A program made the position numbers and the translations under genes. 64,000 bases of DNA from Candidatus Korobacter versatilis (GTDB lineage Bacteria; Acidobacteriota; Terriglobia; Terriglobales; Acidobacteriaceae): assembly GCA_016185395.1 (NCBI GenBank), contig JACPNR010000011.1:124001-188000 (forward strand), in the 5' to 3' direction. Each line of letters starts with the position of its first letter. Positions within the stretch are counted from its first letter, which is position 1. Positions 1-64,000 of the stretch are shown here, piece after piece. The notes under the pieces are model-generated. The model made no database searches. It saw only the letters and a program-made list of their open reading frames with translations, and was not told where the DNA came from.

Positions 1-1
1 G

Positions 2-364
2 GTGAAGTACGCGCAGGAGCGCAAGCAGTTCGGCAAGGCGATCTCGGATTTCCAGGGCGTGCAGTTCCAGCTCGCGCAGATGGCAACGGACATCGAGGCG
101 GCGCGCATGCTGGTGTACAACGCGGCGCGCATGAAAGACGCCGGCATGGACTTCGTGAAAGAAGCCGCCATGGTGAAGTTGTTCGCCTCGCAGGTGGCCG
201 AGCGCGTGACGTCGCTGGCCATCGAGATATACGGCGGCTACGGCTTCACCAGGGACTATCCGGTGGAGAAGTACTGGCGCGATTCGAAGATCGGGAAGAT
301 CTACGAGGGCACGTCGAATATGCAGTTGCAGACGATCGCTAAGTTAGTCCTGGGAGGCAGGTAG
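2..364 (+). CDS. acyl-CoA dehydrogenase, C-terminal part (5' end outside window)
   Basis: Last 120 residues of an acyl-CoA dehydrogenase, the FAD enzyme that introduces the trans-2 double bond into acyl-CoA in beta-oxidation. The visible part begins in the family signature [12 protein letters not shown], which is internal in complete enzymes, so the GTG at base 2 is not a real start and the gene runs off the left edge. The helical C-terminal domain ends with [13 protein letters not shown] and IYEGTSNMQ; in medium-chain type enzymes the Glu of IYEGT is the catalytic base and it is present here. The stop overlaps the next start by one base (TAGTG), so the PilZ gene behind it is probably cotranslated. 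Confidence 0.93.
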
Positions 365-663
365 TGGCCGCTGCGCAGAATAAAGAGAACCGCCGCGCCT
401 TCGAGCGCTTTCCTATCTCCGAGCACGCCGTCGCGACGGACGAAAAAGGCGCCATGCTCGGCCACGTCTCAACGGCGGGCGGCGGCGGCATGACCATCCA
501 CGCGGATTCGGCGGCCATCGCCGAAGCGCTCGCGCCGGGGCGGAAGCTGACCGTCACCGTGGTCGAGCCCGACAACAAGGTCTCGAACACGGTGGACGTG
601 GAAGTCCGCTACCGCAAGGGCGCGGAGATCGGCGTGCAGTTCATCACCGCCGGCAAGAAGTAG
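364..663 (+). CDS. PilZ domain protein
   Basis: A 99-residue single-domain protein resembling PilZ, the family that binds cyclic di-GMP and controls motility, adhesion or polysaccharide export. Near the N-terminus NRRAFERFPI supplies an RxxxR-like arginine motif, followed by a beta-rich stretch ending in VEVRYRKGAEIGVQFI, which matches the last strands of PilZ barrels. The second family motif, (D/N)xSxxG, is only loosely present as STAGGGGM, so nucleotide binding is uncertain. It starts with GTG overlapping the acyl-CoA dehydrogenase stop by one base and is likely its operon partner. Fold assignment is fairly safe; c-di-GMP binding is inference. Confidence 0.75.
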   Translation: MAAAQNKENRRAFERFPISEHAVATDEKGAMLGHVSTAGGGGMTIHADSAAIAEALAPGRKLTVTVVEPDNKVSNTVDVEVRYRKGAEIGVQFITAGKK

Positions 664-817
664 GTCGCGGCACGATAGAGAGCATTTTCGCTGGTCAATC
701 GCGCGGCCCCTCGGCTACACTGCCGCCACCGCGCGACCCTCATTCCGCTGGCGAAGCACCGCGCGAAGACCCTCAGGGCTCCCAGGACTTCGAAGACCCG
801 GGCCACAGGAGACGGCT

Positions 818-2335
818 TTGCCGCAGACTCCCATCCACCAGTTGCTGGACCTTGCCGCGGTGCACGGGTTCTATCTCTCATTGCTCGAGCACGTGACGGG
901 CGAGGCGGTGCCGGTGCCGCGCGGCACCACGCCGGCGGAGCGCGAGGGCACGCCGGTGGAGCAGTCGGTCTCCATCCTGCGGCGGTGGCTGAACATCCTT
1001 GACCTGGCCATCTCGCCGCCGATGTTCCGCGACGCGCTCAAAGACACGCCCGACGCAACCACGGCGGAATCGCTGCTGCGCTACTACGTGCTGAAGATCT
1101 CGCACAACGACGTGGACCGCGACAAATGCGACTTCATCAATACCTTCCTCTATCGCAACTGGCGCAAGTCGAAAGGCAAGAGCGAGGCGCCGGCGGAGGC
1201 GCTCGAGATCGCCCTCGACGAGACGCTCGCCTACGAGGGCGAGATCTACGTGATGCTGGGCGAGGTGGAGCCACCCGAGCTGCCGCAGGAGCACATGCAA
1301 CTGGCGCGCGAGTTCGACCACCTGCGTTTGGAAGTGGACGAGTTCCTGCACTTCGACAAGCTGATGGATTCGGGCATCATCGGGCGCGTGCGCGAGATCA
1401 AGCACTCGTTCGCGACCTCGTTCTACCATCCGCACGTGCTCGCGAACGTGGCGCTTTACAACGCATTCTTTGGGCGCAAGTTCGACCAGTTGTTCGCGCA
1501 GGCGGCGAGCGAGATCAAGAGCTTCGCGCAGACGGTGCAGCAATCCGGCGGGTCGATGCAAACGCGGTTGAACGACGAGGTCACGGTGCAGCAGCTCGCC
1601 GACGTGCACGATGAAGAGATACACCACGAGGAATACGGCAAGGCGCGCGACCACCTGCGCAAGCTCGCCGAGTTCAAGCGCGTGGTGGACATCCGGCGCA
1701 AGGGGCGCTACACCGCGCCGCTGCCGATGAACGCTCCCGCCGTGGCGGCGGCGATGGGAGCGAACGTGGAGCCGCGCAACGTGGTGCCGATCTCCTCCTA
1801 CGCGGGTGAGGCGGCGGCGCAGCCGCGCGTCACCACGCCGCCCGGGGTGGCGCCGGCGACGGAACTCGCGCCCAGCCACAAGGCGGAAGACCACAAGATC
1901 GACGCCACCAGCGACATGATCCGCAATTTCATCCTGGTGGCGGACAAGAGCTTCGCCAACGTTGTGCCGCTGCGCAACTGCAGCGTGCTGCTCACTCCGG
2001 CGGAAGTGGACGCTTTCCGCAACGCCTATCTGGGAGAAAAGAGCTTCCGCGCCGATTATGCCGCGATGGTCCGGCAGATGGCCGCGACCATGGCTGCCAT
2101 CATGATCGAACTCGAGGACTACCAGCGGAAGAAGAACTCCGCGTATCTGTGGAAGCAGCACGCCGATTCGCTGAAGTACTTCCTGGAGAAGACCAACCGC
2201 ACCATCCAGGCGGCGAAGGAGATGGCCGCGGGATGCGAGCGGCGCGGGTTGGCGGAAAAAGTCCGCGTGCTTGACGCTACCGCCGACCGGCTGCGGAACC
2301 AGGCGCAGCAGGTGGCGAAGTTCCTGCAGGCGTAG
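818..2335 (+). CDS. uncharacterised helical protein, 505 aa
   Basis: Not recognised. The start chosen is TTG with a good ribosome site (AGGAGA) about seven bases upstream; no ATG is available near it. The protein is hydrophilic, has no signal peptide or membrane segment, and is predicted to be mostly helical: residues 1-300 form one helical part, about 300-365 is a low-complexity Ala/Pro linker, and the last 140 residues form another helical part ending in an amphipathic repeat-like tail. Several charged helical stretches (HDEEIHHEEYGKARDHL) could be metal-binding, but no known motif is seen. It is flanked by a PilZ gene and a convergent DCC-type gene and gives no operon clue. Probably cytosolic. 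Confidence 0.8.
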   Translation: MPQTPIHQLLDLAAVHGFYLSLLEHVTGEAVPVPRGTTPAEREGTPVEQSVSILRRWLNILDLAISPPMFRDALKDTPDATTAESLLRYYVLKISHNDVDRDKCDFINTFLYRNWRKSKGKSEAPAEALEIALDETLAYEGEIYVMLGEVEPPELPQEHMQLAREFDHLRLEVDEFLHFDKLMDSGIIGRVREIKHSFATSFYHPHVLANVALYNAFFGRKFDQLFAQAASEIKSFAQTVQQSGGSMQTRLNDEVTVQQLADVHDEEIHHEEYGKARDHLRKLAEFKRVVDIRRKGRYTAPLPMNAPAVAAAMGANVEPRNVVPISSYAGEAAAQPRVTTPPGVAPATELAPSHKAEDHKIDATSDMIRNFILVADKSFANVVPLRNCSVLLTPAEVDAFRNAYLGEKSFRADYAAMVRQMAATMAAIMIELEDYQRKKNSAYLWKQHADSLKYFLEKTNRTIQAAKEMAAGCERRGLAEKVRVLDATADRLRNQAQQVAKFLQA

Positions 2336-2341
2336 AGCAGA

Positions 2342-2371
2342 CTTCAGACTTCAGTCTTCAGTCTTCAGTCT
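2342..2371. repeat. short tandem repeat, unit CTTCAGT
   Basis: Four or more head-to-tail copies of a heptamer close to CTTCAGT lie between two convergent genes. The minus-strand stop codon of the DCC-like gene is inside the array. Confidence 0.75.
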
Positions 2372-2739
2372 AGGAACCTATCCTTCCATCGCGGTTCGGG
2401 CAGGGGACACGCGTCGTATTTCCCGAACCAGAGATAGCGCCAGCGCGCGATGAGTCCGTAGAGCCAATCGCGGAGGAAGCGCGGCAGGAAGCGGAAGACA
2501 CGCGCCAGGCGCAGCGGCCCGCGGAGATGCGCGGCGATGTAGAGCCCGGCGTCGGAGTGACTGAGCAGGCGCTCGGCGGGCGTGCCGGGCGCGAGCACCA
2601 CGTAGACGGTCTCCATCGGCCCGCGGTCCGCGTGGTGGCGGGCGAGCGTGGCGCGGGCGAACTCACCTTGCAGCGTAGCGAAGCCGAAGATGCCCGCCGG
2701 ATCGCGCGGCAGAATGATGCGGACGAGGCGATTGCACAT
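2365..2739 (-). CDS. DCC family (DUF393/YuxK-like) thiol-disulfide oxidoreductase-like protein, start missing
   Basis: The sequence belongs to the DCC family, small proteins with a thioredoxin-like active-site pattern near the N-terminus. Reading upstream of the first ATG (2739) the same frame gives HPVILYDGACGMCNRLV, i.e. the full YDGxCxxC family motif, so the real N-terminus must lie before base 2770. However, no ATG, GTG, TTG or CTG exists in this frame between the motif and the preceding gene's end. Translation from the available ATG would remove the first cysteine. The C-terminus (RYLWFGKYDACPLPEPRWKDRFLD split as KYDACPLPEP then DRFLD) is normal for the family. Either a non-standard start is used, or a small deletion or duplication has destroyed the start. 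The gene lies directly downstream of the MacB-like permease on the same strand. Confidence 0.7.
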   Translation of the reverse strand: MCNRLVRIILPRDPAGIFGFATLQGEFARATLARHHADRGPMETVYVVLAPGTPAERLLSHSDAGLYIAAHLRGPLRLARVFRFLPRFLRDWLYGLIARWRYLWFGKYDACPLPEPRWKDRFLD

Positions 2740-2812
2740 CCCGCATGCGCCGTCATAGAGGATGACGGGATGCTCCGCGGTGTCGGCGGGGCTATTCGTA
2801 ACGCAGGGCGTC

Positions 2813-4030
2813 TTATTCGTAACGCAACCCCTGGATGGGGTCGAGCTGCGAGGCGCGGCGCGCAGGATAGTAGCCGAAGACGATGCCGATGCCGATGGAG
2901 AACAGCGCCCCCGCCACGAAGATGCCCGCGGTCAGCTTGGTGGGGAAGTGGAAGAGGCTCTGCACCACGTCGGAGGAAAAGAAGCCGAAGACGATGCCGA
3001 AGGCGCCGCCGATGAGGCCGAGGATGACCGCCTCGCCGAGGAACTGAAGCTGTACGTCGCTCTCGGTCGCGCCGACGGCGAGCCGGATGCCGATCTCGCG
3101 CGTGCGCTGCGTCACCGAGACCAGCATGATGTTCATGATGCCCACGCCGCCGACGACGAGCGACAGGGACGCCACGGCGGCGAGGAACAGCTTCATCGCT
3201 TCGCTGGCGGCGAGCTGCGCCTTGATGAGTTCCTCCGGACTGCGGATGTTGAAGTCATCCGGCTCGCCGGCGTGCAGGTGATGGCGTTCGCGCAGCAGGC
3301 CGATGATGTCCTGCGTCACGGCCGGCATCACGTCGCGCGAATCGGCGGAGACGAAGATGTCGTCGAGCCAGAAGGTGCCGGTGATGCGCTTGGTCACGGT
3401 CGTGATGGGCATCACGACGAAGTCGTCCTGGTCCTGGCCGGTGGCGGAGACGCCTTTGGGCGCGAGCACGCCGATGACGCGGCAGGGCAGGTCCTTGATG
3501 CGCACCGTCTTGTCGATGGGGTCTTCCTCGCCGAACAGGCTGCCGGCCACGGTCGCGCCCAGCACGCACACGGAGGCGGCGGTGCGCACGTCTTCGTCGG
3601 TGAAGAAGTTGCCGGCGAGCATGTTCCAGCGGCGGATCTCGAGGAAAGCCGGCGTGACGCCGCGGTACTGCGTGCCCCAGTTGGTGTTGCCGTAGATGAC
3701 CTGGATGTGCCCGTCGACGTTGGGCGACATCATGCGGATGTGCGCGACCTGGCGGAGGATGGCGCCGGCGTCGGCTTCGATGAGCGAGCGCGTGCCGCGC
3801 GCGCCCGAGCGCACGCCGTTCACCCCGCGGCTGCCGGCTTCGATCCAGATGAAGTTGTCGCCCAGGCTTTGCAACTGGTCTTCGACGCGCGCCGAGCCGG
3901 CGTTGCCGATGGCGACCACGCAGATGAACGCGCCCACGCCCACGGCGATGCCGAGCATGGTGAGCAGGCTGCGCAGGGCGTCGCGCTTGAGTCCGGCGAA
4001 CGCCTCGCGGATGAGCGAGCGGAAGTGCAC
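2813..4030 (-). CDS. MacB/FtsX-type ABC transporter permease
   Basis: A 405-residue permease of the MacB family. Residues 1-20 precede a first membrane helix (LLTMLGIAVGVGAFICVVAIG), then a periplasmic core of about 230 residues, then the FtsX domain with three membrane helices in the last 130 residues (AAVASLSLVVGGVGIMNIML is the typical first one). Such permeases pair with a LolD/MacB-type ATPase to export lipoproteins, peptides or other envelope substrates by a mechanotransmission mechanism. No ATPase gene is adjacent, so the partner must be elsewhere. The last four codons (LRYE stop) are duplicated just downstream; see findings. Substrate unknown. Confidence 0.9.
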   Translation of the reverse strand: MHFRSLIREAFAGLKRDALRSLLTMLGIAVGVGAFICVVAIGNAGSARVEDQLQSLGDNFIWIEAGSRGVNGVRSGARGTRSLIEADAGAILRQVAHIRMMSPNVDGHIQVIYGNTNWGTQYRGVTPAFLEIRRWNMLAGNFFTDEDVRTAASVCVLGATVAGSLFGEEDPIDKTVRIKDLPCRVIGVLAPKGVSATGQDQDDFVVMPITTVTKRITGTFWLDDIFVSADSRDVMPAVTQDIIGLLRERHHLHAGEPDDFNIRSPEELIKAQLAASEAMKLFLAAVASLSLVVGGVGIMNIMLVSVTQRTREIGIRLAVGATESDVQLQFLGEAVILGLIGGAFGIVFGFFSSDVVQSLFHFPTKLTAGIFVAGALFSIGIGIVFGYYPARRASQLDPIQGLRYE

Positions 4031-4072
4031 GGGAGCATTTTACGCCTGCCGCTTTGCCAGCAGGTCTCCGCG

Positions 4073-4078
4073 TACTAT
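4073..4078 (+). promoter_or_regulatory. putative -10 box for the DUF2007-like gene
   Basis: TACTAT ends 10 nt before the ATG at 4089, and no Shine-Dalgarno is present, so the transcript may be leaderless or nearly so. No convincing -35 is visible. Confidence 0.35.
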
Positions 4079-4088
4079 GCTGCGGCGT

Positions 4089-4700
4089 ATGGATGAGCAC
4101 GCGGAACGCGAGCGCCTGCACGCGGAGTACGCCGCCATGCCCGATGAGCAACTGCTGGAACTCGCCGCCGACCGCGATGAACTGACGGATGAGGCGCAAG
4201 CTGCGCTCGCGGCCGAGCTGGCGCGCCGCCAGTTGGCGACTCCCGAGGTCGCGACCGGATACGACAAGGTCGAAGAGCGTCCGCTGGCCAAGGCGGCAAG
4301 GTTCCGCGATCTTCCGGCGGCGCTGTTGGCCAAGGGATCGCTCGAATCCGCGGGCATCGAGAGCGTCCTCTTCAACGAGAACATGGTGAGGATGGATTGG
4401 TTCTACTCGAACCTCGTCGGCGGCATCGTGCTGCAGGTAGCGCCCGAGGACCTGGAGGCCGCGCGCGAGATCCTGACTCAGCCGCCCGACAACTTTGAGC
4501 CGGATACCGGCGGCGCCTTCACGCAGCCGGAGTGCCCGAACTGCCACTCGCGCGAGGTGGATTCGCCGGGGCAGGATACGGGAGCTAGGGCTGCCCTCCT
4601 CTGGGCGACCACGATCCCGCTGCCCTTCGAGAATAGGGACTGGAAATGCGAGGACTGCGGACATCGCTGGCGGGAACCGGCGACGCCCACAGACGTGTAA
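4089..4700 (+). CDS. DUF2007-like domain protein with C-terminal zinc ribbon
   Basis: A 203-residue cytosolic protein. Residues 1-60 are charged and helical; about 75-145 resemble the DUF2007 'putative signal-transducing' fold (a small alpha/beta domain with the pattern G(I)ESVLFNENM...GGIVLQVAPEDLEAAREIL, written here in parts). The C-terminus carries two CxxC pairs, CPNC and CEDC, separated by about 40 residues, ending CGHRW, which is a plausible zinc ribbon. The role of the family is unknown. ATG at 4089 is the first in-frame start outside the coding region of the divergent permease gene; a longer open frame to the left is only a shadow of that gene. Confidence 0.75.
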   Translation: MDEHAERERLHAEYAAMPDEQLLELAADRDELTDEAQAALAAELARRQLATPEVATGYDKVEERPLAKAARFRDLPAALLAKGSLESAGIESVLFNENMVRMDWFYSNLVGGIVLQVAPEDLEAAREILTQPPDNFEPDTGGAFTQPECPNCHSREVDSPGQDTGARAALLWATTIPLPFENRDWKCEDCGHRWREPATPTDV

Positions 4701-4767
4701 ATACCGCGCTAGTCCTCGGGCGGCGAAGGGATAGAATGCGTGCCGCTGGGACTAAGAAGGAGTAGCC

Positions 4768-6609
4768 GTGAGACGGACGACGCACCTCCTGTTCGCCGCC
4801 ATCCTGCCACTGTTGTTCTCCGCCCCGGCCGCGGCCGCCGATATCTGGTACGAGGTCCGCTCGCCCCACTTCACTGTCCTGACCGACGCGGGCGAGAAGA
4901 AGGGCCGCGAGATCGCCATGCGCCTGGAGCAGATGCGCGAAGCGTTCGGCGTGGTGGTGAACCGCGACCACGTGAACATTCCCGTGCCGGTCGTGGTGGT
5001 CGCCTTCCGCTCGACGAAGGAGATCCGTAAGTACTCGCCCATCTTCAACGGCAAGCCGGTCGAGCTCGCCGGCTACTTCCAGCCGGGAACGGACCGCAAC
5101 TACATCGCGCTCGACGTCACCTCGTACAACGCGCTCGAGGCGATCTTCCACGAGTACGCGCACATGCTGCTGAACGGGAACTATCCCGCCATGCCGCTGT
5201 GGTTCGACGAAGGCTTCGCGCAGTACTACGAGACCATCACCGTGGACCACAAGACGATCCAGCTCGGGAAGGCGCCGGAATCGGCGGGCTACGTCTTCCA
5301 GCAGTTCCGGCTCATGCCCATCGAGCAGTTGATCGCGGTGGAGCACGGCTCGAAGGCGTACAACGAATCGGGCGACCATCGCACCATCTTCTATCTGCAG
5401 TCGTGGCTGCTGGTGCACTACCTCTTCGACCGCAAGAAGCTGAAGGAGATGAGTGACTACGCCTACCTCGTAGGCAGCGAGCACGTGAAGCCGGTGGACG
5501 CCTTGCAGCGCGCCTTCGCGCTCACGCCGGCGCAGCTACAGAAACAGCTCGAGAGTTACATGCGCGGCATCACGGTCACGACCTACACGCTCAACCGCGA
5601 CATCCTGCCGGCGGAGTTCACCGTGCGGCAACTCGACCCCATCGACGCGCAAGTGGTGCTCGCCGACCTTCATCTCCACGAGATGGACTACCAGGCGCAG
5701 GCCATCACCGAACTCGAGGCCATCTTGCAGGCGAGCCCGGCGAACCTGAGCGCGCACAGCGGACTGGGATACGCCTACCTGCGGCGCGGCGAGCTGGACA
5801 AGGCGGGCGCGCATTTCCGCGAGGCGGCGAAGGACACCAAGGATGCGCGCGTCCTTTATTACTCCGCCATGCTCACCCACCTGCGCGGCACGCGAACGGC
5901 CGAAGGCCTGGCCGACATGCAGCAGAAAGCCGCGCGGGCGATCGCGCTCGACCCCAGTTTTGCCGACGCCTACAACCTGCTGGCGTACGCCGATGCGGGA
6001 CTGGAGCAGTTTGACGATGCGACGCGCGCCATCCAGAAAGCGGTGCAGCTCAGCCCGCGCAACGAGCAGTACGCCGCCTTCCTCGGACAGATGTACATCG
6101 CGCAACGGAAATGGGATGACGCGGCCGCCGTGTTCACGCGGCTGAAGAGCAGCGAGAATGGCGCGGTCGCCGGCCAGGCGGAGAGCGCGCTCGAACTCAT
6201 CCAGCACGCGAAGAATTCGAAGGCGGTGCGCGTGAGCATGCGCGGCGACCAGGTGGAGGTCACGGGAGAAGACAGCGCGGAGAACCAGGCGCCGGCGTTG
6301 GCGCGAGTCCGTCCCGCGGTTGAAAGTGAACCGCAGCCCGGGCCCACGCCGATGCCGTTGATCGACAAGCGTCCCATCGAGTTCCTCAAGGGAACGATTG
6401 TCGGGATCGAATGCGCGAATGACGCGGCGGCGACCATCACGGTTTCCGCGGCGGGGAAGAAGTGGACCTTCCACACCGCCGATCGGACGCACATCGTGTT
6501 GCTGGGCGCCGACAGTTTCTCCTGCGCGTGGAAGAACATGAAGGTGGCCATCAACTACCGCGCCACGGGCGCGAACGCCGGCGATCTGTTCAGCGTGGAA
6601 GTCCAGTAG
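4768..6609 (+). CDS. secreted gluzincin-like metallopeptidase with TPR repeats
   Basis: A 613-residue exported protein. A signal peptide occupies residues 1-24 (cleavage likely after the Ala-rich AAAA). The next 150 residues form a zincin-like domain with HEYAH (128-132) and a third ligand glutamate in WFDEGFAQYYE (about E148), the DUF1570/gluzincin pattern. From about 295 to 480 there are TPR units (AHSGLGYAYLRRGELDKAGAHF and its neighbours), and the last 70 residues look like a small beta domain. It starts with GTG and a strong AAGAAGGAG ribosome site. A second gene in this window (59310) has the same two modules in reverse order. Proteolytic activity and substrate are inferred, not known. 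Confidence 0.85.
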   Translation: MRRTTHLLFAAILPLLFSAPAAAADIWYEVRSPHFTVLTDAGEKKGREIAMRLEQMREAFGVVVNRDHVNIPVPVVVVAFRSTKEIRKYSPIFNGKPVELAGYFQPGTDRNYIALDVTSYNALEAIFHEYAHMLLNGNYPAMPLWFDEGFAQYYETITVDHKTIQLGKAPESAGYVFQQFRLMPIEQLIAVEHGSKAYNESGDHRTIFYLQSWLLVHYLFDRKKLKEMSDYAYLVGSEHVKPVDALQRAFALTPAQLQKQLESYMRGITVTTYTLNRDILPAEFTVRQLDPIDAQVVLADLHLHEMDYQAQAITELEAILQASPANLSAHSGLGYAYLRRGELDKAGAHFREAAKDTKDARVLYYSAMLTHLRGTRTAEGLADMQQKAARAIALDPSFADAYNLLAYADAGLEQFDDATRAIQKAVQLSPRNEQYAAFLGQMYIAQRKWDDAAAVFTRLKSSENGAVAGQAESALELIQHAKNSKAVRVSMRGDQVEVTGEDSAENQAPALARVRPAVESEPQPGPTPMPLIDKRPIEFLKGTIVGIECANDAAATITVSAAGKKWTFHTADRTHIVLLGADSFSCAWKNMKVAINYRATGANAGDLFSVEVQ

Positions 6610-6764
6610 ACGGCCGCGCCCGGCGCGTCCCCTACGTTGTATGAGAGGCGCCGATAGGCCCGCGAAACTGGGGAAAGGCGCGCTTTTGGCGGGGATGAAC
6701 GGAAGGCCACCCCTCGCCCTGTTCCGATTACCCTCTTGCCATTGTCCGCGAGGGCAAAAAAAAC

Positions 6765-6792
6765 TTGACTCTCGGTCGCGAACGTATATTCT
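6765..6792 (+). promoter_or_regulatory. putative sigma70-type promoter for the adhesin gene
   Basis: TTGACT (6765-6770) is followed after 16 nt by TATTCT, or after 14 nt by TATATT. If used, the adhesin transcript has an untranslated leader of roughly 200 nt. Confidence 0.4.
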
Positions 6793-6950
6793 TTCGGGAC
6801 TTTCACCGACGCTGTTTGTCGCGCACGAACGCTTTCAGGGTTTGCGAGAAGACCCTCAGCTCTCTCGCGCCCTCGGCCCTGCTATCGGCCCCGTTCTTCG
6901 GCCCCGCAAGAAACGTTTGTTTCCTTTTTCGCAAACAATTCTGAAGATGC

Positions 6951-6994
6951 CGCTGCGTAGCGCAGCGCGTCAATGTTCCGAGCCGCAAAGCGGC
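6951..6994 (+). promoter_or_regulatory. two hairpins just before the adhesin ribosome site
   Basis: CGCTGCG-tag-CGCAGCG (6951-6967) is a perfect 7-bp stem, and GCCGC-aaa-GCGGC (6982-6994) a 5-bp stem directly before the ACGAGGG ribosome site and the ATG at 7009. The rest of 6610-6950 shows no gene. The hairpins could modulate translation; this is inference. Confidence 0.4.
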
Positions 6995-7008
6995 ACGAGG
7001 GTATAGAT

Positions 7009-10000
7009 ATGAAGCAGGCGAACCTGAAGATCTCCAATTGCTCACTTCGCACGTTCACGCTAATCGCAATCGTGGGTCTTCTGCTCATGGCCGCGCCCTC
7101 GGCGCAAGCGCAGTTCCTCTGCACCAACTTCAACACCGGCACCGCCGATGGCGCGACCGCCGGCACCGCGACGAGCACCGCGTGCGGAACGAACGCAACC
7201 GCGGGCGCATTCGCCGGCACAATGGCTATCGGTAATGCCTCGACGGCGAACGCCACTGGTGCCACCGCTGTCGGCACTACCTCGACAGCGTCCGGCACTT
7301 CGTCCACCGCCGTCGGTGCTTCCAGCACGGCGAGCGGCTCCAACACTGCGGTCTTCGGTAATGCCGCGTCGGCGACCTTGGCCAACGGTACGGCGGTTGG
7401 CGCGGGCGCGCTCGCTTCGGGCGCCAATGCCACCGCCCTCGGCCAGGGCACGACGGCCAACGCCTCAAGCGCCACCGCAATCGGGCAGGGAGCCACCGCA
7501 AGCGGCGGCGGCGCGACCGCCATCGGCCAGGGCACGGTAGCCAGTGCGGCTAACACCGTCGCCATCGGCAACAACTTGACCGCAGCGTCGGCCGCCGGTG
7601 CGGTGGCCGTCGGCTCGGGCGCGCAGGCCACCCAGGGCAACGCGGCCGCCTACGGCTTCAATGCCATCTCCAGCGGCATCGGTTCGACCTCTGTCGGCGC
7701 GAACTCGCTCGCCAACGCCACCAATGCGTCGGCCTACGGCCAGAGCGCGACGGCCAGCGGCGTCAGCTCGACTGCCCTCGGCAACGGTGCCACTGCGAAC
7801 TCGTTGAATGCCACCGCCACCGGCGCCAGTTCGACCGCCAGCAACAGCTTTGCCTCTGCCTACGGCGTCAGCTCGACAGCCAGCGGGAACGCTTCGACGG
7901 CGATTGGAGACGCGGCCACGGCGAGCGGTTCGAGTTCCACTGCCGTCGGCGTCAGCTCGCTCGCCAACCAGCAAAATGCGACCGCGCTCGGGGTGGGGGC
8001 TCAGGCGACCAACTCCTTCTCCACGGCCACCGGCGCCAACGCGATTGCCAGCGGACTCGAGTCGACGGCGACGGGCGACGCGGCCACGGCGAGCGGGGAC
8101 TTTTCCACCGCCACCGGCGTCCTTTCGCTCGCCAGCGGCAATATTTCTTCGGCCTACGGCCAGCAATCTACGGCGAGCGGCACCCAGTCGTCGGCGTACG
8201 GCTTCAATTCGTTCGCCAGCGGGACCAACTCCACCGCCCTGGGCAACAGTTCGTTGGCGAGCGGAGCCAGCTCCACCGCCACCGGCGACAATTCCGAAGC
8301 CAGCGGGCTCAACTCCACCGCCAGCGGCTTCAACTCACTCGCCTCGGGCACCAGCTCTTCGGCGGTGGGCGACAGCGCGACCGCCAGCAACACCAACGCC
8401 TCCGCCTTCGGTGTGGGCGCGACGGCGAGCGGATTAAATTCCACCGCGACCGGCGACTTCTCGACGGCCAGCGGCAACTTCTCCACCGCCAGCGGCTCCG
8501 GTTCGACGGCCAGCAACCTCGCGGCCACCGCGACCGGCGAGGGCTCGACGGCGAGTGGCATATTCTCCACCGCGACCGGCGCGGTTTCGACCGCGAGCGG
8601 CGACTTTGCGACGGCTTCCGGGAACTCCGCCACGGCCAGCGGAACCAGCTCCTCCGCCTATGGCGATAACTCGAACGCCGTCAACACCAACGCTTCGGCG
8701 TATGGCGCGGGCTCTAGCGCCAGCGGCACGAACTCGACCGCTCTCGGCGTTTTAGCGAGCGCCACGGGTGCGAGTGACACGGCCGTAGGCGACACGGCAA
8801 CGGCGAGCGGCGGCAACTCCTCGGCGTTCGGCGTGAACTCCGCAGCTTCGGGCGCGAGCTCCTTGGCGGCCGGTGACACCGCATCCGCGGGAGGGCAAAG
8901 CTCGATAGCGGTGGGTAATGGAGCCGACGCGGTCAACGCCTTTGATACGGCGATCGGATTCCAAGCGACCGCTAACGGCGGACAATCCTACGCGATCGGA
9001 AACGTGGCCAGCGCCTCCGGCTTCAACTCCACGGCGATCGGCACGATCTCGTCCGCAAGTGGCACGAACGCAAACGCGTTCGGCGTTTCGGCTTCGGCGT
9101 TGGGATTAGATTCCACCGCCATCGGGACATTATCCTCGGCGACCGGCACCAACGACGTCGCCATGGGCACCTCGTCGGCGGCTTCGGGCGGGAACTCGAC
9201 CGCTATCGGCAACAGCACGATCGCTTCGGGCGCCAGCTCTTCGGCGGTGGGCGACAACGCGACCGCCAGCAACACCAACGCTTCGGCGTTCGGCGTGGGC
9301 TCAACCGCGTCGGGAGTGAACTCCACCGCGGTCGGCAACGCGGCGACCGCCTCGGGCGACAGCTCCATCGCGATCGGCGATACCGCCACGGCCTCGGGCG
9401 GCGCCAACACGGCGTTAGGTCTGAACGCGACGGCCTCGGGCGCCGGCAGCAACAACAGCGCCTACGGCAACGGATCGAACGCTTCGGGCGATGGCAGCAA
9501 CAACAGCGCGAGCGGCGCGTCCTCGTTCGTCACCGGCGACGGCAGCAACAACCTGGCAAACGGCGCCTTCGCGTCCGCCTCGGGCGACAGCAGCAACAAC
9601 ACCGCCATCGGCAACGGCGCGAATGCGGACTCCGCCGGCGGCACCAACAGCAACAACGTCGCCATCGGTACCGGTTCCAACTCGAGCGGCGACAACAGCC
9701 GCAACGTCGCGATCGGCAATAACGCGAGCGCAGACGCCAACGGCGGCACGAACGCCGACAACGTCGCGTTTGGGAGCAGCTCCTTTGCCAGCGGTGCCGT
9801 GGCCGACAACTACGCCTTCGGGCGTAACTCCAGCTCGACCGGCGACGGCAGCGCCAACACCGCCTTCGGCACCCTGGCGAACGTTACCGGCACGGGTAGC
9901 AACAACAGCGCCTTCGGCACCGTCGCGAGCGCTTCGGGCAATGCCAGCAGCAACAGCGCGAGCGGCACGAACTCTTCGGCCACGGGCGACAGCAGCCGCA

Positions 10001-13000
10001 ACATCGCCTTCGGCGCGAACTCGAGCTCGAGCGGCAACAGCAGCTTGAACGCGGCGATCGGCGATGGTGCGAGCGCGACCGGCGACAGCAGCACCAACCT
10101 GGCCATCGGCGCGAATTCGAGCGTCGACTCGAACGGCGGCAGCTCCACCAACACCGCTTTCGGGACCAACTCCAGCGCGACCGGCGCCACCAGCACCAAC
10201 ACCGCGATGGGCACCGGCGCCAGCGTGAGTGGTGACAACAGCACCAACAGCGCGACCGGTAACGGCGCGACCGCCTCGGGCAGCGGCAGCTCCAACAGCA
10301 CCGTCGGCGACAACTCGACCGTCTCCGGCGACGGCAGCAATAACAACAACAGCGGCGCGAGCTCGACCGTTGCCGGCGACGGCAGCAGCAATACGAATAG
10401 TGGCGCATTCTCGAACGTTGGCGGCGACGGCAGCGGCAACGCCAACAGCGGCGCTTTCTCGAACGTTTCCGGCGCCGGCAGCAACAACGCCAACGCCGGC
10501 TGGGGCTCGAACGTCTCGGGCGATGGCAGCAACAACACCAACACCGGCTGGGGTTCGAGCGTCTCTGGCGATGGCAGCAACAACACCAACACCGGCTGGG
10601 GTTCGAGCGTCTCTGGCGATGGCAGCAACAACACCAACACCGGCTGGGGTTCGGGCGTCTCCGGTACGGGCAGCCGCAACAGCAACAGCGGTTCTGGATC
10701 TAGCGTATCGGGCGACAACAGCACTAACAGCAACAGCGGCTCCAGCTCCAACGTTTCGGGGGCCGGCAGTACCAACAGCAACAGCGGTTCTGGATCCAGC
10801 GTATCGGGCGACGGCAGCACTAACAGCAACAGCGGCGCGAATGCGAACGTTTCGGGCGACAACAGCACCAACAGCAACAGCGGCGCGAACGGGAACGTCT
10901 CGGGCGCCGGCAGCACGAACAGCAACAGCGGCCAGAACGCCAGCGTTTCCGGCGATGGCAGCACCAACAGCAACAGCGGCCGGAACGCCAACGTCAGCGG
11001 CCTGGCCAGCAACAACAGCAACAGTGGCGCCGATGCGACCGTTTCTGGCGACAACAGCACCAACAGCAACAGCGGCCAGAGTGCGACCGTGTCGGGCACC
11101 GGCAGCACCAACAGCAACAGCGGCCAGAACGGGGTCGTTTCCGGCGATGGCAGCGTCAACAGCAATAGCGGCCAGAGCGGCGTCGTGTCGGGCGCCGGCA
11201 GCGTCAACAGCAACAGCGGCCAGGGCGGGAACGTGTCGGGCGACGGCAGCGTCAACAGCAATAGCGGCCAAGGCGGGGTCGTGTCCGGCGCCGGCAGCGT
11301 CAACAGCAATAGCGGCCAGAACGGGAGCGTTTCCGGCGCCGGCAGCGTCAACAGCAATAGCGGCCAGGGCGCGATCGTTTCCGGCGATGGCAGCACCAAC
11401 AGCAACAGCGGCCAGAACGCCAACGTCAGCGGCTTGACCAGCAACAACAGCAACAGCGGCGCGAACTCGACCGTGTCGGGTGACAGCAGCACCAACAGCA
11501 ACAGCGGCACGAATTCGAACGTCTCGGGCGCGGGCAGCAACAACAGCTCGAGCGGATCCTTCTCCAACGTCTCCGGCGACGGCAGCTCCAACAACGCGTA
11601 CGGATCCTTCTCGAATGTTTCCGGCGACGGCAGCAACAACTCGGCCGGCTACGGCGCGACGGTCTCGGGCGACGGCAGCAGCAACAACGCGAACGGTCTG
11701 AACTCGACCGCCGCGGGCGATGGCAGCTCCAACTTCGCCAGCGGCAACGGCGCGACCGCGACCGGTGACGGCAGCTTCAACTCGGCTTCCGGCTTCGGCG
11801 CTTCCGCGGTCGGCGACAACGCTAACCAGCTCGCCATCGGCACCGGCGCGCACGCGAACGGCGACAACAGCAGCAGCATCGCCATCGGCAACAGCGCCAA
11901 CGCCGACGGTGACGCCAACAACATCGCCACCGGCACCAACGCCAACGCGAGCGGCAACTCCAACAACATCGCCACCGGCTTCAACTCCAACTCCTCGGGC
12001 GACGGCAGCGACAACATCGCGACCGGCACGGGCGCGAACGCGACGGGTGACGGGAGCCAGAACATCGCCACCGGCGCGAACTCCTTCGCCGCGGGCGACA
12101 ACAGCGTGAACAGCGCCACCGGCGTGAACTCCGACGCCTCGGGCGCGAACAGCGCGAACAACGCGACCGGCGCCGGCGCCAGTTCGTTCGGTGACAACAG
12201 CGCCAACAGCGCGACGGGCGCGAGTGCGGACGCCAGCGGCGCCGGCAGCTTGAACACCGCGAATGGCGCGTTGAGCAACGCTTCCGGTGACGGCAGCGCG
12301 AACAGCGCCACGGGCGCGTTCTCCAACGCTTCCGGCGCAGGCAGCAGCAACTTCGCCGGCGGCGGGGGCAACGCGTCAGGTGATGGCAGCGCCAACGTCG
12401 CCATCGGTCAGAACGCCGACGCCAGCGGCGCGGGCACGGCCAACACCGCGGTCGGCGCCAACTCGATCGCCACCGGCGTGAACGCTTCTGCCTTCGGCAG
12501 CAGCGCCATCGCGACGGGCGATAACTCTTCGGCCGTGGGCAGCGGCTCGCAGGCGACGGGAACGGGTTCTTCCGCCTTCGGCCAGAACTCGCTCGCGAAC
12601 AACACCAATTCGTCGGCCTTCGGCACCGGCTCCACCGCGTCGGGCACCAGCTCCTCCGCCTTCGGTAACGGTTCCACGGCGAGCGGCAGCAGCTCTTCCG
12701 CGTTCGGTTCCGGTTCGACCGCCAACAACTCCAGCTCTTCCGCCTTCGGTACCGGTTCGCAGGCCACGGGCAGCAGCTCCTCCGCGTTCGGTTCCGGCGC
12801 GGTGGCGAGCGGCAGCAGCTCTTCGGCTTACGGCGCGGGAGCCTCGGCAACGGGCGCGAACTCCACCGCGTTCGGCGCCGGCTCCTCGGCCAACTCGGCC
12901 TCCTCGACCGCCTTCGGTCAGGGCGCATCGGCGAACTTCGCCAACTCGGCGGCGTTCGGCGCGGGCGCCACGGCGACGGCGGCGAACCAGCAGGTGTTCG

Positions 13001-13401
13001 GCACCAACACCAACACTTACACCATGCCGGGCATCAACAGCGCGGCCAGCATCGCGGCGCAGACCGGACCGGTGAACCTGGTCACGGCAGACGCGAACGG
13101 CAACCTGGCGGCACGTCCGCTTGCCATCGTCGGCTTCGTCACCTTCCCGGACCTGTACAAGGTGCAGAGCCAGGCGTTCGATGGCATCGCGACCGCGTTC
13201 GCCATGGCGGGCACGCCTTGGGTGGGCGAGAACGAGAAGGTCGCCTTCTCCGTCAACTGGGGCTACTTTGAAGGCCACAACGGCTTCGCCGCTGCGGGCG
13301 CCGTCAAAGTGCACAAGCACGTGCAGTTCAACGGAGCGTTCGGTATCGCCAACCGCGAAGGCATCCCGGGTGGCCGCATCGGATTGCGCCTGGCGTGGTA
13401 G
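7009..13401 (+). CDS. YadA-type trimeric autotransporter adhesin, 2130 aa
   Basis: Very long surface adhesin of the trimeric autotransporter (type Vc) family. I place the start at 7009 because MKQANLK opens a classic signal peptide ending SAQAQ; an upstream ATG at 6973 would add 12 residues. Nearly the whole passenger is YadA-head repeat: 14-residue units such as GQGATASGGGATAI in the first ~810 and last ~180 passenger residues, and 16-residue Asn/Ser-rich units such as SGDGSTNSNSGQNANV in between. A short neck (NTYTMPGINSAAS) leads straight into the YadA membrane anchor: about 70 residues, four beta-strands (KVAFSVNWGYFEGHNGFAA, AVKVHKHVQFNGAFGI, ending GRIGLRLAW). No coiled-coil stalk is apparent. 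Trimer, outer membrane, binding target unknown. Confidence 0.93.
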   Translation: MKQANLKISNCSLRTFTLIAIVGLLLMAAPSAQAQFLCTNFNTGTADGATAGTATSTACGTNATAGAFAGTMAIGNASTANATGATAVGTTSTASGTSSTAVGASSTASGSNTAVFGNAASATLANGTAVGAGALASGANATALGQGTTANASSATAIGQGATASGGGATAIGQGTVASAANTVAIGNNLTAASAAGAVAVGSGAQATQGNAAAYGFNAISSGIGSTSVGANSLANATNASAYGQSATASGVSSTALGNGATANSLNATATGASSTASNSFASAYGVSSTASGNASTAIGDAATASGSSSTAVGVSSLANQQNATALGVGAQATNSFSTATGANAIASGLESTATGDAATASGDFSTATGVLSLASGNISSAYGQQSTASGTQSSAYGFNSFASGTNSTALGNSSLASGASSTATGDNSEASGLNSTASGFNSLASGTSSSAVGDSATASNTNASAFGVGATASGLNSTATGDFSTASGNFSTASGSGSTASNLAATATGEGSTASGIFSTATGAVSTASGDFATASGNSATASGTSSSAYGDNSNAVNTNASAYGAGSSASGTNSTALGVLASATGASDTAVGDTATASGGNSSAFGVNSAASGASSLAAGDTASAGGQSSIAVGNGADAVNAFDTAIGFQATANGGQSYAIGNVASASGFNSTAIGTISSASGTNANAFGVSASALGLDSTAIGTLSSATGTNDVAMGTSSAASGGNSTAIGNSTIASGASSSAVGDNATASNTNASAFGVGSTASGVNSTAVGNAATASGDSSIAIGDTATASGGANTALGLNATASGAGSNNSAYGNGSNASGDGSNNSASGASSFVTGDGSNNLANGAFASASGDSSNNTAIGNGANADSAGGTNSNNVAIGTGSNSSGDNSRNVAIGNNASADANGGTNADNVAFGSSSFASGAVADNYAFGRNSSSTGDGSANTAFGTLANVTGTGSNNSAFGTVASASGNASSNSASGTNSSATGDSSRNIAFGANSSSSGNSSLNAAIGDGASATGDSSTNLAIGANSSVDSNGGSSTNTAFGTNSSATGATSTNTAMGTGASVSGDNSTNSATGNGATASGSGSSNSTVGDNSTVSGDGSNNNNSGASSTVAGDGSSNTNSGAFSNVGGDGSGNANSGAFSNVSGAGSNNANAGWGSNVSGDGSNNTNTGWGSSVSGDGSNNTNTGWGSSVSGDGSNNTNTGWGSGVSGTGSRNSNSGSGSSVSGDNSTNSNSGSSSNVSGAGSTNSNSGSGSSVSGDGSTNSNSGANANVSGDNSTNSNSGANGNVSGAGSTNSNSGQNASVSGDGSTNSNSGRNANVSGLASNNSNSGADATVSGDNSTNSNSGQSATVSGTGSTNSNSGQNGVVSGDGSVNSNSGQSGVVSGAGSVNSNSGQGGNVSGDGSVNSNSGQGGVVSGAGSVNSNSGQNGSVSGAGSVNSNSGQGAIVSGDGSTNSNSGQNANVSGLTSNNSNSGANSTVSGDSSTNSNSGTNSNVSGAGSNNSSSGSFSNVSGDGSSNNAYGSFSNVSGDGSNNSAGYGATVSGDGSSNNANGLNSTAAGDGSSNFASGNGATATGDGSFNSASGFGASAVGDNANQLAIGTGAHANGDNSSSIAIGNSANADGDANNIATGTNANASGNSNNIATGFNSNSSGDGSDNIATGTGANATGDGSQNIATGANSFAAGDNSVNSATGVNSDASGANSANNATGAGASSFGDNSANSATGASADASGAGSLNTANGALSNASGDGSANSATGAFSNASGAGSSNFAGGGGNASGDGSANVAIGQNADASGAGTANTAVGANSIATGVNASAFGSSAIATGDNSSAVGSGSQATGTGSSAFGQNSLANNTNSSAFGTGSTASGTSSSAFGNGSTASGSSSSAFGSGSTANNSSSSAFGTGSQATGSSSSAFGSGAVASGSSSSAYGAGASATGANSTAFGAGSSANSASSTAFGQGASANFANSAAFGAGATATAANQQVFGTNTNTYTMPGINSAASIAAQTGPVNLVTADANGNLAARPLAIVGFVTFPDLYKVQSQAFDGIATAFAMAGTPWVGENEKVAFSVNWGYFEGHNGFAAAGAVKVHKHVQFNGAFGIANREGIPGGRIGLRLAW
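9439..12440 (+). repeat. internal 48-nt (16-residue) coding repeats of the adhesin
   Basis: In this part of the adhesin the head repeat period is 16 residues (48 nt), sometimes 18, rather than 14. The block 10320-11660 is the most regular and is dominated by Gly, Ser, Asn and one Val per unit. Boundaries are approximate because the period changes gradually at both sides. Confidence 0.8.
10546..10641 (+). repeat. two identical 48-bp units
   Basis: Units 10546-10593 and 10594-10641 are identical base for base and encode GWGSSVSGDGSNNTNT twice; the units before and after differ by only a few bases. This points to recent slippage or unequal recombination. Confidence 0.85.
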
Positions 13402-13475
13402 GCTAGCCGCGGTCGCGTCGTGACGCGATAGATGGGACTTGGGGCCAGTACTAAGGGGAAAAGGGCCAAAAGCGA

Positions 13476-14054
13476 ATGGTGACGAACCGGACTGGGGTGC
13501 TGCACTTGCGCAACTTGGTGATCGTGCTTTTGTTGGCAGTCAGCTTGACCGGGACAACGTTCGCCTTCCAGGGCGGACAGCGTCCCGCAACCACAGCTCC
13601 GGTAACGTCGACTCCTGGCGCAGGCCAGAAGGCGGCGACTCCGCCGCCCATCGGGGCGGAGCAGGCCCTGTACCTCATTCGCTCGACCCTGATGACCCTG
13701 AACGACGCCAACCGCACCGGGAACTACACCGTGCTGCGCGACCTGGCGGCGCCCGACTTCCAGGCCCGGAACACCTCGGCGGACCTTGGAGTCGCTTTCA
13801 CCGACCTGCGCCGTCGCAACCTCGACCTGTTCGCCGTGGCCTTGATCAATCCGACGATCGAGAGCGCTCCGGCGCTGGACAAGACGGGCCGGCTGCGGTT
13901 GGCAGGATACTTTGCCACGCGGCCGTTGCAGATCCGCTTTGACCTGACGTTCGCGTTGTCCGCCGGGCAATGGAAGCTGTTCGCCATCTCGGTGTCCACG
14001 CCCGCGCCGCCGGGCACGACCCCGGCCACGCCGACGCCGGCACCGCGCCGCTAG
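13476..14054 (+). CDS. small secreted protein, unknown function
   Basis: A 192-residue protein with an N-terminal hydrophobic segment (LVIVLLLAVSLTGTTFAF) preceded by basic residues, read as a signal peptide or membrane anchor. It is followed by a Pro/Thr/Ala-rich linker to about residue 60, a compact domain (about 65-175) alternating helix and strands that could be an NTF2/SnoaL-like fold, and a Pro/Thr-rich tail. ATG with upstream purine-rich AAGGGGAAAAGGG. It begins 74 bases after the adhesin stop with no terminator between, and a terminator follows it, so it is probably cotranscribed with the adhesin. No catalytic motif is visible; fold suggestion is tentative. Confidence 0.75.
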   Translation: MVTNRTGVLHLRNLVIVLLLAVSLTGTTFAFQGGQRPATTAPVTSTPGAGQKAATPPPIGAEQALYLIRSTLMTLNDANRTGNYTVLRDLAAPDFQARNTSADLGVAFTDLRRRNLDLFAVALINPTIESAPALDKTGRLRLAGYFATRPLQIRFDLTFALSAGQWKLFAISVSTPAPPGTTPATPTPAPRR

Positions 14055-14080
14055 CCGGCACCCAGAGCGCTCTTTCCGCA

Positions 14081-14106
14081 AACCCCGCTCCGGCGGGGTT
14101 CCTTTT
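14081..14106 (+). terminator. rho-independent terminator
   Basis: Perfect 8-bp stem AACCCCGC / GCGGGGTT with a 4-nt loop, followed by CCTTTTT. It closes the adhesin operon. Confidence 0.85.
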
Positions 14107-14138
14107 TGCCGGCCGTTCCGTCAGGCTTGCTGAACTAG

Positions 14139-15479
14139 GACGCCAACGACCGTCTCGCGACCGACGCCTACGACGCCAACGGCAACACCACCGTCAACGC
14201 GTCCATCGGGAACACGTATGACTTCGAGAACCACCTGGTGCAGCGCGGCTTCATCTCGATCGTTTACGACGGCGACGGCAACCGCGTGCAGAAGACCGCC
14301 GGCGGCGTGACGACGAAGTTCCTGGTGTCGGAGATAAACCCCACTGGGTATGTGCAGGTGGTCGACGAGCTGGTTGGCGGTTTGGTGCAGCGCCGCTACA
14401 CCTAGGGTCTGGATCTACTGAGTGAGACGCAGAAAATCTCGGGTACGTTCCAGACCAGCTTCTACTCGTATGACGGCCACGGCTCGGTGCGGCAGCTCAC
14501 CAACACCGCCGGCGCGATCACCGACACCTACGCCTACGACGCCTTCGGAAACCTGATCGAGCAGACCGGAACCACTCCGAACCTCTATCTCTACGCGGGC
14601 GAGCAGTTCGATCCGGATCTCGGGCTCTACTACAACCGCGCGCGATACCTCGACGTACGGAACGGCCGGTTCTGGGGAATGGATATCCTCGAAGGAGATC
14701 CTCAAGCTCCGATCTCGCTCCATCGTTACTTGTACGCTGGTGACAATCCGGCGAATGCGACCGATCCTACCGGCAAGGAAATTGAGGAGACAATAACGGC
14801 CGCCACCGAATTAGGCCTGATTGGGACGGCGCTGGGAGCATCGATTTCGGCGGGCATTGCGATTACATCAGGGATTGGCTTCTTGGACAATATTCCGCGA
14901 GACGCTTTCCGCAAACCGCCCGACGGCAAGGTCATCGGCTTCCAAACCGGCTGGGCACCCAGTGGAGCATTGTCCAAGTCGAATAACCCGTTCCTAGTCG
15001 GCCTTGCTCTGGGGCTTCAATTCTCCGCTGCGATCGGGGGCGTCGACTTGGTGTGGAAGAACGGATCTGACTCGGCGTGGCTCTATGGCTTCGCAGGTGC
15101 CACCTCGGGTATCAATGTGTCTGCGAAAGGAAACCCGTTAACCAATGGAACGAGCTCGCCATACGACTTGTTTGGCGTATTGGGTAACTCAGCGGCGTAT
15201 AGCGGATACGTATGGAACCTTGAGAACATAACTGACTACACGGACACTTTTTACTGTGTGTCTGTAACTCCACGAATCCGAGCGGCTTTCCCCAACGCCC
15301 CCTTCCAAGTGGGCGGAACGGTCTGCACGGGCGAAAAGGCGCCTGGAAAGGAAGCTACCTATACGTACACGACGGCGGCTTCTCCGATTTCAAAGGACGG
15401 CGGAACCGCCCTTCAGTTCGGAATAACCCACTACTGGTATGTTGGGACAATCGACTTAACTGGATCAGGAAAGCCATAA
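14139..15479 (+). pseudogene. RHS-repeat gene remnant with intact C-terminal core and tip
   Basis: Reading frame of an RHS/YD-repeat protein without its N-terminal part. In frame from 14139, YD-type sequence runs ([23 protein letters not shown]) to RRYT at 14402, where TAG replaces the tyrosine codon expected in the usual YTYGLDLL signature, and then continues as GLDLLSETQ. After the stop, an ATG-less restart is possible at 14487 (330 aa): RHS core with [18 protein letters not shown]-like signature (given in part) up to the DPTGKE boundary, then a 238-residue tip. The tip has a hydrophobic Gly/Ala/Ile segment followed by beta-rich sequence and no nuclease or ADP-ribosyl motif I recognise. Base composition drops in the tip. 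Frame is preceded immediately by TAG, so the front is lost. Confidence 0.85.
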
Positions 15480-15483
15480 GACG

Positions 15484-15675
15484 ATGATTGGTTCCTCGGC
15501 AGTTGCAAAGGAAGCGGCCATTCTTTTGGCCATGGCAGTCGTATTCATTGGGATCCTCGTCTACAAAGGCAGACCACAGGACCGATGGAAGCGTGCTTTC
15601 GCTGCGGCGATCTTCGGCTTCTTGCTGGTTGCCGATGGTTCCATCCTGTATCGACAATTCTCCGCACTCGCTTGA
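15484..15675 (+). CDS. small membrane protein next to the RHS tip; possible immunity protein
   Basis: A 63-residue ORF four bases after the RHS stop, with AGGAAAG upstream of its ATG. It is predicted to span the membrane twice (AAILLAMAVVFIGILVY and RAFAAAIFGFLLVADGSIL) with a basic loop between. Its TGA stop is the first three bases of the IS element's left end, so the natural C-terminus may have been cut off by the insertion; without the insertion the frame would end three codons after the junction. Position directly behind a variable RHS tip is where immunity genes of polymorphic toxins sit; that role is inference. Confidence 0.55.
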   Translation: MIGSSAVAKEAAILLAMAVVFIGILVYKGRPQDRWKRAFAAAIFGFLLVADGSILYRQFSALA

Positions 15676-15698
15676 CCTGCCCCCCATTTCTGGTCCAG

Positions 15699-16646
15699 TC
15701 ATAATGACACTTTCTCCGGGTTTTGTTCGCCCCGCAACGGATGCACTGTAGCGGGGATGGGGGTGTGGGGCAAGGGGCCGGCGTTTGAGGCCCCTGGCCC
15801 CACTCCCTCTCCGTGGAAGCTTTTGGTTTCCGCCGCGTACTCCTCCGGTGTCTTGTAGCCCAGGGCCGAGTGTGGGCGCTCGCCGTTGTAGTACGAACGC
15901 CATTGCTCGATGGTGCGCCGCGCGTCGGCGAGCGAGAGGAACCAGCTCTCGTTCAAGCACTCGTCGCGGAACTTGCCGTTGAAGCTCTCGATGTAGCCGT
16001 TCTGCATCGGCTTCCCCGGCGGGATGAAGTGCTGCTCGACGCCTTGCGCGAAGCACCACTGGTCCAGCACGCGGCCGGTGAACTCGGGGCCGTTGTCGGT
16101 GCGGATCTGCCGCGGCTTGCCGCGCTCGCCCGCAAGCCGCTCCAGCACCCGCACCACGCGCACCCCGGGCAACGAAGTATCGACCTCGATGGCCAGGCAC
16201 TCGCGCGTGTAGTCATCGACCACGTTCAGCGTGCGCAGCTTGCGCCCGCTCGCCAGCGTGTCGCGCATGAAGTCCAGCGACCACACCTGGTTCGCACCCG
16301 TAGGCACGGCGAGCGGCACACGCGGCGCAGCGGCCCGCCGCCGGCGCCGCCGCTTGCGTACCTGCAGCCCCTCCAGCCGATACAGCCGGCAGACGCGCTT
16401 GTGGTTCACCCGCCATCCTTCGCGCCTCAACCGGTCATGCAGACGGCGATAGCCATACCGGCGAAACCGCTCCGCCAGCTCGCGCAACCGCTCGCGCAGC
16501 TCGCCGCTGTCGACCGCGTGCCCGTGGTAGCGACAGGTCGAACGATGACTCCCCATCAGCCCGCAGGCGCGCCGCTGGCTCACCTGAGTTTCCTCACATG
16601 CCAGCGCCACTGCCTGCCGTCGCATCCGCGGGCTCACCACTTTTTT
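15699..16646 (-). CDS. IS3-family transposase OrfB (DDE integrase), made as OrfAB by -1 frameshift
   Basis: The catalytic part of the transposase, expressed as an OrfAB fusion by -1 frameshifting on A-AAA-AAG at 16640-16646. After a basic HTH-like lead (about the first 110 residues, including [15 protein letters not shown]) comes the retroviral-integrase core with the DDE triad: Asp in SLDFMRDTL, Asp in RTDNGPEF and Glu in [13 protein letters not shown]. The motif [10 protein letters not shown] is typical of the IS407/IS3-like subgroup. The frame is uninterrupted. The first in-frame ATG inside OrfB is at 16625, so an independent OrfB is also conceivable. Confidence 0.92.
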
Positions 16647-16900
16647 CTGAGCACCACCTCGAGCGCCTGCTTGTCCAGCGTCAGGTCCGCCACCAGGTGC
16701 TTCAGCCGCCGGTTCTCCTCCTCCAGCGTTCGCAGCCGCCGCGCCTCGCTCACCTCCAGCCCGCCGAACTTCGCTTTCCAGCGGTAGTAGCTCTCCTTGC
16801 TCACCCCGTGCTTCCGGCACAGCTCGCTGACGTTGCCGCCCGCCTCGCCCTCCTTCAGGATCGCGATGATCTGCTCTTCGGTGAACCGGCTCTTGCGCAT
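16634..16900 (-). CDS. IS3-family transposase OrfA
   Basis: An 88-residue DNA-binding subunit of an IS3-type transposase. Residues 1-45 form a helix-turn-helix ([20 protein letters not shown] and [19 protein letters not shown]), and 50-80 a leucine-zipper-like helix ([18 protein letters not shown]). It ends in RKKW just after the slippery AAAAAAG, where a -1 shift joins it to OrfB. All features of a working copy are present. Confidence 0.93.
16640..16646 (-). promoter_or_regulatory. programmed -1 frameshift site of the IS element
   Basis: AAAAAAG on the minus strand at the OrfA/OrfB overlap; the OrfA frame stops ten bases later. Slippage here gives the OrfAB transposase. Confidence 0.75.
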
Positions 16901-17074
16901 ACACTTCTCCTCTCCATGGTTGAGGGAAAAGGTGTCATTCTACGTGGACCAGTTTTCGGGGGGCAGGTCACAGCTCAGGTGAGTGCTGGCTAGGCACAAG
17001 CAGTTTCTTTCCGTATAATCGGTGATTCCTTATCTCCCAGTGAGGTTCGTACTATTTCCGCCATTTTTACGGGA

Positions 17075-19924
17075 ATGAGTTTGCGCGCGAAGCGCATCCG
17101 CTCCGCCGCTGCGCGTTGCCTGGCGGCGGCGCTCCTTGTGTTTGTTTTCAGCGGCTTGGCCGCGGCCCAGCAGGAGATCGTCCAGGAGGTCCAGATCCAC
17201 GGCAACCGCCGCATCCCGGCGGAGACCTTACGCGCCCGCATCTTCACTCGCGCCGGTGATGTCTATGACCCCGCCGGCATGGAGCGCGACTTCAATTCGC
17301 TGTGGAACACGGGCTATTTCGAGGACCTGCGCATCGAGCGCGAGGACAGCGCGAAGGGCTACATCATCCACATCTACGTGAAGGAGCGGCCGACCATCCG
17401 CCGCATCGAGTACAAGGGACTGAGCTCGGTCTCGCAATCCGACGTGCTCGACCGCTTCAAGGAACGCAAAGTCGGCCTCACCGTCGAGAACCAGTACGAC
17501 CCCACCAAGATCAAGAAGGCCGAAGTCGTGCTCAAGGAGCTGCTCGGCGAGCACGGCCGCCAGTTCGCCAAGGTCACGCCGGAGATCCATCCCATCCCGC
17601 CGGCCGCCGTCGAAGTGGTCTTCAACATCGTGGAAGGCCCCAAGGTGAAGGTGGGGAAGATCAAGTTCGAGGGCAACAAGAACATTCATAGCCGCACGCT
17701 GCGCGCCGCGATGAAGAACCTGAAGCCCATCGGCATCCCGCACTCCATCTTCCTCGAGAGCCTGTTCTCGAAGACCTACGACGCTTCCAAGCTCACCGAA
17801 GACGCCGAGCGCGTGCGCAACGCCTACCAGGAAAAGGGCTACTTCAAGGCGTTGGTCCACGATCCCAAGACGCAGGTGCGCGATTCCGGCGGCATCAACT
17901 TCCCGTTCTTCTGGAAGGGAAAGCACGGCAAGGCGGTCGACATCACCATGCCGATCGAGGAAGGCGGCCGCTACCGCCTCGGCACCATCACTTTCAAGAA
18001 CAACCGAGCCATCACCAACCAGCGGGCCCTGCGCGGGATGTTCCCCATCCGGGACGGCGACATCTTCAACACCGACCTCATCCGCAAGGGCCTCGACAAC
18101 CTGCGGAAAGGCTACGGCGAACTCGGCTACATCAACTTCACTTCCGTGCCGGACACGAAGATCGACGACGAAAAACATCTCGTCTCGCTCGAGATCGACG
18201 TGGACGAAGGCAAGCCCTTCTACGTCCGCCGCATCGAGTTCCAGGGCAACACCACCACGCGCGACAAGGTCATCCGCCGCGAGCTGGCGGTCGAGGAAGG
18301 CGGCGTCTACAACAGCCGCCTGTGGGACCAGAGCATCCTGCGCCTCAACCAGTTGAATTACTTCGAGACGCTGAAGGCCGAGCAGGATACCGAGATCCGC
18401 CGCAACGAGACCGACGGCACCGTCGACCTCACGCTCAAGCTCAAGGAAAAAGGCAAGAACCAGATCGGATTGAACGGCGGCGTGAGCGGGCTCTCCGGCT
18501 CGTTCATCGGCCTGAACTACCAGACCAACAACTTCCTCGGACTGGGTGAGACGCTCACCATCGAAGCCAACGTCGGCTCGCGGCAGAAGAACATCCTGTT
18601 CGGTTTCACCGAACCGTACATGTTCGACCGCCCGCTGCAGACCGGCTTCACCGTCTATTACCGGCAGTACAACTACAACCAGGCGCAGTTGCAGTCGCAG
18701 TTCACCAACCAGCCCATCAACCTGCCGCAGAATTTCCTCAACACGCTGCAGAACTACAACCAGTCGTCGGTCGGCATGACCGTGTTCGCCAGCTATCCGC
18801 TGCGGCATTCGTTCAAGCGCGTGGGCCTCACCTATTCGCTCGACAACTCGACGGTCAACACCTTCTCCGACGCGTCGCGCAGCCTGTTCGAGAGCATCCA
18901 GTTCCGCAGCGTCGACGGGCCGAACGCGCTCAAAGGCATCGTCACCAGCAAAGTGCTCCCCAGTTTCTCGTTCAGCACCATCAACAGCACCTTCCGCCCG
19001 ACCGGCGGACAGAGCCTCTACGCCGGCGGCGAGATATCCGGACTGGGCGGCAACGTGCGCACCATCCGGCCCATCGTGGAGTACAAGCGCTGGTTCCCGA
19101 TGCGCGGCATCCATTTCACCCACGACCCCGGCAACGCGCCGCAGATCCTCGGCGTCCGCATCCAGGGCTCGTTCCTCACCGGCTGGGGAGACATCGTTGC
19201 GCCGCCGTTCGAGCGCTTCTACCTCGGCGGCGACAACGACTTGCGCGGCTTCGACGTCCGCACGCTCTCGCCCGTCATCTACCTGGTGCAGAAGGTGAAT
19301 TTCCCGCTGCTCAATCCGGATGGCACCACCGTCCCGGTGGACAAGAACAATCCGCGCCGCGGCAACATCGCCGTGCCCATCCCGGCGCGGAAACTGGTGT
19401 TTCCCGGCGGCGATACCAGCATCGTCTCCAACGTGGAGTACCGCATCCCCATCGCCGGCCCGGTCACGCTCGCCATCTTCAACGACTTTGGCATGAACAT
19501 GGCGCTGCGCCCGAGCCAGTTGCGGTTGAGCACGGATTCCGTCAACGCCCTCAACACCGGCAGCTTCGGCTGCTCCGACATCGACATCACCTTCCAGTGC
19601 GTCGGGGTCTCGCCGCCGCTGCCCGCGTTCTCGCGGAGCATCAGCGTGATCTCCGGGACGAACTACGTGCCGCGCATGTCCACCGGCCTGGAATTGCAGG
19701 TGCTCATGCCGGTCATCAACGCGCCGCTGCGCGTCTACTACGCCTACAACCCGCTGCGCATGAACACGCTCACGCAAACGCCCAACCAGATCACCCGCGA
19801 CATGTTCCCCGTGGGCGGCGCCGGCGACTTCAGCTACCAGCAGGCGCTGCGCGCCTTCTCCCCCGGATACCGCCTCTCCGAGCCGAAAAGCACCTTCCGC
19901 TTCACCGTCTCGACCACGTTCTAG
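17075..19924 (+). CDS. bamA: BamA/Omp85 outer-membrane protein assembly factor
   Basis: A 949-residue Omp85 protein that inserts beta-barrel proteins into the outer membrane. Signal peptide at residues 1-31 (LVFVFSGLAAAQQ). Five POTRA domains follow, starting around residues 32 (EVQIHGNRRIPAETL), 107, 192 (KIKFEGNKNIHSRTL), 298 and 385 (RIEFQGNTTTRDKVI). The barrel fills about 460-949, with FYLGGDNDLRGFD as the conserved strand/loop-6 region, and ends FRFTVSTTF, a good beta-signal with terminal Phe. A TATAAT lies at 17012-17017, but its -35 is poor and the IS element ends only 42 bp before it. Downstream skp/ompH completes the usual pair. Confidence 0.96.
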   Translation: MSLRAKRIRSAAARCLAAALLVFVFSGLAAAQQEIVQEVQIHGNRRIPAETLRARIFTRAGDVYDPAGMERDFNSLWNTGYFEDLRIEREDSAKGYIIHIYVKERPTIRRIEYKGLSSVSQSDVLDRFKERKVGLTVENQYDPTKIKKAEVVLKELLGEHGRQFAKVTPEIHPIPPAAVEVVFNIVEGPKVKVGKIKFEGNKNIHSRTLRAAMKNLKPIGIPHSIFLESLFSKTYDASKLTEDAERVRNAYQEKGYFKALVHDPKTQVRDSGGINFPFFWKGKHGKAVDITMPIEEGGRYRLGTITFKNNRAITNQRALRGMFPIRDGDIFNTDLIRKGLDNLRKGYGELGYINFTSVPDTKIDDEKHLVSLEIDVDEGKPFYVRRIEFQGNTTTRDKVIRRELAVEEGGVYNSRLWDQSILRLNQLNYFETLKAEQDTEIRRNETDGTVDLTLKLKEKGKNQIGLNGGVSGLSGSFIGLNYQTNNFLGLGETLTIEANVGSRQKNILFGFTEPYMFDRPLQTGFTVYYRQYNYNQAQLQSQFTNQPINLPQNFLNTLQNYNQSSVGMTVFASYPLRHSFKRVGLTYSLDNSTVNTFSDASRSLFESIQFRSVDGPNALKGIVTSKVLPSFSFSTINSTFRPTGGQSLYAGGEISGLGGNVRTIRPIVEYKRWFPMRGIHFTHDPGNAPQILGVRIQGSFLTGWGDIVAPPFERFYLGGDNDLRGFDVRTLSPVIYLVQKVNFPLLNPDGTTVPVDKNNPRRGNIAVPIPARKLVFPGGDTSIVSNVEYRIPIAGPVTLAIFNDFGMNMALRPSQLRLSTDSVNALNTGSFGCSDIDITFQCVGVSPPLPAFSRSISVISGTNYVPRMSTGLELQVLMPVINAPLRVYYAYNPLRMNTLTQTPNQITRDMFPVGGAGDFSYQQALRAFSPGYRLSEPKSTFRFTVSTTF

Positions 19925-19975
19925 GCAACCGTTTCTTACTAAGGCCCGCGGCGGAAAGAAGAAGGCGCCGCCGGT

Positions 19976-20004
19976 TTGACCACCCTTCCGGATGCCCTTA
20001 TAAT
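19976..20004 (+). promoter_or_regulatory. sigma70-type promoter of ompH
   Basis: TTGACC (19976-19981), 17-nt spacer, TATAAT (19999-20004). Near consensus. It gives ompH its own promoter with a leader of about 130 nt. Confidence 0.75.
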
Positions 20005-20140
20005 GGGGGGCATTCGCACCCGCGAAATCTCTCAGTGGGACCCATCCTGCGCGCAGCGCCGATGTGGAAAAGCGGCTGGCCGAGCCGCCTGATAGGTTTT
20101 GAGGAATTCTGAAACATCCTGAAGGAGTCCAAAAGATCCA

Positions 20141-20821
20141 ATGAATCGCACGTATGCACGTCTCGCGCTTTCGCTCGCCATCGCGCTTTCCGTCACCGCC
20201 CTGGCCCAAACCAGCCGCGCCGCCGCTTCACCGGCTTCGCCCGCCGCGCCGGCTCCGTCGGTCTCGCCCAGCAAGATCGGCATCATCAACATCAAGGGCG
20301 CCATCGTCGCCTCCAACGAAGGACAGCGTGATTTCGAGGCGCTGCAGAAGCGCTTCGACCCCAAGAACTCCGAACTCAAGACGCGCAACGACGAGATCGA
20401 AGGCCTCAAGAAGCAGCTCCAGGCCCAGGGCGACAAGATGAACGAGGACGCGCGCGCCGGCCTCATCCGCCAGATCGAGAGCAAGCAGACCGCGCTCAAG
20501 CGCTTCGTCGAAGACACCCAGGCCGACCTCAACTCGCAACAGAACGAGCTGGCGAAATCCATCGGCTCGAAGCTGATGAAGTCGCTCGACAAGTACGCCC
20601 GTGACAACGGCTTCGCCCTGATCATGGATTACTCCACCGATCAGAGCGGCGTGCTCTGGGTGGGCCAGGGCGTGGACATCACCTCCGAAGTGATCACCGC
20701 CTACAACACCGATTCCGGCGTGCCGGCGCAACCGAAGGCCGCGGCGCCCGCGGCGCCTTCGGCCTCGAAGCCTGCCGCCAAGCCGGCGACCACCACCCCG
20801 ACACCGGCCAAGCCGCGCTAG
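20141..20821 (+). CDS. OmpH/Skp-family periplasmic chaperone
   Basis: A 226-residue periplasmic protein of the Skp/OmpH family, which holds unfolded outer-membrane proteins on their way to BamA. Signal peptide 1-27 (AIALSVTALAQTSRAAA). The body starts with KIGIINIKGAIVASNEGQRD, the family's first strand and helix, continues through a long charged coiled-coil tentacle pair (about 70-150), and returns to a short strand (YARDNGFALIMDYS). The last 40 residues are Ala/Pro/Lys low complexity, longer than in typical Skp. It follows bamA, as is common, and has its own promoter and a strong terminator. Confidence 0.92.
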   Translation: MNRTYARLALSLAIALSVTALAQTSRAAASPASPAAPAPSVSPSKIGIINIKGAIVASNEGQRDFEALQKRFDPKNSELKTRNDEIEGLKKQLQAQGDKMNEDARAGLIRQIESKQTALKRFVEDTQADLNSQQNELAKSIGSKLMKSLDKYARDNGFALIMDYSTDQSGVLWVGQGVDITSEVITAYNTDSGVPAQPKAAAPAAPSASKPAAKPATTTPTPAKPR

Positions 20822-20840
20822 TTCCACCTCCTGAACAAAT

Positions 20841-20870
20841 AAAGCCGCCCACAAGGGCGGCTTTTCTTTT
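20841..20870 (+). terminator. rho-independent terminator after ompH
   Basis: Perfect 10-bp stem AAAGCCGCCC / GGGCGGCTTT with loop ACAA, followed by a T-rich tract. Confidence 0.92.
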
Positions 20871-20915
20871 TCCCCGCGGTGTCTATCGCTGACAAGGAAT
20901 GTGGGAGGTGCAGGA

Positions 20916-21656
20916 ATGTCCTCGCAAGCTTTGTTTGGCGATGTATTGCTCGAAACCACCGTGGCGGAGCGCCGCCGGCGCCGCCTTACGTTGTTCGCAA
21001 CGCTATCCGGCGAAGCCCTGGTGATCGCCGCGCTCGTCGCTCTTCCGCTTCTTTATCTCGACGCCGTGCCGGGCATGTCGGTACACGCGGCCCCGCAGAT
21101 GCCAGTTTCTTTCACTCCGCCCATGGAGATGGTCGGGGACCCTGGGCAGTCCGGCGGCCGCACCATCGCGATCGCTAGCCCGACGGATGAGTACGTAGTC
21201 ACTCGCACGATGGCAAACCCGCAACTGACGTACGACCGCTATCGCGCGGCCAGCGACGAGGTCGTCCCGCCGAACACTCCGCTGCCGCCCGGTTGCTGCG
21301 GCGTCGGGATAGGCAACAACATCGCGGCCATCGCACCTCATCCCGTGCTGCCGGCTCCGCCGGAGCCGCGGCGCATCATCTCGCACCTCGACGCAGGGAT
21401 GATCACGCATCGCGTGGATCCGGTGTATCCGCCGCTGGCGCGACAGACGCACGTCCAGGGCGAGGTCGTGTTGCGCGCGACCATCAGCAAAGACGGACGC
21501 ATCGAGGCTGTGCAACTGCTGAGTGGGCATCCGCTGCTCGCGGCGGCCGCCGTGAACGCGGTTTCGCAGTGGCGCTTCCGTCCTTACGTGCTCAACGGGT
21601 CGCCGGTCGAGGTGGAAGCGCAGGTCATCGTCAACTTCACGCTCGGAAATCAGTGA
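20916..21656 (+). CDS. TonB-family protein
   Basis: A 246-residue inner-membrane/periplasmic protein. The short cytosolic head (RRRRRL) precedes one membrane helix at about 35-55 (GEALVIAALVALPLLYLDAV). A Pro-rich periplasmic stretch follows, and the C-terminal ~95 residues are the TonB_C domain: VDPVYPPLARQTHVQGEVV, TISKDGRIEAVQLLSGHPLL and AVSQWRFRPYVLNGSPVEV are diagnostic. TonB domains couple proton-motive force to outer-membrane receptors, but many acidobacterial copies are orphan proteins. ATG at 20916 is chosen because GGAGG sits seven bases before it. No ExbB/ExbD gene is adjacent. Confidence 0.9.
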   Translation: MSSQALFGDVLLETTVAERRRRRLTLFATLSGEALVIAALVALPLLYLDAVPGMSVHAAPQMPVSFTPPMEMVGDPGQSGGRTIAIASPTDEYVVTRTMANPQLTYDRYRAASDEVVPPNTPLPPGCCGVGIGNNIAAIAPHPVLPAPPEPRRIISHLDAGMITHRVDPVYPPLARQTHVQGEVVLRATISKDGRIEAVQLLSGHPLLAAAAVNAVSQWRFRPYVLNGSPVEVEAQVIVNFTLGNQ

Positions 21657-21989
21657 AGGCGCCGGTTACCTTCGTAGCCGCCGCGTAGGATTTTCCGCCG
21701 CGCCGTGGAAAACCCTGTGCACAAAGCGGTCGCGTGACAGTAGTCACAAAGTGATTTCAGCGAGTTACACGGATTGCATCCATTCCGCGACAAACCGAAA
21801 GTGGCATGGAATCTTGGGCTTATGTTTCTAAGGTCGGGCGCTACGGGCGCCCGCGACGCGCGCGCGGATGGAGGTAACCGGCGCGCGCGACTTTTGCACA
21901 GCCGCGCCAAGCAGGAGTGCGCGAAGCCGCGTAAAAACTGCTCGCGGCGCATGCGGCCCGGTGCGAAAAACGCCTGCTCTTCGCCCGGC
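21657..21989. other. intergenic spacer without recognised features
   Basis: 333 bp between the convergent TonB-like gene and lepA. A 7-bp hairpin CGGGCGC / GCGCCCG near 21837-21855 is visible, but it lacks a T-tract. No gene or convincing promoter. Confidence 0.5.
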
Positions 21990-23792
<1,803 letters not shown>

Positions 23793-23846
23793 ATGGGAGC
23801 GGCGCAGCGCGGGTAATCATTGATTCTAGCATCTGCGTTCGGCAGG

Positions 23847-23979
23847 GGCGGCGCTTCCGCGCCGCCGTTCAGCCTGCCTTTCATTGCGAGCTCGCTTCAG
23901 CTGGCGGCAGACATGTGCCGTCGGCTGAAGCCGACTCAAATTGTTTAGGCGCCCTTTACGGCGCGGCTGAAGCCGCGCC
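23847..23979. repeat. cluster of three REP-like palindromes
   Basis: GGCGGCGC-ttcc-GCGCCGCC (23847-23866), GTCGGC-tgaa-GCCGAC (23920-23935) and GGCGCGGC-tgaa-GCCGCGCC (23960-23979) lie in tandem between lepA and the next gene. Shared TGAA/TTCC loops and GC stems suggest one REP family. Confidence 0.75.
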
Positions 23980-24002
23980 CCTCCGAAGGCCTTCCCAGGT
24001 TG

Positions 24003-24008
24003 TACAAT
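24003..24008 (+). promoter_or_regulatory. putative -10 box of the amidohydrolase gene
   Basis: TACAAT ends 9 nt before the ATG at 24018. There is no Shine-Dalgarno, so a leaderless or nearly leaderless transcript is possible; -35 is poor. Confidence 0.4.
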
Positions 24009-24017
24009 CTCCGACCC

Positions 24018-25463
24018 ATGAAGAAGCTAGCGCTCATCCTGCTGCTCGCGACGTTGTGCGCGAGTGCCGCCGCCGCGCAAACGGCCTCGCCCGCGGTGAA
24101 GGAGTACGTCAAGGTGGAAGCGCCGACCATCGCGCTCACGCACGTGCGCGTCGTTGACGGTACCGGTGCCTCCGCGAAAGAGGACCAGACCGTCCTGCTT
24201 TCCGGCGGAAAGGTCCAGACGGTGTCGGGCGCAACATTCAAGCTTCCCGGCGACACCAAGACCATCGACGCCACCGGCATGACCCTCCTCCCCGGCCTCG
24301 TCCTCCTGCACGAGCACATGTTCTATCCCGCGGGCGGCGGCGTGTTCCACGAGATGCCGTTCAGCTTTCCGCGGCTCTACCTCGCCAGCGGCGTGACCTC
24401 GCTGCGCACCGGCGGCTCCATCGAGCCCTACACCGACATCGAGTTGAAGAAGTCCATCGACGCCGGCAAGTCCCCCGGCCCGAAGATCCACATCACCGGC
24501 CCGTATCTCGAAGGCTCGCCGCCGCCCATCCTGCAACTGCACGGACTCGGCGGTCCCGAAGATGCGCGCAAGACCGTCGCCTTCTGGGCAGACGCGGGCG
24601 CGACCTCGTTCAAGGCCTACAACGTGCTCACCCGCGCCGAGCTGAAGGCCGCCATCGACGAAGCGCACGCGCGCAAGCTCAAGCTCACCGGACACCTTTG
24701 CTCCATCGGCTTCCGCGAGGCCGCCGCGCTCGGCATCGACGACCTCGAGCACGGCCTCATCGTCGACACCGAGTTCTATCCCGACAAAAAGCCGGACGTC
24801 TGCCCCGACCCCACCAAAGTCTCCATGCACCTCGCCACCATGGACGTGAACGGCCCCGAGATCCAGCAGACCATCCGCGAGCTGGTGGAGAGGAAGGTCG
24901 CGGTCACCTCCACGCTGCCCGTGTTCGAGCTCTTCGTCCCCGGGCGCGACGCCACGCCCGCGCGCGTGCTCACCGCGATGAGCGATTCCGCCAAGGTCCT
25001 CTATCTCACCTCGCGCGCGCGGCTCGACGATCCCGCCCGCAACCAGCAGCGCTACGGTGCCCCCGCCGCACCGTGGGGCAAACTCTTTCAGATGGAGATG
25101 CAGTTCGAACGCGCCTTCGCCAAGGCCGGCGGCTTGCTCGTCGCCGGCACCGACCCCACCGGCAACGGCGGCACGCTCGCCGGCTTCGGCTCGCAGCGCG
25201 AGGTCGAGCTGCTGGTCGAGGCCGGCTTCACCCCGCTCGAGGCCATCCAGATCTGCACCCAGAACGGCGCGCGCTACCTCGGCATCGAGAACGAGGCCGG
25301 GACCATCGCGCCGGGCAAGGCCGCCGACCTTATCCTGGTGAAAGGCGCGCCCGACAAGAACATCGCCGACATCGAGAAGGTGGACACCGTGTTCAAAGAC
25401 GGTATCGGCTACGACCCGCAGAAGCTCATCGACTCCGTCCGCGGGCTGGTGGGGATCCGATAA
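24018..25463 (+). CDS. secreted amidohydrolase-family metal-dependent hydrolase
   Basis: A 481-residue exported hydrolase with the amidohydrolase (imidazolonepropionase/prolidase-like) fold. Signal peptide 1-20 (LALILLLATLCASAAAAQ). The family metal motif appears as HEH in GLVLLHEHMFYP, a Lys in ATSFKAYN is placed where the bridging carboxylated lysine sits, HLC and DLEHGLI give later histidines, and GTDPTG the last Asp. The C-terminal part returns to the small beta-sandwich (GTIAPGKAADLILVKG). The start is placed at the second Met of the open frame because the signal peptide begins there. Substrate unknown; secreted members often act on dipeptides or cyclic amides. The stop overlaps the next start (TAATG). 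Confidence 0.88.
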   Translation: MKKLALILLLATLCASAAAAQTASPAVKEYVKVEAPTIALTHVRVVDGTGASAKEDQTVLLSGGKVQTVSGATFKLPGDTKTIDATGMTLLPGLVLLHEHMFYPAGGGVFHEMPFSFPRLYLASGVTSLRTGGSIEPYTDIELKKSIDAGKSPGPKIHITGPYLEGSPPPILQLHGLGGPEDARKTVAFWADAGATSFKAYNVLTRAELKAAIDEAHARKLKLTGHLCSIGFREAAALGIDDLEHGLIVDTEFYPDKKPDVCPDPTKVSMHLATMDVNGPEIQQTIRELVERKVAVTSTLPVFELFVPGRDATPARVLTAMSDSAKVLYLTSRARLDDPARNQQRYGAPAAPWGKLFQMEMQFERAFAKAGGLLVAGTDPTGNGGTLAGFGSQREVELLVEAGFTPLEAIQICTQNGARYLGIENEAGTIAPGKAADLILVKGAPDKNIADIEKVDTVFKDGIGYDPQKLIDSVRGLVGIR

Positions 25464-25762
25464 TGTTGCAGATCGTCTGGGAATACCGCGTGCACCGCGA
25501 TCAGGCCGACGCCTTCGAGAAATACTACGGGCCCAAGGGCGATTGGGCTCGCTTCTTCCGCCAGGGCGCCGGCTACCTCGGCACCACGCTGCTGCGCGAT
25601 CCCGACAAGATCGACCACTACGCCACCATCGACCAGTGGGATTCCGCCGACGACTTTCTCCGCTTCAAGGAACAGTTCGCCGCCGAGTACAAGCAGCGCG
25701 ACGCCCACTGCAACCAGTTCACCGTGGACGAGCGCCTGGTGGGCTACTTCGAAACCCTTTAG
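25463..25762 (+). CDS. ABM (antibiotic biosynthesis monooxygenase)-like dimeric alpha+beta barrel protein
   Basis: A 99-residue protein of the ABM/EthD-like ferredoxin fold family: first strand MLQIVWEYRVHRDQADAF, central helix YYGPKGDWARFF, then LGTTLLRDPDKIDHYATIDQW, which matches the family's conserved strand and tryptophan. Such proteins form dimers and range from heme-independent monooxygenases to simple ligand-binding domains; no specific reaction can be inferred. It overlaps the amidohydrolase stop by one base and must be cotranscribed with it. A CCACGGAT repeat begins on its stop codon. Confidence 0.8.
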   Translation: MLQIVWEYRVHRDQADAFEKYYGPKGDWARFFRQGAGYLGTTLLRDPDKIDHYATIDQWDSADDFLRFKEQFAAEYKQRDAHCNQFTVDERLVGYFETL

Positions 25763-25828
25763 CCACGGATCTCACGGATGTCACGGATTCCTCTTGTCTT
25801 ATCCGTGCTGGTCCGTGGAATCCGTGGC
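25762..25828. repeat. CCACGGAT-type inverted repeat between convergent genes
   Basis: Arms GCCACGGAT (25762-25770) and ATCCGTGGC (25820-25828), with further CACGGAT/ATCCGTG copies inside. The right arm lies within the treZ reading frame and codes for its last residues. Confidence 0.8.
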
Positions 25829-27544
25829 AAAGATTTTGACTTGGTAACCGTCTTCGTCCGACTCCACCAGCACTCTCCCGTCGGACGGGCGTACCTTCGC
25901 TCCCGGCTGCAACCCCGCCTGCACCAGCAATCCACCGACGCGCATCGTCAATACGCCACCCTCGACGCGCGTGTTGCACTTCCGCTCGGCCGGCATCACG
26001 TACTCGCGGCGCAGTTCGAGCAGCCGCTGGTGCCACTGCCACATCTCGGTGCCCGGCTGCCACGAAAGCTTGGACCGCTCGAACGTCTGCGGATCTTCCG
26101 GGTCCGGAGTGTCCGCAAAACCGAACTGCGCGAACTCCTTGCGGCGTCCTTCGCCCACGGCTTGCTTCAGCGCCGGGTCACCGAAGCTGGTGAAGAACAG
26201 GAACGGGTTCTGCTCGTCGTATTCCTGTCCCATGAAGAGCAGGGGCGTCTCGGGAGCGAGCAGCAGCAGCGCCGCCGCCACCTTGCGCGCCCCGCGCGGG
26301 ATGAGCACCGTCAGCCGCTCGCCGTGCGCGCGATTGCCCACCTGGTCATGGTTCTGCAGGTTGATCACGTGCTGCTCGCCGCACATGCCGGCGGGCTTGG
26401 TGCCGCGCGGCCTGCCCCAATACTTGAAATGCTCGCCCTGGTAGACGAAGCCCTCGTTGAGCGCCTGCGCGATCTGCTCGGGACGCCCGAAATCCTGGTA
26501 ATACCCGCGACGCTCACCGGTGAAGAGCGCATGGACGGCGTGGTGGAAGTCGTCGCTCCAGACGGCATCGAGCCCGTAGCCGCCCTGCGCCCGCGGACGC
26601 ACCAGCAGCGCGTCGTTCGCGTCCGACTCCGCGATCACGAGGATGGTCCGCTTCAGTTCCTGCTCGAGCGCGTCGATGTCTGCCGTGAGCTCGGCGAGCA
26701 CCGGCTGCAACGACCGATCGTGGATGGTGTGCACCGCGTCGAGCCGCAGCCCGTCCATGTGGTACTCGCGCACCCAATACGCCGCGTTCTCGAGGAAATA
26801 GCGCCGCACGCCGTCCGAACCCGCGCCGTCGTAATTCACCGCTTCGCCCCACGGCGTCTCGTACTTGCTGGTGAAGTACGGCCCGAACATCCGCAGGTAG
26901 TTCCCTTCCGGACCGAGATGGTTGTAGACCACGTCCTGGATGACCGCGAGGCCGGTGGCGTGCGCCGCGTCCACCAAACGCTTCAGGCCGTCGGGACCGC
27001 CGTAGCTCGCCTGCACCGCGTAAGGCGAGACGCCGTCGTATCCCCAGCCGCGCGTCCCGGGAAACGCCGCCACCGGCATCAGCTCGATCGCGGTCACGCC
27101 CAGCGCTTTCAACTCGGCGAGTCGCGGGATGACGGCGTCGAACGTCCCCTCGCGCGTGAACGTGCCGACGTGCAGCTCGTAGAGCACGTACTCGCGCAGC
27201 GCGAGGCCGCGCCACGCTGGTTCGCGACTAGCGTCCGACCAGCGGAACGCGTTCGGGTCCACGATCTCGGTCGCGCCGTGGACGCCCTCCGGCAGCAAGC
27301 GCGACACCGGGTCGGGCACCGGCTTGTTCTCGCCACCGTTCTCATCAACGACCACGTAGAGGTAGCGGTCCCCCGGACGCGCCGCCGCTTCCACGGAAAA
27401 GCTGCCATCGGACTCGCGCCGCATCTCCACTTCCGGCTTTCCCGCAAGCCGCAGCCGCACGCGCTTCGCGTTCGGCGCCCACACGCGGAACTCCGCCCTG
27501 CCGTCCTCGCGCGGGTTGGCGCCGTAGCGCATCGTCGTCATCAT
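25799..27544 (-). CDS. treZ: malto-oligosyltrehalose trehalohydrolase
   Basis: A GH13 enzyme that releases trehalose from maltooligosyl-trehalose. The N-terminal carbohydrate-binding sandwich (FRVWAPNAKRVRLRL) is followed by the (beta/alpha)8 barrel with ELHVGTFTREGTF typical of TreZ, nucleophile Asp269 in DGLRLDAVH, acid/base Glu306 in VIAESD and Asp400 in NHDQ. Length 581 aa is normal. The start is uncertain: ATG 27568, GTG 27547 and ATG 27544 are all in frame without a Shine-Dalgarno; a TACAGT box at 27563-27558 favours one of the latter two. No treY or treX is nearby. The last residues (TDSTDQHG) come from an intergenic repeat, see findings. Confidence 0.95.
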   Translation of the reverse strand: MMTTMRYGANPREDGRAEFRVWAPNAKRVRLRLAGKPEVEMRRESDGSFSVEAAARPGDRYLYVVVDENGGENKPVPDPVSRLLPEGVHGATEIVDPNAFRWSDASREPAWRGLALREYVLYELHVGTFTREGTFDAVIPRLAELKALGVTAIELMPVAAFPGTRGWGYDGVSPYAVQASYGGPDGLKRLVDAAHATGLAVIQDVVYNHLGPEGNYLRMFGPYFTSKYETPWGEAVNYDGAGSDGVRRYFLENAAYWVREYHMDGLRLDAVHTIHDRSLQPVLAELTADIDALEQELKRTILVIAESDANDALLVRPRAQGGYGLDAVWSDDFHHAVHALFTGERRGYYQDFGRPEQIAQALNEGFVYQGEHFKYWGRPRGTKPAGMCGEQHVINLQNHDQVGNRAHGERLTVLIPRGARKVAAALLLLAPETPLLFMGQEYDEQNPFLFFTSFGDPALKQAVGEGRRKEFAQFGFADTPDPEDPQTFERSKLSWQPGTEMWQWHQRLLELRREYVMPAERKCNTRVEGGVLTMRVGGLLVQAGLQPGAKVRPSDGRVLVESDEDGYQVKIFATDSTDQHG

Positions 27545-27556
27545 CACGGGTGATGC

Positions 27557-27563
27557 TACTGTA
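27557..27563. promoter_or_regulatory. shared -10 region for divergent treZ and maf
   Basis: TACTGTA reads TACTGT on the plus strand and TACAGT on the minus strand, so one symmetric box could serve both divergent genes. -35 elements are not clear. Confidence 0.35.
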
Positions 27564-27579
27564 GGCATTCGGGAGTGAG

Positions 27580-28170
<591 letters not shown>

Positions 28171-28204
28171 GGGCGGCGGCGTCCCGCCGCCGCGCGCGAC
28201 AACC

Positions 28205-28372
28205 TCACTCTTTCTTGCTCGACGACCCGCCGCTCTCGCCATCCTTTACCGACGACTTGAAGTTGCGGATGCCCTCGCCCAGGCCCTTGCCGAGCTGTGG
28301 CAGCTTGCCCGCGCCGAAGATGAGCAGCGCGATGCCGAAGATGATAAGTAGTTCCGGGACTCCAAGTTTCAT
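28205..28372 (-). CDS. tatA: TatA/TatE twin-arginine translocase subunit
   Basis: A 55-residue protein with the complete TatA pattern: short N-terminal part, membrane helix (ELLIIFGIALLIFGAGKLP), hinge GKLPQLGKGLGEGIRNFK, and a charged, disordered tail (SSSKKE). TatA oligomers form the conducting part of the Tat system for folded proteins. ATG 28372 is selected because GGAGG lies seven bases upstream and this is where TatA begins; a longer frame on the same strand is not coding. It has its own good promoter. No tatB/tatC is adjacent. Confidence 0.94.
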   Translation of the reverse strand: MKLGVPELLIIFGIALLIFGAGKLPQLGKGLGEGIRNFKSSVKDGESGGSSSKKE

Positions 28373-28429
28373 TCCGGCCTCCAAAAGCTCCAACCCGCCC
28401 GCCGCACAATAGTGGCGAGTCTTGAGACG

Positions 28430-28458
28430 ATTGTAGGCTGCCGCCGCCGCACGGTCAA
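28430..28458 (-). promoter_or_regulatory. sigma70-type promoter of tatA
   Basis: On the minus strand TTGACC (28458-28453), 17-nt spacer, TACAAT (28435-28430), giving a leader of about 50 nt. Confidence 0.7.
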
Positions 28459-28575
28459 AACTCCCCTGCTCCCAGCGGACGTAACACGCCTCGGTGACGC
28501 GCGTCACATCCCGCTTTCACGCTCTCCCCAACAATATCGGCAGCTTGGTTTTTCGAAAGCGGCGAGGGGTGCGCT

Positions 28576-30636
28576 ATGTCCATTGTTGATTCCAGGTCCG
28601 GCAAGGTGCGGCGGGAGTATTCCGTGGCGGAGTTGGCCGAACAAGCTCGCCTGATGCGCGGCTACGACCTCACGGCGCTCTGTGCCGCGGGCTCGGGCCA
28701 CGCCGGCGGCACGCTCTCCATCATGGACGTGGCCGCTGCCCTCTACCTGCGCGTCGCCGACCACGATCCCCAGGCGCCGGAGTGGGCGCACCGCGACCGC
28801 GTCGTCTGGTCCGCCGGACACAAGGCCCCCGCGCTCTACCTCGCCCTCGCTTTCTCCGGATACTTCGACCGCGACGACGTCATGCAACTGCGCCGCCTCT
28901 CGTCGCCGTTCCAGGGACATCCGCACTGGCGCAAGCTGCCGGGCGTGGAAGCTTCCACCGGCTCGCTCGGCCAGGGACTCAGCATCGCCGTGGGCCTCGC
29001 GCTCGCCGCGCGCCTCGACGGCCGCAAGAACAAGGTGTTCTGCATCATGGGAGACGGCGAGCAGCAGGAAGGCCAGGTCTGGGAAGCGGCCATGGAGGCC
29101 GCGCACTACCACCTCGACAACCTCATCGCCATCATCGACGAGAACCGGTTGCAGATCGATGGCGCGACCTGCGACGTGATGGACGTCGAGCCGCTCGATG
29201 TCCGCTACGCCGCCTTTGGCTGGGAAGTGATGAGTTGCGACGGTCACGACATGGAGCGCGTCGTCAACGCGCTCGAGTATGCCAAGTCGCACGCGCACGG
29301 CAAGCCCACGCTCATCGTCGCCAAAACGGTGAAAGGCAAGGGCGTGAGCTTCATGGAGAACGTTGCCGGATGGCACGGCCGCGTGCCGACCCGCGCCGAA
29401 CTGGTTGCCAGTCTCAAGGAACTCGGACTCGAAGAGACGATTCCCTACGAAGCGCTGCTCGCGAAAGCCGGCGAGTGCCAGCAGGGCGTGGACGCGCGCC
29501 TCGCAGCCAAGATGCCCAGGTTCAGCCAGGACTACTGGTGGAACGCGCAGCCCAACATGAAAGTGGAGATGAAGCCCACGCGCATGGGCTTTGGCGAAGC
29601 GCTCGCCGCCCGCGGCGACGACGAACGCGTCGTCTGCCTCGGCCTCGATATTTCCGGCTCCATCACCATCAGCGAGTTTTATGCGAAGCATCCGGAGCGC
29701 AAGCCGCGCTGGCTCTCGCTCGGCATCGCCGAACAATCCGCCACCTCCGTCGCGGCGGGCTTGGCGCGCGAAGGCAAGCTGCCCGTCTTCGGCACCTACG
29801 CCACCTTTGCCGCGGCGCGCAACCTCGACCAGATTCGCGTCTCCGTCTGCTATGCCAACCTCAACGTGCTCATCGCGGGCGCGCACGGCGGCGTTTCCGT
29901 CGGGCCGGACGGCGCCACTCACCAGGCGCTCGAAGACCTGTTCGCCATCTGCGGCCTGCCCAACATGGTCGCGGTCGTGCCCTGCGATTCGGTCGAGACG
30001 CGGCGCGCCACCGAGCACCTGCTGTTCGAGCAGGTGGGACCTAAGTACATCCGCTTCGCGCGCGAGGCCACGCCCATCGTCACCACCGCGGAAACGCCGT
30101 TCGTCTTCGGACGCGCCAACGTCATCCGCTTCCGCGGCGAGCAGCCCCGCTTTGCCGACGCCTTCACCACCACGCTCGCTGGACGTCATTGCGATGAGCA
30201 AGAAGACCTCAGCATCCTCGCCTGCGGTCCCATGGTCCCGGAAGCCATGCGCGCGGCCTGGATCCTGAAGCGCGATTTCGGCTGGGAGACGCGCGTCCTC
30301 AACCTCCACACGCTAAAGCCGCTCGATGAGGCGGCCATCCTGCGCGCGGCGCAGGAGACGGGCGTGCTCATCACCGCCGAGGAGCACCAGGTGGGCGCGC
30401 TGGCGTGGCGCGTGAGCGAGATCGTCACGCGCGACCACGACCTCTACGGCACTCCCGTGCTCACCGGCGCCATCGGCGTGCAAGACCGCTTCGGCGATTC
30501 CGGCTCGGCGTGGGAGCTGGTGAAGGAGTTCGAGGTCTCCGCCGAACACATCGCCCACAAAGCCGCGGAGCTGATGGCCGTGAAACAGGGCAGGCTCGAC
30601 AAGAAAGCCGCGCGCGAGGTTGTGGTTCAGCGGTAG
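28576..30636 (+). CDS. transketolase
   Basis: A full-length 686-residue transketolase in one chain: the TPP-dependent enzyme that moves two-carbon units in the pentose phosphate pathway. The N-terminal half has GSGHAGGTLS, the TPP/metal motif GDGEQQEG (159-166) and Asn190; the middle half has the Glu-containing LGIAEQSATSVAAG (GIAEQ is the catalytic Glu region) and GVSVGPDGATHQALED; the C-terminal domain ends normally. A GAGGGG ribosome site precedes the ATG. Some related genes split this protein in two; here the halves are fused. A tktA/tktB label is avoided. Confidence 0.93.
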   Translation: MSIVDSRSGKVRREYSVAELAEQARLMRGYDLTALCAAGSGHAGGTLSIMDVAAALYLRVADHDPQAPEWAHRDRVVWSAGHKAPALYLALAFSGYFDRDDVMQLRRLSSPFQGHPHWRKLPGVEASTGSLGQGLSIAVGLALAARLDGRKNKVFCIMGDGEQQEGQVWEAAMEAAHYHLDNLIAIIDENRLQIDGATCDVMDVEPLDVRYAAFGWEVMSCDGHDMERVVNALEYAKSHAHGKPTLIVAKTVKGKGVSFMENVAGWHGRVPTRAELVASLKELGLEETIPYEALLAKAGECQQGVDARLAAKMPRFSQDYWWNAQPNMKVEMKPTRMGFGEALAARGDDERVVCLGLDISGSITISEFYAKHPERKPRWLSLGIAEQSATSVAAGLAREGKLPVFGTYATFAAARNLDQIRVSVCYANLNVLIAGAHGGVSVGPDGATHQALEDLFAICGLPNMVAVVPCDSVETRRATEHLLFEQVGPKYIRFAREATPIVTTAETPFVFGRANVIRFRGEQPRFADAFTTTLAGRHCDEQEDLSILACGPMVPEAMRAAWILKRDFGWETRVLNLHTLKPLDEAAILRAAQETGVLITAEEHQVGALAWRVSEIVTRDHDLYGTPVLTGAIGVQDRFGDSGSAWELVKEFEVSAEHIAHKAAELMAVKQGRLDKKAAREVVVQR

Positions 30637-30662
30637 AATCCCCGGCGTCGTACTCCTCAGAG

Positions 30663-31121
30663 ATGACGCCGGACCCCAACCACGCGACCTTCAAGATGAC
30701 GTTCCGCATCGAGCAACTGCCCGACGGAACGTTCGTCGCCCGCTCCGACAATCCCAAGCTAGAGATCAAGGGCGCCACGCCGCAGGAAGTGCAGCAGAAG
30801 ATCCAGCACAGCATGGGCTCGCGCATCGTCGAGCGCCTGGGCATCCACATGGCCGTCGCCGTCACCGGAGAGGGCATCGAGGTCAGCGGCACGAAAGACG
30901 CGCCCGCGCCGGACACCGCCCCCGGCCTTCCGACGCCTGCTGGCTCCGCCGCGCCGAGCTTCGCCGCGCCCGTCTTTCGCACGAGCGACGCCGAGATCTC
31001 CGGCACGGCACCGATCACCCCCGGGCCCATCGACGCCGGCTCCCTCCGCGCGCAGCGACTGCTCGCAGCGCTGCTCGTGCTCGCGGCCGCGCTGCTCGCC
31101 TACTGGTTCTGGCTGCGCTAG
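30663..31121 (+). CDS. tail-anchored membrane protein, unknown
   Basis: Not recognised. The 152-residue protein begins with a small alpha/beta-looking domain (FKMTFRIEQLPDGTFVARSDNP, shown in part; about residues 10-68), runs through a Pro/Ala/Thr-rich linker (about 80-125) and ends in a single membrane helix (LLAALLVLAAALLAYWFWLR). That is the layout of a tail-anchored protein facing the cytosol. It starts 26 bases after the transketolase stop, without a good Shine-Dalgarno, and may belong to its transcript. No motif suggests an enzyme. Confidence 0.75.
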   Translation: MTPDPNHATFKMTFRIEQLPDGTFVARSDNPKLEIKGATPQEVQQKIQHSMGSRIVERLGIHMAVAVTGEGIEVSGTKDAPAPDTAPGLPTPAGSAAPSFAAPVFRTSDAEISGTAPITPGPIDAGSLRAQRLLAALLVLAAALLAYWFWLR

Positions 31122-31155
31122 CGCCGCCCTCATCGCGGACCGCGGCGCGCGGTAT

Positions 31156-31161
31156 TACACT
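31156..31161 (+). promoter_or_regulatory. putative -10 box of kbl
   Basis: TACACT ends 8 nt before the kbl ATG, and no Shine-Dalgarno is seen. Compatible with leaderless transcription. Confidence 0.35.
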
Positions 31162-31169
31162 ATCCGGTC

Positions 31170-32387
31170 ATGCCGACCACACCCACGCGCACCGATCCGC
31201 TCTCCTATCTCGGCGCCACGCTCACCGACCTCAAGCAGCGCGGCACCTACTTCAAGCTGCGCGTGCTCTCGGACGAGCAGGCGCCCGAGTGTACCTTCGA
31301 CGGCAAACGCGTCATCAACCTCGCCTCGAACAATTACCTCGGACTCACCACCCATCCCAAGCTGCGCGAGGCGGCGGAGAAGGCCGTGCGCGACTACGGC
31401 GTCGGCTCGGGCGCGGTCCGCACCATCGCGGGCACCATGAAGCTGCACATCGAGCTGGAGGAGAAGATCGCGCGCTTCAAGAGCGTGGAAGCCTGCGTGG
31501 TCTTCCAGTCCGGCTTCACCGCCAACGCGGGCACGGTCTCCGCCATCCTCGGCAAAGCCGACTTCATCATCTCCGACGAGCTGAACCACGCCTCCATCAT
31601 CGACGGCGCGCGGCTCTCGCGCGCGAAGATACTCGTGTTCCGCCACAAAGACGTCGCGCACGCCGAGGAGCAGCTCGCCAGCATCAAGGACCAGCCCGGC
31701 CACAAGCTGCTCATCACCGACGGCGTCTTCTCCATGGATGGCGACATCGGCCCGCTGCCCGGCCTGTGCGACGCCGCCGAAAAATACGGCGCCATCATGA
31801 TGGTCGACGACGCGCACTCCTCCGGCGTCCTCGGCCGCAACGGCCGCGGCACCATCGACCACTTCAAGATGCACGGCCGCGTGGACATCCAGGTCGGCAC
31901 GCTCTCGAAGGCCATCGGCTCGGTCGGCGGCTACGTCTGCGGCACCCGCGACCTCATCGAGTTCCTCTACCACCGCGGCCGTCCGTTCCTGTTCTCCACC
32001 TCCGCGCCGCCGAGCGTCGCCGCCACCTGCATCGCCGCCTTCGACGTCCTCGAGCAGGAACCGGAACTCATCGAGAAGCTGTGGGAGAATACGCGCTACT
32101 GGAAAGAAGAACTCGGGGGGCTCGGCTTCAACATCGGCGGACAGACCACGCCCGCGAGCGAGACGCCCATCACGCCCATCATCATCGGTGACGGCCGCCT
32201 CACCATGGACTTCTCGCGCGAGCTGTTCAAGGAAGGCGTCTTCGGCACCGGCATCGCCTTCCCGACAGTGCCCGAAGGCAAAGCCCGCATCCGCACCATC
32301 ATGACCGCCACCCACACCCGCACGCAGTTAGACAAAGCACTCGATGTGCTCGGGAAAGTCGGCAAGCGGATGGGGATCCTGGGGTGA
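31170..32387 (+). CDS. kbl: glycine C-acetyltransferase (2-amino-3-ketobutyrate CoA ligase) or close alpha-oxoamine synthase
   Basis: A 405-residue PLP enzyme of the alpha-oxoamine synthase family, joining an acyl-CoA and an amino acid. Family marks: INLASNNYLGLTTHP near residue 50, HASIIDGARLS (His stacking on PLP), DDAHSSGVLGRNGRG, and the Schiff-base lysine Lys247 in GTLSKAIGSVGGY. The overall sequence is closest to Kbl, which makes or breaks 2-amino-3-ketobutyrate in threonine degradation, but BioF (biotin) or serine palmitoyltransferase can not be fully excluded without alignment. No tdh or bio genes are adjacent. Confidence 0.85.
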   Translation: MPTTPTRTDPLSYLGATLTDLKQRGTYFKLRVLSDEQAPECTFDGKRVINLASNNYLGLTTHPKLREAAEKAVRDYGVGSGAVRTIAGTMKLHIELEEKIARFKSVEACVVFQSGFTANAGTVSAILGKADFIISDELNHASIIDGARLSRAKILVFRHKDVAHAEEQLASIKDQPGHKLLITDGVFSMDGDIGPLPGLCDAAEKYGAIMMVDDAHSSGVLGRNGRGTIDHFKMHGRVDIQVGTLSKAIGSVGGYVCGTRDLIEFLYHRGRPFLFSTSAPPSVAATCIAAFDVLEQEPELIEKLWENTRYWKEELGGLGFNIGGQTTPASETPITPIIIGDGRLTMDFSRELFKEGVFGTGIAFPTVPEGKARIRTIMTATHTRTQLDKALDVLGKVGKRMGILG

Positions 32388-32406
32388 GCAGGACTCTCTC
32401 CTTGAT

Positions 32407-32522
32407 TGTCATTCCGAGGAGCGCAGCGACGAGGAACCTGCTCTGTCGCGGCGCCCGTGGGCTTGTCATTCCGAGGAACTTTTCCAGGTTGTCATTCCGA
32501 GGAGCGTAGCGACGAGGAACCT
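32407..32522. repeat. CATTCCGAGGA-type dispersed repeats
   Basis: Two nearly identical 33-bp copies beginning TGTCATTCCGAGGAGCG (32407-32439 and 32490-32522) and a partial copy at 32464-32480, all in one orientation. A further fragment (CATTCCGAGGA) is at 49320. No gene. Confidence 0.8.
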
Positions 32523-32589
32523 CTATTGTGCCTAGACTCGCGCGGGGAAGCCTTTCGGAGGGGCTGCGCTTCAGCGCGGCCGTAAGCGC

Positions 32590-33126
32590 ATGAGAAAGAC
32601 AAGCCCCTTTAGGGGCGGCACGGAAAAGCTGATCGCGCTCCTTCCGCTCACCCTCGCTGCCCTCGCCATCGCCGCGCCACTGCTCGCGACTTCCCCGCTG
32701 CTCAGCCTTTCCATCCGCAAGTTCTTTTCCATCGTCTGCCACCAGGACCCGGCGCGTTCCTTCTGGATCGCCGGCGCCCCCATCGCGGTCTGCGTGCGCT
32801 GCCTGGGGATTTACCTGGGCGGCGCCCTTGGTAGCGCCGGCGTCCCGGGGAGCCCCCGACTTCAGTCGGGGGTAGCGTGGGCGTCCCGCCCACGCTTGCT
32901 GGCGTCGCTAGCAATCACCGCCGCGCTCAACGCCCTCGACGTCGCCGCGGAATGGACCGGCCTGCACGACGACCTCCCCGCAATGCGCTTTGCGCTAGGC
33001 ATCGCGCTCGGCGCAGCGGCCGGAGCTCTGGTCCATTCGTCCCTCCGAGACTCGGTGTCGCCCGCTAACGCGGGCTGCCGGTCCGAGAACACGGACGCAC
33101 CCAGCCCTGCCGGGCTGGGCTATTAG
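32590..33126 (+). CDS. DUF2085 family membrane protein carrying in-frame repeat insertions
   Basis: A 178-residue polytopic membrane protein of the DUF2085 family. The family motif is present: CHQDPARSFWIAGAP followed by VCVRCLGIYLGG, with Cys/His positions that could bind metal. There are about four membrane helices. Two perfect palindromes (32853-32872 and 32874-32896) lie inside the reading frame and encode the stretch SPRLQSGVAWASRPRL between two helices; the C-terminal tail (SPANAGCRSENT...) also runs through a palindrome. The start is uncertain because the sequence around the ATG is repeat-like too. Function of the family is unknown. Confidence 0.75.
   Translation: MRKTSPFRGGTEKLIALLPLTLAALAIAAPLLATSPLLSLSIRKFFSIVCHQDPARSFWIAGAPIAVCVRCLGIYLGGALGSAGVPGSPRLQSGVAWASRPRLLASLAITAALNALDVAAEWTGLHDDLPAMRFALGIALGAAAGALVHSSLRDSVSPANAGCRSENTDAPSPAGLGY
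32853..32896 (+). repeat. two palindromes inside the DUF2085 gene
   Basis: CCCCCGAC-ttca-GTCGGGGG (32853-32872) and AGCGTGGGCG-tcc-CGCCCACGCT (32874-32896) are perfect stems placed side by side within codons 88-103. Confidence 0.85.
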
Positions 33127-33290
33127 AGACCGGCGCGTCGCGCCTGGTTCCCTCTGGGAAGTTGGTTGCTCCCTCGCAGGTCGAGTCACGAGCACACCAG
33201 CGCCGAAGGCGCGGACGACCATAGCCCAGGGCGGAAGCCCTGGGTGGGAGATGCAAGCGGGAACGAGCGCCGCAGGCGCGGCACAAACTC
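33061..33290. repeat. REP-like palindrome cluster
   Basis: Several palindromes follow one another, for example CCCGC-taac-GCGGG-like near 33061, AGCCC/GGGCT around 33101-33120, GCGCC/GGCGC near 33200 and 33268, and a 27-bp element at 33221-33247 (starts ATAGCCCAGGGC, ends CCCTGGGTGG) that recurs almost unchanged at 54625-54651. The first stem overlaps the end of the DUF2085 frame. Confidence 0.75.
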
Positions 33291-33388
33291 TTTGCACCAC
33301 CTATGGTGCTCGCCAAAATCCTGAGCGCGCGCGCAGCTCTCCCGTTATAATCCCGCCCTCCCCGAACTTACTTCCCGAGGCGCAGCGC

Positions 33389-34594
33389 ATGTCATCGGCA
33401 GACGTGAGCAAGCAGGCTGGTCTACAGGGCAAGCTGAAGAACGGCGCCGAGCGCCAGGCGGAGATCTACGTTGCCGGCGTCAAAGGCCTGAAGCCGCGCG
33501 TCCCCACGCGCCTCGACGTGCTCGAGCAGCGCGCCAAGGAAGTGCTCAAGCCCGAGGCCTACGACTACGTCGCCGGCTCGGCCGGTTCCGAAGACACCTA
33601 CCGCGCCAATCTTGAAGCCTTCCGCCGCTGGCGCATCGTGCCGCACATGCTGCACAACGTGGAGCATCGCGACCACTCCATCGAACTCTGGAACTCGAAG
33701 TTGCCCGCACCCGTCGCGCTCGCCCCCGTCGGCGTGCAGGGCATCATCCATAAGGACGCGGAGATCGGCACCGGACGCGCCGCCGCTTCGCTCGGCGTGC
33801 CCTTCACGCTCTCCACCGTCAGCTCGCGCTCCATCGAAGACGTCGCCAAGGCCATGGGCGACGCCACCCGCTGGTTCCAGCTCTACTGGGCGCAGCATCC
33901 CGAGATCACCGCCAGCTTCCTCGCGCGCGCCGAACGCGCCGGATACAGCGCCGTGCTGGTCACGCTCGATACCACCATCCTGGCGTGGCGTCCGCGCGAC
34001 CTCGACCACGCCTACCTTCCTTTCCTGACCGCCGAAGGACTGGCGAACTATTACTCCGACCCGGTGTTCTGTTCCGAACTGAAGTGCAAGCCCGAGGAAA
34101 ACCGCACCGCCGCCGTCAAGCTCTGGAAAAGTATCTTTTCCAACACGCGCCTCACCTGGGACGACATCGCCTGGCTGCGCGCCCATACCAGGCTGCCCAT
34201 CATCCTGAAAGGCATCGTCCGCGGGGACGACGCCGCGCGCGCCGTGGACCACGGCGTCGACGGCATCGTGGTCTCCAATCATGGCGGAAGGCAAGTGGAC
34301 GGCGCCATCGCCACGCTCGAAGCTCTCCCCGGCGTGCTCGAAGCCGTCGGCGGGAAAATGCCGGTGCTGCTCGATAGCGGCATCCGCCGCGGCGCCGACG
34401 CGCTCAAAGCGCTCGCCCTGGGCGCGAAGGCCGTGTTGCTCGGGCGTCCGTACATCTACGGGCTCGCCGTCGCCGGCGAAGACGGCGTGCGCGAGGTGGT
34501 CGAGAACTTCGTCGCCGACTTCGACCTCACCATGGCGCTCAGCGGATACACCGGCGTGAGCGAACTCTCGCCCGCAGCCCTCGTCCGCGACTGA
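33389..34594 (+). CDS. FMN-dependent alpha-hydroxy acid oxidase, lactate 2-monooxygenase-like
   Basis: A 401-residue flavoprotein of the glycolate oxidase/lactate oxidase family. PVALAPVGVQGI, the flavin lysine near Lys274 (LPIILKGI), the proton-abstracting His298 and substrate Arg301 in SNHGGRQVDGA, and GIRRGADALKALALGA are all present. Around residues 197-225 it has the loop LAWRPRDLDHAYLPFL and NYYSDPVF, which is characteristic of lactate 2-monooxygenase (lactate to acetate and CO2). So an oxidation of a short 2-hydroxy acid is likely, lactate being the best guess. ATG 33389 is preferred over earlier frame starts, which fall in repeats; TATAAT occurs at 33346-33351 with a weak -35. Confidence 0.9.
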   Translation: MSSADVSKQAGLQGKLKNGAERQAEIYVAGVKGLKPRVPTRLDVLEQRAKEVLKPEAYDYVAGSAGSEDTYRANLEAFRRWRIVPHMLHNVEHRDHSIELWNSKLPAPVALAPVGVQGIIHKDAEIGTGRAAASLGVPFTLSTVSSRSIEDVAKAMGDATRWFQLYWAQHPEITASFLARAERAGYSAVLVTLDTTILAWRPRDLDHAYLPFLTAEGLANYYSDPVFCSELKCKPEENRTAAVKLWKSIFSNTRLTWDDIAWLRAHTRLPIILKGIVRGDDAARAVDHGVDGIVVSNHGGRQVDGAIATLEALPGVLEAVGGKMPVLLDSGIRRGADALKALALGAKAVLLGRPYIYGLAVAGEDGVREVVENFVADFDLTMALSGYTGVSELSPAALVRD

Positions 34595-34611
34595 GACCAA
34601 AACCCAAAGCA

Positions 34612-34706
34612 TTTCGCCACGGATCGGCACGGATGAACACGGATAGATCAAAAACAAAAAAGACAAAGGGTTGATCCGTGTTGATCCGTGGAAATCCGTG
34701 GCGAAA
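34612..34706. repeat. CCACGGAT-type inverted repeat
   Basis: Arms TTTCGCCACGGAT (34612-34624) and ATCCGTGGCGAAA (34694-34706) are perfectly complementary over 13 bp; inner copies of CACGGAT/ATCCGTG add to the stem. Confidence 0.85.
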
Positions 34707-34781
34707 AGGTCTTTCCTTCCTCTGTTTTTCCTCCCTTCCTCCGCGTCCTCCTGCTTTCATTTGATCTCCTCTGCCAGAAAT

Positions 34782-35045
34782 AACCGTTGACTTGAAAACA
34801 CAATGACCTCAATATCTGGTGTAGGCCACACTGCCCCTCCCACTAATGGGGCATCAACGGTTCAAGGGCTCCGGGCCCGCGTTAAGGGAGAAATAAGTCC
34901 AAAAGGAGGCTGACCAGCATGATGAAAAAGAAGAAAGCCAAAAAGAAAAAGAGATAAGTGAAGTGACTGCCGCGCGGTCGGGGCCCCCAGCAGGCCCGCT
35001 TTTGGCCTGATGGGGTGAGCAGACCTCCCGCGCGCAAACGAAAAT
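34782..35045 (+). ncRNA. candidate structured RNA / leader around a 12-codon ORF
   Basis: Noncoding on size grounds but rich in pairing: AACCGTTGA (34782-34790) pairs with TCAACGGTT (34854-34862), enclosing a hairpin TGCCCC/GGGGCA (34832-34853). Further on, CAGGCC-cgctttt-GGCCTG with flanking CCCC/GGGG (about 34983-35013) forms a second hairpin. A TTGACT element at 34787 may be part of a promoter. The region ends in a strong terminator. Whether the product is an RNA, a leader or a peptide gene is open. Confidence 0.4.
34919..34957 (+). CDS. candidate 12-aa lysine-rich peptide MMKKKKAKKKKR
   Basis: ATGATG, nine lysine/arginine codons with one alanine, then TAA. Its ribosome site AGGAGG (34904-34909) lies nine bases before the first ATG and is perfect, better than most genes in this window. 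The peptide is entirely basic apart from Met and Ala, as expected for an RNA or anionic-lipid binder or a leader peptide. It stands alone between two structured segments with a terminator 90 bp further on. Real translation is unproven. Confidence 0.45.
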   Translation: MMKKKKAKKKKR

Positions 35046-35081
35046 AAGGCCTCAACGGAAACGTTGAGGCCTTCGGTTTTT
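35046..35081. terminator. bidirectional rho-independent terminator
   Basis: Perfect 12-bp stem AAGGCCTCAACG / CGTTGAGGCCTT with GAAA loop; TTTTT follows on the plus strand and TTATTTT on the minus strand, so it can end both the small upstream transcript and the phosphoesterase gene. Confidence 0.9.
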
Positions 35082-35090
35082 GCAGCGCAG

Positions 35091-37610
35091 CTACGGCAGC
35101 TTCGGCGCGACCTCGAGGTTCCGGTTACACGTCCCCGCATTCGGGTCCGCCAGCACCGTCGTCCAGTTCGGATCGCTCTGATGCGCCGTGTTCAAATCGT
35201 TGGCAAGGGCCCCGTTGAACCATGGCTGGTCGGGCAGTGCCGGCGGCGTGAGCCAGCTCGGGTTATTGAAGTCGAAGAACTCCATCATGTCATCCGCAGC
35301 GTAGAAGCGGTCGCGTCCGTTGGGCAGCGGCGGCAGGTCGAAGCGGGCCTCGATGAACGCCAGGATGGCGGTGTGCTCGCGCGGGGTGTGCGACACGTAG
35401 TTCTTCTTCACCCACGGCGAGACGACCACGAACGGGATGCGGAATCCGCTCTGCGTGAAGGTGTAGGGCAACGCCTCGGGCGCTGGGCCCTGCGTAAGGT
35501 CGCCGGACTTGAAGATGGGGGCGATGCCATCCGGATCGGGCACGGTGACCGGCGGCACGTGGTCGTAGAATCCGCCCGCTTCGTCGTAGGTCAGGATCAA
35601 GGCGCTCGACTTCCACGCCGCGCTCTTCATCAGCGCGTCCAGGATCTTCTTGGTGTTGTTCGCGCCTGGCTGGACGCCATATTTGTTGCTCGGGTGCTCG
35701 TTGTAGCCGACCGTGAGCACGTCATACTTGTCGGCTGGGTCCTGCTCGATGAACACCACTGGCGCGAGCAAGCTGTCGGCGTTCGGGTCCGCGAGGATGG
35801 TGTACAGCTCCGCGATGTTGCGCACGCGGCCCACGGTGAGCTTCGCATTCGCGTCCGTGCTGGCCGGATCGGTGCCGCGCGTCCACACGTCGTAGTCCGC
35901 CAGGTTCACCGCGCCGTTCTGGTAGTAGTACTTCCATTTCAGGTTGTGCTGCGTCATCCACTCGAAGAAGGTCAGCTGCTGCCAGCGCTTGTTGGGAAGC
36001 TGCGCCTGCAACTCTTCATCCGGACGGATGTGCCCGAAGGACGTCCCGGCGAACAGGTACATCCGGTTCGGCACCGTCGGGCCCATCACCGAACCGAACA
36101 TCCGGTCGCTGGTGGCGAATTGCGTCGCCAGTTCGTAGTAGTACGGCAACTCCCGTTCGTCGTAGTAACCGAGCGACCGCGTGTAACGCGGGTCGCGCCC
36201 TTGCGTGTACTGCGCCTGCGAATCGCTGTTCTGCCGCACCCAGAAATCCATCGCCCACGGTCCGCCGGACTTGCGGTGCGCGAAGAAGTGGCTCTCGTTC
36301 CATCCCGGGCTGGCAACGTCCACGCACACCGTCGGCAAGTGGAACGGATGGTAATTCGCACCGTCCACGTCGGTGAGCACCGTGCTCAGGTCCTGGCCAT
36401 CGATGTCGGTCGCCGCCAATCCCTGCGTGCGCGCGCGATAGTCGCCGAGGCGCCCGAAGTAGTGGTCGAATGAGCGGTTCTCCTGCACGTAATAGAGGAT
36501 GTGCTTGATCTTGTCTTTGAACCCGCCCGCCGCGACCACTTCTACCGTCGCTGACGCTGTCTTGGTCGCGCTCGACGCATCCGTCGCCGTCGCCGTGTAG
36601 GTCGTGGTCACAGGCGGTGTGACCTGCGCGCTCCCGCTCAGTCCGCTGCACGCGCCGCAATTGGAGATACTCACGCTGGTCGCGTTCTGCGAATCCCAAA
36701 TCAGCGTCGCCGTCTGTCCCGCGGAAACCGTCGTCGGGTCCGCGCTCAGCGAGACGCCTAGTTGCCCCGCCGCAGCCGCCGTGATGGTGACGCTCGAGGT
36801 CGCCGTTCCGCCCGCTCCCGTCGCGGTCGCGGTGTAGGTGGTCGTTGCGCCGGGCGTGACGCTCTGCGTCCCGCTCGGCGCCGTCACGCTGCCCACCCCC
36901 TGATCGATGGTGATCGTGTCGGCGTGCTCGCTCGTCCAGGAAAGCGTGGCGCTATCGCCCGGCAGGATCGAGCTCTTGTCCGCGCTCAGCGTGATGCTCG
37001 GCGGCACCTGGTTCACCGTGATGGTCACCGCAGACTGCACGCTGCCCAGCGAGTTCGTCGCCGTGAAGGTGTACGTCGTGGTCGCGCTCGGCGAGACGGT
37101 CACGTTGCCGCTCAGCGGGAAGCGGTCCGCGCCTTCGATCTCGATGTCGGGAGAAACGCTCACCGTGTCCGCGTTCGTGCTGTTCCAGCTCAGCGTCGCG
37201 AGGTCGCCGGCCGTCACTGTGGTCTTGTCCGCAGTCGCCGCGATGGTCGCGGGAGAGACAGGAGTGCTCACCGTCACGCTCGCGCTCATGCTCGCGGAAC
37301 CGCGGCTGTTCGTGGCGGTCGCGGTGTAGGTGGTGTTCTGCGCCGGCGTCACGTTCATCGAGCCGCTGAGCGCCACGCGCCCAATGGCGTTGTCGATGGT
37401 GACGCTGTCCGCGTCTTGCGACGTCCACGTCAGCACCGCGGTCGCGCCCGGAGCGACCTGCGCCGGCGCCACGGACATCGTCACGCTCGGCGCGTTCTCC
37501 ATCGGCGGCGGCGGGCTGGCAGCTCCACCCGCGCAGCCCGCGGCTGTGATCGCGATGAGCGCAAGGAGAACGCAGAAAAGGAGTCGGGGCCAGAGATTCG
37601 TGGATTTCAC
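35091..37610 (-). CDS. phospholipase C-like phosphoesterase lipoprotein with Ig-like repeats
   Basis: An 839-residue exported enzyme. The lipoprotein-type signal ends ITAAGC. Four tandem Ig-like/PKD-like domains of about 80 residues follow (each with TYTATATN-like strands), roughly residues 30-370. The catalytic phosphoesterase (PF04185) fills the rest: IKHILYYVQENRSFDHYFG, YDEAGGFYDHVPP and VSPWVKKNYVSHT are the signatures of phospholipase C/acid phosphatase of the alkaline-phosphatase fold, binding two metals. GTG 37610 is chosen because it directly precedes the signal peptide; a longer frame (to 37709) would bury it. Likely hydrolyses phospholipids or phosphate esters at the cell surface; substrate not determined. 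Confidence 0.88.
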   Translation of the reverse strand: MKSTNLWPRLLFCVLLALIAITAAGCAGGAASPPPPMENAPSVTMSVAPAQVAPGATAVLTWTSQDADSVTIDNAIGRVALSGSMNVTPAQNTTYTATATNSRGSASMSASVTVSTPVSPATIAATADKTTVTAGDLATLSWNSTNADTVSVSPDIEIEGADRFPLSGNVTVSPSATTTYTFTATNSLGSVQSAVTITVNQVPPSITLSADKSSILPGDSATLSWTSEHADTITIDQGVGSVTAPSGTQSVTPGATTTYTATATGAGGTATSSVTITAAAAGQLGVSLSADPTTVSAGQTATLIWDSQNATSVSISNCGACSGLSGSAQVTPPVTTTYTATATDASSATKTASATVEVVAAGGFKDKIKHILYYVQENRSFDHYFGRLGDYRARTQGLAATDIDGQDLSTVLTDVDGANYHPFHLPTVCVDVASPGWNESHFFAHRKSGGPWAMDFWVRQNSDSQAQYTQGRDPRYTRSLGYYDERELPYYYELATQFATSDRMFGSVMGPTVPNRMYLFAGTSFGHIRPDEELQAQLPNKRWQQLTFFEWMTQHNLKWKYYYQNGAVNLADYDVWTRGTDPASTDANAKLTVGRVRNIAELYTILADPNADSLLAPVVFIEQDPADKYDVLTVGYNEHPSNKYGVQPGANNTKKILDALMKSAAWKSSALILTYDEAGGFYDHVPPVTVPDPDGIAPIFKSGDLTQGPAPEALPYTFTQSGFRIPFVVVSPWVKKNYVSHTPREHTAILAFIEARFDLPPLPNGRDRFYAADDMMEFFDFNNPSWLTPPALPDQPWFNGALANDLNTAHQSDPNWTTVLADPNAGTCNRNLEVAPKLP

Positions 37611-37843
37611 CAGGGTTCGTCCTGCCACAAGAAATGCTTGCCTGCAGTGAGAAGCAGCTACTCTGGCCAGAGTTGGCTCTGGTTTCCCGGCCCGGGGAAA
37701 GGACGCCACGGGTCCCCGGCCCGCTAGAAACCCGGCCGGCAGCGCGGCAGGAAGGGCGGCCCCGGCGTAGAATATTCAGTACACCGCCCGGGGACGCTGC
37801 GCATCCAACTGGTGCGGGGATTCGCTTTCCCTAGGGATAAAAC

Positions 37844-40024
37844 GTGCTGACAAAGAAACTCCTGCTGCTGCTTCTCTCCTCTGCCCTCCTTGCTTTCGCC
37901 CAGGCTCCGTCGCAAAAGGCGGCGCCGCACCAGGCGCCCACGGCCCAGCAACCCCCCGCGTACGAGATGCCGCCGGACACCAAGGCCCCCGCCGCCAAGC
38001 CGGCAGACACCACCAAGCCGCCCGCCGCCGTCGCCAACGCGCAGAAGACGCCGGCCAAGCCGCGCACGCCCGACAAAGCCGCCGCCTACTTCCACTATTC
38101 GCTCGCGCACATCTACGAAGAGCTGGTCTCGATCTACGGACGCTCCGAGTTCGCGCAGCGCGCCATCCAGGAATACCGCCTCGCCATCGAGAACGACCCC
38201 ACTTCCGAATACCTCAACGCCGGACTCGCCGAGCTTTACGCCAAGACCGGCCGCATCCGCGACGCCGTCCTCGAAGCCCAGGACATCCTCAAGCGCGACC
38301 CCAACAACATCGAAGCCCACAAGCTGCTCGGCCGCATCTATCTGCGCTCGCTCGGCGACCTCCAGGCCGGCACGCAGTCGCAAGCCGTGCTCAAGCTCGC
38401 CATCGAGCAGTTCGAGCAGATATCGCGACTCGAGCCCGCGAACGGCGACACCTTCCTCCTCCTCGGTCGCCTCTATCGCCTGAACAACGAGATGCTGAAA
38501 GCGGAGTCCGCTTTCAAGCAGGCGGTGAAGCTCGATCCGCAGTCGGAAGAAGCCGTCGTCAGCCTCGCGTATCTCTACAGCGAAGAGGGTGATTCCAGCC
38601 GCGCCATCGCCACGCTGAACTCCGTCCCCGATAAGTCCGGCAAGATCTGGGCCGCGATGGGCGTGACCTACGAGCAGCAGAAGGACTACAAGAAGGCCAT
38701 CGACGCCTTCAAGAAAGCCGTCGAGTTCGACAAGGACAATCTCGACGCCCAGCGCGGGCTCGCGCAGAACCTGCTCAACGACGGCCAGTCGCAGCCCGCG
38801 CTCGAGCAGTACAAGCAGATCGCCGAAGCCGACCCGCAGGACGCGCAGACTTTCCTCCGCCTCGCGGAGATCTATCGCCGCACCGGCAAGTTCGACCTCG
38901 CGCTCGACAATCTGAAGAAGGCCGAAGGCCTCGTCCAGGATTCGCTCGACGTCCCCTACAACATGGCCATGGTCTACGAAGCCCAGGGACGCTACGACGA
39001 GGCCGCCACCACGCTGCAGAAGCTGCTCGACAAGACCGCCAAGCCCGAGGGCACGTACTCTTCCGGCGAGCGCAACAACCGCGCCGTCTTCCTCGAGCGC
39101 CTCGGCTCCATCTATCGCGAGCAGAACAAGCCGCAGCTCGCCGTCGATACCTTCCGCAAGATGCTCGACTTGGGCGACGACAACGTCTCGCGCGGATATC
39201 AGCAGCTCATCGAGACCTATCGCGACGCCAAGCAGTGGGAGCAGGCCACGGCCGCCGCGCGCGAAGCGGTGCAGAAGCTCCCCAACGACCGCGGCCTGCG
39301 CCTCGTGCTCGACGGACAGCTCGCCGACAGCGGCCAGGCCGACCAGGCCATCGCCGACGTCAAGTCGCAGCTCAAGGGCACGCCGGAAGACCGCGAGGTC
39401 TACACCGCGCTCTCCACCATCTACAAGCGCTTGCGCCGCTGGAAGGAATCCGAGGACGCGCTCGACCAGGCCGAAAAGCTCTCTCGCACGCGCGAGGAAA
39501 AAGATTTCGCGCTCTACATGCGCGGCGCGCTTTACGAGCAGCAGAAGAAGTATGACGCCGCCGAAGAAGTCTTCAAGCGCATCCTCGCCAACGATCCGCA
39601 GAACGGCATGATCCTGAACTACCTGGGATACATGCTCGCCGACCGCGGCGTCCGGCTCGAAGAAGCGCTCGGCTACCTCAAGCGCGCGCTCGAACTCGAT
39701 CCCCAGAACGGCGCCTATCTCGATTCCATCGGCTGGGTCTACTTCAAGCTCGGCAACTACGAGATGGCGGAAGCCAACCTGCGCCGCGCCGCCGACAAGA
39801 TCGTGAACGACGGCACCGTCCTCGATCACCTAGGCGACCTCTACCAGAAGACCGGACGCCTCAAGCTCGCCGCCGCCCACTGGGAGCGCGCGCTGCAGGC
39901 GTGGAACAAGACCGTCGCCAGCGAGGTCGACCCCGCCGACGTCGCCCGCGTGCAGAAGAAGCTCGACTCCGCCAAGACGCGCCTCGCCCAGCAAGGCACC
40001 GGCTCCGTCCGCAAACCGCAGTAG
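37844..40024 (+). CDS. large secreted TPR-repeat protein
   Basis: A 726-residue protein with a signal peptide (LLLLLLSSALLAFAQAP), then a Pro/Ala/Lys-rich stretch to about residue 75, then TPR units covering almost the whole remainder, about 12 to 14 of them; clear examples are ALDNLKKAEGLVQDSLDVPY and AVDTFRKMLDLGDDNVSRGY. Repeats of this kind form a superhelical scaffold for protein binding, here in the periplasm or at the outer membrane. It starts at GTG 37844 with AGGGA upstream. No enzymatic domain. The neighbouring genes give no partner. Confidence 0.88.
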   Translation: MLTKKLLLLLLSSALLAFAQAPSQKAAPHQAPTAQQPPAYEMPPDTKAPAAKPADTTKPPAAVANAQKTPAKPRTPDKAAAYFHYSLAHIYEELVSIYGRSEFAQRAIQEYRLAIENDPTSEYLNAGLAELYAKTGRIRDAVLEAQDILKRDPNNIEAHKLLGRIYLRSLGDLQAGTQSQAVLKLAIEQFEQISRLEPANGDTFLLLGRLYRLNNEMLKAESAFKQAVKLDPQSEEAVVSLAYLYSEEGDSSRAIATLNSVPDKSGKIWAAMGVTYEQQKDYKKAIDAFKKAVEFDKDNLDAQRGLAQNLLNDGQSQPALEQYKQIAEADPQDAQTFLRLAEIYRRTGKFDLALDNLKKAEGLVQDSLDVPYNMAMVYEAQGRYDEAATTLQKLLDKTAKPEGTYSSGERNNRAVFLERLGSIYREQNKPQLAVDTFRKMLDLGDDNVSRGYQQLIETYRDAKQWEQATAAAREAVQKLPNDRGLRLVLDGQLADSGQADQAIADVKSQLKGTPEDREVYTALSTIYKRLRRWKESEDALDQAEKLSRTREEKDFALYMRGALYEQQKKYDAAEEVFKRILANDPQNGMILNYLGYMLADRGVRLEEALGYLKRALELDPQNGAYLDSIGWVYFKLGNYEMAEANLRRAADKIVNDGTVLDHLGDLYQKTGRLKLAAAHWERALQAWNKTVASEVDPADVARVQKKLDSAKTRLAQQGTGSVRKPQ

Positions 40025-40049
40025 CTACGAGCACCGAGCAGCCTAGTGG

Positions 40050-40245
40050 AATCCCGGGATACCCCCACCCCTCCTTCGGCCGCACATTTGTCTTCAAAGA
40101 CCTGGCGGGAAAAATCCCGGGAAATCCCGGGCGAATCCCGGGTCTCGGTCACCCCCGCCCCCTCCGGTAGGCCGATCTTTTGTTTCCAGCTACTTAGCGG
40201 GAAAAATCTCGGTCAATCTCGGTCAAATCTCGGTCGCCCGGATCG
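40050..40245. repeat. AATCCCGGG / AATCTCGGTC repeat arrays
   Basis: Two related units. The first has AATCCCGGG at 40050, 40113, 40123 and 40134; the second, 40187-40237, starts CAGCTACTTAG and carries three AATCTCGGTC boxes spaced 10-11 bp. The second recurs inverted at 56456-56507. Part of the 545-bp spacer between the TPR gene and the RHS locus, otherwise free of genes. Confidence 0.8.
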
Positions 40246-40470
40246 AAATCCCGGCGGGCTCGCTCTCAAAGAGCCGCAGCGGGTGGACACACCACGCCTT
40301 ATTCTCAGTATGACAGAGCGGATAGGGCAATCTGGTCAAATATCGCGAAACTCTATTTGTAATGGATGGACAGGCTTAGCGGGAAATCGGGAGAAAGAGG
40401 GACTTGACAGGATTTTTCGTAAGGATTCTGCCTCCCACCCTTTGGTTCGCACAAACCGCTCACCAAAGGA

Positions 40471-40555
40471 TGGGCCACCCTCAGTTAGGGTGGGCCACCC
40501 GCCAGACAAGCAAAACCGGCTTGTGTGGGCCACCCCCTTTTTACCTGGGCCACCC
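40471..40555. repeat. four TGGGCCACCC repeats
   Basis: Direct copies at 40471, 40491, 40526 and 40546, each centred on GGGCCACCC with partly symmetric flanks. No gene. Confidence 0.8.
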
Positions 40556-40569
40556 GCCCGAAGGGGAAA

Positions 40570-40824
40570 TCACTCGGGCGTTCGTCGCGGCTTCAGGTTT
40601 TTGACGAGCACGTGTTCCACGAAGCCGGCAACTACTCCCATCAGCGTGCTTCCAATTACGCCCAAAATCACGATGAACAACCATGCCTCCGTCCCCCACT
40701 CGACACTGGGGGGTTTCTCGCGCCAGAACTGATACGCTTCAAAGGCGGAGACTGGAACTCCGAGGACAAGCGTTGATCTGACAATTCTAAGAATCAGCGG
40801 CTGCTCGTAATAAGACCGTGGCAC
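40570..40824 (-). CDS. small two-helix membrane protein behind the RHS gene; candidate immunity protein
   Basis: An 84-residue protein. An ATG at 40869 would overlap the RHS coding end by 37 bases; I prefer GTG 40824, because TAGGAG, overlapping the RHS stop codon, lies six bases before it. Two membrane segments are evident (LRIVRSTLVLGVPVSAFEAY and LFIVILGVIGSTLMGVVAGF), with a short charged connector and a basic C-terminus. No family recognised. The tight junction with the RHS stop and the glycine-rich hydrophobic tip in front of it fit an immunity protein for a membrane-acting toxin, but this is inference. Confidence 0.6.
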   Translation of the reverse strand: MPRSYYEQPLILRIVRSTLVLGVPVSAFEAYQFWREKPPSVEWGTEAWLFIVILGVIGSTLMGVVAGFVEHVLVKNLKPRRTPE

Positions 40825-40832
40825 AAGAACTC

Positions 40833-43800
40833 CTATCCAGGCGGTTTTGTCGCGGCCTCTAGGTCGCATGCAATCTCGGCTGAATCATAACGAGGCTGAT
40901 AAATGTATTTGTCATATCCCCAGTTCGTGAGGGGTACCGTCACACCGGCACGGATCGCGCCCGCGCTTGCACTGGCAACACCTCCAACGAAACAACCGAC
41001 ACCGGCCCCTGGAATCGCCCCGACACCAAAGAATACTGCCCCACTACTTGCTCCCCAAAAGGTGCCAGCACCGCACCCCCATGCCGCCGAGATTCCGATT
41101 TGAACGAGCACACGCTTCGTCTCCCCGGCTTCAAAGGCAGCCTTCGCGGTGTCAGCTTCAGCCCGCTTTCGCGCAATACACGCCCTTCGCTTCCTCTCCC
41201 TTGCCCCACCGCCGCTCCCACCATCGCCGCCACCTACGACGGCCGGAACAACGACATCGACAAGAGTGAAGCAGCACAGGGCCGGGAAGAAGAAGTCGCC
41301 GTACTGGATGAAGATCAGATCAAGGTGAATCGGCTGAACGCTGTACCCCAGGAGGGCTAGTGCCCCTCCGTAGGCAAAGACAACGGACCCAATGCCGCGT
41401 AGGCACCCAGGGAAGTAACGGCCTACTATGTCGGGATTCTTCATGCAGGGTAGTTGGACATCCAGTCCAAGCGGATCGACAAGGCCAACCGGGTCATTTC
41501 TGACATAAGCATAGCGATTCAACGATTGTGGATTGAAGGCATCTCCTGCCAATGGGTCGGCGGTCAGAAATCTACCCAGCCGCGGGATGTAGGAGCGCGC
41601 ATTGGCATAGTCCAGCGCGCTCTCGCCGTCGCGCTCGTAGGTGGTGAACCTCCACTTGCTCGACCCGGTGTTCTCGTACCACGTCTCGCCGTAGGGAAAG
41701 TGGCCGAAGGTGCGGGTGATGGCGCCGCTGGCGTCGGTCTCAACGCGCGCGGAGAGGCGGTCCATGTGGCGGTAGGTAGGCGTGCCGCTTGAGTTCAGTG
41801 ACGCCAGCAGCGAGTCGCCCGCGTAGATGTACTCCTGCGAGAGTGCTGGCGTCGAGCCAGTGTACTCGGCGAGGACCGTGAAGCCGGAGAAGACGTATGT
41901 GGTGATGGCGGCGCTAACGGTCTTCTTGATGCGCAGGCCGTCGGGGCCGTAGACGTAGGTCGCGGCGCCGGAGTTGTAATTCACCAGGCGGTTCTCGGCG
42001 TCGTAGGCGAACGAGTTCGTGCCGTCCGAGGTCATATTGCCGGCAGCGTCATAAGCGTAGCCGGTGTTGGTGATGCGGTTGGTGGTCGCGCTCACGGTGA
42101 GCTGCGGCTGGGAGGGAGCGGAATAGGGGGAGTTGAGCACGCCGCCGGTGAGAGTCTGCTGCAACATGGTGCCGAAGCGATCGTAACTCCAACCCAGTCC
42201 CCAAGTCCCGTTCGCGCTCTGGTCGCTGGTCGAGGCGGCAATGAGGCGGTGGACGGCATCGTAGCCGTAGTTCTGCGTCTTGGTCGTGTCTTCGGTCCCG
42301 TTCGGCTTCCAGGTGATCTTCTGGATCTGGCCGTTGTTGTTGCTCTGCGGCGAGGCGCTGTAGCAGGTGTCGCCGGAAGTCGAATTGGTGGTGTAGCAGT
42401 AGAGCAGGTTCAGCAGGTCGCTGGAGCCGTTGGCGTAACGGATGGAGGCGATCTGGAGGTGGTCGTTGTAGCCGAAGTAGGCGGAGACGCCGTTGCCGTA
42501 GTTGAACTGGGTGATCTGGCCGGCGGCGGTGTAGTCGGCGGTGGTATCGGGCACGGTGAGGTAGGTGCGCGAGCCGTCGGCGAGCTGCGAGGTGCGGCCG
42601 GTGGCGTCGTAGGTGGTGGTCACGGCGCGCAAGGACGGATAGGTCAGCGTGGTGAGTTGGTCAGCGCTGTTGTAGGCGTAACCGATGGTGTAGGTGTTCG
42701 AGCCGATGGTCTTGGCGGCGGAGATGACGCGGCCGAGCTGGTCGTAGCTGTAGCTATCGGACTCGTTGGAGTTGTCGGCGGTGAGCAGGCGGCCCTTGTT
42801 GTTGGAAGCCGAACTGGTGCCATAGGTGTAGGTGATGCCCGCCGTGGCGGCGACGTTGGGGGCGCCACTGACGTCGTAGGTGATGGTGTAGGGCCGGTTC
42901 ATGGCGTCGTAGGCGTAGTTGGTCTTGGCTCCGCGAGGGTCGGTGCGCAGGAGGGCGGCGCTGAAATCGGTGTAGGTGTACGTCGTTGCCGCGGTGCTCT
43001 CGGCGGGCGTGGCGGAGGTAAGGCGCCCGAGCGAATCGTAGGCGTACGTGCGGGATTGCGGCGTGAGCGAGCCGCGCTTGGCCTGGCTGACGGTCAGCAA
43101 ATCGTTGATCACGTCGTAGGTGTAGGTGGTGATCATCGGCGTGGCGAGCGTGCTGTTGCCGCTCGAGTCGGCGCCGCCCGTGAGGTTGGAGCCAGAGTTG
43201 TAGAGGACGAGCGCAGCGCCAGTGGTGCTGGAGCTGAGCGAGTAGTTCGTAGCGGCGCCAGCGGTCTTGGAAGTGAAGAAGACCGTGCTTCCCGCGGCCG
43301 CCGCTGTGACGCTGGAAGTGCCGTCCAGGTTGAAAGAGTTTGCGAGCAAGATGGCAAACGTGGGGCCATCGGTACAGACGCCGCGGGAGCAGGTCGAGGT
43401 CTTGCTCTTGGTGAGGCCGTTTACGGTGATGCTGACTACGTCTCCCGAGACGCTGCTGCCAGTGATGGTGACGAATCCGGTGCTCGTCATGCCATCGCCA
43501 GAGCCCGGCTCGTCGACCTCAATCAGGCGGCCGAGGGCGTCGGCAAAGCTCCGGCGCTGCTTGCCCACTGGGTCCGTGGAGGTGACGCTGTTGCCGCTGT
43601 AGCTGGTCTGATAGCTGCCGCCGGTGGCCGGCGCCATCGATGTTATCCGGTCGTAATTGTCGTACCCATAGGTCGTGAACACTTCGCTTTCGCCCGGTTT
43701 GCGAGGGTTGCTGCGCTGGGACAGACGGCCGGCGGCGTCATAGGTGCTGCGCGTGATCGAGAACTGGGTGCTGCCGTTGCGGGCCTCCTGTTGGAGAACT

Positions 43801-45872
43801 CGACCGAGGCCGTCAAGAAGAGTGAACGAGACCGCGCTGTTCGCGGCCGACGAGACCGAGACGGAAGGCGAGGCAGAGGCGTCGTCGAATGTGCTTGTCA
43901 CGACGACGCTGTCGGGACGGATCGCGGTTGCGGGACGATCCACGGGGTCGTAGGTGAAATTCGTTGTCTTGCCGTTCTCGTCGGTGCTGCTGAGCGGCAG
44001 GCCGCTGGCGAAGTCGTAGGTCGCGCTGGTGGTGAGCTGCGTGCCAGAGGGGCCGCGAGTGACGGAATCGGGGTAGGCAAATTTGGTGGTGTTGGAATAG
44101 GTCCACTGGATGGTGTTGCAACAGTCGGCATCGGCACTAAGGAGATTGCCTACCGTGTCGTAGTAAAGGTTGCGCACGACGCCGCCCGAGTGGCCCGCGG
44201 CATTGCTGTAACGGGTGATGGTAGTGGGGTTGCCGCGCCAGCTATAGGTGATGCCATGATTGGTGTCGTCGTGTTGGACCACGCCCGCGTTGTTGGTGAG
44301 CGAGGTGGAAGTGTCGTACTGGATTTCGGTGAGCGCGACAGCCGTGCCATTCGGTTTCTGCACGGTGACGGAAACCGCTAGATTCAGGATATGGTTCGAC
44401 GTGTAGCCGCTTGTTCCCAGGTACGTCGTCAAGGTCTTGCGAGCGAGGTTCAAGCCCCAGTCGTACTCGTCGAGCTCAGTGACGTTGCCGTTGCTGTCGT
44501 AAGAATAGATGGCTTGCGCGAGCTGGTTGGAATCGTTGAGGCGCGTGGTGACGTTCCCTATACGAGGGTTGTTGTTCGTGGTTGCGTCGGCAACCCATGC
44601 GTAGGTGGCGGTGCGCAGGGGCGCTCCCGAGGAGCTATGGAACTGAACGGACTGCGTCAGGCCTGCTTTCCAATCGCTGGTCGTGAATAGCGTAGTGACG
44701 GTTTGCGTGCTGCTCGGCGAGGGGTTCTGGATCGTGTAGGTGCTGACAGCGCCACCGCTCTTCACGATGGTATGGGTGTAGACGGCGGTGTTGACGCCAT
44801 CGTAGACGGTCTGGTGCGAGAAGCCAGGGAAGTCGGTCACTGGACTGGTCGCCCAGACTGTGTCATAGCTGACGGAGCTGCGAAGCGTACCGTTGGAACT
44901 GAGTTGCTGGATCTGGTTGACGATACCCCAGTCGCCGTAGAGGAAGTTCACTGCCAGGCTGTTGGCGTAGATGACGCCCGTCAACACGGTCAGGGTCGAA
45001 CCGCTGGCCGGACTGTTGGTAGCGGCGAGCGGCGACGCGAAGTTGTAGTTGAAGGTGTAGTTCGTGTTCCAAGAAAAAACGGCGTAGGTCTTCGATCCCT
45101 GAACGATGCTGGCTAGCGTGCCGGTCAGGGCGCCGGTGGTGTTGTAGTTAAAGGTAATGGTGCGGTTGAGCGTGTCAACGATGGTCGCGATCTCCTGCCC
45201 CTTCGCCCACGTATCGGTGCGATAGGTGACGGTGATGTAGTTGCCGTTGGTGTCGGTGATCTTGGTGGGGCGGAAGAACGTGGTGGACCCCGGAAAAGCG
45301 GCGTACTGCACCTGAGTGCCGTTCTTGTAACGAAGCACCTTGGTCGAGGAGTTCCAATCGATGTAGGAGCTATCGGTCGTGACGCCAGAAGTGAAGCTGC
45401 GCTTCGTGCCATCTCCCTCGTGCAGAACGTATGTGGTGCCGTTCAACTCGATATAGCCGAAGCCGAGTCGGAAGCCATAACCCGGAAAGTCGCGATCAAC
45501 GTTGAAAGTGGCGGAGTTGTTTGCGGTGTCGATCGTCCAGACGCGGCTGTTGTACAAGAGGTTCAGACTCATATCCAGGCCAGCACGTCCGGGTAGGTGG
45601 AGAATCGGGACAACGTAGCTGAAGCTGGCGCTGGGAGGAGTGATGGGGTCGGCTTGAGGGCTCGAACCCTTCGAACCCGGCCGCCACGGGTCATACGGCA
45701 TCCGGAGGGACGAGTCCTTGCGCTCGTTGGGTCGCTGGGAGTTGGCGGTGAAAGTCCCGCTGTACCCGGGGAAGCTCGGGTCGGGCTCACAGTTGGGAGT
45801 GCAGCTGGCGAAGGAAGCTGCGGCGGCGAGAAGGAGCGCGACAACAGCGGCGAAACGCGCACAGCGAGCCAT
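40833..45872 (-). CDS. secreted RHS/YD-repeat protein with variable C-terminal tip
   Basis: A 1679-residue RHS protein. ATG 45872 opens a signal peptide (FAAVVALLLAAAASFASC, possibly lipoprotein) with AGAGG seven bases upstream; the longer frame to 46031 is not needed. About 20 YD-type repeats follow (YDALGRL/YDAMNRP/YDQLGRV style), interrupted at about residues 795-905 by a beta-rich insert (FVTITGSSVSGDVVS ... TNYSLSSST). The core ends with GLRIKKT, YVFSGFTVLAEY, ARSYIPRLGRFLTADPLAG and the DPLGLD boundary. The last ~210 residues are a distinct tip: a hydrophobic part, a Gly-Ser linker with a KRRACIARKRAEAD helix, then a glycine-rich hydrophobic hairpin that might insert into membranes. RHS shells wrap and deliver such tips. 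Confidence 0.9.
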   Translation of the reverse strand: MARCARFAAVVALLLAAAASFASCTPNCEPDPSFPGYSGTFTANSQRPNERKDSSLRMPYDPWRPGSKGSSPQADPITPPSASFSYVVPILHLPGRAGLDMSLNLLYNSRVWTIDTANNSATFNVDRDFPGYGFRLGFGYIELNGTTYVLHEGDGTKRSFTSGVTTDSSYIDWNSSTKVLRYKNGTQVQYAAFPGSTTFFRPTKITDTNGNYITVTYRTDTWAKGQEIATIVDTLNRTITFNYNTTGALTGTLASIVQGSKTYAVFSWNTNYTFNYNFASPLAATNSPASGSTLTVLTGVIYANSLAVNFLYGDWGIVNQIQQLSSNGTLRSSVSYDTVWATSPVTDFPGFSHQTVYDGVNTAVYTHTIVKSGGAVSTYTIQNPSPSSTQTVTTLFTTSDWKAGLTQSVQFHSSSGAPLRTATYAWVADATTNNNPRIGNVTTRLNDSNQLAQAIYSYDSNGNVTELDEYDWGLNLARKTLTTYLGTSGYTSNHILNLAVSVTVQKPNGTAVALTEIQYDTSTSLTNNAGVVQHDDTNHGITYSWRGNPTTITRYSNAAGHSGGVVRNLYYDTVGNLLSADADCCNTIQWTYSNTTKFAYPDSVTRGPSGTQLTTSATYDFASGLPLSSTDENGKTTNFTYDPVDRPATAIRPDSVVVTSTFDDASASPSVSVSSAANSAVSFTLLDGLGRVLQQEARNGSTQFSITRSTYDAAGRLSQRSNPRKPGESEVFTTYGYDNYDRITSMAPATGGSYQTSYSGNSVTSTDPVGKQRRSFADALGRLIEVDEPGSGDGMTSTGFVTITGSSVSGDVVSITVNGLTKSKTSTCSRGVCTDGPTFAILLANSFNLDGTSSVTAAAAGSTVFFTSKTAGAATNYSLSSSTTGAALVLYNSGSNLTGGADSSGNSTLATPMITTYTYDVINDLLTVSQAKRGSLTPQSRTYAYDSLGRLTSATPAESTAATTYTYTDFSAALLRTDPRGAKTNYAYDAMNRPYTITYDVSGAPNVAATAGITYTYGTSSASNNKGRLLTADNSNESDSYSYDQLGRVISAAKTIGSNTYTIGYAYNSADQLTTLTYPSLRAVTTTYDATGRTSQLADGSRTYLTVPDTTADYTAAGQITQFNYGNGVSAYFGYNDHLQIASIRYANGSSDLLNLLYCYTTNSTSGDTCYSASPQSNNNGQIQKITWKPNGTEDTTKTQNYGYDAVHRLIAASTSDQSANGTWGLGWSYDRFGTMLQQTLTGGVLNSPYSAPSQPQLTVSATTNRITNTGYAYDAAGNMTSDGTNSFAYDAENRLVNYNSGAATYVYGPDGLRIKKTVSAAITTYVFSGFTVLAEYTGSTPALSQEYIYAGDSLLASLNSSGTPTYRHMDRLSARVETDASGAITRTFGHFPYGETWYENTGSSKWRFTTYERDGESALDYANARSYIPRLGRFLTADPLAGDAFNPQSLNRYAYVRNDPVGLVDPLGLDVQLPCMKNPDIVGRYFPGCLRGIGSVVFAYGGALALLGYSVQPIHLDLIFIQYGDFFFPALCCFTLVDVVVPAVVGGGDGGSGGGARERKRRACIARKRAEADTAKAAFEAGETKRVLVQIGISAAWGCGAGTFWGASSGAVFFGVGAIPGAGVGCFVGGVASASAGAIRAGVTVPLTNWGYDKYIYQPRYDSAEIACDLEAATKPPG

Positions 45873-46086
45873 ATGCAACCTCTTGACGACGAGATTGTGG
45901 CCGAGACGCTGTGGCGGACAGCGCAGTAAAGTTGGCGGCAGGATAGTCCTCGGGCGGGGAAAGTCAAGCGAGATATTCCGACAAGGCAGCGGTCGGCGCT
46001 CGTAGGTCCCCCGCGCGTCCTTTGACAACATCTCAGGTAGGCACGCTGCGCCTCCCTCCGGTTTTCTTTTCCCCCGCGCTTCTGTC

Positions 46087-46092
46087 TACACT
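46087..46092 (+). promoter_or_regulatory. putative -10 box of the dGTPase-like gene
   Basis: TACACT ends 6 nt before the ATG at 46099. No Shine-Dalgarno, so a leaderless transcript is likely; -35 is weak. Confidence 0.4.
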
Positions 46093-46098
46093 GGAACC

Positions 46099-47232
46099 AT
46101 GCCGTCGCCCTACGCCGTCCGCGTCGAGGAATCCCGTGGCCGCAGGTACGCCGAGCCCGCGCATCCCTACCGCAACGATTTCCAGCGCGACCGCGACCGC
46201 GTCATCCACTCGCGCGCCTTTCGCCGCCAGCAGAACAAGACGCAGGTCTTCACCCGCCGCTACTCTGACCACTTCCGCAACCGGCTCACGCACACGCTCG
46301 AGGTCTCGCAGATCTCGCGCACCATCGCCGCCCAGCTCGGGCTCAACGTCGACCTCGTCGAGACCCTCGCGCTCGTCCACGACGTCGGCCATCCCCCCTT
46401 CGGACACGCGGGCGAAAAGGCCCTCGACGCTGCCATGCGCGCGCATGGCGACAGCTTCGACCACAACCTGCACGCGCTGCGCATCGTCGAGGACTTCGAG
46501 CTGCGCTACGCCGACTTCCGCGGGCTCAACCTCACCTTCGAGGTCCGCGAGGGCATCGTCAAGCACTCGCGCGACTACCCGGCCCGCGATTTCCCGCAGC
46601 TCGCCGAGTACCTGCTCGACCAGCGTCCGCCGCTCGAAGCCCAGCTCATCGACCTCACCGACGAGATCGGCTACAACACCGCCGACCTCGACGACGCCTA
46701 CGAGGCCCGCCTGCTCACCGTCGAGCAGATCCGCGCCGGCGTGCCGTTGTTCGAGGCCTTCTATCGCGACGTCGAGCGCAAGCACCCGCAGGCGCTCGAG
46801 AAGCTGAAGTTCAACGAGACGGTGAAGCGCCTCTTCGACCTCATGGTCACCGATCTCATCGAGAACACGCGCAAACGCGCGCAGGATGCCGGCGTCGCGT
46901 CGCTCGCCGACGTCCGCAAGCACGGCGAGCGCCTGGCCGCGTTCAGCCCGGAAGTGGAGGCGGCGCGGCGCCAGTCGAAGCAGTTCCTCTACGAGCACGT
47001 CTACGATTCGGCCGCGCTCAAGCCGGAGAAAGACCGCGCCGAACGCGTCATCACCGAACTGTTCGAGCACTTCATCGCGCATCCGGATGCGCTCCCCGCG
47101 AGCTACCAGGAGCGCGCGCGCGATTCGGAACTGCCGCGCGTCGTCTGCGACTACGTTGCCGGCATGACCGACAACTACATCTTCGAGCAGCACGGGAAGC
47201 TGATGGGCAGCAAGAAGCCTGCCGCACCATAG
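46099..47232 (+). CDS. deoxyguanosinetriphosphate triphosphohydrolase-like HD protein
   Basis: A 377-residue HD-domain protein of the dGTPase type, which splits dNTPs into nucleoside and triphosphate and so tunes dNTP pools or resists phage. HD metal ligands are visible: His65 in NRLTHTLEV, His94-Asp95 in LVHDVGHPPFGHAGE, and FDHNLHALRI further on. N-terminal YRNDFQRDRDRVIHSRAFRR is the typical dGTPase entry sequence. The length matches the shorter 'dGTPase-like' (YfbR/Dgt type 2) group rather than E. coli Dgt, so the substrate may be several dNTPs. ATG only; no ribosome site. Confidence 0.92.
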   Translation: MPSPYAVRVEESRGRRYAEPAHPYRNDFQRDRDRVIHSRAFRRQQNKTQVFTRRYSDHFRNRLTHTLEVSQISRTIAAQLGLNVDLVETLALVHDVGHPPFGHAGEKALDAAMRAHGDSFDHNLHALRIVEDFELRYADFRGLNLTFEVREGIVKHSRDYPARDFPQLAEYLLDQRPPLEAQLIDLTDEIGYNTADLDDAYEARLLTVEQIRAGVPLFEAFYRDVERKHPQALEKLKFNETVKRLFDLMVTDLIENTRKRAQDAGVASLADVRKHGERLAAFSPEVEAARRQSKQFLYEHVYDSAALKPEKDRAERVITELFEHFIAHPDALPASYQERARDSELPRVVCDYVAGMTDNYIFEQHGKLMGSKKPAAP

Positions 47233-47311
47233 GCTTGAGGAGCGCCGGCGTCCCGCCGGCTGGCGCGGCGGCATCCGGCCGCCGCGACTGCGATCCCAAG
47301 GCCCTGCGTCA

Positions 47312-47743
47312 TTAGACGGCGTCGCCTTCCCGATACACCCACGCGCCCACGATCGTGGTCGCCAGCATGAAGAACAACTGTTGCAGCGTGAACTTGATCA
47401 TCAGGTTGAAGGTGAAGATCCCCATCACCGCCTGGGCCATCTGCGGCATCAGGTCGGCGAGGACCCACAGCGCCAAGGCCACCTTCGCTGCCGTCCGCGG
47501 GCCCGGGCCCAGCCGCGGACGCACCGCCGCATACACGCACACCGCCACCACGCCGATCACGAATCCCCAGGCGATGAAGAAAGCGTAGCCTGCCGCGCTC
47601 GGCGGCGTATGCCGGATGGCGTTCAGCTCCGCCTCGTACTGCCGGCCGGCCACGAACGGTGAGAGCGCGATCTCAAACAGGTCGTAAAGGAACCCCGCCA
47701 CCAGTCCGCCGGCGATCGCGCGCTTCCAGTTGATCTTCCCCAT
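47312..47743 (-). CDS. four-helix membrane protein, unknown
   Basis: A 143-residue protein with four predicted membrane helices (IAGGLVAGFLYDLFEIAL, FFIAWGFVIGVVAVCVYAAV, VALALWVLADLMPQMAQAV and LQQLFFMLATTIVGAWVY). The charged loops are short. GAGGTGAGG before the ATG is a strong ribosome site, and TACAAT at 47768-47763 a likely -10. It is divergent from a small helix-turn-helix gene whose operator-like palindrome lies in the shared intergenic region, so it is probably the regulator's target. Not assigned to a named family; DUF1761-like membrane proteins have a comparable layout. Confidence 0.75.
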   Translation of the reverse strand: MGKINWKRAIAGGLVAGFLYDLFEIALSPFVAGRQYEAELNAIRHTPPSAAGYAFFIAWGFVIGVVAVCVYAAVRPRLGPGPRTAAKVALALWVLADLMPQMAQAVMGIFTFNLMIKFTLQQLFFMLATTIVGAWVYREGDAV

Positions 47744-47762
47744 GCCTCACCTCGATGCAGCC

Positions 47763-47768
47763 ATTGTA
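47763..47768 (-). promoter_or_regulatory. -10 box of the divergent membrane gene
   Basis: TACAAT on the minus strand, 20 bases before the ATG at 47743. A 17-nt spacer puts its -35 (TAGTGA) inside the palindrome at 47783-47800. Confidence 0.45.
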
Positions 47769-47772
47769 GCAC

Positions 47773-47801
47773 TTGTGTATTCTTATCACTATAGTGATAA
47801 T
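47773..47801 (+). promoter_or_regulatory. promoter of the helix-turn-helix gene
   Basis: TTGTGT (47773-47778), 17-nt spacer, GATAAT (47796-47801). The GTG at 47808 begins 6 nt after the -10, so the transcript would start at or next to the start codon. Confidence 0.5.
47783..47800. promoter_or_regulatory. 18-bp perfect palindrome, candidate operator
   Basis: TTATCACTATAGTGATAA is its own reverse complement and overlaps both the spacer/-10 of the plus-strand promoter and the -35 of the minus-strand promoter. Outer flanks TGTA and TACA extend it imperfectly. The HTH protein encoded next to it is the natural ligand. Confidence 0.7.
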
Positions 47802-47807
47802 ACAACC

Positions 47808-48098
47808 GTGCAGAGGCTCACCCTCGACCCCTACGTCTTCGACGTCCTGATGCGCCACCTCACCGGCCACGACCGCCGGCCTTCCGCCTTCCTCGTCTAT
47901 CTCATGCTGTGGTGGAAAGAAGCCCGCGGCGAGACCATGGCGCTCAGCCTGCAGCAACTCGCCGACGCCACCGGCCTCTCCAAGAGCGCCGTGCAGGATG
48001 CGCTCCGACTGCTCACGCGCCGCCAGCTCGTCCGCGCCCGCCGCCATTCCCCGACCGCCGTCCCCGAATATGTCTTGCTCCGCCCCTGGATGCGCTAA
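47808..48098 (+). CDS. small helix-turn-helix transcriptional regulator
   Basis: A 96-residue protein consisting almost wholly of a winged-helix-like DNA-binding domain: LSLQQLADATGLSKSAVQDALRLL is a canonical helix-turn-helix, followed by a short wing (RRQLVRARRHSPTAVPEYVLL). The N-terminal ~45 residues are helical. GTG 47808 is selected over an earlier ATG because the -10 box ends just before it. The gene is divergent from a membrane-protein gene, and the 18-bp palindrome sits between; autoregulation plus control of the neighbour is the simple reading. Ligand unknown; no sensor domain. Confidence 0.82.
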   Translation: MQRLTLDPYVFDVLMRHLTGHDRRPSAFLVYLMLWWKEARGETMALSLQQLADATGLSKSAVQDALRLLTRRQLVRARRHSPTAVPEYVLLRPWMR

Positions 48099-48137
48099 GC
48101 CGAACGGAGATTCTTTTGTTCTTTGCTTGTTCTTGGT

Positions 48138-48172
48138 CCATCCGTGTTGATCCGTGAAGATCCGTGACGAAC
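48138..48172. repeat. half of a CCACGGAT-type repeat
   Basis: Three ATCCGTG copies in a row (48139-48167), the same motif as at 25.8 and 34.6 kb, but without the opposite arm. Confidence 0.7.
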
Positions 48173-48187
48173 GGGTTTGGGTTTCTT

Positions 48188-49291
48188 CTACTTCCCAAAC
48201 GTCACGCGATACACGTGCCCGCTCGCGTCGTCGGAGATGAACAGCGACCCGTCCGCCCCAAACAGCACTCCCACCGGACGCCCCATCCACTTCCCTTTGC
48301 GCGTCTCGCCGGGCGCCAGCCACCCGGTCACGAAGTCCTCGGCCGCGCCCGCCGGCTCTCCCTTGGCGTCGAGCGGCACGCGAATGACTTTGTATCCCGT
48401 CGGCACGCTGCGGTTCCACGAGCCGTGGAACGCAACGTACACGCTCGCGCGATACGCAGCCGGGAACATGGCGCCGGCCCCGAACGCGAGTCCCAGCGGC
48501 GCCGAGTGCGCTTGCAGCCTGATCTTCGGCGGGATGGTGCCGGCGCAGCGCGCGGCGTCATGCCCGAGCTGCGGGTTGGGGACGCGGTCGCCGTAGCAAT
48601 ACGGCCAGCCGTAATCGCCGCCCGCGCGCAGCTCGTTGACCTCGTCGGGCGGCAGGTCGTCGCCCAGCCAGTCAATGCCGTTGTCCGTGGCCCAGATGGT
48701 GTTCGCCTTCGGATTTGCGGCCAGGCCCACCGAGTTCCGCAGGCCGCGCGCAAACACGCGCATGCCGGAACCGTCTTCGTTGAACTCCATCACCGCCGCG
48801 CGCCGCGGGTCTTTCTCCGCGCACGCGTTGCAGTCCGACCCGGCCGAGACGTAGAGCTTCCCGTTGAAAAAGAGGACCGTGCGCGTGGAGTGCATCCCGC
48901 CGCGGGGCAGGTCCACCAGCTTGCGCGCGTTCGCGGCGCGCAGCCCCGCCTCGTCCCAGTCGAACACCGTGACTTGGCCGCTCTCGCCGATGTAGAGCTT
49001 GCCGTTGTGGAAGGCGATGCCGTGCGGGCCGTCCAGGTCGCTGAGCACCGTCGCGACCCGCTGCGCGCTGCCGTTCTGCGCGCCGGGAAGCGCCAGCACC
49101 TTCCCTTCGTCCACGCACGTCGCCAGCAGCGTGCCGCCCGGGCTCCACGCCATGAAGCGCGCCCCGCAGTTCCCCGTCTCCGCCACCACGGAAATATGGA
49201 AGCCATCGGGGACGCGCAGCCTGGCCACGTCCACCTGCTGCGCGCGGCAGCCCGCAAGGCCGATCAGCACGATAAGGGTGAGCCGTTTCAC
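48188..49291 (-). CDS. PQQ-type sugar (aldose/sorbosone) dehydrogenase-like lipoprotein
   Basis: A 367-residue six-bladed beta-propeller of the soluble glucose/sorbosone dehydrogenase family (GSDH), which oxidises sugars using PQQ. Lipoprotein signal LTLIVLIGLAGC is followed by VPDGFHISVVAETG and blade motifs such as PHGIAFHNGKLYIGE, RNSVGLAANPKANTIWATDNG and DYGWPYCYGDR, the family's hallmark. PQQ/Ca2+ residues can not be assigned without alignment. Start: ATG 49300 overlaps TACAAT (49304-49299), which would leave that ATG untranscribed; GTG 49291, seven bases after the box, gives MKRLTLIVL, a natural lipoprotein start. No PQQ synthesis genes here. Confidence 0.88.
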   Translation of the reverse strand: MKRLTLIVLIGLAGCRAQQVDVARLRVPDGFHISVVAETGNCGARFMAWSPGGTLLATCVDEGKVLALPGAQNGSAQRVATVLSDLDGPHGIAFHNGKLYIGESGQVTVFDWDEAGLRAANARKLVDLPRGGMHSTRTVLFFNGKLYVSAGSDCNACAEKDPRRAAVMEFNEDGSGMRVFARGLRNSVGLAANPKANTIWATDNGIDWLGDDLPPDEVNELRAGGDYGWPYCYGDRVPNPQLGHDAARCAGTIPPKIRLQAHSAPLGLAFGAGAMFPAAYRASVYVAFHGSWNRSVPTGYKVIRVPLDAKGEPAGAAEDFVTGWLAPGETRKGKWMGRPVGVLFGADGSLFISDDASGHVYRVTFGK

Positions 49292-49298
49292 GGTGTCC

Positions 49299-49304
49299 AT
49301 TGTA
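49299..49304 (-). promoter_or_regulatory. putative -10 box overlapping an ATG of the sugar dehydrogenase gene
   Basis: TACAAT on the minus strand overlaps the ATG at 49300 and points to GTG 49291 as a leaderless start. Confidence 0.4.
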
Positions 49305-49421
49305 GGCCGCCGTTTCTTTACATTCCGAGGAAGCCTCTAGCGCAAGTACTCATTGCGAAGGCCTGCTTTGGGAGTGTTCCCTCGCCCGCCGCGGCGGGCT
49401 CGGGACGTAAGAAAACAAGCC

Positions 49422-50402
49422 CTACGACGCCGCCCGCATCGGCTCGCTCATCTCCCGCGGTTCCAGCGCGCGGCGGAAGTACTCGAGCGAGAGCCGCAGT
49501 CCGGCCGACAAGTCCACCTTCGGCTCCCAGCCCAATACGGCGCGCGCGATCGCGATGTCCGGACGCCGCTGCTGGGGATCGTCCTCGGGCAACGCCATGT
49601 GCCGGATCCCGCTCCTCGAGCCCGTGAGGTGCAGCACCAGGTACGCGCAATCCAGCACCGTGAACTCCTCCGGATTCCCCAGGTTCACCGGGCTGCCGTT
49701 CAGCTTCGCGGCTTCCGCGCTGCGCGCCATCCGCAGCAGCCCATCCACCAGGTCGGTCACGTAGCAGAACGAGCGCGTCTGCGCGCCCGAGCCGTAGACG
49801 GTGAGGTCCTCTCCGCGCAGCGCCTGCTGCAGGAAGTTCGGCACCACGCGCCCGTCGTTCAGCTGCATGCGCGGACCATACGTGTTGAAGAGGCGCACGA
49901 TGCGCGTGTCCACCTGGCGATAGCGGCGGTACGCCATCGTCGTCGCTTCGGCGAAGCGCTTGGATTCGTCGTACACCGAGCGCGGCCCCACCGGATTCAC
50001 GTTGCCCCAGTAGGTCTCGCTCTGCGGATGCTCCTTCGGGTCCCCATAGCACTCCGAGGTCGACGCCAGCACGAACCGCGCTCCATGCTTTTGCGCGACT
50101 GCGAGCGCGTTCGTGGTCCCGGCCGAGCCCGCGCGCAGTGTCTCCAGCCCGTACTGCAGGTAGTCCACCGGGCTGGCCGGCGAGGCGAGATGGAACACCA
50201 GGTCCACGCTGCCCACGTCGAACGGCTCGCAAACGTCATGCTCGCGGAACTCGAAGCGCCGCTCGTTGCCGAGATGCTCCAGGTTCTCGCGCGCGCCGGT
50301 CAGCAGGTTATCGACGGCAATGACCGCGCAGCCTTCGGCCAGCAACGCATCGCACAGGTGCGACCCGAGGAAGCCGGCTCCGCCCGTGACCAATGCTCTC
50401 AT
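49422..50402 (-). CDS. UDP-glucuronate decarboxylase (UDP-xylose synthase)-like epimerase
   Basis: A 326-residue NAD-dependent short-chain epimerase-family enzyme. The Rossmann motif [10 protein letters not shown] is at 7-16; the catalytic pair Tyr144/Lys148 lies in [24 protein letters not shown] and [16 protein letters not shown] are the signature of the UXS group, which decarboxylates UDP-glucuronate to UDP-xylose. The following gene in the operon (upstream, ugd) makes UDP-glucuronate, which strongly supports the call; UDP-glucuronate epimerase is the main alternative. It starts 13 bases after ugd's stop. Confidence 0.88.
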
Positions 50403-50415
50403 CGCGCTCCTCGCA

Positions 50416-51837
50416 TCAACTTGCCTTCTTCACTTTCAGCGCGCGCCGCGGCTCCGCCGCCGGCCTGCCCATGCTGGTGTAGAAAAACCCTTCCTCCGCC
50501 ATGCGCGCCGGCGGGAACACATTGCGCCCATCCACCATCACCGGACACCGCAGCGCTTCGCGCAGCCGCCCCAGATCGAGCGCCGCGAACTCTTCCCAGT
50601 CGGTGAGCACCAGCAGGGCGTCCGCGCCTTCGGCGGCGGCGTACGCATCTTCCGCAAACTCGATCTGCCCGGCAGCCGCTTCCTTGGCGAATATCTTGCG
50701 CGCGCGCGGCATCGCCGCCGGGTCATACGCCACCACGCTGGCGCCTTCCGCGAGCAGCCGCCCGGCCACGGCGATCGCCGGCGATTCGCGCACGTCATCG
50801 GTGCCACCCTTGAACGCGAGCCCAAGGACGGCGAGCCGCTTGCCGGGGAGCGTCCACAGCGCCTCGCGCACCTTGCGCAGGAAGCGTTCGCGCTGCTCCG
50901 CGTTGATGCGCTTCACTTCGTCGAGCAGCCGGAAGTCGCAGCCGTGCTGCGCGGCGACGTCGCGAAACCCGTCGAGGTCCTTGGGAAAGCACGACCCGCC
51001 GTAGCCGATGCCCGGACGCAGAAACCGCCTCCCGATGCGCGCGTCGGCGCCCAGGCCTTCGCGGACCTGGTCCACGTCCGCGCCGGTCGCCTCGCACAGG
51101 TTCGCGACCGCGTTGATGAACGACACGCGCAACGCCAGATACGCATTCGACGCCTGCTTGATCAGCTCGGCCGAGCGCGTCGAGGTCTCGATCAGCGGCG
51201 GCGGGATGCGCGCGTTGTCCGGCGGCGGGATCGCGTCCGCGCGCCGGTAATATGCTCCCGTGGTCAGCGGCGCGTAGACGGCGCGCAGCTTCTCCGCCGC
51301 GCGTTCGCTGTTCACGCCCACCACGATGCGGTCCGGACACAGGAAGTCGCAGACCGCCGTGCCCTCGCGCAGGAACTCCGGGTTCGACGCCACGTCGAAC
51401 CAGCGCCGCGGCGCTCCACTCATCGTCAGGACGCGCCGCACCCACCCCGCGGTGAACACCGGCACCGTGCTCTTCTCCACGATGACTTTGTATCCACCAT
51501 TCCCGAGGACCACGCCGCGGGCGATCTCGCGCGCGACCTGCTCGACCGAGGAGAGGTCAGCGCCTCCCTCGGGACCGGGCGGCGTTCCCACGGTGATGAA
51601 CACGACTTCGCTCGCCGCGACCGCGCCGCAGAGGTCATCAGTGAACACGAGCCGGTTGCCGCGATAATCCTTCAGCAACTCGGGCAGGAACTCTTCGTGG
51701 ATAGGACACTCACCGCGCGCGAGCGCCGCGAGCTTCGTGGCGTCGTTGTCCACGCACAGGACGTCATGCTCCAATTCAGCGAAGCATCCGGCGGCGACCA
51801 GGCCGACGTATCCAGAACCGATGATGGCGATCTTCAT
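50416..51837 (-). CDS. ugd: UDP-glucose 6-dehydrogenase
   Basis: A 473-residue UDP-sugar dehydrogenase that oxidises UDP-glucose twice to UDP-glucuronate with NAD+. [14 protein letters not shown] is the N-terminal Rossmann motif (hence start 51837, not the longer frame to 51945), EKSTVPV marks the family's catalytic region, Cys283 in [11 protein letters not shown] is the thiolate nucleophile, and the C-terminal UDP-binding domain ([16 protein letters not shown]) is complete. It forms an operon with the UXS-like gene 13 bases downstream, so the local product is likely UDP-xylose for lipopolysaccharide or exopolysaccharide. GDP-mannose dehydrogenases are related but the context favours Ugd. Confidence 0.95.
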
Positions 51838-51966
51838 CCCGACTTGCGGACCTGACTCGCGATAACAAACGGCTTGCGGCGGGAGCGGCAGAGACACTGC
51901 CGCCAAAAATGGATTCGATGCCGTCCACCGCCGCGCTGGATGCAAGGCCCGGGCGGGCCGCGACGG

Positions 51967-53412
51967 TCATTTCGCGCCAGCCACGCTGGTCACCAGGTCG
52001 AACAGCACGCGGTATCCGCGGCGTATCTGCTCCACGCGGATGCGCTCGTTATCGCCGTGCTCGCTCGCCGTCTCTTCGGCGGTGTTCTGGTACGGCGAAA
52101 AGCCGTAGCTCACCACGCCGAGCTGCCGGAAACGCTGGTTCTCGGTGTAGCCGTTGTTCAGGCGCGGCAGCACCGGCGCGCCGGGAAAATACCGCGCCGC
52201 GACCTGCTCGATGCCGCGGAACAACGGGTTGTCGGTCGAGGACATGTTCGCTTCGCGGAACGTCTTCGACTCCGGCTCCACCGTCACCTCCGGATCGCCC
52301 ACGACCTTGCGTATCGCCGCGAGAAACTCCTCCGGCTTCTCCCCGGGCAGCAACCGCACGTCGAGATGCGCCGTCGCCACGCTGGGGATCACGTTCGTCT
52401 GCCCCGAGCCTTCCATCTGCGTCAGCGTCACCGTGTTGCGGAACATGTACGCCAGGCCCTCCTGGCGCTCGAGCCACGCCACGAACTTCGCGTCCTTCAT
52501 CGCTTTCGTGACGTCGCTGAATTTCGCGGCCAGCTCCGCCGGCTGGTCCGCAGCCATGCGTCGCATGAATTCGGCGGTCACCGGCAACGCTTTCATCTCG
52601 GTGTGCCACGCGATCACGCGGTTGAGCGCGCGCACCAGCCGGTTCGGCGCCGAGTTCTCCAGCGGCTTCGACCCGTGCCCCGGACGCCCGTGCGCCGTCA
52701 GCACCAGCCAGTACGGAGACTTCTCCGCCACGTCCAGCCCCACGTACTTCACCTTGCCGTGCTCTTCCAGGTTCTCGCCACCTTCGGTCACCAGGAACTC
52801 GGCATTGCCCAGCAGCTCGGGTTTCTTCTGGATGACCCAGTCCGTGCCGATGCCGTCCACTTCCTCATCCGCCGTCGCCAGGAAGATGACGTCGCGCTCG
52901 AGCGCGACCTGCTCGCGCTTGAGCATCACCATCACCACCAACTGCGCCAGGCCCTCGCCTTTCATGTCCTGCGCGCCGCGTCCGTAGAGATATCCCTCGT
53001 CGATCGCGCCCGCGAACGGTGGATGCTTCCAGCGCGAAGCCACGCTCGAGACCACGTCCTCGTGGTTCAGCATCACCAGCGGGCGTTGCTTCGCGGAGCC
53101 AGAAGCCGGGATCCGCGCCCAGATGTTCGCGCGTCCCGGCGCGACCTCGTACACCTGGTTCTCAATGCCCTCGGCGTCGAAGACCTGCTTGTAGAACGCG
53201 GCCGCGCGCGCCTCGTTGCCGGGCGGGTTCGCCGTGTCCACCTGGATGTACTCGACCATCCACTTCTCGGCCAGGCCGGCGTAGGCGGCGAGCTTCTCCG
53301 GCGCGATCTTGTCGGAAGCCAGCTTTTCAGATGAAGGCTGGCCCGCTGCCGGCGCTTGCGCGAACCCGGCGGGCAGCAGCAGAAGCAGAATGAAGACGGT
53401 GCGTTTCAACAT
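51967..53412 (-). CDS. secreted M20-family peptidase
   Basis: A 481-residue exported metallo-exopeptidase with the M20 fold. Signal peptide 1-20 (FILLLLLPAGFAQA). Binuclear zinc site: His117-Glu-Asp119 in LNHEDVV, Asp149 in GRGAQDMKG, Glu183/Glu184 in ATADEEVDG and a late His in ASEHGDNERI. The lid/dimerisation domain sits between (about 225-350; HGRPGHGSKPL). This is the CPS1/carboxypeptidase-like branch of M20 rather than the ArgE one. It is likely to trim peptides in the periplasm. It shares no operon with ugd 130 bp away; TACAAT 40 bp upstream may be its -10. Confidence 0.9.
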   Translation of the reverse strand: MLKRTVFILLLLLPAGFAQAPAAGQPSSEKLASDKIAPEKLAAYAGLAEKWMVEYIQVDTANPPGNEARAAAFYKQVFDAEGIENQVYEVAPGRANIWARIPASGSAKQRPLVMLNHEDVVSSVASRWKHPPFAGAIDEGYLYGRGAQDMKGEGLAQLVVMVMLKREQVALERDVIFLATADEEVDGIGTDWVIQKKPELLGNAEFLVTEGGENLEEHGKVKYVGLDVAEKSPYWLVLTAHGRPGHGSKPLENSAPNRLVRALNRVIAWHTEMKALPVTAEFMRRMAADQPAELAAKFSDVTKAMKDAKFVAWLERQEGLAYMFRNTVTLTQMEGSGQTNVIPSVATAHLDVRLLPGEKPEEFLAAIRKVVGDPEVTVEPESKTFREANMSSTDNPLFRGIEQVAARYFPGAPVLPRLNNGYTENQRFRQLGVVSYGFSPYQNTAEETASEHGDNERIRVEQIRRGYRVLFDLVTSVAGAK

Positions 53413-53464
53413 GGCTGGCGTTGGACCTCAGGGCTGGCGGAGGGATTGTAACGGAGCAAACGTC

Positions 53465-53698
53465 TCAGCCGCTCGCTTCGGCGGCCCGCACCAGGTCGTG
53501 GTCACGCTCGGCCGGCTCGCTGGCGAGCACCAGGCCGAATTCCACGCGGCCGCCGCAGCGCCGGCACTTCGGCAGCACCGTCCCGGCGGCGATGTACACG
53601 CTGTGCGGCAGCCGGTGCGCGTGGTGATAGACGCGATAGACCCCCGCTACCTCGCAGGTCTGGCCCGGTCGCAGGCGTTCGGAGGGGACAACGTACAT
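53465..53698 (-). CDS. small CxxC / His-rich protein, paralogue A
   Basis: A 77-residue protein without a recognised family name. It shares with the next gene the pattern (A)G-YR--H-AHR-PH-VY--AG--LP-C-RCG--VEFGL. One CxxC pair (Cys45, Cys48) and a His cluster (25, 26, 28, 32) could bind a metal; with only two cysteines, histidines or a second chain would have to complete the site. GGAG is 7 bases before the ATG. TACAAT lies about 55 bp upstream. Both paralogues are on the same strand, about 200 bp apart, each with its own spacer, so they look like a tandem duplication that diverged. Confidence 0.65.
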   Translation of the reverse strand: MYVVPSERLRPGQTCEVAGVYRVYHHAHRLPHSVYIAAGTVLPKCRRCGGRVEFGLVLASEPAERDHDLVRAAEASG

Positions 53699-53895
53699 TC
53701 TGGCTCCGTTTGCGGTCGTGCTGCTCACGGTGACTGCAGGGGAGTGATTGTAACGCAAACAGAATGCGCGTGCGGCCGGTGGAAAAAAGTGTGTCCGTGG
53801 AAAAGCGGATACTGTTGGCTGTTGGCGTGGGCTGCTCTTCGCTCTTGGCAGGGAGCCAAAAACCAAGCGCTAAAAGCCAAGCGCGAACTTCTCCC

Positions 53896-54147
53896 TTACG
53901 CGCTCTTCGCGGTGTCGCCCAGCTCGGAGAAATCGTAGTCCGTCTGGAGCGCGGGGCCGGCCATGAGCAGGCCGAACTCCACGTCGTGTCCACAACGCTG
54001 GCACACCGGCAGCCGCGTGCCCGCGTTCACGTACACATTGTGCGGCATGCGATGCGCGCGGTGATGGGCGCGGTAGATCCCCGACTGGGAGACCATCTCC
54101 CCCGCGTGCAGCCGGCCAGAGTTTTCAGACAAAAACAAGTTGCGCAT
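53896..54147 (-). CDS. small CxxC / His-rich protein, paralogue B
   Basis: An 83-residue protein related to the preceding gene over about 50 residues: SGIYRAHHRAHRMPHNVYV, AGTRLPVCQRCGHDVEFGL. Cys49/Cys52 and His28, 29, 32, 36 are conserved with the paralogue. N- and C-termini differ. ATG 54147 is chosen by homology of length; the open frame extends further left into repeat sequence. The pattern resembles short YjzC-like proteins described in many acidobacteria and Bacillus, but no function is known. Possibly a redox or metal-binding mini-protein. Confidence 0.65.
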   Translation of the reverse strand: MRNLFLSENSGRLHAGEMVSQSGIYRAHHRAHRMPHNVYVNAGTRLPVCQRCGHDVEFGLLMAGPALQTDYDFSELGDTAKSA

Positions 54148-54309
54148 GCGGACTTTCAGGGTGTGGCGTGCGATGAGGGCCGTGGAGCCGGGGCGTGGGG
54201 ACACTACGCCGTGACAGTTGACATGGATGCCTCCGCGCCCACGCCGCGTTGCCTCCCAATCGGTGCCCCGGTGGCCGGCTGGTAATCGTGTTTTCAAAGA
54301 GCTGATTCG

Positions 54310-54480
54310 CCGCGGATGACCGCGGATGACGCTGATCTCAGAGCCCAAAACCCTTGGCCACGGATGCCACGGATGCCACGGACTTAAAACCTGAATCCAC
54401 CACAGAGACACAGAGGAATCCGGGGAAGGCGCAAGACCGTTTCGCCGCGGATTCACCGCAGATCAACGCCGATCGCGATA
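54310..54480. repeat. degenerate CCACGGAT/CCGCGGAT repeats
   Basis: GCCGCGGATGACCGCGGATGAC (in two parts, 54309-54330), three CCACGGAT-like copies at 54358-54383 and CCGCGGATTCACCGC near 54445. The remainder of 54148-54802 is spacer with the palindromes listed next; no gene. Confidence 0.7.
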
Positions 54481-54599
54481 CCAACAGATCCACGGTAGAG
54501 ACGCCTACTGGCCGTCTCCGGCCCCGCTTTCACCGCGGCGACGCCAAGGGGCTGAGAAGACCTTCATCCTGAAAGAACGAGCCCTCCGACGGCGTGCCA

Positions 54600-54651
54600 A
54601 AGCCCGCAAAGCGGGCCACAGACAATAGCCCAGGGCGGAAGCCCTGGGTGG
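54600..54651. repeat. REP-like palindromes, second copy of the 33.2-kb element
   Basis: GCCCGC-aaa-GCGGGC at 54602-54616 followed by a 27-bp palindromic element at 54625-54651 nearly identical to 33221-33247. Confidence 0.8.
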
Positions 54652-54802
54652 CGAAAACAAAATCCCCTTCCTGCGCCGCAGGCCGGCGCGCAGCTCAGCG
54701 GAGCGCCTGTTCGGATTCTGGAACAAGACGTCACACGATTTGTTTTCGCACAATTACGAGTCTAGACTTCCGCGCACCAAACTAACGGAACTTGAGGTAC
54801 TC

Positions 54803-55228
54803 ATGGACCCCATTTATCGAGATATTTACACCGAGCTCTATTCAACCAACGTAGCGCGAGCCTCAGACCAACCTGAACTCCGCGACGAGGTTAGCGGCCT
54901 CATACACGCGATGGACCTGGCGAGCACTTCCCTGCAATTCCCATTGGCTGCCGTGCGCCCAGACCTGCGGCCTGATGCGCGCTTCCTGTTATTCACCCTC
55001 TTCATAAATATGATTGTCTTGCCGCTCACAGTTAGCGGACGGCTGAGACATGGTGAGCTGTCCGAAATGGTCCAAGGAGACGTTCGCACGATCGTCGGCG
55101 ATGTTATTAAACGACGCCGGAGAACGAACAGCCCGCAAGATATCTCGGGACATGAAATTCTCGATTCGATCGCTCGGAATTGGCAGAAGTTGAGTGTCAC
55201 GAAGTTTCGACTTTGGGGAGATGAGTAG
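54803..55228 (+). CDS. unknown protein, first gene of a two-gene membrane module
   Basis: A 141-residue protein with no recognised family. The N-terminal 55 residues are polar and helical, 61-78 (FLLFTLFINMIVLPLTVS) form one possible membrane segment, and the rest is a charged helical domain (RRRRTNSPQDISGHEILDSI). ATG 54803 has GAGG seven bases before it; an earlier in-frame ATG at 54740 lacks one. Lower GC than the housekeeping genes and less biased third positions suggest it came in by transfer. It is 11 bases from the next gene and surely in one operon with it. Confidence 0.65.
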   Translation: MDPIYRDIYTELYSTNVARASDQPELRDEVSGLIHAMDLASTSLQFPLAAVRPDLRPDARFLLFTLFINMIVLPLTVSGRLRHGELSEMVQGDVRTIVGDVIKRRRRTNSPQDISGHEILDSIARNWQKLSVTKFRLWGDE

Positions 55229-55239
55229 GGGGGGGGTTC

Positions 55240-55800
55240 ATGGCTGACAACGAAGACAAGCGTGCTGCCGCAAATATTAAGGTGGCACTCGCAAACAACC
55301 TCATCACCGTGGCTTTGGCTTTCATCGCTGCCCAAGCAGGCATTGCCGCCTTTGTACTGGACAAGAGAATTCACTTAGGTGTGTTCTACGCCATCGCGAT
55401 TCTCGGTGTCGGCACGCTGGCACTGAGTGTGGGCTTTGGTGGGGCTGGAATTCACGGCATTTACAAGGAAGGCTACAGTGGTTCATGGACCCTGGCTGAC
55501 CGCGGACTCTTCAATCGCCAGGCGTTGACCTGCATTCTTGGAACTGTGCTTGTCGTTCTCACTGCAATCCTCGGGGACTCTAAGCCGGAGAAGGATTCCG
55601 AGCAGTTACAGATCTTGCAGAAGCAGCTTCAGACTATAGAAAGGAACCAGTCCAGCGAACTGCAGTCTCTCGAAAAGCAATTTCACGAGCTTGCCCTTAG
55701 ACAATCCTCGCTTGAGGCGCTTTCTGCTAGGAAATCGCCTTCACCAGCGAAGCGACCTGTAGAGAACAGGAAAAGAGGCGCTAGCCCCGCCACCCGGTGA
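55240..55800 (+). CDS. unknown three-helix membrane protein with coiled coil
   Basis: A 186-residue protein with a short N-terminal tail, membrane helices at about 21-40, 47-70 and 94-112, a coiled coil at 118-163 (EQLQILQKQLQTIERNQSSE onwards) and a basic C-terminal tail. No signal peptide or catalytic motif. Only the overall scheme, membrane helices plus cytosolic coiled coil, resembles SLATT-type effectors of nucleotide-based defence systems, which is weak evidence. GGGGGGG lies nine bases before its ATG. Low-GC character as in the preceding gene. Confidence 0.65.
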   Translation: MADNEDKRAAANIKVALANNLITVALAFIAAQAGIAAFVLDKRIHLGVFYAIAILGVGTLALSVGFGGAGIHGIYKEGYSGSWTLADRGLFNRQALTCILGTVLVVLTAILGDSKPEKDSEQLQILQKQLQTIERNQSSELQSLEKQFHELALRQSSLEALSARKSPSPAKRPVENRKRGASPATR

Positions 55801-55870
55801 GGCGACCGTCACTCGAAAAGCGTGAATGATTTCGGTGGCATATGGTCATGCGTGCGTACAGAACGCTCCC

Positions 55871-56314
55871 TCATTTCACGCCGCTGCAAGTAGGAGTTAA
55901 CCCCTTCAAGGGCTTTTGAATCCTGTTTAGATGACCGAGGGGGTCATCCTTAAAGCTCGACCCGCTGAAGGTTCTCAGGTCAATCGTCGTCAACTCCTGG
56001 TACTCCTTCTCTCCATATCTATATCTAGCGGCGATTCGAAACACGGCCGGGCGTTCGGGGGAATCTTCGCGGTACTCCTCAAAGGCGGACCCTAATTCAA
56101 AGGTCAACTGCGTCCCAGGCGAAAAGGAATCCGTAGGCTCCTTGAAGGCTGCAAGCGACGCAAGGTCTGGCTGCGCGTGTCCCCAAGGGAAATACTTCCG
56201 GTCTAGCGACAGCTTTAGGGTCGTAGCGGCGGATTTTCCCCTGTTGATTATCGTCAGATGAATCCACGAGTTGTTCGGCGCAATGGAAACTCGGATATCG
56301 CTTTCTCTATTTAT
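55871..56314 (-). pseudogene. 5'-truncated gene fragment, Ig-like beta domain
   Basis: In one frame from 56314 to 55871 the sequence reads as a coherent protein: IRVSIAPNNSWIHLTIINRG, TTLKLSLDRKYFPWGHAQPD, FSPGTQLTFEL, ERPAVFRIAARYRY, ending normally. It looks like an immunoglobulin-like beta-sandwich. The frame is closed upstream by TGA at 56317-56315, no ATG/GTG start precedes the conserved part, and the first usable start (TTG 56107) leaves only 78 residues. So the gene has most likely lost its N-terminus. An inverted repeat (TATTTATTC / GAATAAATA) lies just at the break. Confidence 0.55.
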
Positions 56315-56375
56315 TCACTAAACACCCCAGCTATGGCGGGGCGCGATCGGCATCACGGTTACGAATAAATAGCGA
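56307..56375. repeat. inverted repeat at the gene-fragment break
   Basis: CTATTTATTC near 56308-56317 and GAATAAATAG near 56363-56372, about 45 bp apart, AT-rich against a GC-rich background. Confidence 0.6.
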
Positions 56376-56455
56376 AAATAGTTCTTGACTTCCCTCCTCT
56401 TCCGCGCTATTCATGGAATTAGACACAGAACATGTATAGCAATAAGAGATATACC

Positions 56456-56507
56456 GCGACCGAGATTATGACCGAGATTGACCGAGATTTTTCGGCCTAA
56501 GTAGCTG
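56456..56507 (-). repeat. AATCTCGGTC repeat, inverted copy
   Basis: Reverse complement of the unit at 40187-40237: CAGCTACTTAG then three AATCTCGGTC boxes. Homology reaches several bases further on the outer side, and both copies have CCTCCCACCC beyond it. Confidence 0.85.
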
Positions 56508-56551
56508 AAAACACTAGACGCCTCCCACCCAGGGGGGCGGGGAGATGCCAA

Positions 56552-57013
56552 ATGCCGCTCCAGCAGAAACCTAAACCTCGCACCATCAACACCTTACACG
56601 CCACCCACGACGACGCCGATGCCTCGCGGCACCGTGATCCCGTCGCTTCCCGCAGCCGCGAGCACGTCCGCCTCGCCCACCGCGCGCCCCGCTGCTGCCA
56701 CATCAAGGCCAACGGACTCCACTGCGGCTCGCCCGCTCTCCGCGGCAACGTCCTCTGCTACTTCCACGACAGGTGGCTCAACTCCCCCGCCGGCGACGAC
56801 GTCCTCCCGCCGCTCGAGGACGGCAACGGCGTCCAGTTCTCCCTCATGTACGTCGTCAGCCACCTCCGCAAGGAGGCCCTTCGCGACGGCACCGCCAACA
56901 TCCCCGCCGTCAAGCAGCTCCTCTACGCCCTCCAGACCGCCAGCCACAACCTCCGCTACGTCAACTTCGATCCCAAGCTCAAATCCTCCACCACCGACCC
57001 CTACGCCGACTAA
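56552..57013 (+). CDS. Cys/His zinc-knuckle-like protein, unknown function
   Basis: A 153-residue protein. After a low-complexity His/Arg-rich N-terminus (1-45) comes RCCHIKANGLHCGSPALRG and LCYFHDRW: Cys48/Cys49, Cys58, Cys69 and His72 form a C-x8-C-x10-C-x2-H arrangement, similar to the zinc knuckles of 'HGG-motif' proteins. The rest (95-150) is helical and ends LLYALQTASHNL and a short polar tail. I recall proteins of this pattern in many acidobacteria, always without function. ATG 56552 follows GGGGAG. Its upstream region holds the AATCTCGGTC repeat in the opposite orientation. Confidence 0.7.
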   Translation: MPLQQKPKPRTINTLHATHDDADASRHRDPVASRSREHVRLAHRAPRCCHIKANGLHCGSPALRGNVLCYFHDRWLNSPAGDDVLPPLEDGNGVQFSLMYVVSHLRKEALRDGTANIPAVKQLLYALQTASHNLRYVNFDPKLKSSTTDPYAD

Positions 57014-57100
57014 GACGCTCCGCACGACTCCACCGACTCCGGCGAGGACGTTGCTCATGTGGACGCAGGCGACCCCGCCCGCAAACCCGTGACCCCCGCT

Positions 57101-57259
57101 CACCACGGAGACACGGTTCAAGAGGGAGAAACGTCTCACGGAGACTGACGTGCATCCCCGCTCCTACATGCTTTCTCGGTGCCCCCGGCGTGCCTCGGCG
57201 GTGAAAGGGGTTGACCTCCCTGCCCCAGTCGCCTCCGTGGCCTCCGTGTCTCCGTGGTG
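57101..57259. repeat. CCACGGAGACACGG-type inverted repeat
   Basis: CACCACGGAGACACGG (57101-57116) and its perfect complement CCGTGTCTCCGTGGTG (57244-57259), 16 bp. The whole spacer 57014-57462 otherwise shows no gene. Confidence 0.85.
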
Positions 57260-57462
57260 GGTGTGGGTTTTTTACCCACAGCCGCAATTCCTACCCGTCC
57301 GGAGCGGCGGATGGGGCAGGAAGCGCGTTGATTCCACTGGACTTAGCGGTGGGCTAGCTGCTGAAAGTTTGGCATGAGACCTGTAATAGAGAGGGCAGAG
57401 CGCGTTTGCAGTTTTGTCCCCCACGGACGCCCGCGCCACCAGATCTTCGGAGGACCCTAGCA

Positions 57463-58557
57463 ATGAAAAAGTCTTACTTACTGGCGCTGCCGCTGGCCGG
57501 CCTGTTGGCCGTTCCGTCCCTGGCGCAATCGAGCATGCCGCAACCGCCGCCGCAGGATAGCCAGGCGCAGACGTCGCAACCCGCCCAGCCGTCCGCTTCG
57601 CAAAACAACTCCGCTCCGGCTTCGCAGAGCGTGAGCAACGCTCCCCAGAACGACCAGAACTTCCAGTCCACCCAGACCGCTTCTGCTTCTACTACCTCTA
57701 CCGCCACCGGCAAGGAGCCGTTGAAGGTGGAGACGCGTGAGGGCTTCTGGGGACACCTGAACCCGTTCGCGCGCAAGAAGTACGTGCAGCGCCAGCTCTC
57801 GCCGGTGAAAGACCGCGTGAACGAGCTGGACCAGCTGACGGCTGAGAACTCGCGCATGATCAAAGACACGGACGCGCGCGCGCAGGAAGGCATCCGCGTG
57901 GCGACGTTGAAGGCCACCGAAGCCGACCAGCACGCGATCGACGCCGGCAACCGCGCGGCCCTGGCGCACCAGACGGCGACGCAGGCTTCCACCCGGCTGC
58001 AGACCGTGGAGACGGTGGTGACGAACCTCGACCAGTACCAGGCGGCGAACGAGCTGGAGATCAAGTTCCGTCCGGGACAGAGCGTCCTCTCGAAGCGCGC
58101 GAAGGATGCGCTCGATGACGTGGCCGAGTCGATGAAGGACCAGAAGGGCTACATCGTGGAAGTGCAGGGCTTCTCGTCCGGCTCGGGCGCGGCGGCGCTG
58201 GCGAACTCGCAGAAGATGGCGCAGGCGGTGGTCCGCTACCTGGTGATCAACCACGAGGTGCCGGTGTATCGCGTGTACACGGTCGGCATGGGCAACGCGA
58301 AGGTCACGGACGCGGACGGCAAGGTCGTCCGCACGCGTGGCGGCCGCGTGGAAGTGCGCTTGCTGAAGAACGGCATTGCGGACCTGCAGCAGTCGGCCAG
58401 CATGGCTGCTCCGCCGAGCTCGTCGGTCGGGTCGAATCAGCAGGGCGGCGTGAGCGGTTCGATCTCCGCGCAGCCGCAGCAGAACAACATGCAGCAGCAG
58501 CCTTCGTCCACCGCAGCGCCGGCTTCGAATCAGCCGCCGCCGCAGCCGAAGCACTAG
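57463..58557 (+). CDS. OmpA-like protein with altered peptidoglycan-binding motif
   Basis: A 364-residue exported protein. Signal peptide 1-21 (LALPLAGLLAVPSLAQ), a Gln/Ser/Pro-rich linker to about 95, a helical coiled-coil region (about 115-195) and an OmpA-like alpha/beta domain at 205-315 (ELEIKFRPGQSVLSKRAKDAL, written in part; VYTVGMGNAK; GGRVEVRLL). In OmpA domains the peptidoglycan-binding Asp (GHTD) and Arg (NxxLSxxRA) are central; here the places read GFSSGSG and NSQKMAQA, so neither is present. A Gln/Pro/Ala-rich tail follows. ATG chosen by GGAGGA and signal peptide. Strong terminator behind. Envelope scaffold of unclear ligand. Confidence 0.85.
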   Translation: MKKSYLLALPLAGLLAVPSLAQSSMPQPPPQDSQAQTSQPAQPSASQNNSAPASQSVSNAPQNDQNFQSTQTASASTTSTATGKEPLKVETREGFWGHLNPFARKKYVQRQLSPVKDRVNELDQLTAENSRMIKDTDARAQEGIRVATLKATEADQHAIDAGNRAALAHQTATQASTRLQTVETVVTNLDQYQAANELEIKFRPGQSVLSKRAKDALDDVAESMKDQKGYIVEVQGFSSGSGAAALANSQKMAQAVVRYLVINHEVPVYRVYTVGMGNAKVTDADGKVVRTRGGRVEVRLLKNGIADLQQSASMAAPPSSSVGSNQQGGVSGSISAQPQQNNMQQQPSSTAAPASNQPPPQPKH

Positions 58558-58626
58558 GTTTGTCCCGTTGCCGGATTCGCCATTGGTGGTCCGGACAATG
58601 TAGTCGTGGTTAGTTTCCCCCGGGAG

Positions 58627-58660
58627 GCCCTTTGCACAACTTGCAAAGGGCTTTTCTTTT
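58627..58660 (+). terminator. rho-independent terminator
   Basis: Perfect 10-bp stem GCCCTTTGCA / TGCAAAGGGC, 5-nt loop, then TTTTCTTTTT. Confidence 0.93.
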
Positions 58661-58739
58661 TCCCCTGAAGTGATAGATTGCCCAACATTCTTTTTACGGC
58701 AGAGTCGTTCGGCAGTCTGGCAGTCAAGGGAGAAGTCCA

Positions 58740-59246
58740 ATGGCAGATTTGGACGCCGTCTACTATTCGCGCATCACTTCGCCGGTGGGGCCGCTGATCG
58801 TGGGAGCGACGCGGCGCGGGCTGTTTTGCCTGGAGTTCGATTCGCCGGGCGCGCTGTTGTACCGCACCCGCAACAACGGCCACGTGTGGCTGTTCTCGGA
58901 GGAGAAGACCGCGCCGTTCGTGCGCGAGCTGCGCGAGTACTTCCAGGGCAAGCGGACGCGGTTCGGCTTCGAACTCGACCTGCACGGCACCGCCTTCCAG
59001 AAGCGTTGCTGGAAGGCGCTGACGCGGATCCCGTATGGCACCACCACCACGTACGCGGCCATCGCAAAGCGGGTGGGGCGTCCGCGGGCGTTCCGCGCGG
59101 TGGGGCAGGCGAACCACTGCAATCCGCTGGCGATCGTGGTGCCGTGCCACAGAGTGTTGCAGGCCGATGGCTCGCTCGGTGGCTACGGTGGCGGCCTGGA
59201 GAAGAAGGTCACGCTGCTGAAGCTCGAGGGCGCCATCGTTAACTAG
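58740..59246 (+). CDS. ogt: methylated-DNA-[protein]-cysteine S-methyltransferase
   Basis: A 168-residue O6-alkylguanine-DNA alkyltransferase that takes the alkyl group on its own cysteine and is spent in doing so. The acceptor Cys136 lies in the invariant IVVPCHRVL; Asn/His context QANHCNPLA, the arginine-finger helix YAAIAKRVGRPRAFRAVG and FQKRCWKALTRIPYGTTTTY precede it; GGYGGGLEKK closes the domain. The short N-terminal domain (no Ada part) fits Ogt/MGMT. AAGGGAG is ten bases before the ATG. Ordinary for its neighbourhood. Confidence 0.95.
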   Translation: MADLDAVYYSRITSPVGPLIVGATRRGLFCLEFDSPGALLYRTRNNGHVWLFSEEKTAPFVRELREYFQGKRTRFGFELDLHGTAFQKRCWKALTRIPYGTTTTYAAIAKRVGRPRAFRAVGQANHCNPLAIVVPCHRVLQADGSLGGYGGGLEKKVTLLKLEGAIVN

Positions 59247-59250
59247 TTCG

Positions 59251-59276
59251 TGCCGGCGAGGTCGCCGGCACCCACC
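59251..59276. repeat. TGCCGGCGA-type palindrome, copy 1
   Basis: TGCCGGCGAggTCGCCGGCA with CCCACC behind. A second copy is at 61606-61630. Confidence 0.8.
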
Positions 59277-59295
59277 ATTTCTGGGATGAGTGGGC

Positions 59296-59301
59296 TAGAA
59301 T
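59296..59301 (+). promoter_or_regulatory. putative -10 box of the TPR/gluzincin gene
   Basis: TAGAAT ends 8 nt before GTG 59310; no Shine-Dalgarno. Supports a leaderless GTG start. Confidence 0.4.
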
Positions 59302-59309
59302 CGCGCATC

Positions 59310-60737
59310 GTGCGAGTGCCGACCATCTCTATTCTGTGCGCGGCGATGCTGTGCGCGGCGATGCTGTGGCCGCTGGCCGCGGCCGCGGACACCATCAAGC
59401 TGAAGAACGGACGCACGATCGTTGCGGACAGCGTCCGCGAGCGCGGCAGCCGCGTGGAATACGAGATCGGCGACAACACGTACGCCATCCAGAAGTCTTC
59501 GGTCGCGAGCATCACGGCCGGTGGCGCGCCGGTGGTGAGCGGCGCGCGGACGGAAGAGGAAGTCCCGGAACCGCCGGCCTCGGAACCGCTCGACCGGCTT
59601 CCCGACCTCACGAACCTGGTCGTGGTGAACGGCGCGGTCGACACCGACACGCTCGCGCTGATCGAGAAGCAAGGCGACGTGCAGCGGACCGCCGCCGCGT
59701 ACTACGCCGCCGGCAGGTTCGAGCACCTGCGCGGCAACCTCGCGCGGGCCGTCGACTACATGAAAGAAGCGGTGCGGCTCGATGCGGGCAGCTCGCTCAT
59801 CCTCGAACATTACGCGTCGCTGCTGCTGACGACCGGGCGCGCGCCGGAGGCGTTGCCCTACGCGGAGCAAGCGGTGCGGGTGACGCCGAAGTCCGCGGAC
59901 ACGCAGAACATCCTGGGATACGCGCTGTATCAGAATGACCGCACGAAGGAGGCGGTGGCGGCGTGGCAGCGATCGCTGGAGCTGCGTCCGAGCGAGAAGA
60001 CGCAGGCGATGCTGGAGCGCGCGCAGCGCGAGCTGGCCGCCGAAGAAGGCTACGGCGAGCAGGAAAGCAACCACTTCACCATGCGATACGAGGGGACGAA
60101 GGCGCCGGCGGCGTTGCGGCGCGGGATCCTGGACGCGCTGGAGCGGCACTACAGCGACCTGGCCGCGCAGTTTGGCGACGCGCCGCACCAGAGCGTGGTC
60201 GTCATCCTTTATACCGACCAGGCGTATTTCGACGTGACGCAGGCGCCGGCGTGGACGAGCGCGCTGAATGACGGCAAGCTGCGCATCCCGCTGCGCGGGA
60301 TGGATAGGGTGTCAAGCGAGCTCTCGAGCGTGCTGCGTCACGAGCTGGCGCACTCGTTCATCAACGCGATGAGCCGCGGGCGGGCGCCGGTGTGGCTGCA
60401 CGAGGGCATTGCGCAGATGATGCAGGGCAAGACGAGCGCGGCGTTCGGACGCGTGATGGCGCAGGGCTTTGCCACCGGACATTTCATCCCGCTGAACGGG
60501 ATGGAAGGGTCGTTCATGAGCTTTGGCAAAGACGAGTCGGCGGTGGCGTACGCGGAGTCGCTGGCGTTCGTGGAGTACATCAGCGAGAAGTACGGATTCA
60601 GCGACGTGGTGCGCATCCTGCAGCGCATCGCGGAGGGCGCGTCGACCGAAGCGGCGCTGCGGGCGACGGTGCACGACGGATATTCCGGGCTCGAGGGCGA
60701 GCTTGGTCCTTACCTGAAGAGCAAGTACGGAGACTGA
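59310..60737 (+). CDS. secreted TPR protein with C-terminal gluzincin domain
   Basis: A 475-residue exported protein. The signal peptide (VPTISILCAAMLCAAMLWPLAAAA, in part) starts from GTG 59310; an ATG at 59286 is possible but would sit upstream of the -10. Residues 25-70 form a small beta domain (IKLKNGRTIVADSV), about 110-250 several TPRs (SADTQNILGYALYQNDRTKE), and 260-475 a zincin-like domain with HELAH (about 344-348) and WLHEGIAQM supplying the third ligand Glu. This is the same module pair as the 4768 gene in swapped order. Peptidase activity is inferred. Confidence 0.85.
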   Translation: MRVPTISILCAAMLCAAMLWPLAAAADTIKLKNGRTIVADSVRERGSRVEYEIGDNTYAIQKSSVASITAGGAPVVSGARTEEEVPEPPASEPLDRLPDLTNLVVVNGAVDTDTLALIEKQGDVQRTAAAYYAAGRFEHLRGNLARAVDYMKEAVRLDAGSSLILEHYASLLLTTGRAPEALPYAEQAVRVTPKSADTQNILGYALYQNDRTKEAVAAWQRSLELRPSEKTQAMLERAQRELAAEEGYGEQESNHFTMRYEGTKAPAALRRGILDALERHYSDLAAQFGDAPHQSVVVILYTDQAYFDVTQAPAWTSALNDGKLRIPLRGMDRVSSELSSVLRHELAHSFINAMSRGRAPVWLHEGIAQMMQGKTSAAFGRVMAQGFATGHFIPLNGMEGSFMSFGKDESAVAYAESLAFVEYISEKYGFSDVVRILQRIAEGASTEAALRATVHDGYSGLEGELGPYLKSKYGD

Positions 60738-60799
60738 AACGGCGCTTTGGCGATCGGGGCAAAGTGTGGTATTTTCCACATCCCCCGGCATTCCGAACC

Positions 60800-61594
60800 A
60801 TGAACATGACAGCATTCAGAGCCGCCGCCCCCGCCAAGGTGCTCGACAAACCGCTGCGCGCGGAACCGCCCGCGCTCGCCAACTCCGAGGTCGCCGCCAA
60901 GTATCGCTCGGCGCGCGTGGGTGGAGACTTCTACGACTACATGACGGCGGGGCCGTCGCGGCTGGCGTTCATCGTGCTCGACATCGCCGGCAAGCGCGAC
61001 GAAGCGCTGCACGTGGCGTCGCAGGTGCAGGAGTTGTTCCGCCGGCGGGTGCCGGAGCTGTTCGGCGATTCGGACATGAACGAGGCCGAGGCGACCACCG
61101 ACCTGCTGGTGGACGTGAACCACCGCATCATCGAGGCGAGTGGCGGCGTGCGCTGCGCGGCTGCGTTCCTGGGCGTGTATGACGACATGCTAGGAACGAT
61201 GTTCTACATCAATGCCGGCCACACGCCGGCGCTGCTGCGCGATCCCGAAGGCATCACGCGGCTCTCCGCGCAAGGCCCACCGCTGGGACTGTTCTCCCAC
61301 ACCACCAACGACGCGCTGATGTCGGTGCTGCGTCCCGGCTCGGCGCTGCTCGTCATCTCCAAGGGACTTGTGGAGGCGCGCGTGGGCTCGAAGGATTACG
61401 GCGTGGAGCGCGCGGAGAAAGCGCTCAACAAGGCACAACTCACCGACGCTGCCGGCGTCTGCGAGACGGTGTTGAACGACGTAGGCGAGTTCCTGGTGAA
61501 CTCGACCGGCGCGTTCCGCATCCCGTTCCGGCGCCAGGATTCGGTTGACAACCCCTACAACGACCACACCGCCCTGGCGCTCGTCCGGCGGTAA
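60800..61594 (+). CDS. PP2C/SpoIIE-type serine phosphatase
   Basis: A 264-residue phosphatase domain without attached sensor. Metal-binding aspartates are visible in VGGDFYDY and FIVLDIAGK (first and second Asp), with YINAGHTPALL and the final DHTALALVRR of the SpoIIE family. In RsbU/SpoIIE systems such enzymes dephosphorylate an anti-anti-sigma factor; no partner kinase or STAS gene is near, and the usual N-terminal GAF/PAS/HAMP sensor is missing. The start is the first ATG after the preceding stop; a purine-rich site is not obvious. Confidence 0.88.
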   Translation: MNMTAFRAAAPAKVLDKPLRAEPPALANSEVAAKYRSARVGGDFYDYMTAGPSRLAFIVLDIAGKRDEALHVASQVQELFRRRVPELFGDSDMNEAEATTDLLVDVNHRIIEASGGVRCAAAFLGVYDDMLGTMFYINAGHTPALLRDPEGITRLSAQGPPLGLFSHTTNDALMSVLRPGSALLVISKGLVEARVGSKDYGVERAEKALNKAQLTDAAGVCETVLNDVGEFLVNSTGAFRIPFRRQDSVDNPYNDHTALALVRR

Positions 61595-61605
61595 GACTTC
61601 TCTAG

Positions 61606-61630
61606 TGCCGGCGAACCGCCGGCACCCACC
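61606..61630. repeat. TGCCGGCGA-type palindrome, copy 2
   Basis: TGCCGGCGAaccGCCGGCA then CCCACC, matching 59251-59276 except for the loop. Confidence 0.8.
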
Positions 61631-61746
61631 CTAGAAGACGCAGCGCGGCGGATTGCTGCGCCCATTCCGCGGTGCTAGCATTGCGCTTTCCGAGTGACCA
61701 ACCTGTGCCGCGCGCACGTCGCGCGGACCCGCTGTGAGGCCGCCCA

Positions 61747-63360
61747 ATGAACCTGCCCCAGAACCGCAAGCTGATCATCTCCGGTGCCGTTGTGCTCGTC
61801 GTCATCGTTCTCTTCGCAGTGGTGCCGCTGTTCGTGAACGTCGACCGCTTCCGTCCCGAGGTCGAGGCGCAGCTCAAGCGCGCGCTGGGACGCGACGTGA
61901 AGATCGGAAGGCTCTCGCTCTCCGCCTTCGCCGGCCACGTGACCGCGGAAAACCTCTCCATCTCCGACGATCCGGCCTACAGCAAGGAGCCGTTCGTCAC
62001 GGCGAAGTCGGTGGCGGTGGAGGCGAGCATCCTGTCGCTGCTGACCGGCGGCGGGCTGCAAGTCTCGAGCATCACGCTGGTCGAGCCGCAGGTCACGCTC
62101 ATCCATAACCCGGCGGGCAAGTGGAACTTCTCCAGCCTGGGCGCGACCGGGGGAGCGGCGGCCAAGAGACCGTCGGCGGCGCCGAACGTGAGCGTGGGCG
62201 AACTGAAGATCAAGAACGGCACCATCCACGTGGTGCGCGCGGGCTCGCGGCGTCGCGTGGGAACGTACACCGGCGTGAACCTGACGGCGAAGAACGTGTC
62301 GCTGACCTCGAAGATGTCGTTCACGGTGGAGGCGAAGACGCCGGGCAACGGCGAGCTGCACGTGGAAGGCGCGGCCGGTCCGCTGGACCGCGCGGACGCC
62401 GCCAAGACGCCGCTCAACGCCAGCGTGGAGCTGAAGCACGTGGACCTGGCCGCGACCGGCTTCATCGATCCCAGCTCCGGCCTTGCCGGCGTGGTGGACT
62501 ACACCGGCTCGGTGAAGTCCGACGGCGAGAAGGCGGCGAGCGAGGGCAAGGCGAACGTCAGCAAGCTGCGGGTGGTCCGCGGCGGGCAGCCGGCGAAGGC
62601 GCCCGTCGGGCTCGAGTACGCCACCGAGGTGGACCTGGAGCGGCAGACCGGCGAGATCACCAAGGGGTTGATCCACACCGGCAAGAGCGTGACTAGGCTG
62701 GGCGGGACGTATGACCTGAAGCCCGACACGCCGGCCGTCCGCATGAAGCTGACGGGCCAGAACCTGCCGGTGAGCGACATCGAAGGCCTGCTGCCGGCGG
62801 TGGGCGTGGTGCTGCCGCCGGGTTCGTCGCTGCAAGGCGGAGTGGCGAACGCGAACCTCGACCTGGACGGCCCGGTCGACCGCCTGGTGACCACGGGCAC
62901 GGTGAACGTGAACAACACGCGCCTGGCGAACTTCAATCTGGGGTCGGCGATCAAGTCCATGGTCTCGGCGCAGACGGGGAACAACACCGACATCCAGTTG
63001 ATGGCGTGCAAGCTGCGGGTGGCGCCGGACGGCGTCCGCACCGACGACATGAACCTCATCATGCCGACGCTCGGCACGGCGACCGGAGCAGGGACGATCG
63101 CGGCGAACAACGCGCTCAACTACAAACTCAACGTGAAGCTCGCGCCCAACAGTCCGCTGGCCGCGCTGGCGCAGCTCGGCAGCTTGGGCCGCGGCGGCAC
63201 GCTGCCGCTCACCGTGACGGGAACGACGGCGCATCCGGTCATCATCCCCGACATCGGCGGGCTGCTGAAGAACCCGCTCGGCATCGGACAACAGGGTCAG
63301 CAGGGACAAAGCGGCATCGGCGATGCCATCGGCGGACTGTTCGGGAAGAAAAAGAAGTAA
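61747..63360 (+). CDS. AsmA-family membrane/periplasmic protein
   Basis: A 537-residue protein of the AsmA superfamily, long bridge-like proteins thought to move lipids between inner and outer membrane. One N-terminal membrane helix (LIISGAVVLVVIVLFAVVPLF) is followed by the family entry sequence NVDRFRPEVEAQLKRALGRD with KIGRLSLSAF, then beta-strand-rich domain to the end. The C-terminus carries VTGTTAHPVIIPDIGGLL typical of AsmA C-terminal domains and a Gln/Gly-rich tail. Half the length of the longest TamB-like relatives, so probably a small AsmA. It stands alone after the PP2C gene; substrate unknown. Confidence 0.88.
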   Translation: MNLPQNRKLIISGAVVLVVIVLFAVVPLFVNVDRFRPEVEAQLKRALGRDVKIGRLSLSAFAGHVTAENLSISDDPAYSKEPFVTAKSVAVEASILSLLTGGGLQVSSITLVEPQVTLIHNPAGKWNFSSLGATGGAAAKRPSAAPNVSVGELKIKNGTIHVVRAGSRRRVGTYTGVNLTAKNVSLTSKMSFTVEAKTPGNGELHVEGAAGPLDRADAAKTPLNASVELKHVDLAATGFIDPSSGLAGVVDYTGSVKSDGEKAASEGKANVSKLRVVRGGQPAKAPVGLEYATEVDLERQTGEITKGLIHTGKSVTRLGGTYDLKPDTPAVRMKLTGQNLPVSDIEGLLPAVGVVLPPGSSLQGGVANANLDLDGPVDRLVTTGTVNVNNTRLANFNLGSAIKSMVSAQTGNNTDIQLMACKLRVAPDGVRTDDMNLIMPTLGTATGAGTIAANNALNYKLNVKLAPNSPLAALAQLGSLGRGGTLPLTVTGTTAHPVIIPDIGGLLKNPLGIGQQGQQGQSGIGDAIGGLFGKKKK

Positions 63361-63371
63361 TCAGCTACTAG

Positions 63372-64000
63372 CTACTTCTTTTCGAAATCTGCGCCGGAGG
63401 CCACCACCTGCGGCACCAGCTTCTTGGCGGTGACGAAGACGGGCTCGATGTCGGTGGGGATGGCGGCGAGCCTGGCCAGTGCGCGCTCCAATCCCGGTCC
63501 CACCACCGCCTTCGTCTCCAGCAATGACTTTGCGCCGGCGTAGTTGCCGGTGGCCTCGAGCGTGAGCAGGTCGTGGTCGAGGTCGCGGAAGGCGGGCTTC
63601 ACCTTCTGCCAGTCGAGCCCAAAGGCGCCGGTCTTGCCCACGACGACGGCGCCCTTGCCGAGCAGATAGTTGAACTGCATGGCCATGCCGCGTCCGTGGG
63701 CTTCCTTGGTGCCGAAGCGCATGGTGCGGAACATGGAGGCGAAATAGGTGGTGTAGAGCTGGCGCTCGCTGATGGCGATGGTGCCCATGGGAATCTTCCC
63801 CGCCGCCTGCTGGTCGAGCAGGTACTGGAGCGCGAAGAGGCCGGTGACATCGGCCTTGGCCTCCTCGATGGCGCCATAGACCTCTTTCATCTCGGCGCGG
63901 GGCGTGGTCTTGCGCCCGTTGAGCTCGATCTGCTGCGGGCCGAGGCCGTGGGTGAGCTCGTGCGCCAGGATGTGGGTGAAGAACGCGTCGAAGCTCAGGC
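63372..64000 (-). CDS. M49-like (DPP III-type) zinc peptidase, C-terminal part
   Basis: C-terminal 209 residues of a zinc peptidase; the gene starts beyond the right edge. Reading in from the edge: FFTHILAHELTHGLGP contains HELTH, and EEAKADVTGLFALQYLL gives the downstream Glu. In DPP III the zinc motif is HEXXGH with EECRAE, whereas here it is a plain HExxH, as in the bacterial 'M49-like/NUDIX-associated' proteins. No signal peptide can be judged. The visible sequence shows no break. Convergent with asmA, 11 bp apart. Confidence 0.75.
   Translation of the reverse strand, partial: LSFDAFFTHILAHELTHGLGPQQIELNGRKTTPRAEMKEVYGAIEEAKADVTGLFALQYLLDQQAAGKIPMGTIAISERQLYTTYFASMFRTMRFGTKEAHGRGMAMQFNYLLGKGAVVVGKTGAFGLDWQKVKPAFRDLDHDLLTLEATGNYAGAKSLLETKAVVGPGLERALARLAAIPTDIEPVFVTAKKLVPQVVASGADFEKK

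Follow-up and report, generated by a model that had tools for sequence, protein, structure and literature searches.

The adhesin gene and its surroundings

The window, a 64,000-nucleotide stretch of a contig of Candidatus Korobacter versatilis, carries on its forward strand a gene for a trimeric autotransporter adhesin (7009–13401), identified by its open reading frame, a YadA_head match of 73.7 bits, and the homology of its anchor. The product is a YadA-type protein of 2130 residues, or 2142 residues if read from an alternative upstream ATG at position 6973. Its N-terminus reads by eye as a Sec signal peptide, with lysine in the n-region, a hydrophobic core, and the putative cleavage site APSAQA/Q.

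Positions within a rung of the head are numbered G1 x2 N3 S4 V5 A6 I7 G8 A9 x10 S11 x12 A13 x14 (PMC9543794). As delimited by segmentation and rung spacing, the head is composed of an N-terminal part of about 53 rungs of 14 residues, divided 7+7 and with the canonical Ala6 and Ala13 (7219–9447), a central part of 57 rungs of exactly 16 residues, divided 9+7, with a few of 15, 18, and 19 (9448–12441), and a C-terminal part of about 13 rungs of 14 residues (12442–12987). The central part contains a ladder of asparagines and valines, which rung alignment traces through 25 consecutive 16-residue rungs (10336–11535), and comparison of the rungs at the DNA level places three near-identical Trp-Gly-Ser rungs inside this ladder (10528–10671). 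A head cap (TYTMPGxxSAAS...GNLA) and a YadA-type anchor ending in tryptophan, assigned from Pfam and anchor homology, complete the protein (12988–13401).

The anchor is up to 45–49% identical, over up to 156 residues, to the anchors of Rhizobiales adhesins (E-values to 2e-42). The direct match to the Pfam anchor PF03895 aligns positions 3–60 of 60 and scores 15.9 bits, below the cut-off of 22.7. Judged by these similarities, the product has the YadA-type anchor by which type Vc adhesins are recognized, and its membership in this family suggests a role as an adhesin or aggregation fiber. The head joins the anchor directly. A coiled-coil stalk or neck is usual in type Vc adhesins, though not universal. 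The absence of a stalk, already remarked on in the preliminary description, extends even to the coiled segment of about 17 residues that relatives have. The head contains 69 Asp, 3 Glu, 5 Arg, and no Lys.

An IS-type transposase gene (15699–16904) is followed by genes for BamA and OmpH/Skp (17075–20818), and the presence of the latter genes just downstream of the adhesin identifies the host as a diderm. No other YadA-head protein was found in the host genome. An assembly artefact is unlikely to account for the repeats, because about a quarter of the DNA differs between most rungs and the reading frame stays open throughout.

A 16-residue period between two 14-residue blocks

The head was segmented into half-rungs by dynamic programming, which assigned nearly every head residue. 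Rungs of the 7+7 type (STAIGxx STASGxx) span residues 71–813, with one or two of 15 residues among them. The 9+7 rungs (SxNSAxGxx SxASGDG) start at residue 814 and end at about residue 1811; 7+7 rungs resume at about residue 1812 and continue to about residue 1993. The switch from a 14- to a 16-residue period and back, with some 60 longer units in the center, had been proposed in the preliminary description and is seen here in four ways. Besides the segmentation, the spacing of conserved glycines along the head is 14 in 63 instances, 16 in 57, 15 in six, 19 in two, and 18 in one; the autocorrelation of the protein peaks at 14, then 16, then 14; and Tandem Repeats Finder gives successive periods of 42, 48, and 42 bp along the gene. 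A pattern of three 9+7 rungs has 37 matches in the window and none in 100 dinucleotide-preserving shuffles. The YadA_head match (PF05658, E 1.3e-20) covers the outer 14-residue blocks, the rungs of which follow GxNSxAxGxxSxAx and bear Gly8.

The 16-residue rung is a lengthened roll rung

We built a profile of the 16-residue rung from the window protein and its relatives and searched it against the PDB. The only chain found was that of BpaC (7o23, E 3.2e-13), and in almost all rungs a gap of two residues opens behind Ser4 in the alignment. At the level of alignment, the 16-residue rung is thus shown to be homologous to the roll rung and to carry x-Asn as an insert between Ser4 and position 5, so that it is divided 9+7 rather than 7+7. 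The central units are indeed two residues longer than the usual ones, as first described, but the addition is at one fixed place in an ordinary roll rung. The inserted position is Asn in 57 of 57 window rungs, as Gly8 is Gly in 57 of 57; in the relatives, the search pattern itself specified the inserted Asn, which is no independent evidence there. Rungs of 14, 15, 16, 18, and 19 residues are intermixed singly in the window protein and its relatives, and direct changes between 14 and 16 number 56 in the relatives. This mixing argues that one solenoid accommodates all of these lengths.

Rungs of 16 residues are widespread in Rhizobiales adhesins

Low-complexity filtering probably hides repeats of this kind, and we therefore scanned 84,980 species genomes, in one pass, with a periodic DNA pattern for 16-residue rungs. 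The scan returned 44 stretches, nearly all with runs of 16-residue rungs and mostly from Bradyrhizobium and other Rhizobiales. The carriers include Bradyrhizobium, Mesorhizobium, Aminobacter, Hyphomicrobium, Methyloceanibacter, Xanthobacteraceae, Hyphomonadaceae, and Robiginitomaculum, as well as a few Acidobacteria and Verrucomicrobia. Many of the stretches end in 14-residue rungs and an anchor homologous to that of the window adhesin. Its recurrence in the scan shows that the 9+7 rung is a class of repeat widespread among the adhesins of Rhizobiales and of some other bacteria. With 44 stretches in other species, the supposition that the 16-residue period is in itself unusual finds no support. 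Homologues with 16-residue heads, which the preliminary description had named as counting against its reading, thus exist, but to our knowledge none of them has a solved structure.

The literature searched yielded no published description of 16-residue rungs and gives rung lengths of 14, or 15 in UspA1. The structures on record contain rungs of 14 or 15 residues, and the 9+7 rung, although common in adhesins of soil Alphaproteobacteria, seems to be an undescribed class.

The adhesin gene is probably an import into the host lineage, because none of the other 395 genomes sampled from the host's phylum has the 16-residue rung pattern and 99 relatives lack the anchor. The partial 16S sequence of the host seems acidobacterial. 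Searches of plasmids by tblastn with the ladder and with an Ala-type 16-residue block gave no match. In viral contigs, a search with the ladder found no related loci, and a two-rung Asn6/Val13 pattern found nothing.

We also considered N-glycosylation of NxS/T sites in the outer strand. Asn12 occurs with Ser or Thr at position 14 in 17 of 59 window rungs, with 15.3 expected from column frequencies, and in 257 of 570 related rungs, with 200 expected. The idea was rejected, since the host genome, 90% complete, yielded no GT41 glycosyltransferase.

Asn6 and Val13 change together in the ladder

In the head of BpaC, Ala6 is conserved, residues 5 and 7 point towards the three-fold axis, and residues 6 and 13 point into the chain interior (PMC9543794). 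The BpaC axis is polar, built of Ser, Thr, and Asn, with ordered water in the core, and position 3 forms a ladder of Asn (PMC9543794). The ladder of the window protein, residues 1110–1509, has the consensus S-x-N-S-N-S-G-x-x-x-x-V-S-G-D-G. The S-N-S-G ladder of the preliminary description is real, with 25 consecutive rungs, but it occupies positions 10336–11535 rather than 10320–11660; the other coordinates and counts given there hold with an error of no more than one or two rungs. Asn6 and Val13 occur together in all 25 rungs, where they replace Ala6 and Ala13, and the axis positions 5 and 7 are mostly Ser or Thr, with Ser, Thr, or Asn in 92% and 96% of cases, respectively. The valine had been taken as the leftover of an older core. 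It is instead a new residue at a position that is normally alanine, and it arrives together with Asn6. Val13 extends one to three rungs past Asn6, and Asn6 never occurs without Val13. Ala6 is kept in most window rungs outside the ladder, whereas the conserved Ala6 of the BpaC type is missing within it. An inward-facing Asn in place of Ala6 is absent from the published YadA and BpaC structures, and to this extent the core differs from known YadA cores, as first claimed; BpaC already has a polar axis and, at position 3, a ladder of Asn.

Over 26 rungs, Val13 is encoded by GTT in ten, GTC in nine, GTG in five, and GTA in two. Because the residue is constant through all four codons, Val13 is held by selection and not by recent copying. 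At the DNA level, most ladder rungs diverge from one another by about a quarter; a single duplication is clearly recent, that of the Trp-Gly-Ser rungs, two of which are identical in DNA. The 25 rungs form one block and hence do not represent 25 independent events. Ser, Gly, and Asn make up 29%, 22%, and 20% of the ladder, and the outward position 12 varies (N/S/T/V/G/I).

The 570 related rungs, 485 of them distinct, have Ala at position 6 in 552 cases and Asn in none; at position 13 they have Ala in 524 cases and Val in none. The scan pattern permitted both Asn6 and Val13, so their absence from the relatives was not imposed by the search. Among the sequences searched, the Asn6/Val13 run is found nowhere outside the window protein. 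By this comparison, what is new here is the run of 25 Asn6/Val13 rungs, and the 16-residue rung is already common in related adhesins.

Structural interpretation of the head

We obtained AlphaFold2 monomer models of the ladder and, as a control, of the 14-to-16 junction, which consists mostly of 14-residue rungs. The ladder model (pLDDT 96.5, pTM 0.88) has strands of five residues, running from the residue before the inserted Asn to position 7, and strands of three residues around position 13. It superposes best on right-handed β-helices (Vag8, Z 16.2, 2.5 Å over 206 residues), and left-handed or YadA-type rolls are absent from the structure matches listed for it. The junction control superposes on Vag8 with 2.7 Å and on BpaC with 6.9 Å, although it is 45% identical to BpaC. 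BpaC is a solved left-handed roll, and single-chain prediction therefore misses the known answer on the 14-residue control. AlphaFold2 gives confident yet unreal solenoids for repeats (PMC11795689). Because the control failed and this artefact is known, we rejected the monomer models as evidence on handedness or cross-section and draw neither from them. The 16-residue part may have a different cross-section, as the preliminary description suggested.

We propose, with a probability of roughly two in three, that the head is one continuous roll of the YadA/BpaC type, with two-residue inserts midway and a coupled Asn6/Val13 ladder, anchored without a stalk. It would form a continuous parallel β-roll of about 130 rungs and a rod about 62 nm long, assuming a rise of 4.8 Å per rung as in BpaC. 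The inserted x-Asn would lengthen the inner strand and thus enlarge the rung. Asn ladders are common stabilizers of β-solenoids, and stacked Asn6 and inserted Asn residues may form hydrogen-bonded ladders that face a stack of valines inside each chain. By homology to BpaC, the three-fold axis would be polar and probably hydrated. The rod may act in adhesion or self-aggregation, as a stiff and weakly acidic fiber fixed directly in the outer membrane. A more far-reaching version, which we put forward tentatively and consider somewhat doubtful, is that the roll is enlarged, with two internal Asn ladders opposite one Val stack, a fully hydrated polar axis, and almost no hydrophobic packing, and that four positions per rung were changed in concert over 25 rungs.

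On another reading, the roll is an ordinary one of 14 residues, the two extra residues form a mere surface loop, and neutral drift in low-complexity sequence produced the Asn/Ser/Val ladder. This would agree with an insertion at a single place near the rung edge and with the free mixing of 16- and 14-residue rungs. The relatives, moreover, carry the insert yet keep Ala6 and Ala13, so the insert alone need not alter the core. However, a free loop would not be expected to keep its Asn in every one of the 57 window rungs, nor drift to keep Val13 through four codons and Asn6 only where Val13 is present. The ladder model, unreliable as it is, also places the inserted residues within a strand, and we regard the loop as unlikely.

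We consider it improbable that the 16-residue rungs build a solenoid of another kind, either right-handed or with a new cross-section, joined to the 14-residue rolls. The confident fit of the ladder model to right-handed helices speaks for it, but the junction control shows the same preference despite its 45% identity to left-handed BpaC, the 16-residue profile aligns with BpaC as a homologue whose gaps recur regularly, and rungs of both lengths are intermixed. Ice-binding solenoids use flat, outward arrays of Thr or Asn, and the earlier suggestion of an antifreeze-like fiber with the Asn/Ser ladder as its ice face is very improbable: nothing but the regular, polar β-solenoid composition speaks for it, Asn6 faces the chain interior by BpaC numbering, position 12 on the outside varies along the ladder, and ordinary rungs of soil Bradyrhizobium relatives present nearly the same pattern outward.

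If the core of the continuous roll is as proposed, the ladder carries polarity from the axis, where BpaC has it, into the chain interior. The ladder would then be a natural experiment on how polar the inside of a β-solenoid can be and still fold. Both rung types adjoin in one protein, which makes it a good target for relating rung length to the width and stiffness of the rod.

Comparison with known adhesins

The YadA head of Yersinia (1p9h) is a 14-residue roll matched by the N-terminal part of the window adhesin (E 2e-8). It differs in its hydrophobic Val/Ile axis, short head, and long stalk. The UspA1 head of Moraxella (3pr7, E 2e-5) resembles the window adhesin in having rungs longer than 14 residues; these are, however, mostly of 15 and not 16 residues, are of the type YSTIGGG..., and show no polar ladder in the aligned part. 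Repeats of the form AVAIG-x-x-AG-x-x-x-QG in phage contigs are AIG-type and also have a 16-residue period, but the residues added to the rung are in its other half. No solved relative of these repeats was found.

The 16-residue-rung adhesins of Bradyrhizobium, Mesorhizobium, Aminobacter, Methyloceanibacter, Hyphomonadaceae, and others share the 9+7 rung S-x-N-x-A-x-G. They differ in having Ala6 and Ala13 nearly throughout and a short coiled segment before the anchor, and most of their complete open reading frames encode about 460–1340 residues, compared with 2130 in the window.

The C-terminal head of BpaC from Burkholderia pseudomallei (7o23) is a homologue on two counts: the 14-residue part of the window adhesin matches it at E 1e-33, and the profile of 16-residue rungs does so at E 3e-13. 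Both heads are long rolls near the anchor, acidic and free of lysine, with polar Ser, Thr, and Asn at the axis positions 5 and 7 and an Asn ladder. BpaC, in contrast, has 14-residue rungs only, with neither the two-residue insert nor Asn6/Val13. By its polar positions 5 and 7, its membrane-proximal place, and its negative charge, the ladder of the window protein fits, in its sequence features, the BpaC-like subtype.

Head–anchor junction of the adhesin and its neighborhood

The anchor of the adhesin (12988-13401, plus strand) lacks a coiled segment of about 17 residues (for example, INSQLAGINARLNEIDGRT), which is present in the close relatives L043, L080, and L082, among others, so that the head is joined straight to the barrel. 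The outer strand of the related 16-residue rungs (stretches L043-L086) carries N-x-S/T sequons in 257 of 570 cases, where the column frequencies predict 200. In the genome of the adhesin's own host, 90% complete, a GT41 enzyme was looked for and not found.

An IS3-like transposase ORF (15699-16904, minus strand; rve and HTH_21) is located between the adhesin and BamA, and is possibly a sign of the route by which the adhesin gene arrived. BamA and then Skp/OmpH (17075-20818, plus strand) follow directly downstream of the adhesin and transposase. A fragment adjoining the adhesin (14487-15476, plus strand) is RHS core-like and had no match in Pfam. An RHS-repeat protein of 1732 residues is encoded at 40836-46031 on the minus strand.

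Comparison with phage repeats

The viral contigs L038-L041 contain another type of 16-residue AIG repeat, AVAIGxxAGxxxQGxx (for example, L040, around 8865-8974), for which a search for a relative of solved structure found none. The extra residues of the phage repeats sit in the opposite half of the rung from those in the 9+7 rung of the adhesin.

Follow-up and report, generated by a model that had tools for sequence, protein, structure and literature searches.

The window, as the whole 64,000-nucleotide stretch of Candidatus Korobacter versatilis DNA analysed here is called, carries a large RHS gene on its minus strand followed by a gene for a small membrane protein, P0002 (Table 1). The RHS reading frame is uninterrupted from 46031 to 40833, over more than 1670 codons. 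The likelier start is the ATG at residue 54; an AGAGG ribosome site precedes it, and the predicted signal peptide begins there. The protein matches RHS_repeat PF05593 in the Pfam scan (2.5e-27) and Rhs_assc_core TIGR03696 in NCBIfam (2.6e-18). YD repeats and an Rhs-associated core are thus followed by a variable C-terminal tip, the layout of a polymorphic toxin. The Pfam scan found no PAAR domain, and the N-terminus consists instead of the predicted signal peptide. Plasmid and viral searches gave no match.

The boundary between core and tip was placed at the end of the Rhs-associated core, DPLGL at residue 1523. In PDB comparisons the match to the Tse5 shell (chain 8cp6) stops at exactly this point, and the Tse5 shell is cleaved right after the leucine corresponding to this end (PMC10684867). 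The tip is therefore taken to be everything beyond DPLGL. The aspartyl autocleavage motif of Rhs proteins is DPXG X18-19 DPXG (PMC10684867). Here DPLGL coincides with the cleavage point, the upstream DP reads DPLAG, and the aspartates are 27 residues apart versus 23 in the motif.

Table 1. Coordinates in the window of the RHS loci and their associated features.
Feature	Position	Strand	Basis or remark
RHS polymorphic-toxin gene	40833-45872	-	1679 aa from likely start ATG 45872
RHS open frame as listed	40833-46031	-	1732 aa
Predicted Sec-type signal peptide MARCARFAAVVALLLAAAASFASC	45801-45872	-	read from sequence; lipobox-like end (FAS-C)
Rhs-associated core end, residues 1446-1523, terminating in DPLGL	41463-41696	-	TIGR03696; alignment to PDB chain 8cp6
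C-terminal tip, predicted toxin domain	40836-41462	-	residues 1524-1732, 209 aa
First hydrophobic half of tip, residues ~1543-1605, candidate entry/insertion segment	41217-41405	-	hydropathy
Glycine-zipper hairpin, residues 1646-1696	40944-41096	-	part conserved in all tip homologues
Ribosome-binding site AGGAG	40830-40834	-	sequence; overlaps RHS stop TAG
84-aa two-helix membrane protein P0002, predicted immunity protein	40570-40824	-	GTG start at 40824
Dispersed intergenic repeat	40200-40568	-	begins 2 bp after P0002 stop
Second RHS locus, C-terminal remnant with different tip	14487-15479	+	NCBIfam, sequence
63-aa two-helix membrane gene behind second RHS tip	15484-15675	+	4 nt after remnant

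The tip consists of a hydrophobic stretch, a Gly-rich linker, a charged helix, and a glycine zipper, in that order. The first-pass annotation had described a tip of ~210 residues with a Gly/Ala-rich hydrophobic stretch, and this description was borne out, with the quoted stretch SGAVFFGVGAIPGAGVGCF located at 40989-41045. Six GxxxGxxxG matches occur in the tip, a count reached in only 1 of 5000 shuffles, and by maximum hydrophobicity it ranks first of 113 RHS tips. An extended GxxxGxxxG in a hydrophobic C-terminal segment, as found here, is what marks glycine-zipper membrane-depolarising toxins. AlphaFold2 models the tip as a helical hairpin with low confidence (pLDDT 51.6). Sequence searches of Pfam, NCBIfam, PADLOC, and PDB returned no match to the tip. 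It can be called a new family insofar as its sequence matches nothing in Pfam, NCBIfam or PDB, and the earlier suggestion of a new tip family stands after these profile searches. DUF6861, the E492 microcin, PsbZ, and JetD were considered for the tip or its partner and set aside, as these weak matches were compositional or under cut-off.

The junction between the two genes reads ..gga TAG GAG ttctt GTG.., so that AGGAG (40834-40830) spans the RHS stop. The two hydrophobic segments of P0002 span residues 10-28 and 51-69, and both its ends are predicted to be cytoplasmic because Lys and Arg are concentrated there. The single-sequence AlphaFold2 model is mostly helical (pLDDT 73.5), with helices at residues 10-21, 27-36, and 41-76. 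The tightly coupled two-helix gene noted in the first reading of the DNA is thus present. P0002 matches no Pfam or NCBIfam family above cut-off, including the two-TM immunity families Imm-CdiI and Imm17. PADLOC and PDB sequence searches likewise gave no usable match to the partner, and a search of the order gave no convincing sequence homologue of P0002.

A second RHS locus on the plus strand follows the same scheme. Its tip has no sequence relation to that of the first locus, and a two-helix gene lies behind it, in agreement with the earlier remark that both loci share an arrangement with different tips. Upstream of its intact C-terminal frame, the remnant (14238-15479) holds YD-repeat pieces in differing frames. 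Shortly before this remnant lies a 2142-aa YadA-head-repeat protein with a C-terminal end resembling a trimeric-autotransporter anchor (6973-13401). Elsewhere in the window, a phosphoesterase-family protein (PF04185) carries Ig-like repeats on its N-terminal side (35091-37709).

A profile search of 298 genomes found clear homologues of the tip in six other genomes of the order (G033, G266, G031, G028, G007, G001), and a tip remnant (L067) in G296. The alignment of the seven homologues (A2) has invariant residues G40, G44, G48, G52, G63, A64, and G67, the first four being glycines at i, i+4, i+8, and i+12. A profile built from five homologues and omitting the window tip recovers that tip at 29.6 bits (E 6e-8), compared with 12.1 bits for the best of 2000 composition-preserving shuffles, which were run because E-values are soft for Gly-rich sequence. 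The zipper half is the only part common to the homologues. The upstream half differs between them, the first hydrophobic half showing no conservation, and no stretch of enzyme size follows the zipper. The tip is the end of the RHS protein at locus L060, while at L061 an RHS core lies upstream of it with an N gap between. At L063 and L065 another gene or tip precedes it, and the tip forms an orphan cassette. A search of the order with the single tip sequence gave mostly chance Gly-rich matches, L006 and L019 being the only real ones. In 396 genomes of the phylum there was no convincing homologue outside the order; one profile match there, in G381, was an OmpA-like glycine-zipper lipoprotein and was discarded as a chance match.

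The tip is linked to a partner in most of these genomes. Four of the six other homologues (L061, L063, L065, L066), as well as the remnant L067, have a two-helix gene directly behind them, and these five partners are related proteins of 74-88 aa. When the 298 genomes were searched with a profile of this partner family (alignment A6), all five confident matches adjoined a tip or tip remnant. Two weaker relatives (L229, L230) have no visible tip alongside. At L060 (G033, JAFDVV010000082.1) the gene behind the tip encodes a 90-aa protein that combines a single membrane helix with a CxxC...CxxC zinc-ribbon-like part, and no membrane gene was found behind the tip at L064. The first-pass annotation had named tip homologues lacking a small membrane gene as evidence against its hypothesis, and this objection applies in part, to two of the seven homologues with the window tip included.

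P0002 resembles the A6 partners in size and layout. Its score against their profile is not significant (6.9 bits, E 0.5, with several shuffles higher), and reaches 9.3 bits (E 0.09) once L229 and L230 are added, a score that 4 of 2000 shuffles exceed. Homology between P0002 and the other partners is plausible by eye and failed the shuffle test. Given these non-significant scores, P0002 is without demonstrable homology to the A6 family.

Small membrane genes also occur behind many other RHS ends in these bacteria. The genome contains seven Rhs cores or RHS 3' ends, and all six readable ends lead into a small gene with 2-4 predicted helices, each behind a different tip. In related genomes, mostly MAGs, a small gene encoding two or more helices lies behind 32 of 111 RHS ends compared with 4 of 197 control genes (29% versus 2%, Fisher p 4e-12), with helix counts taken from our own hydropathy window and the downstream ORF chosen mechanically. 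Genes starting -60 to +80 nt from the RHS end were accepted, and controls were treated by the same procedure. The counts become 24 versus 2 when a ribosome site is required. None of 30 tips followed by genes with two or more helices reached a Pfam cut-off, and tips with such a gene behind them are slightly more hydrophobic and richer in zippers (p about 0.01 each).

This enrichment bears on whether the locus is a product of decay or chance, in which a spurious ORF happens to follow a dead RHS tip. RHS remnants are common in the genome and P0002 has no convincing homologue, which would fit such an origin. It is nevertheless highly improbable given the intact RHS frame, the good ribosome site and its spacing, the excess of membrane genes over controls, and the conservation of the zipper in homologues.

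Among loci with unrelated tips, only 1 of 6304 pairs has related downstream genes, and the small gene is thus not a common RHS component. Related tips (17 pairs, <80% identity) have related downstream genes in only 2 cases, partly because the stretch shared by the tips is often short. Several tips with enzyme motifs also precede exported or membrane proteins. The Tox-HNH-EHHH signature was found in tip L134, which has a different partner. NlpC-like (L092, L100, L167) and metalloprotease-like (L033, L059) motifs were seen by eye in other tips. As L033 and L092 precede membrane genes, the presence of a membrane partner is by itself no proof of a pore-former. In addition, the tips of L040 and L091 end in HPTLGCVRTTDDC, which by eye resembles an L,D-transpeptidase active site, and are followed by related exported proteins. 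Judging from these motifs, the two loci are candidates for RHS toxins that act on peptidoglycan and have periplasmic immunity proteins.

The occurrence of membrane partners behind metalloprotease-like or NlpC-like tips raises a different reading of the toxin-immunity pair, in which the zipper only inserts or translocates, damage comes from another activity of the tip, and the partner acts as an inhibitor anchored in the membrane. A precedent is the T6SS DNase Tde1, which requires a glycine zipper to be translocated (PMC10240207). Such a division of labour is unlikely for the present tip, as the zipper, which sits C-terminally, is its sole conserved part, homologues diverge in the half upstream, and no Pfam domain occurs anywhere in the tip.

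Base composition and gene order point to exchange of tips. GC3 is lower in the tip than in the core at 95 of 113 loci (Wilcoxon p 1e-15), and at the window locus it falls from 0.83 in the core to 0.58 in the tip and 0.64 in P0002. The RHS gene on contig C7 of the same genome has a core end 68% identical to that in the window, followed by complete divergence into an unrelated tip. On the other side of the unit, the repeat that begins just after P0002 has 27 matches in the genome, at about 22 places. Copies begin 9 bp (C7) and 2 bp (C8) after the membrane genes at other RHS loci, and another lies ~370 bp beyond the membrane gene on C2. On C11 a copy is directly adjacent to a C-terminal fragment of an RHS gene. 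At five of the seven RHS loci a copy is found within about 600 bp of the RHS gene or its membrane gene. On C8, C11, and C14, fragments of RHS cores are found next to repeat copies or flanked by them. Homology flanking the tip-partner unit on both sides would allow recombinational exchange, and the repeat is a possible recombination boundary for tip cassettes. A broader generalisation can be offered tentatively: Sec-exported, T6SS-independent RHS proteins in this order may carry a large set of inner-membrane toxins that differ widely in sequence. Each toxin would be paired with a 2-4-helix immunity protein of its own, and the pairs would be swapped as cassettes between the conserved Rhs core upstream and the dispersed repeat, which starts a few bases after the immunity gene.

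This pattern of exchange also weighs against the proposal that the RHS protein is no toxin and instead serves, in anchored form, at the cell surface or in adhesion, its tip keeping it in the membrane and the small gene encoding a membrane chaperone or anchor. The predicted signal peptide with its lipobox-like cysteine and the very hydrophobic tip are compatible with an anchor, as is the lack of a T6SS sheath protein, for VipB had no match in the genome (90% complete). Against this, RHS loci have no small gene in common, with a single related pair among those with unrelated tips. Tips swapped on a conserved core, together with orphan tip-partner cassettes downstream of other RHS genes, fit the turnover of toxin-immunity pairs and not an anchor, which makes this proposal quite unlikely.

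The favoured reading, to which we assign a probability of roughly two in three, is that the locus is an exported polymorphic-toxin cassette in which the glycine-zipper tip depolarises the inner membrane of a target cell and the 84-aa membrane protein protects the producer. Cleavage, delivery, depolarisation, and immunity are steps that we infer by analogy. The RHS protein would be exported, in keeping with its predicted signal peptide and lipobox-like cysteine. The tip would be enclosed by the YD-repeat shell, which probably releases it after DPLGL through the aspartyl-protease activity conserved in Rhs proteins. Once cells are in contact, the 209-aa tip would reach the inner membrane of the neighbour, insert its glycine-zipper helical hairpin, oligomerise, and dissipate the membrane potential. 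P0002, whose translation is coupled to that of the RHS gene, may sit in the inner membrane of the producer and block insertion or assembly. The first-pass annotation had proposed a membrane-active toxin with a membrane immunity protein. The conserved zipper, the linkage of tip and partner, the enrichment of membrane genes, and the analogy to Tse5 and CDI toxins favour that proposal, while homology of P0002 to the other partners could not be sustained.

The system is of a known kind, with a tip family that was previously undescribed. On this reading, the scheme of an ionophore with a two-helix immunity protein, known from CDI, T6SS, and T7SS carriers, would extend to exported RHS proteins of acidobacteria. 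The Acidobacteriota are a dominant and little studied soil phylum, and the survey suggests that membrane partners behind RHS ends are unusually common in those examined here. It also yields a ready list of candidate toxin-immunity pairs. As VipB has no match in the genome, delivery of the RHS toxin to a neighbour would probably proceed without a T6SS.

Among known systems, Tse5 of Pseudomonas aeruginosa is one of the closest to the RHS protein described here. Tse5-CT forms pores and is neutralised by Tsi5, which has two TM regions (PMC9637101). Both systems have an Rhs shell, a tip without an enzyme fold, and an adjacent small two-TM protein, and the core end aligns to the Tse5 cleavage point. 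However, the tips have no detectable similarity, and a predicted signal peptide replaces the PAAR-like N-terminus. The genome here also differs in having no VipB match, and the spacing of the acidic motif in the core is unlike DPXGX19DPXG.

CDI ionophores share only the glycine zipper with one another, and their CdiI proteins are two-helix hairpins of 72-100 aa with both ends cytoplasmic (PMC11630599). The GxxxGxxxG zipper in the toxin and the small two-helix partner, with both ends predicted to be cytoplasmic, are likewise found here. The carrier differs, being CdiA with CdiB in CDI and RHS in this locus, and the CDI ionophores form a five-helix bundle. Small two-TM proteins also make up Imm-CdiI and Imm17, immunity families of polymorphic toxin loci (PMC3482391). 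P0002 is like them in size and two-TM layout but lies below every Pfam cut-off.

EsxX, a T7SS LXG protein, has a depolarising C-terminal glycine zipper and is neutralised by the polytopic membrane proteins ExiC and ExiD (PMC12744356). Together with TelE and TspA, it resembles the present system in its C-terminal glycine zipper, polytopic membrane immunity proteins, and orphan immunity genes. EsxX differs in carrier and secretion system and in having an extra soluble cytoplasmic immunity pair. Not a demonstrated member of any of these systems, the tip and its partner most likely work as Tse5/Tsi5, the CDI ionophores, and EsxX do.
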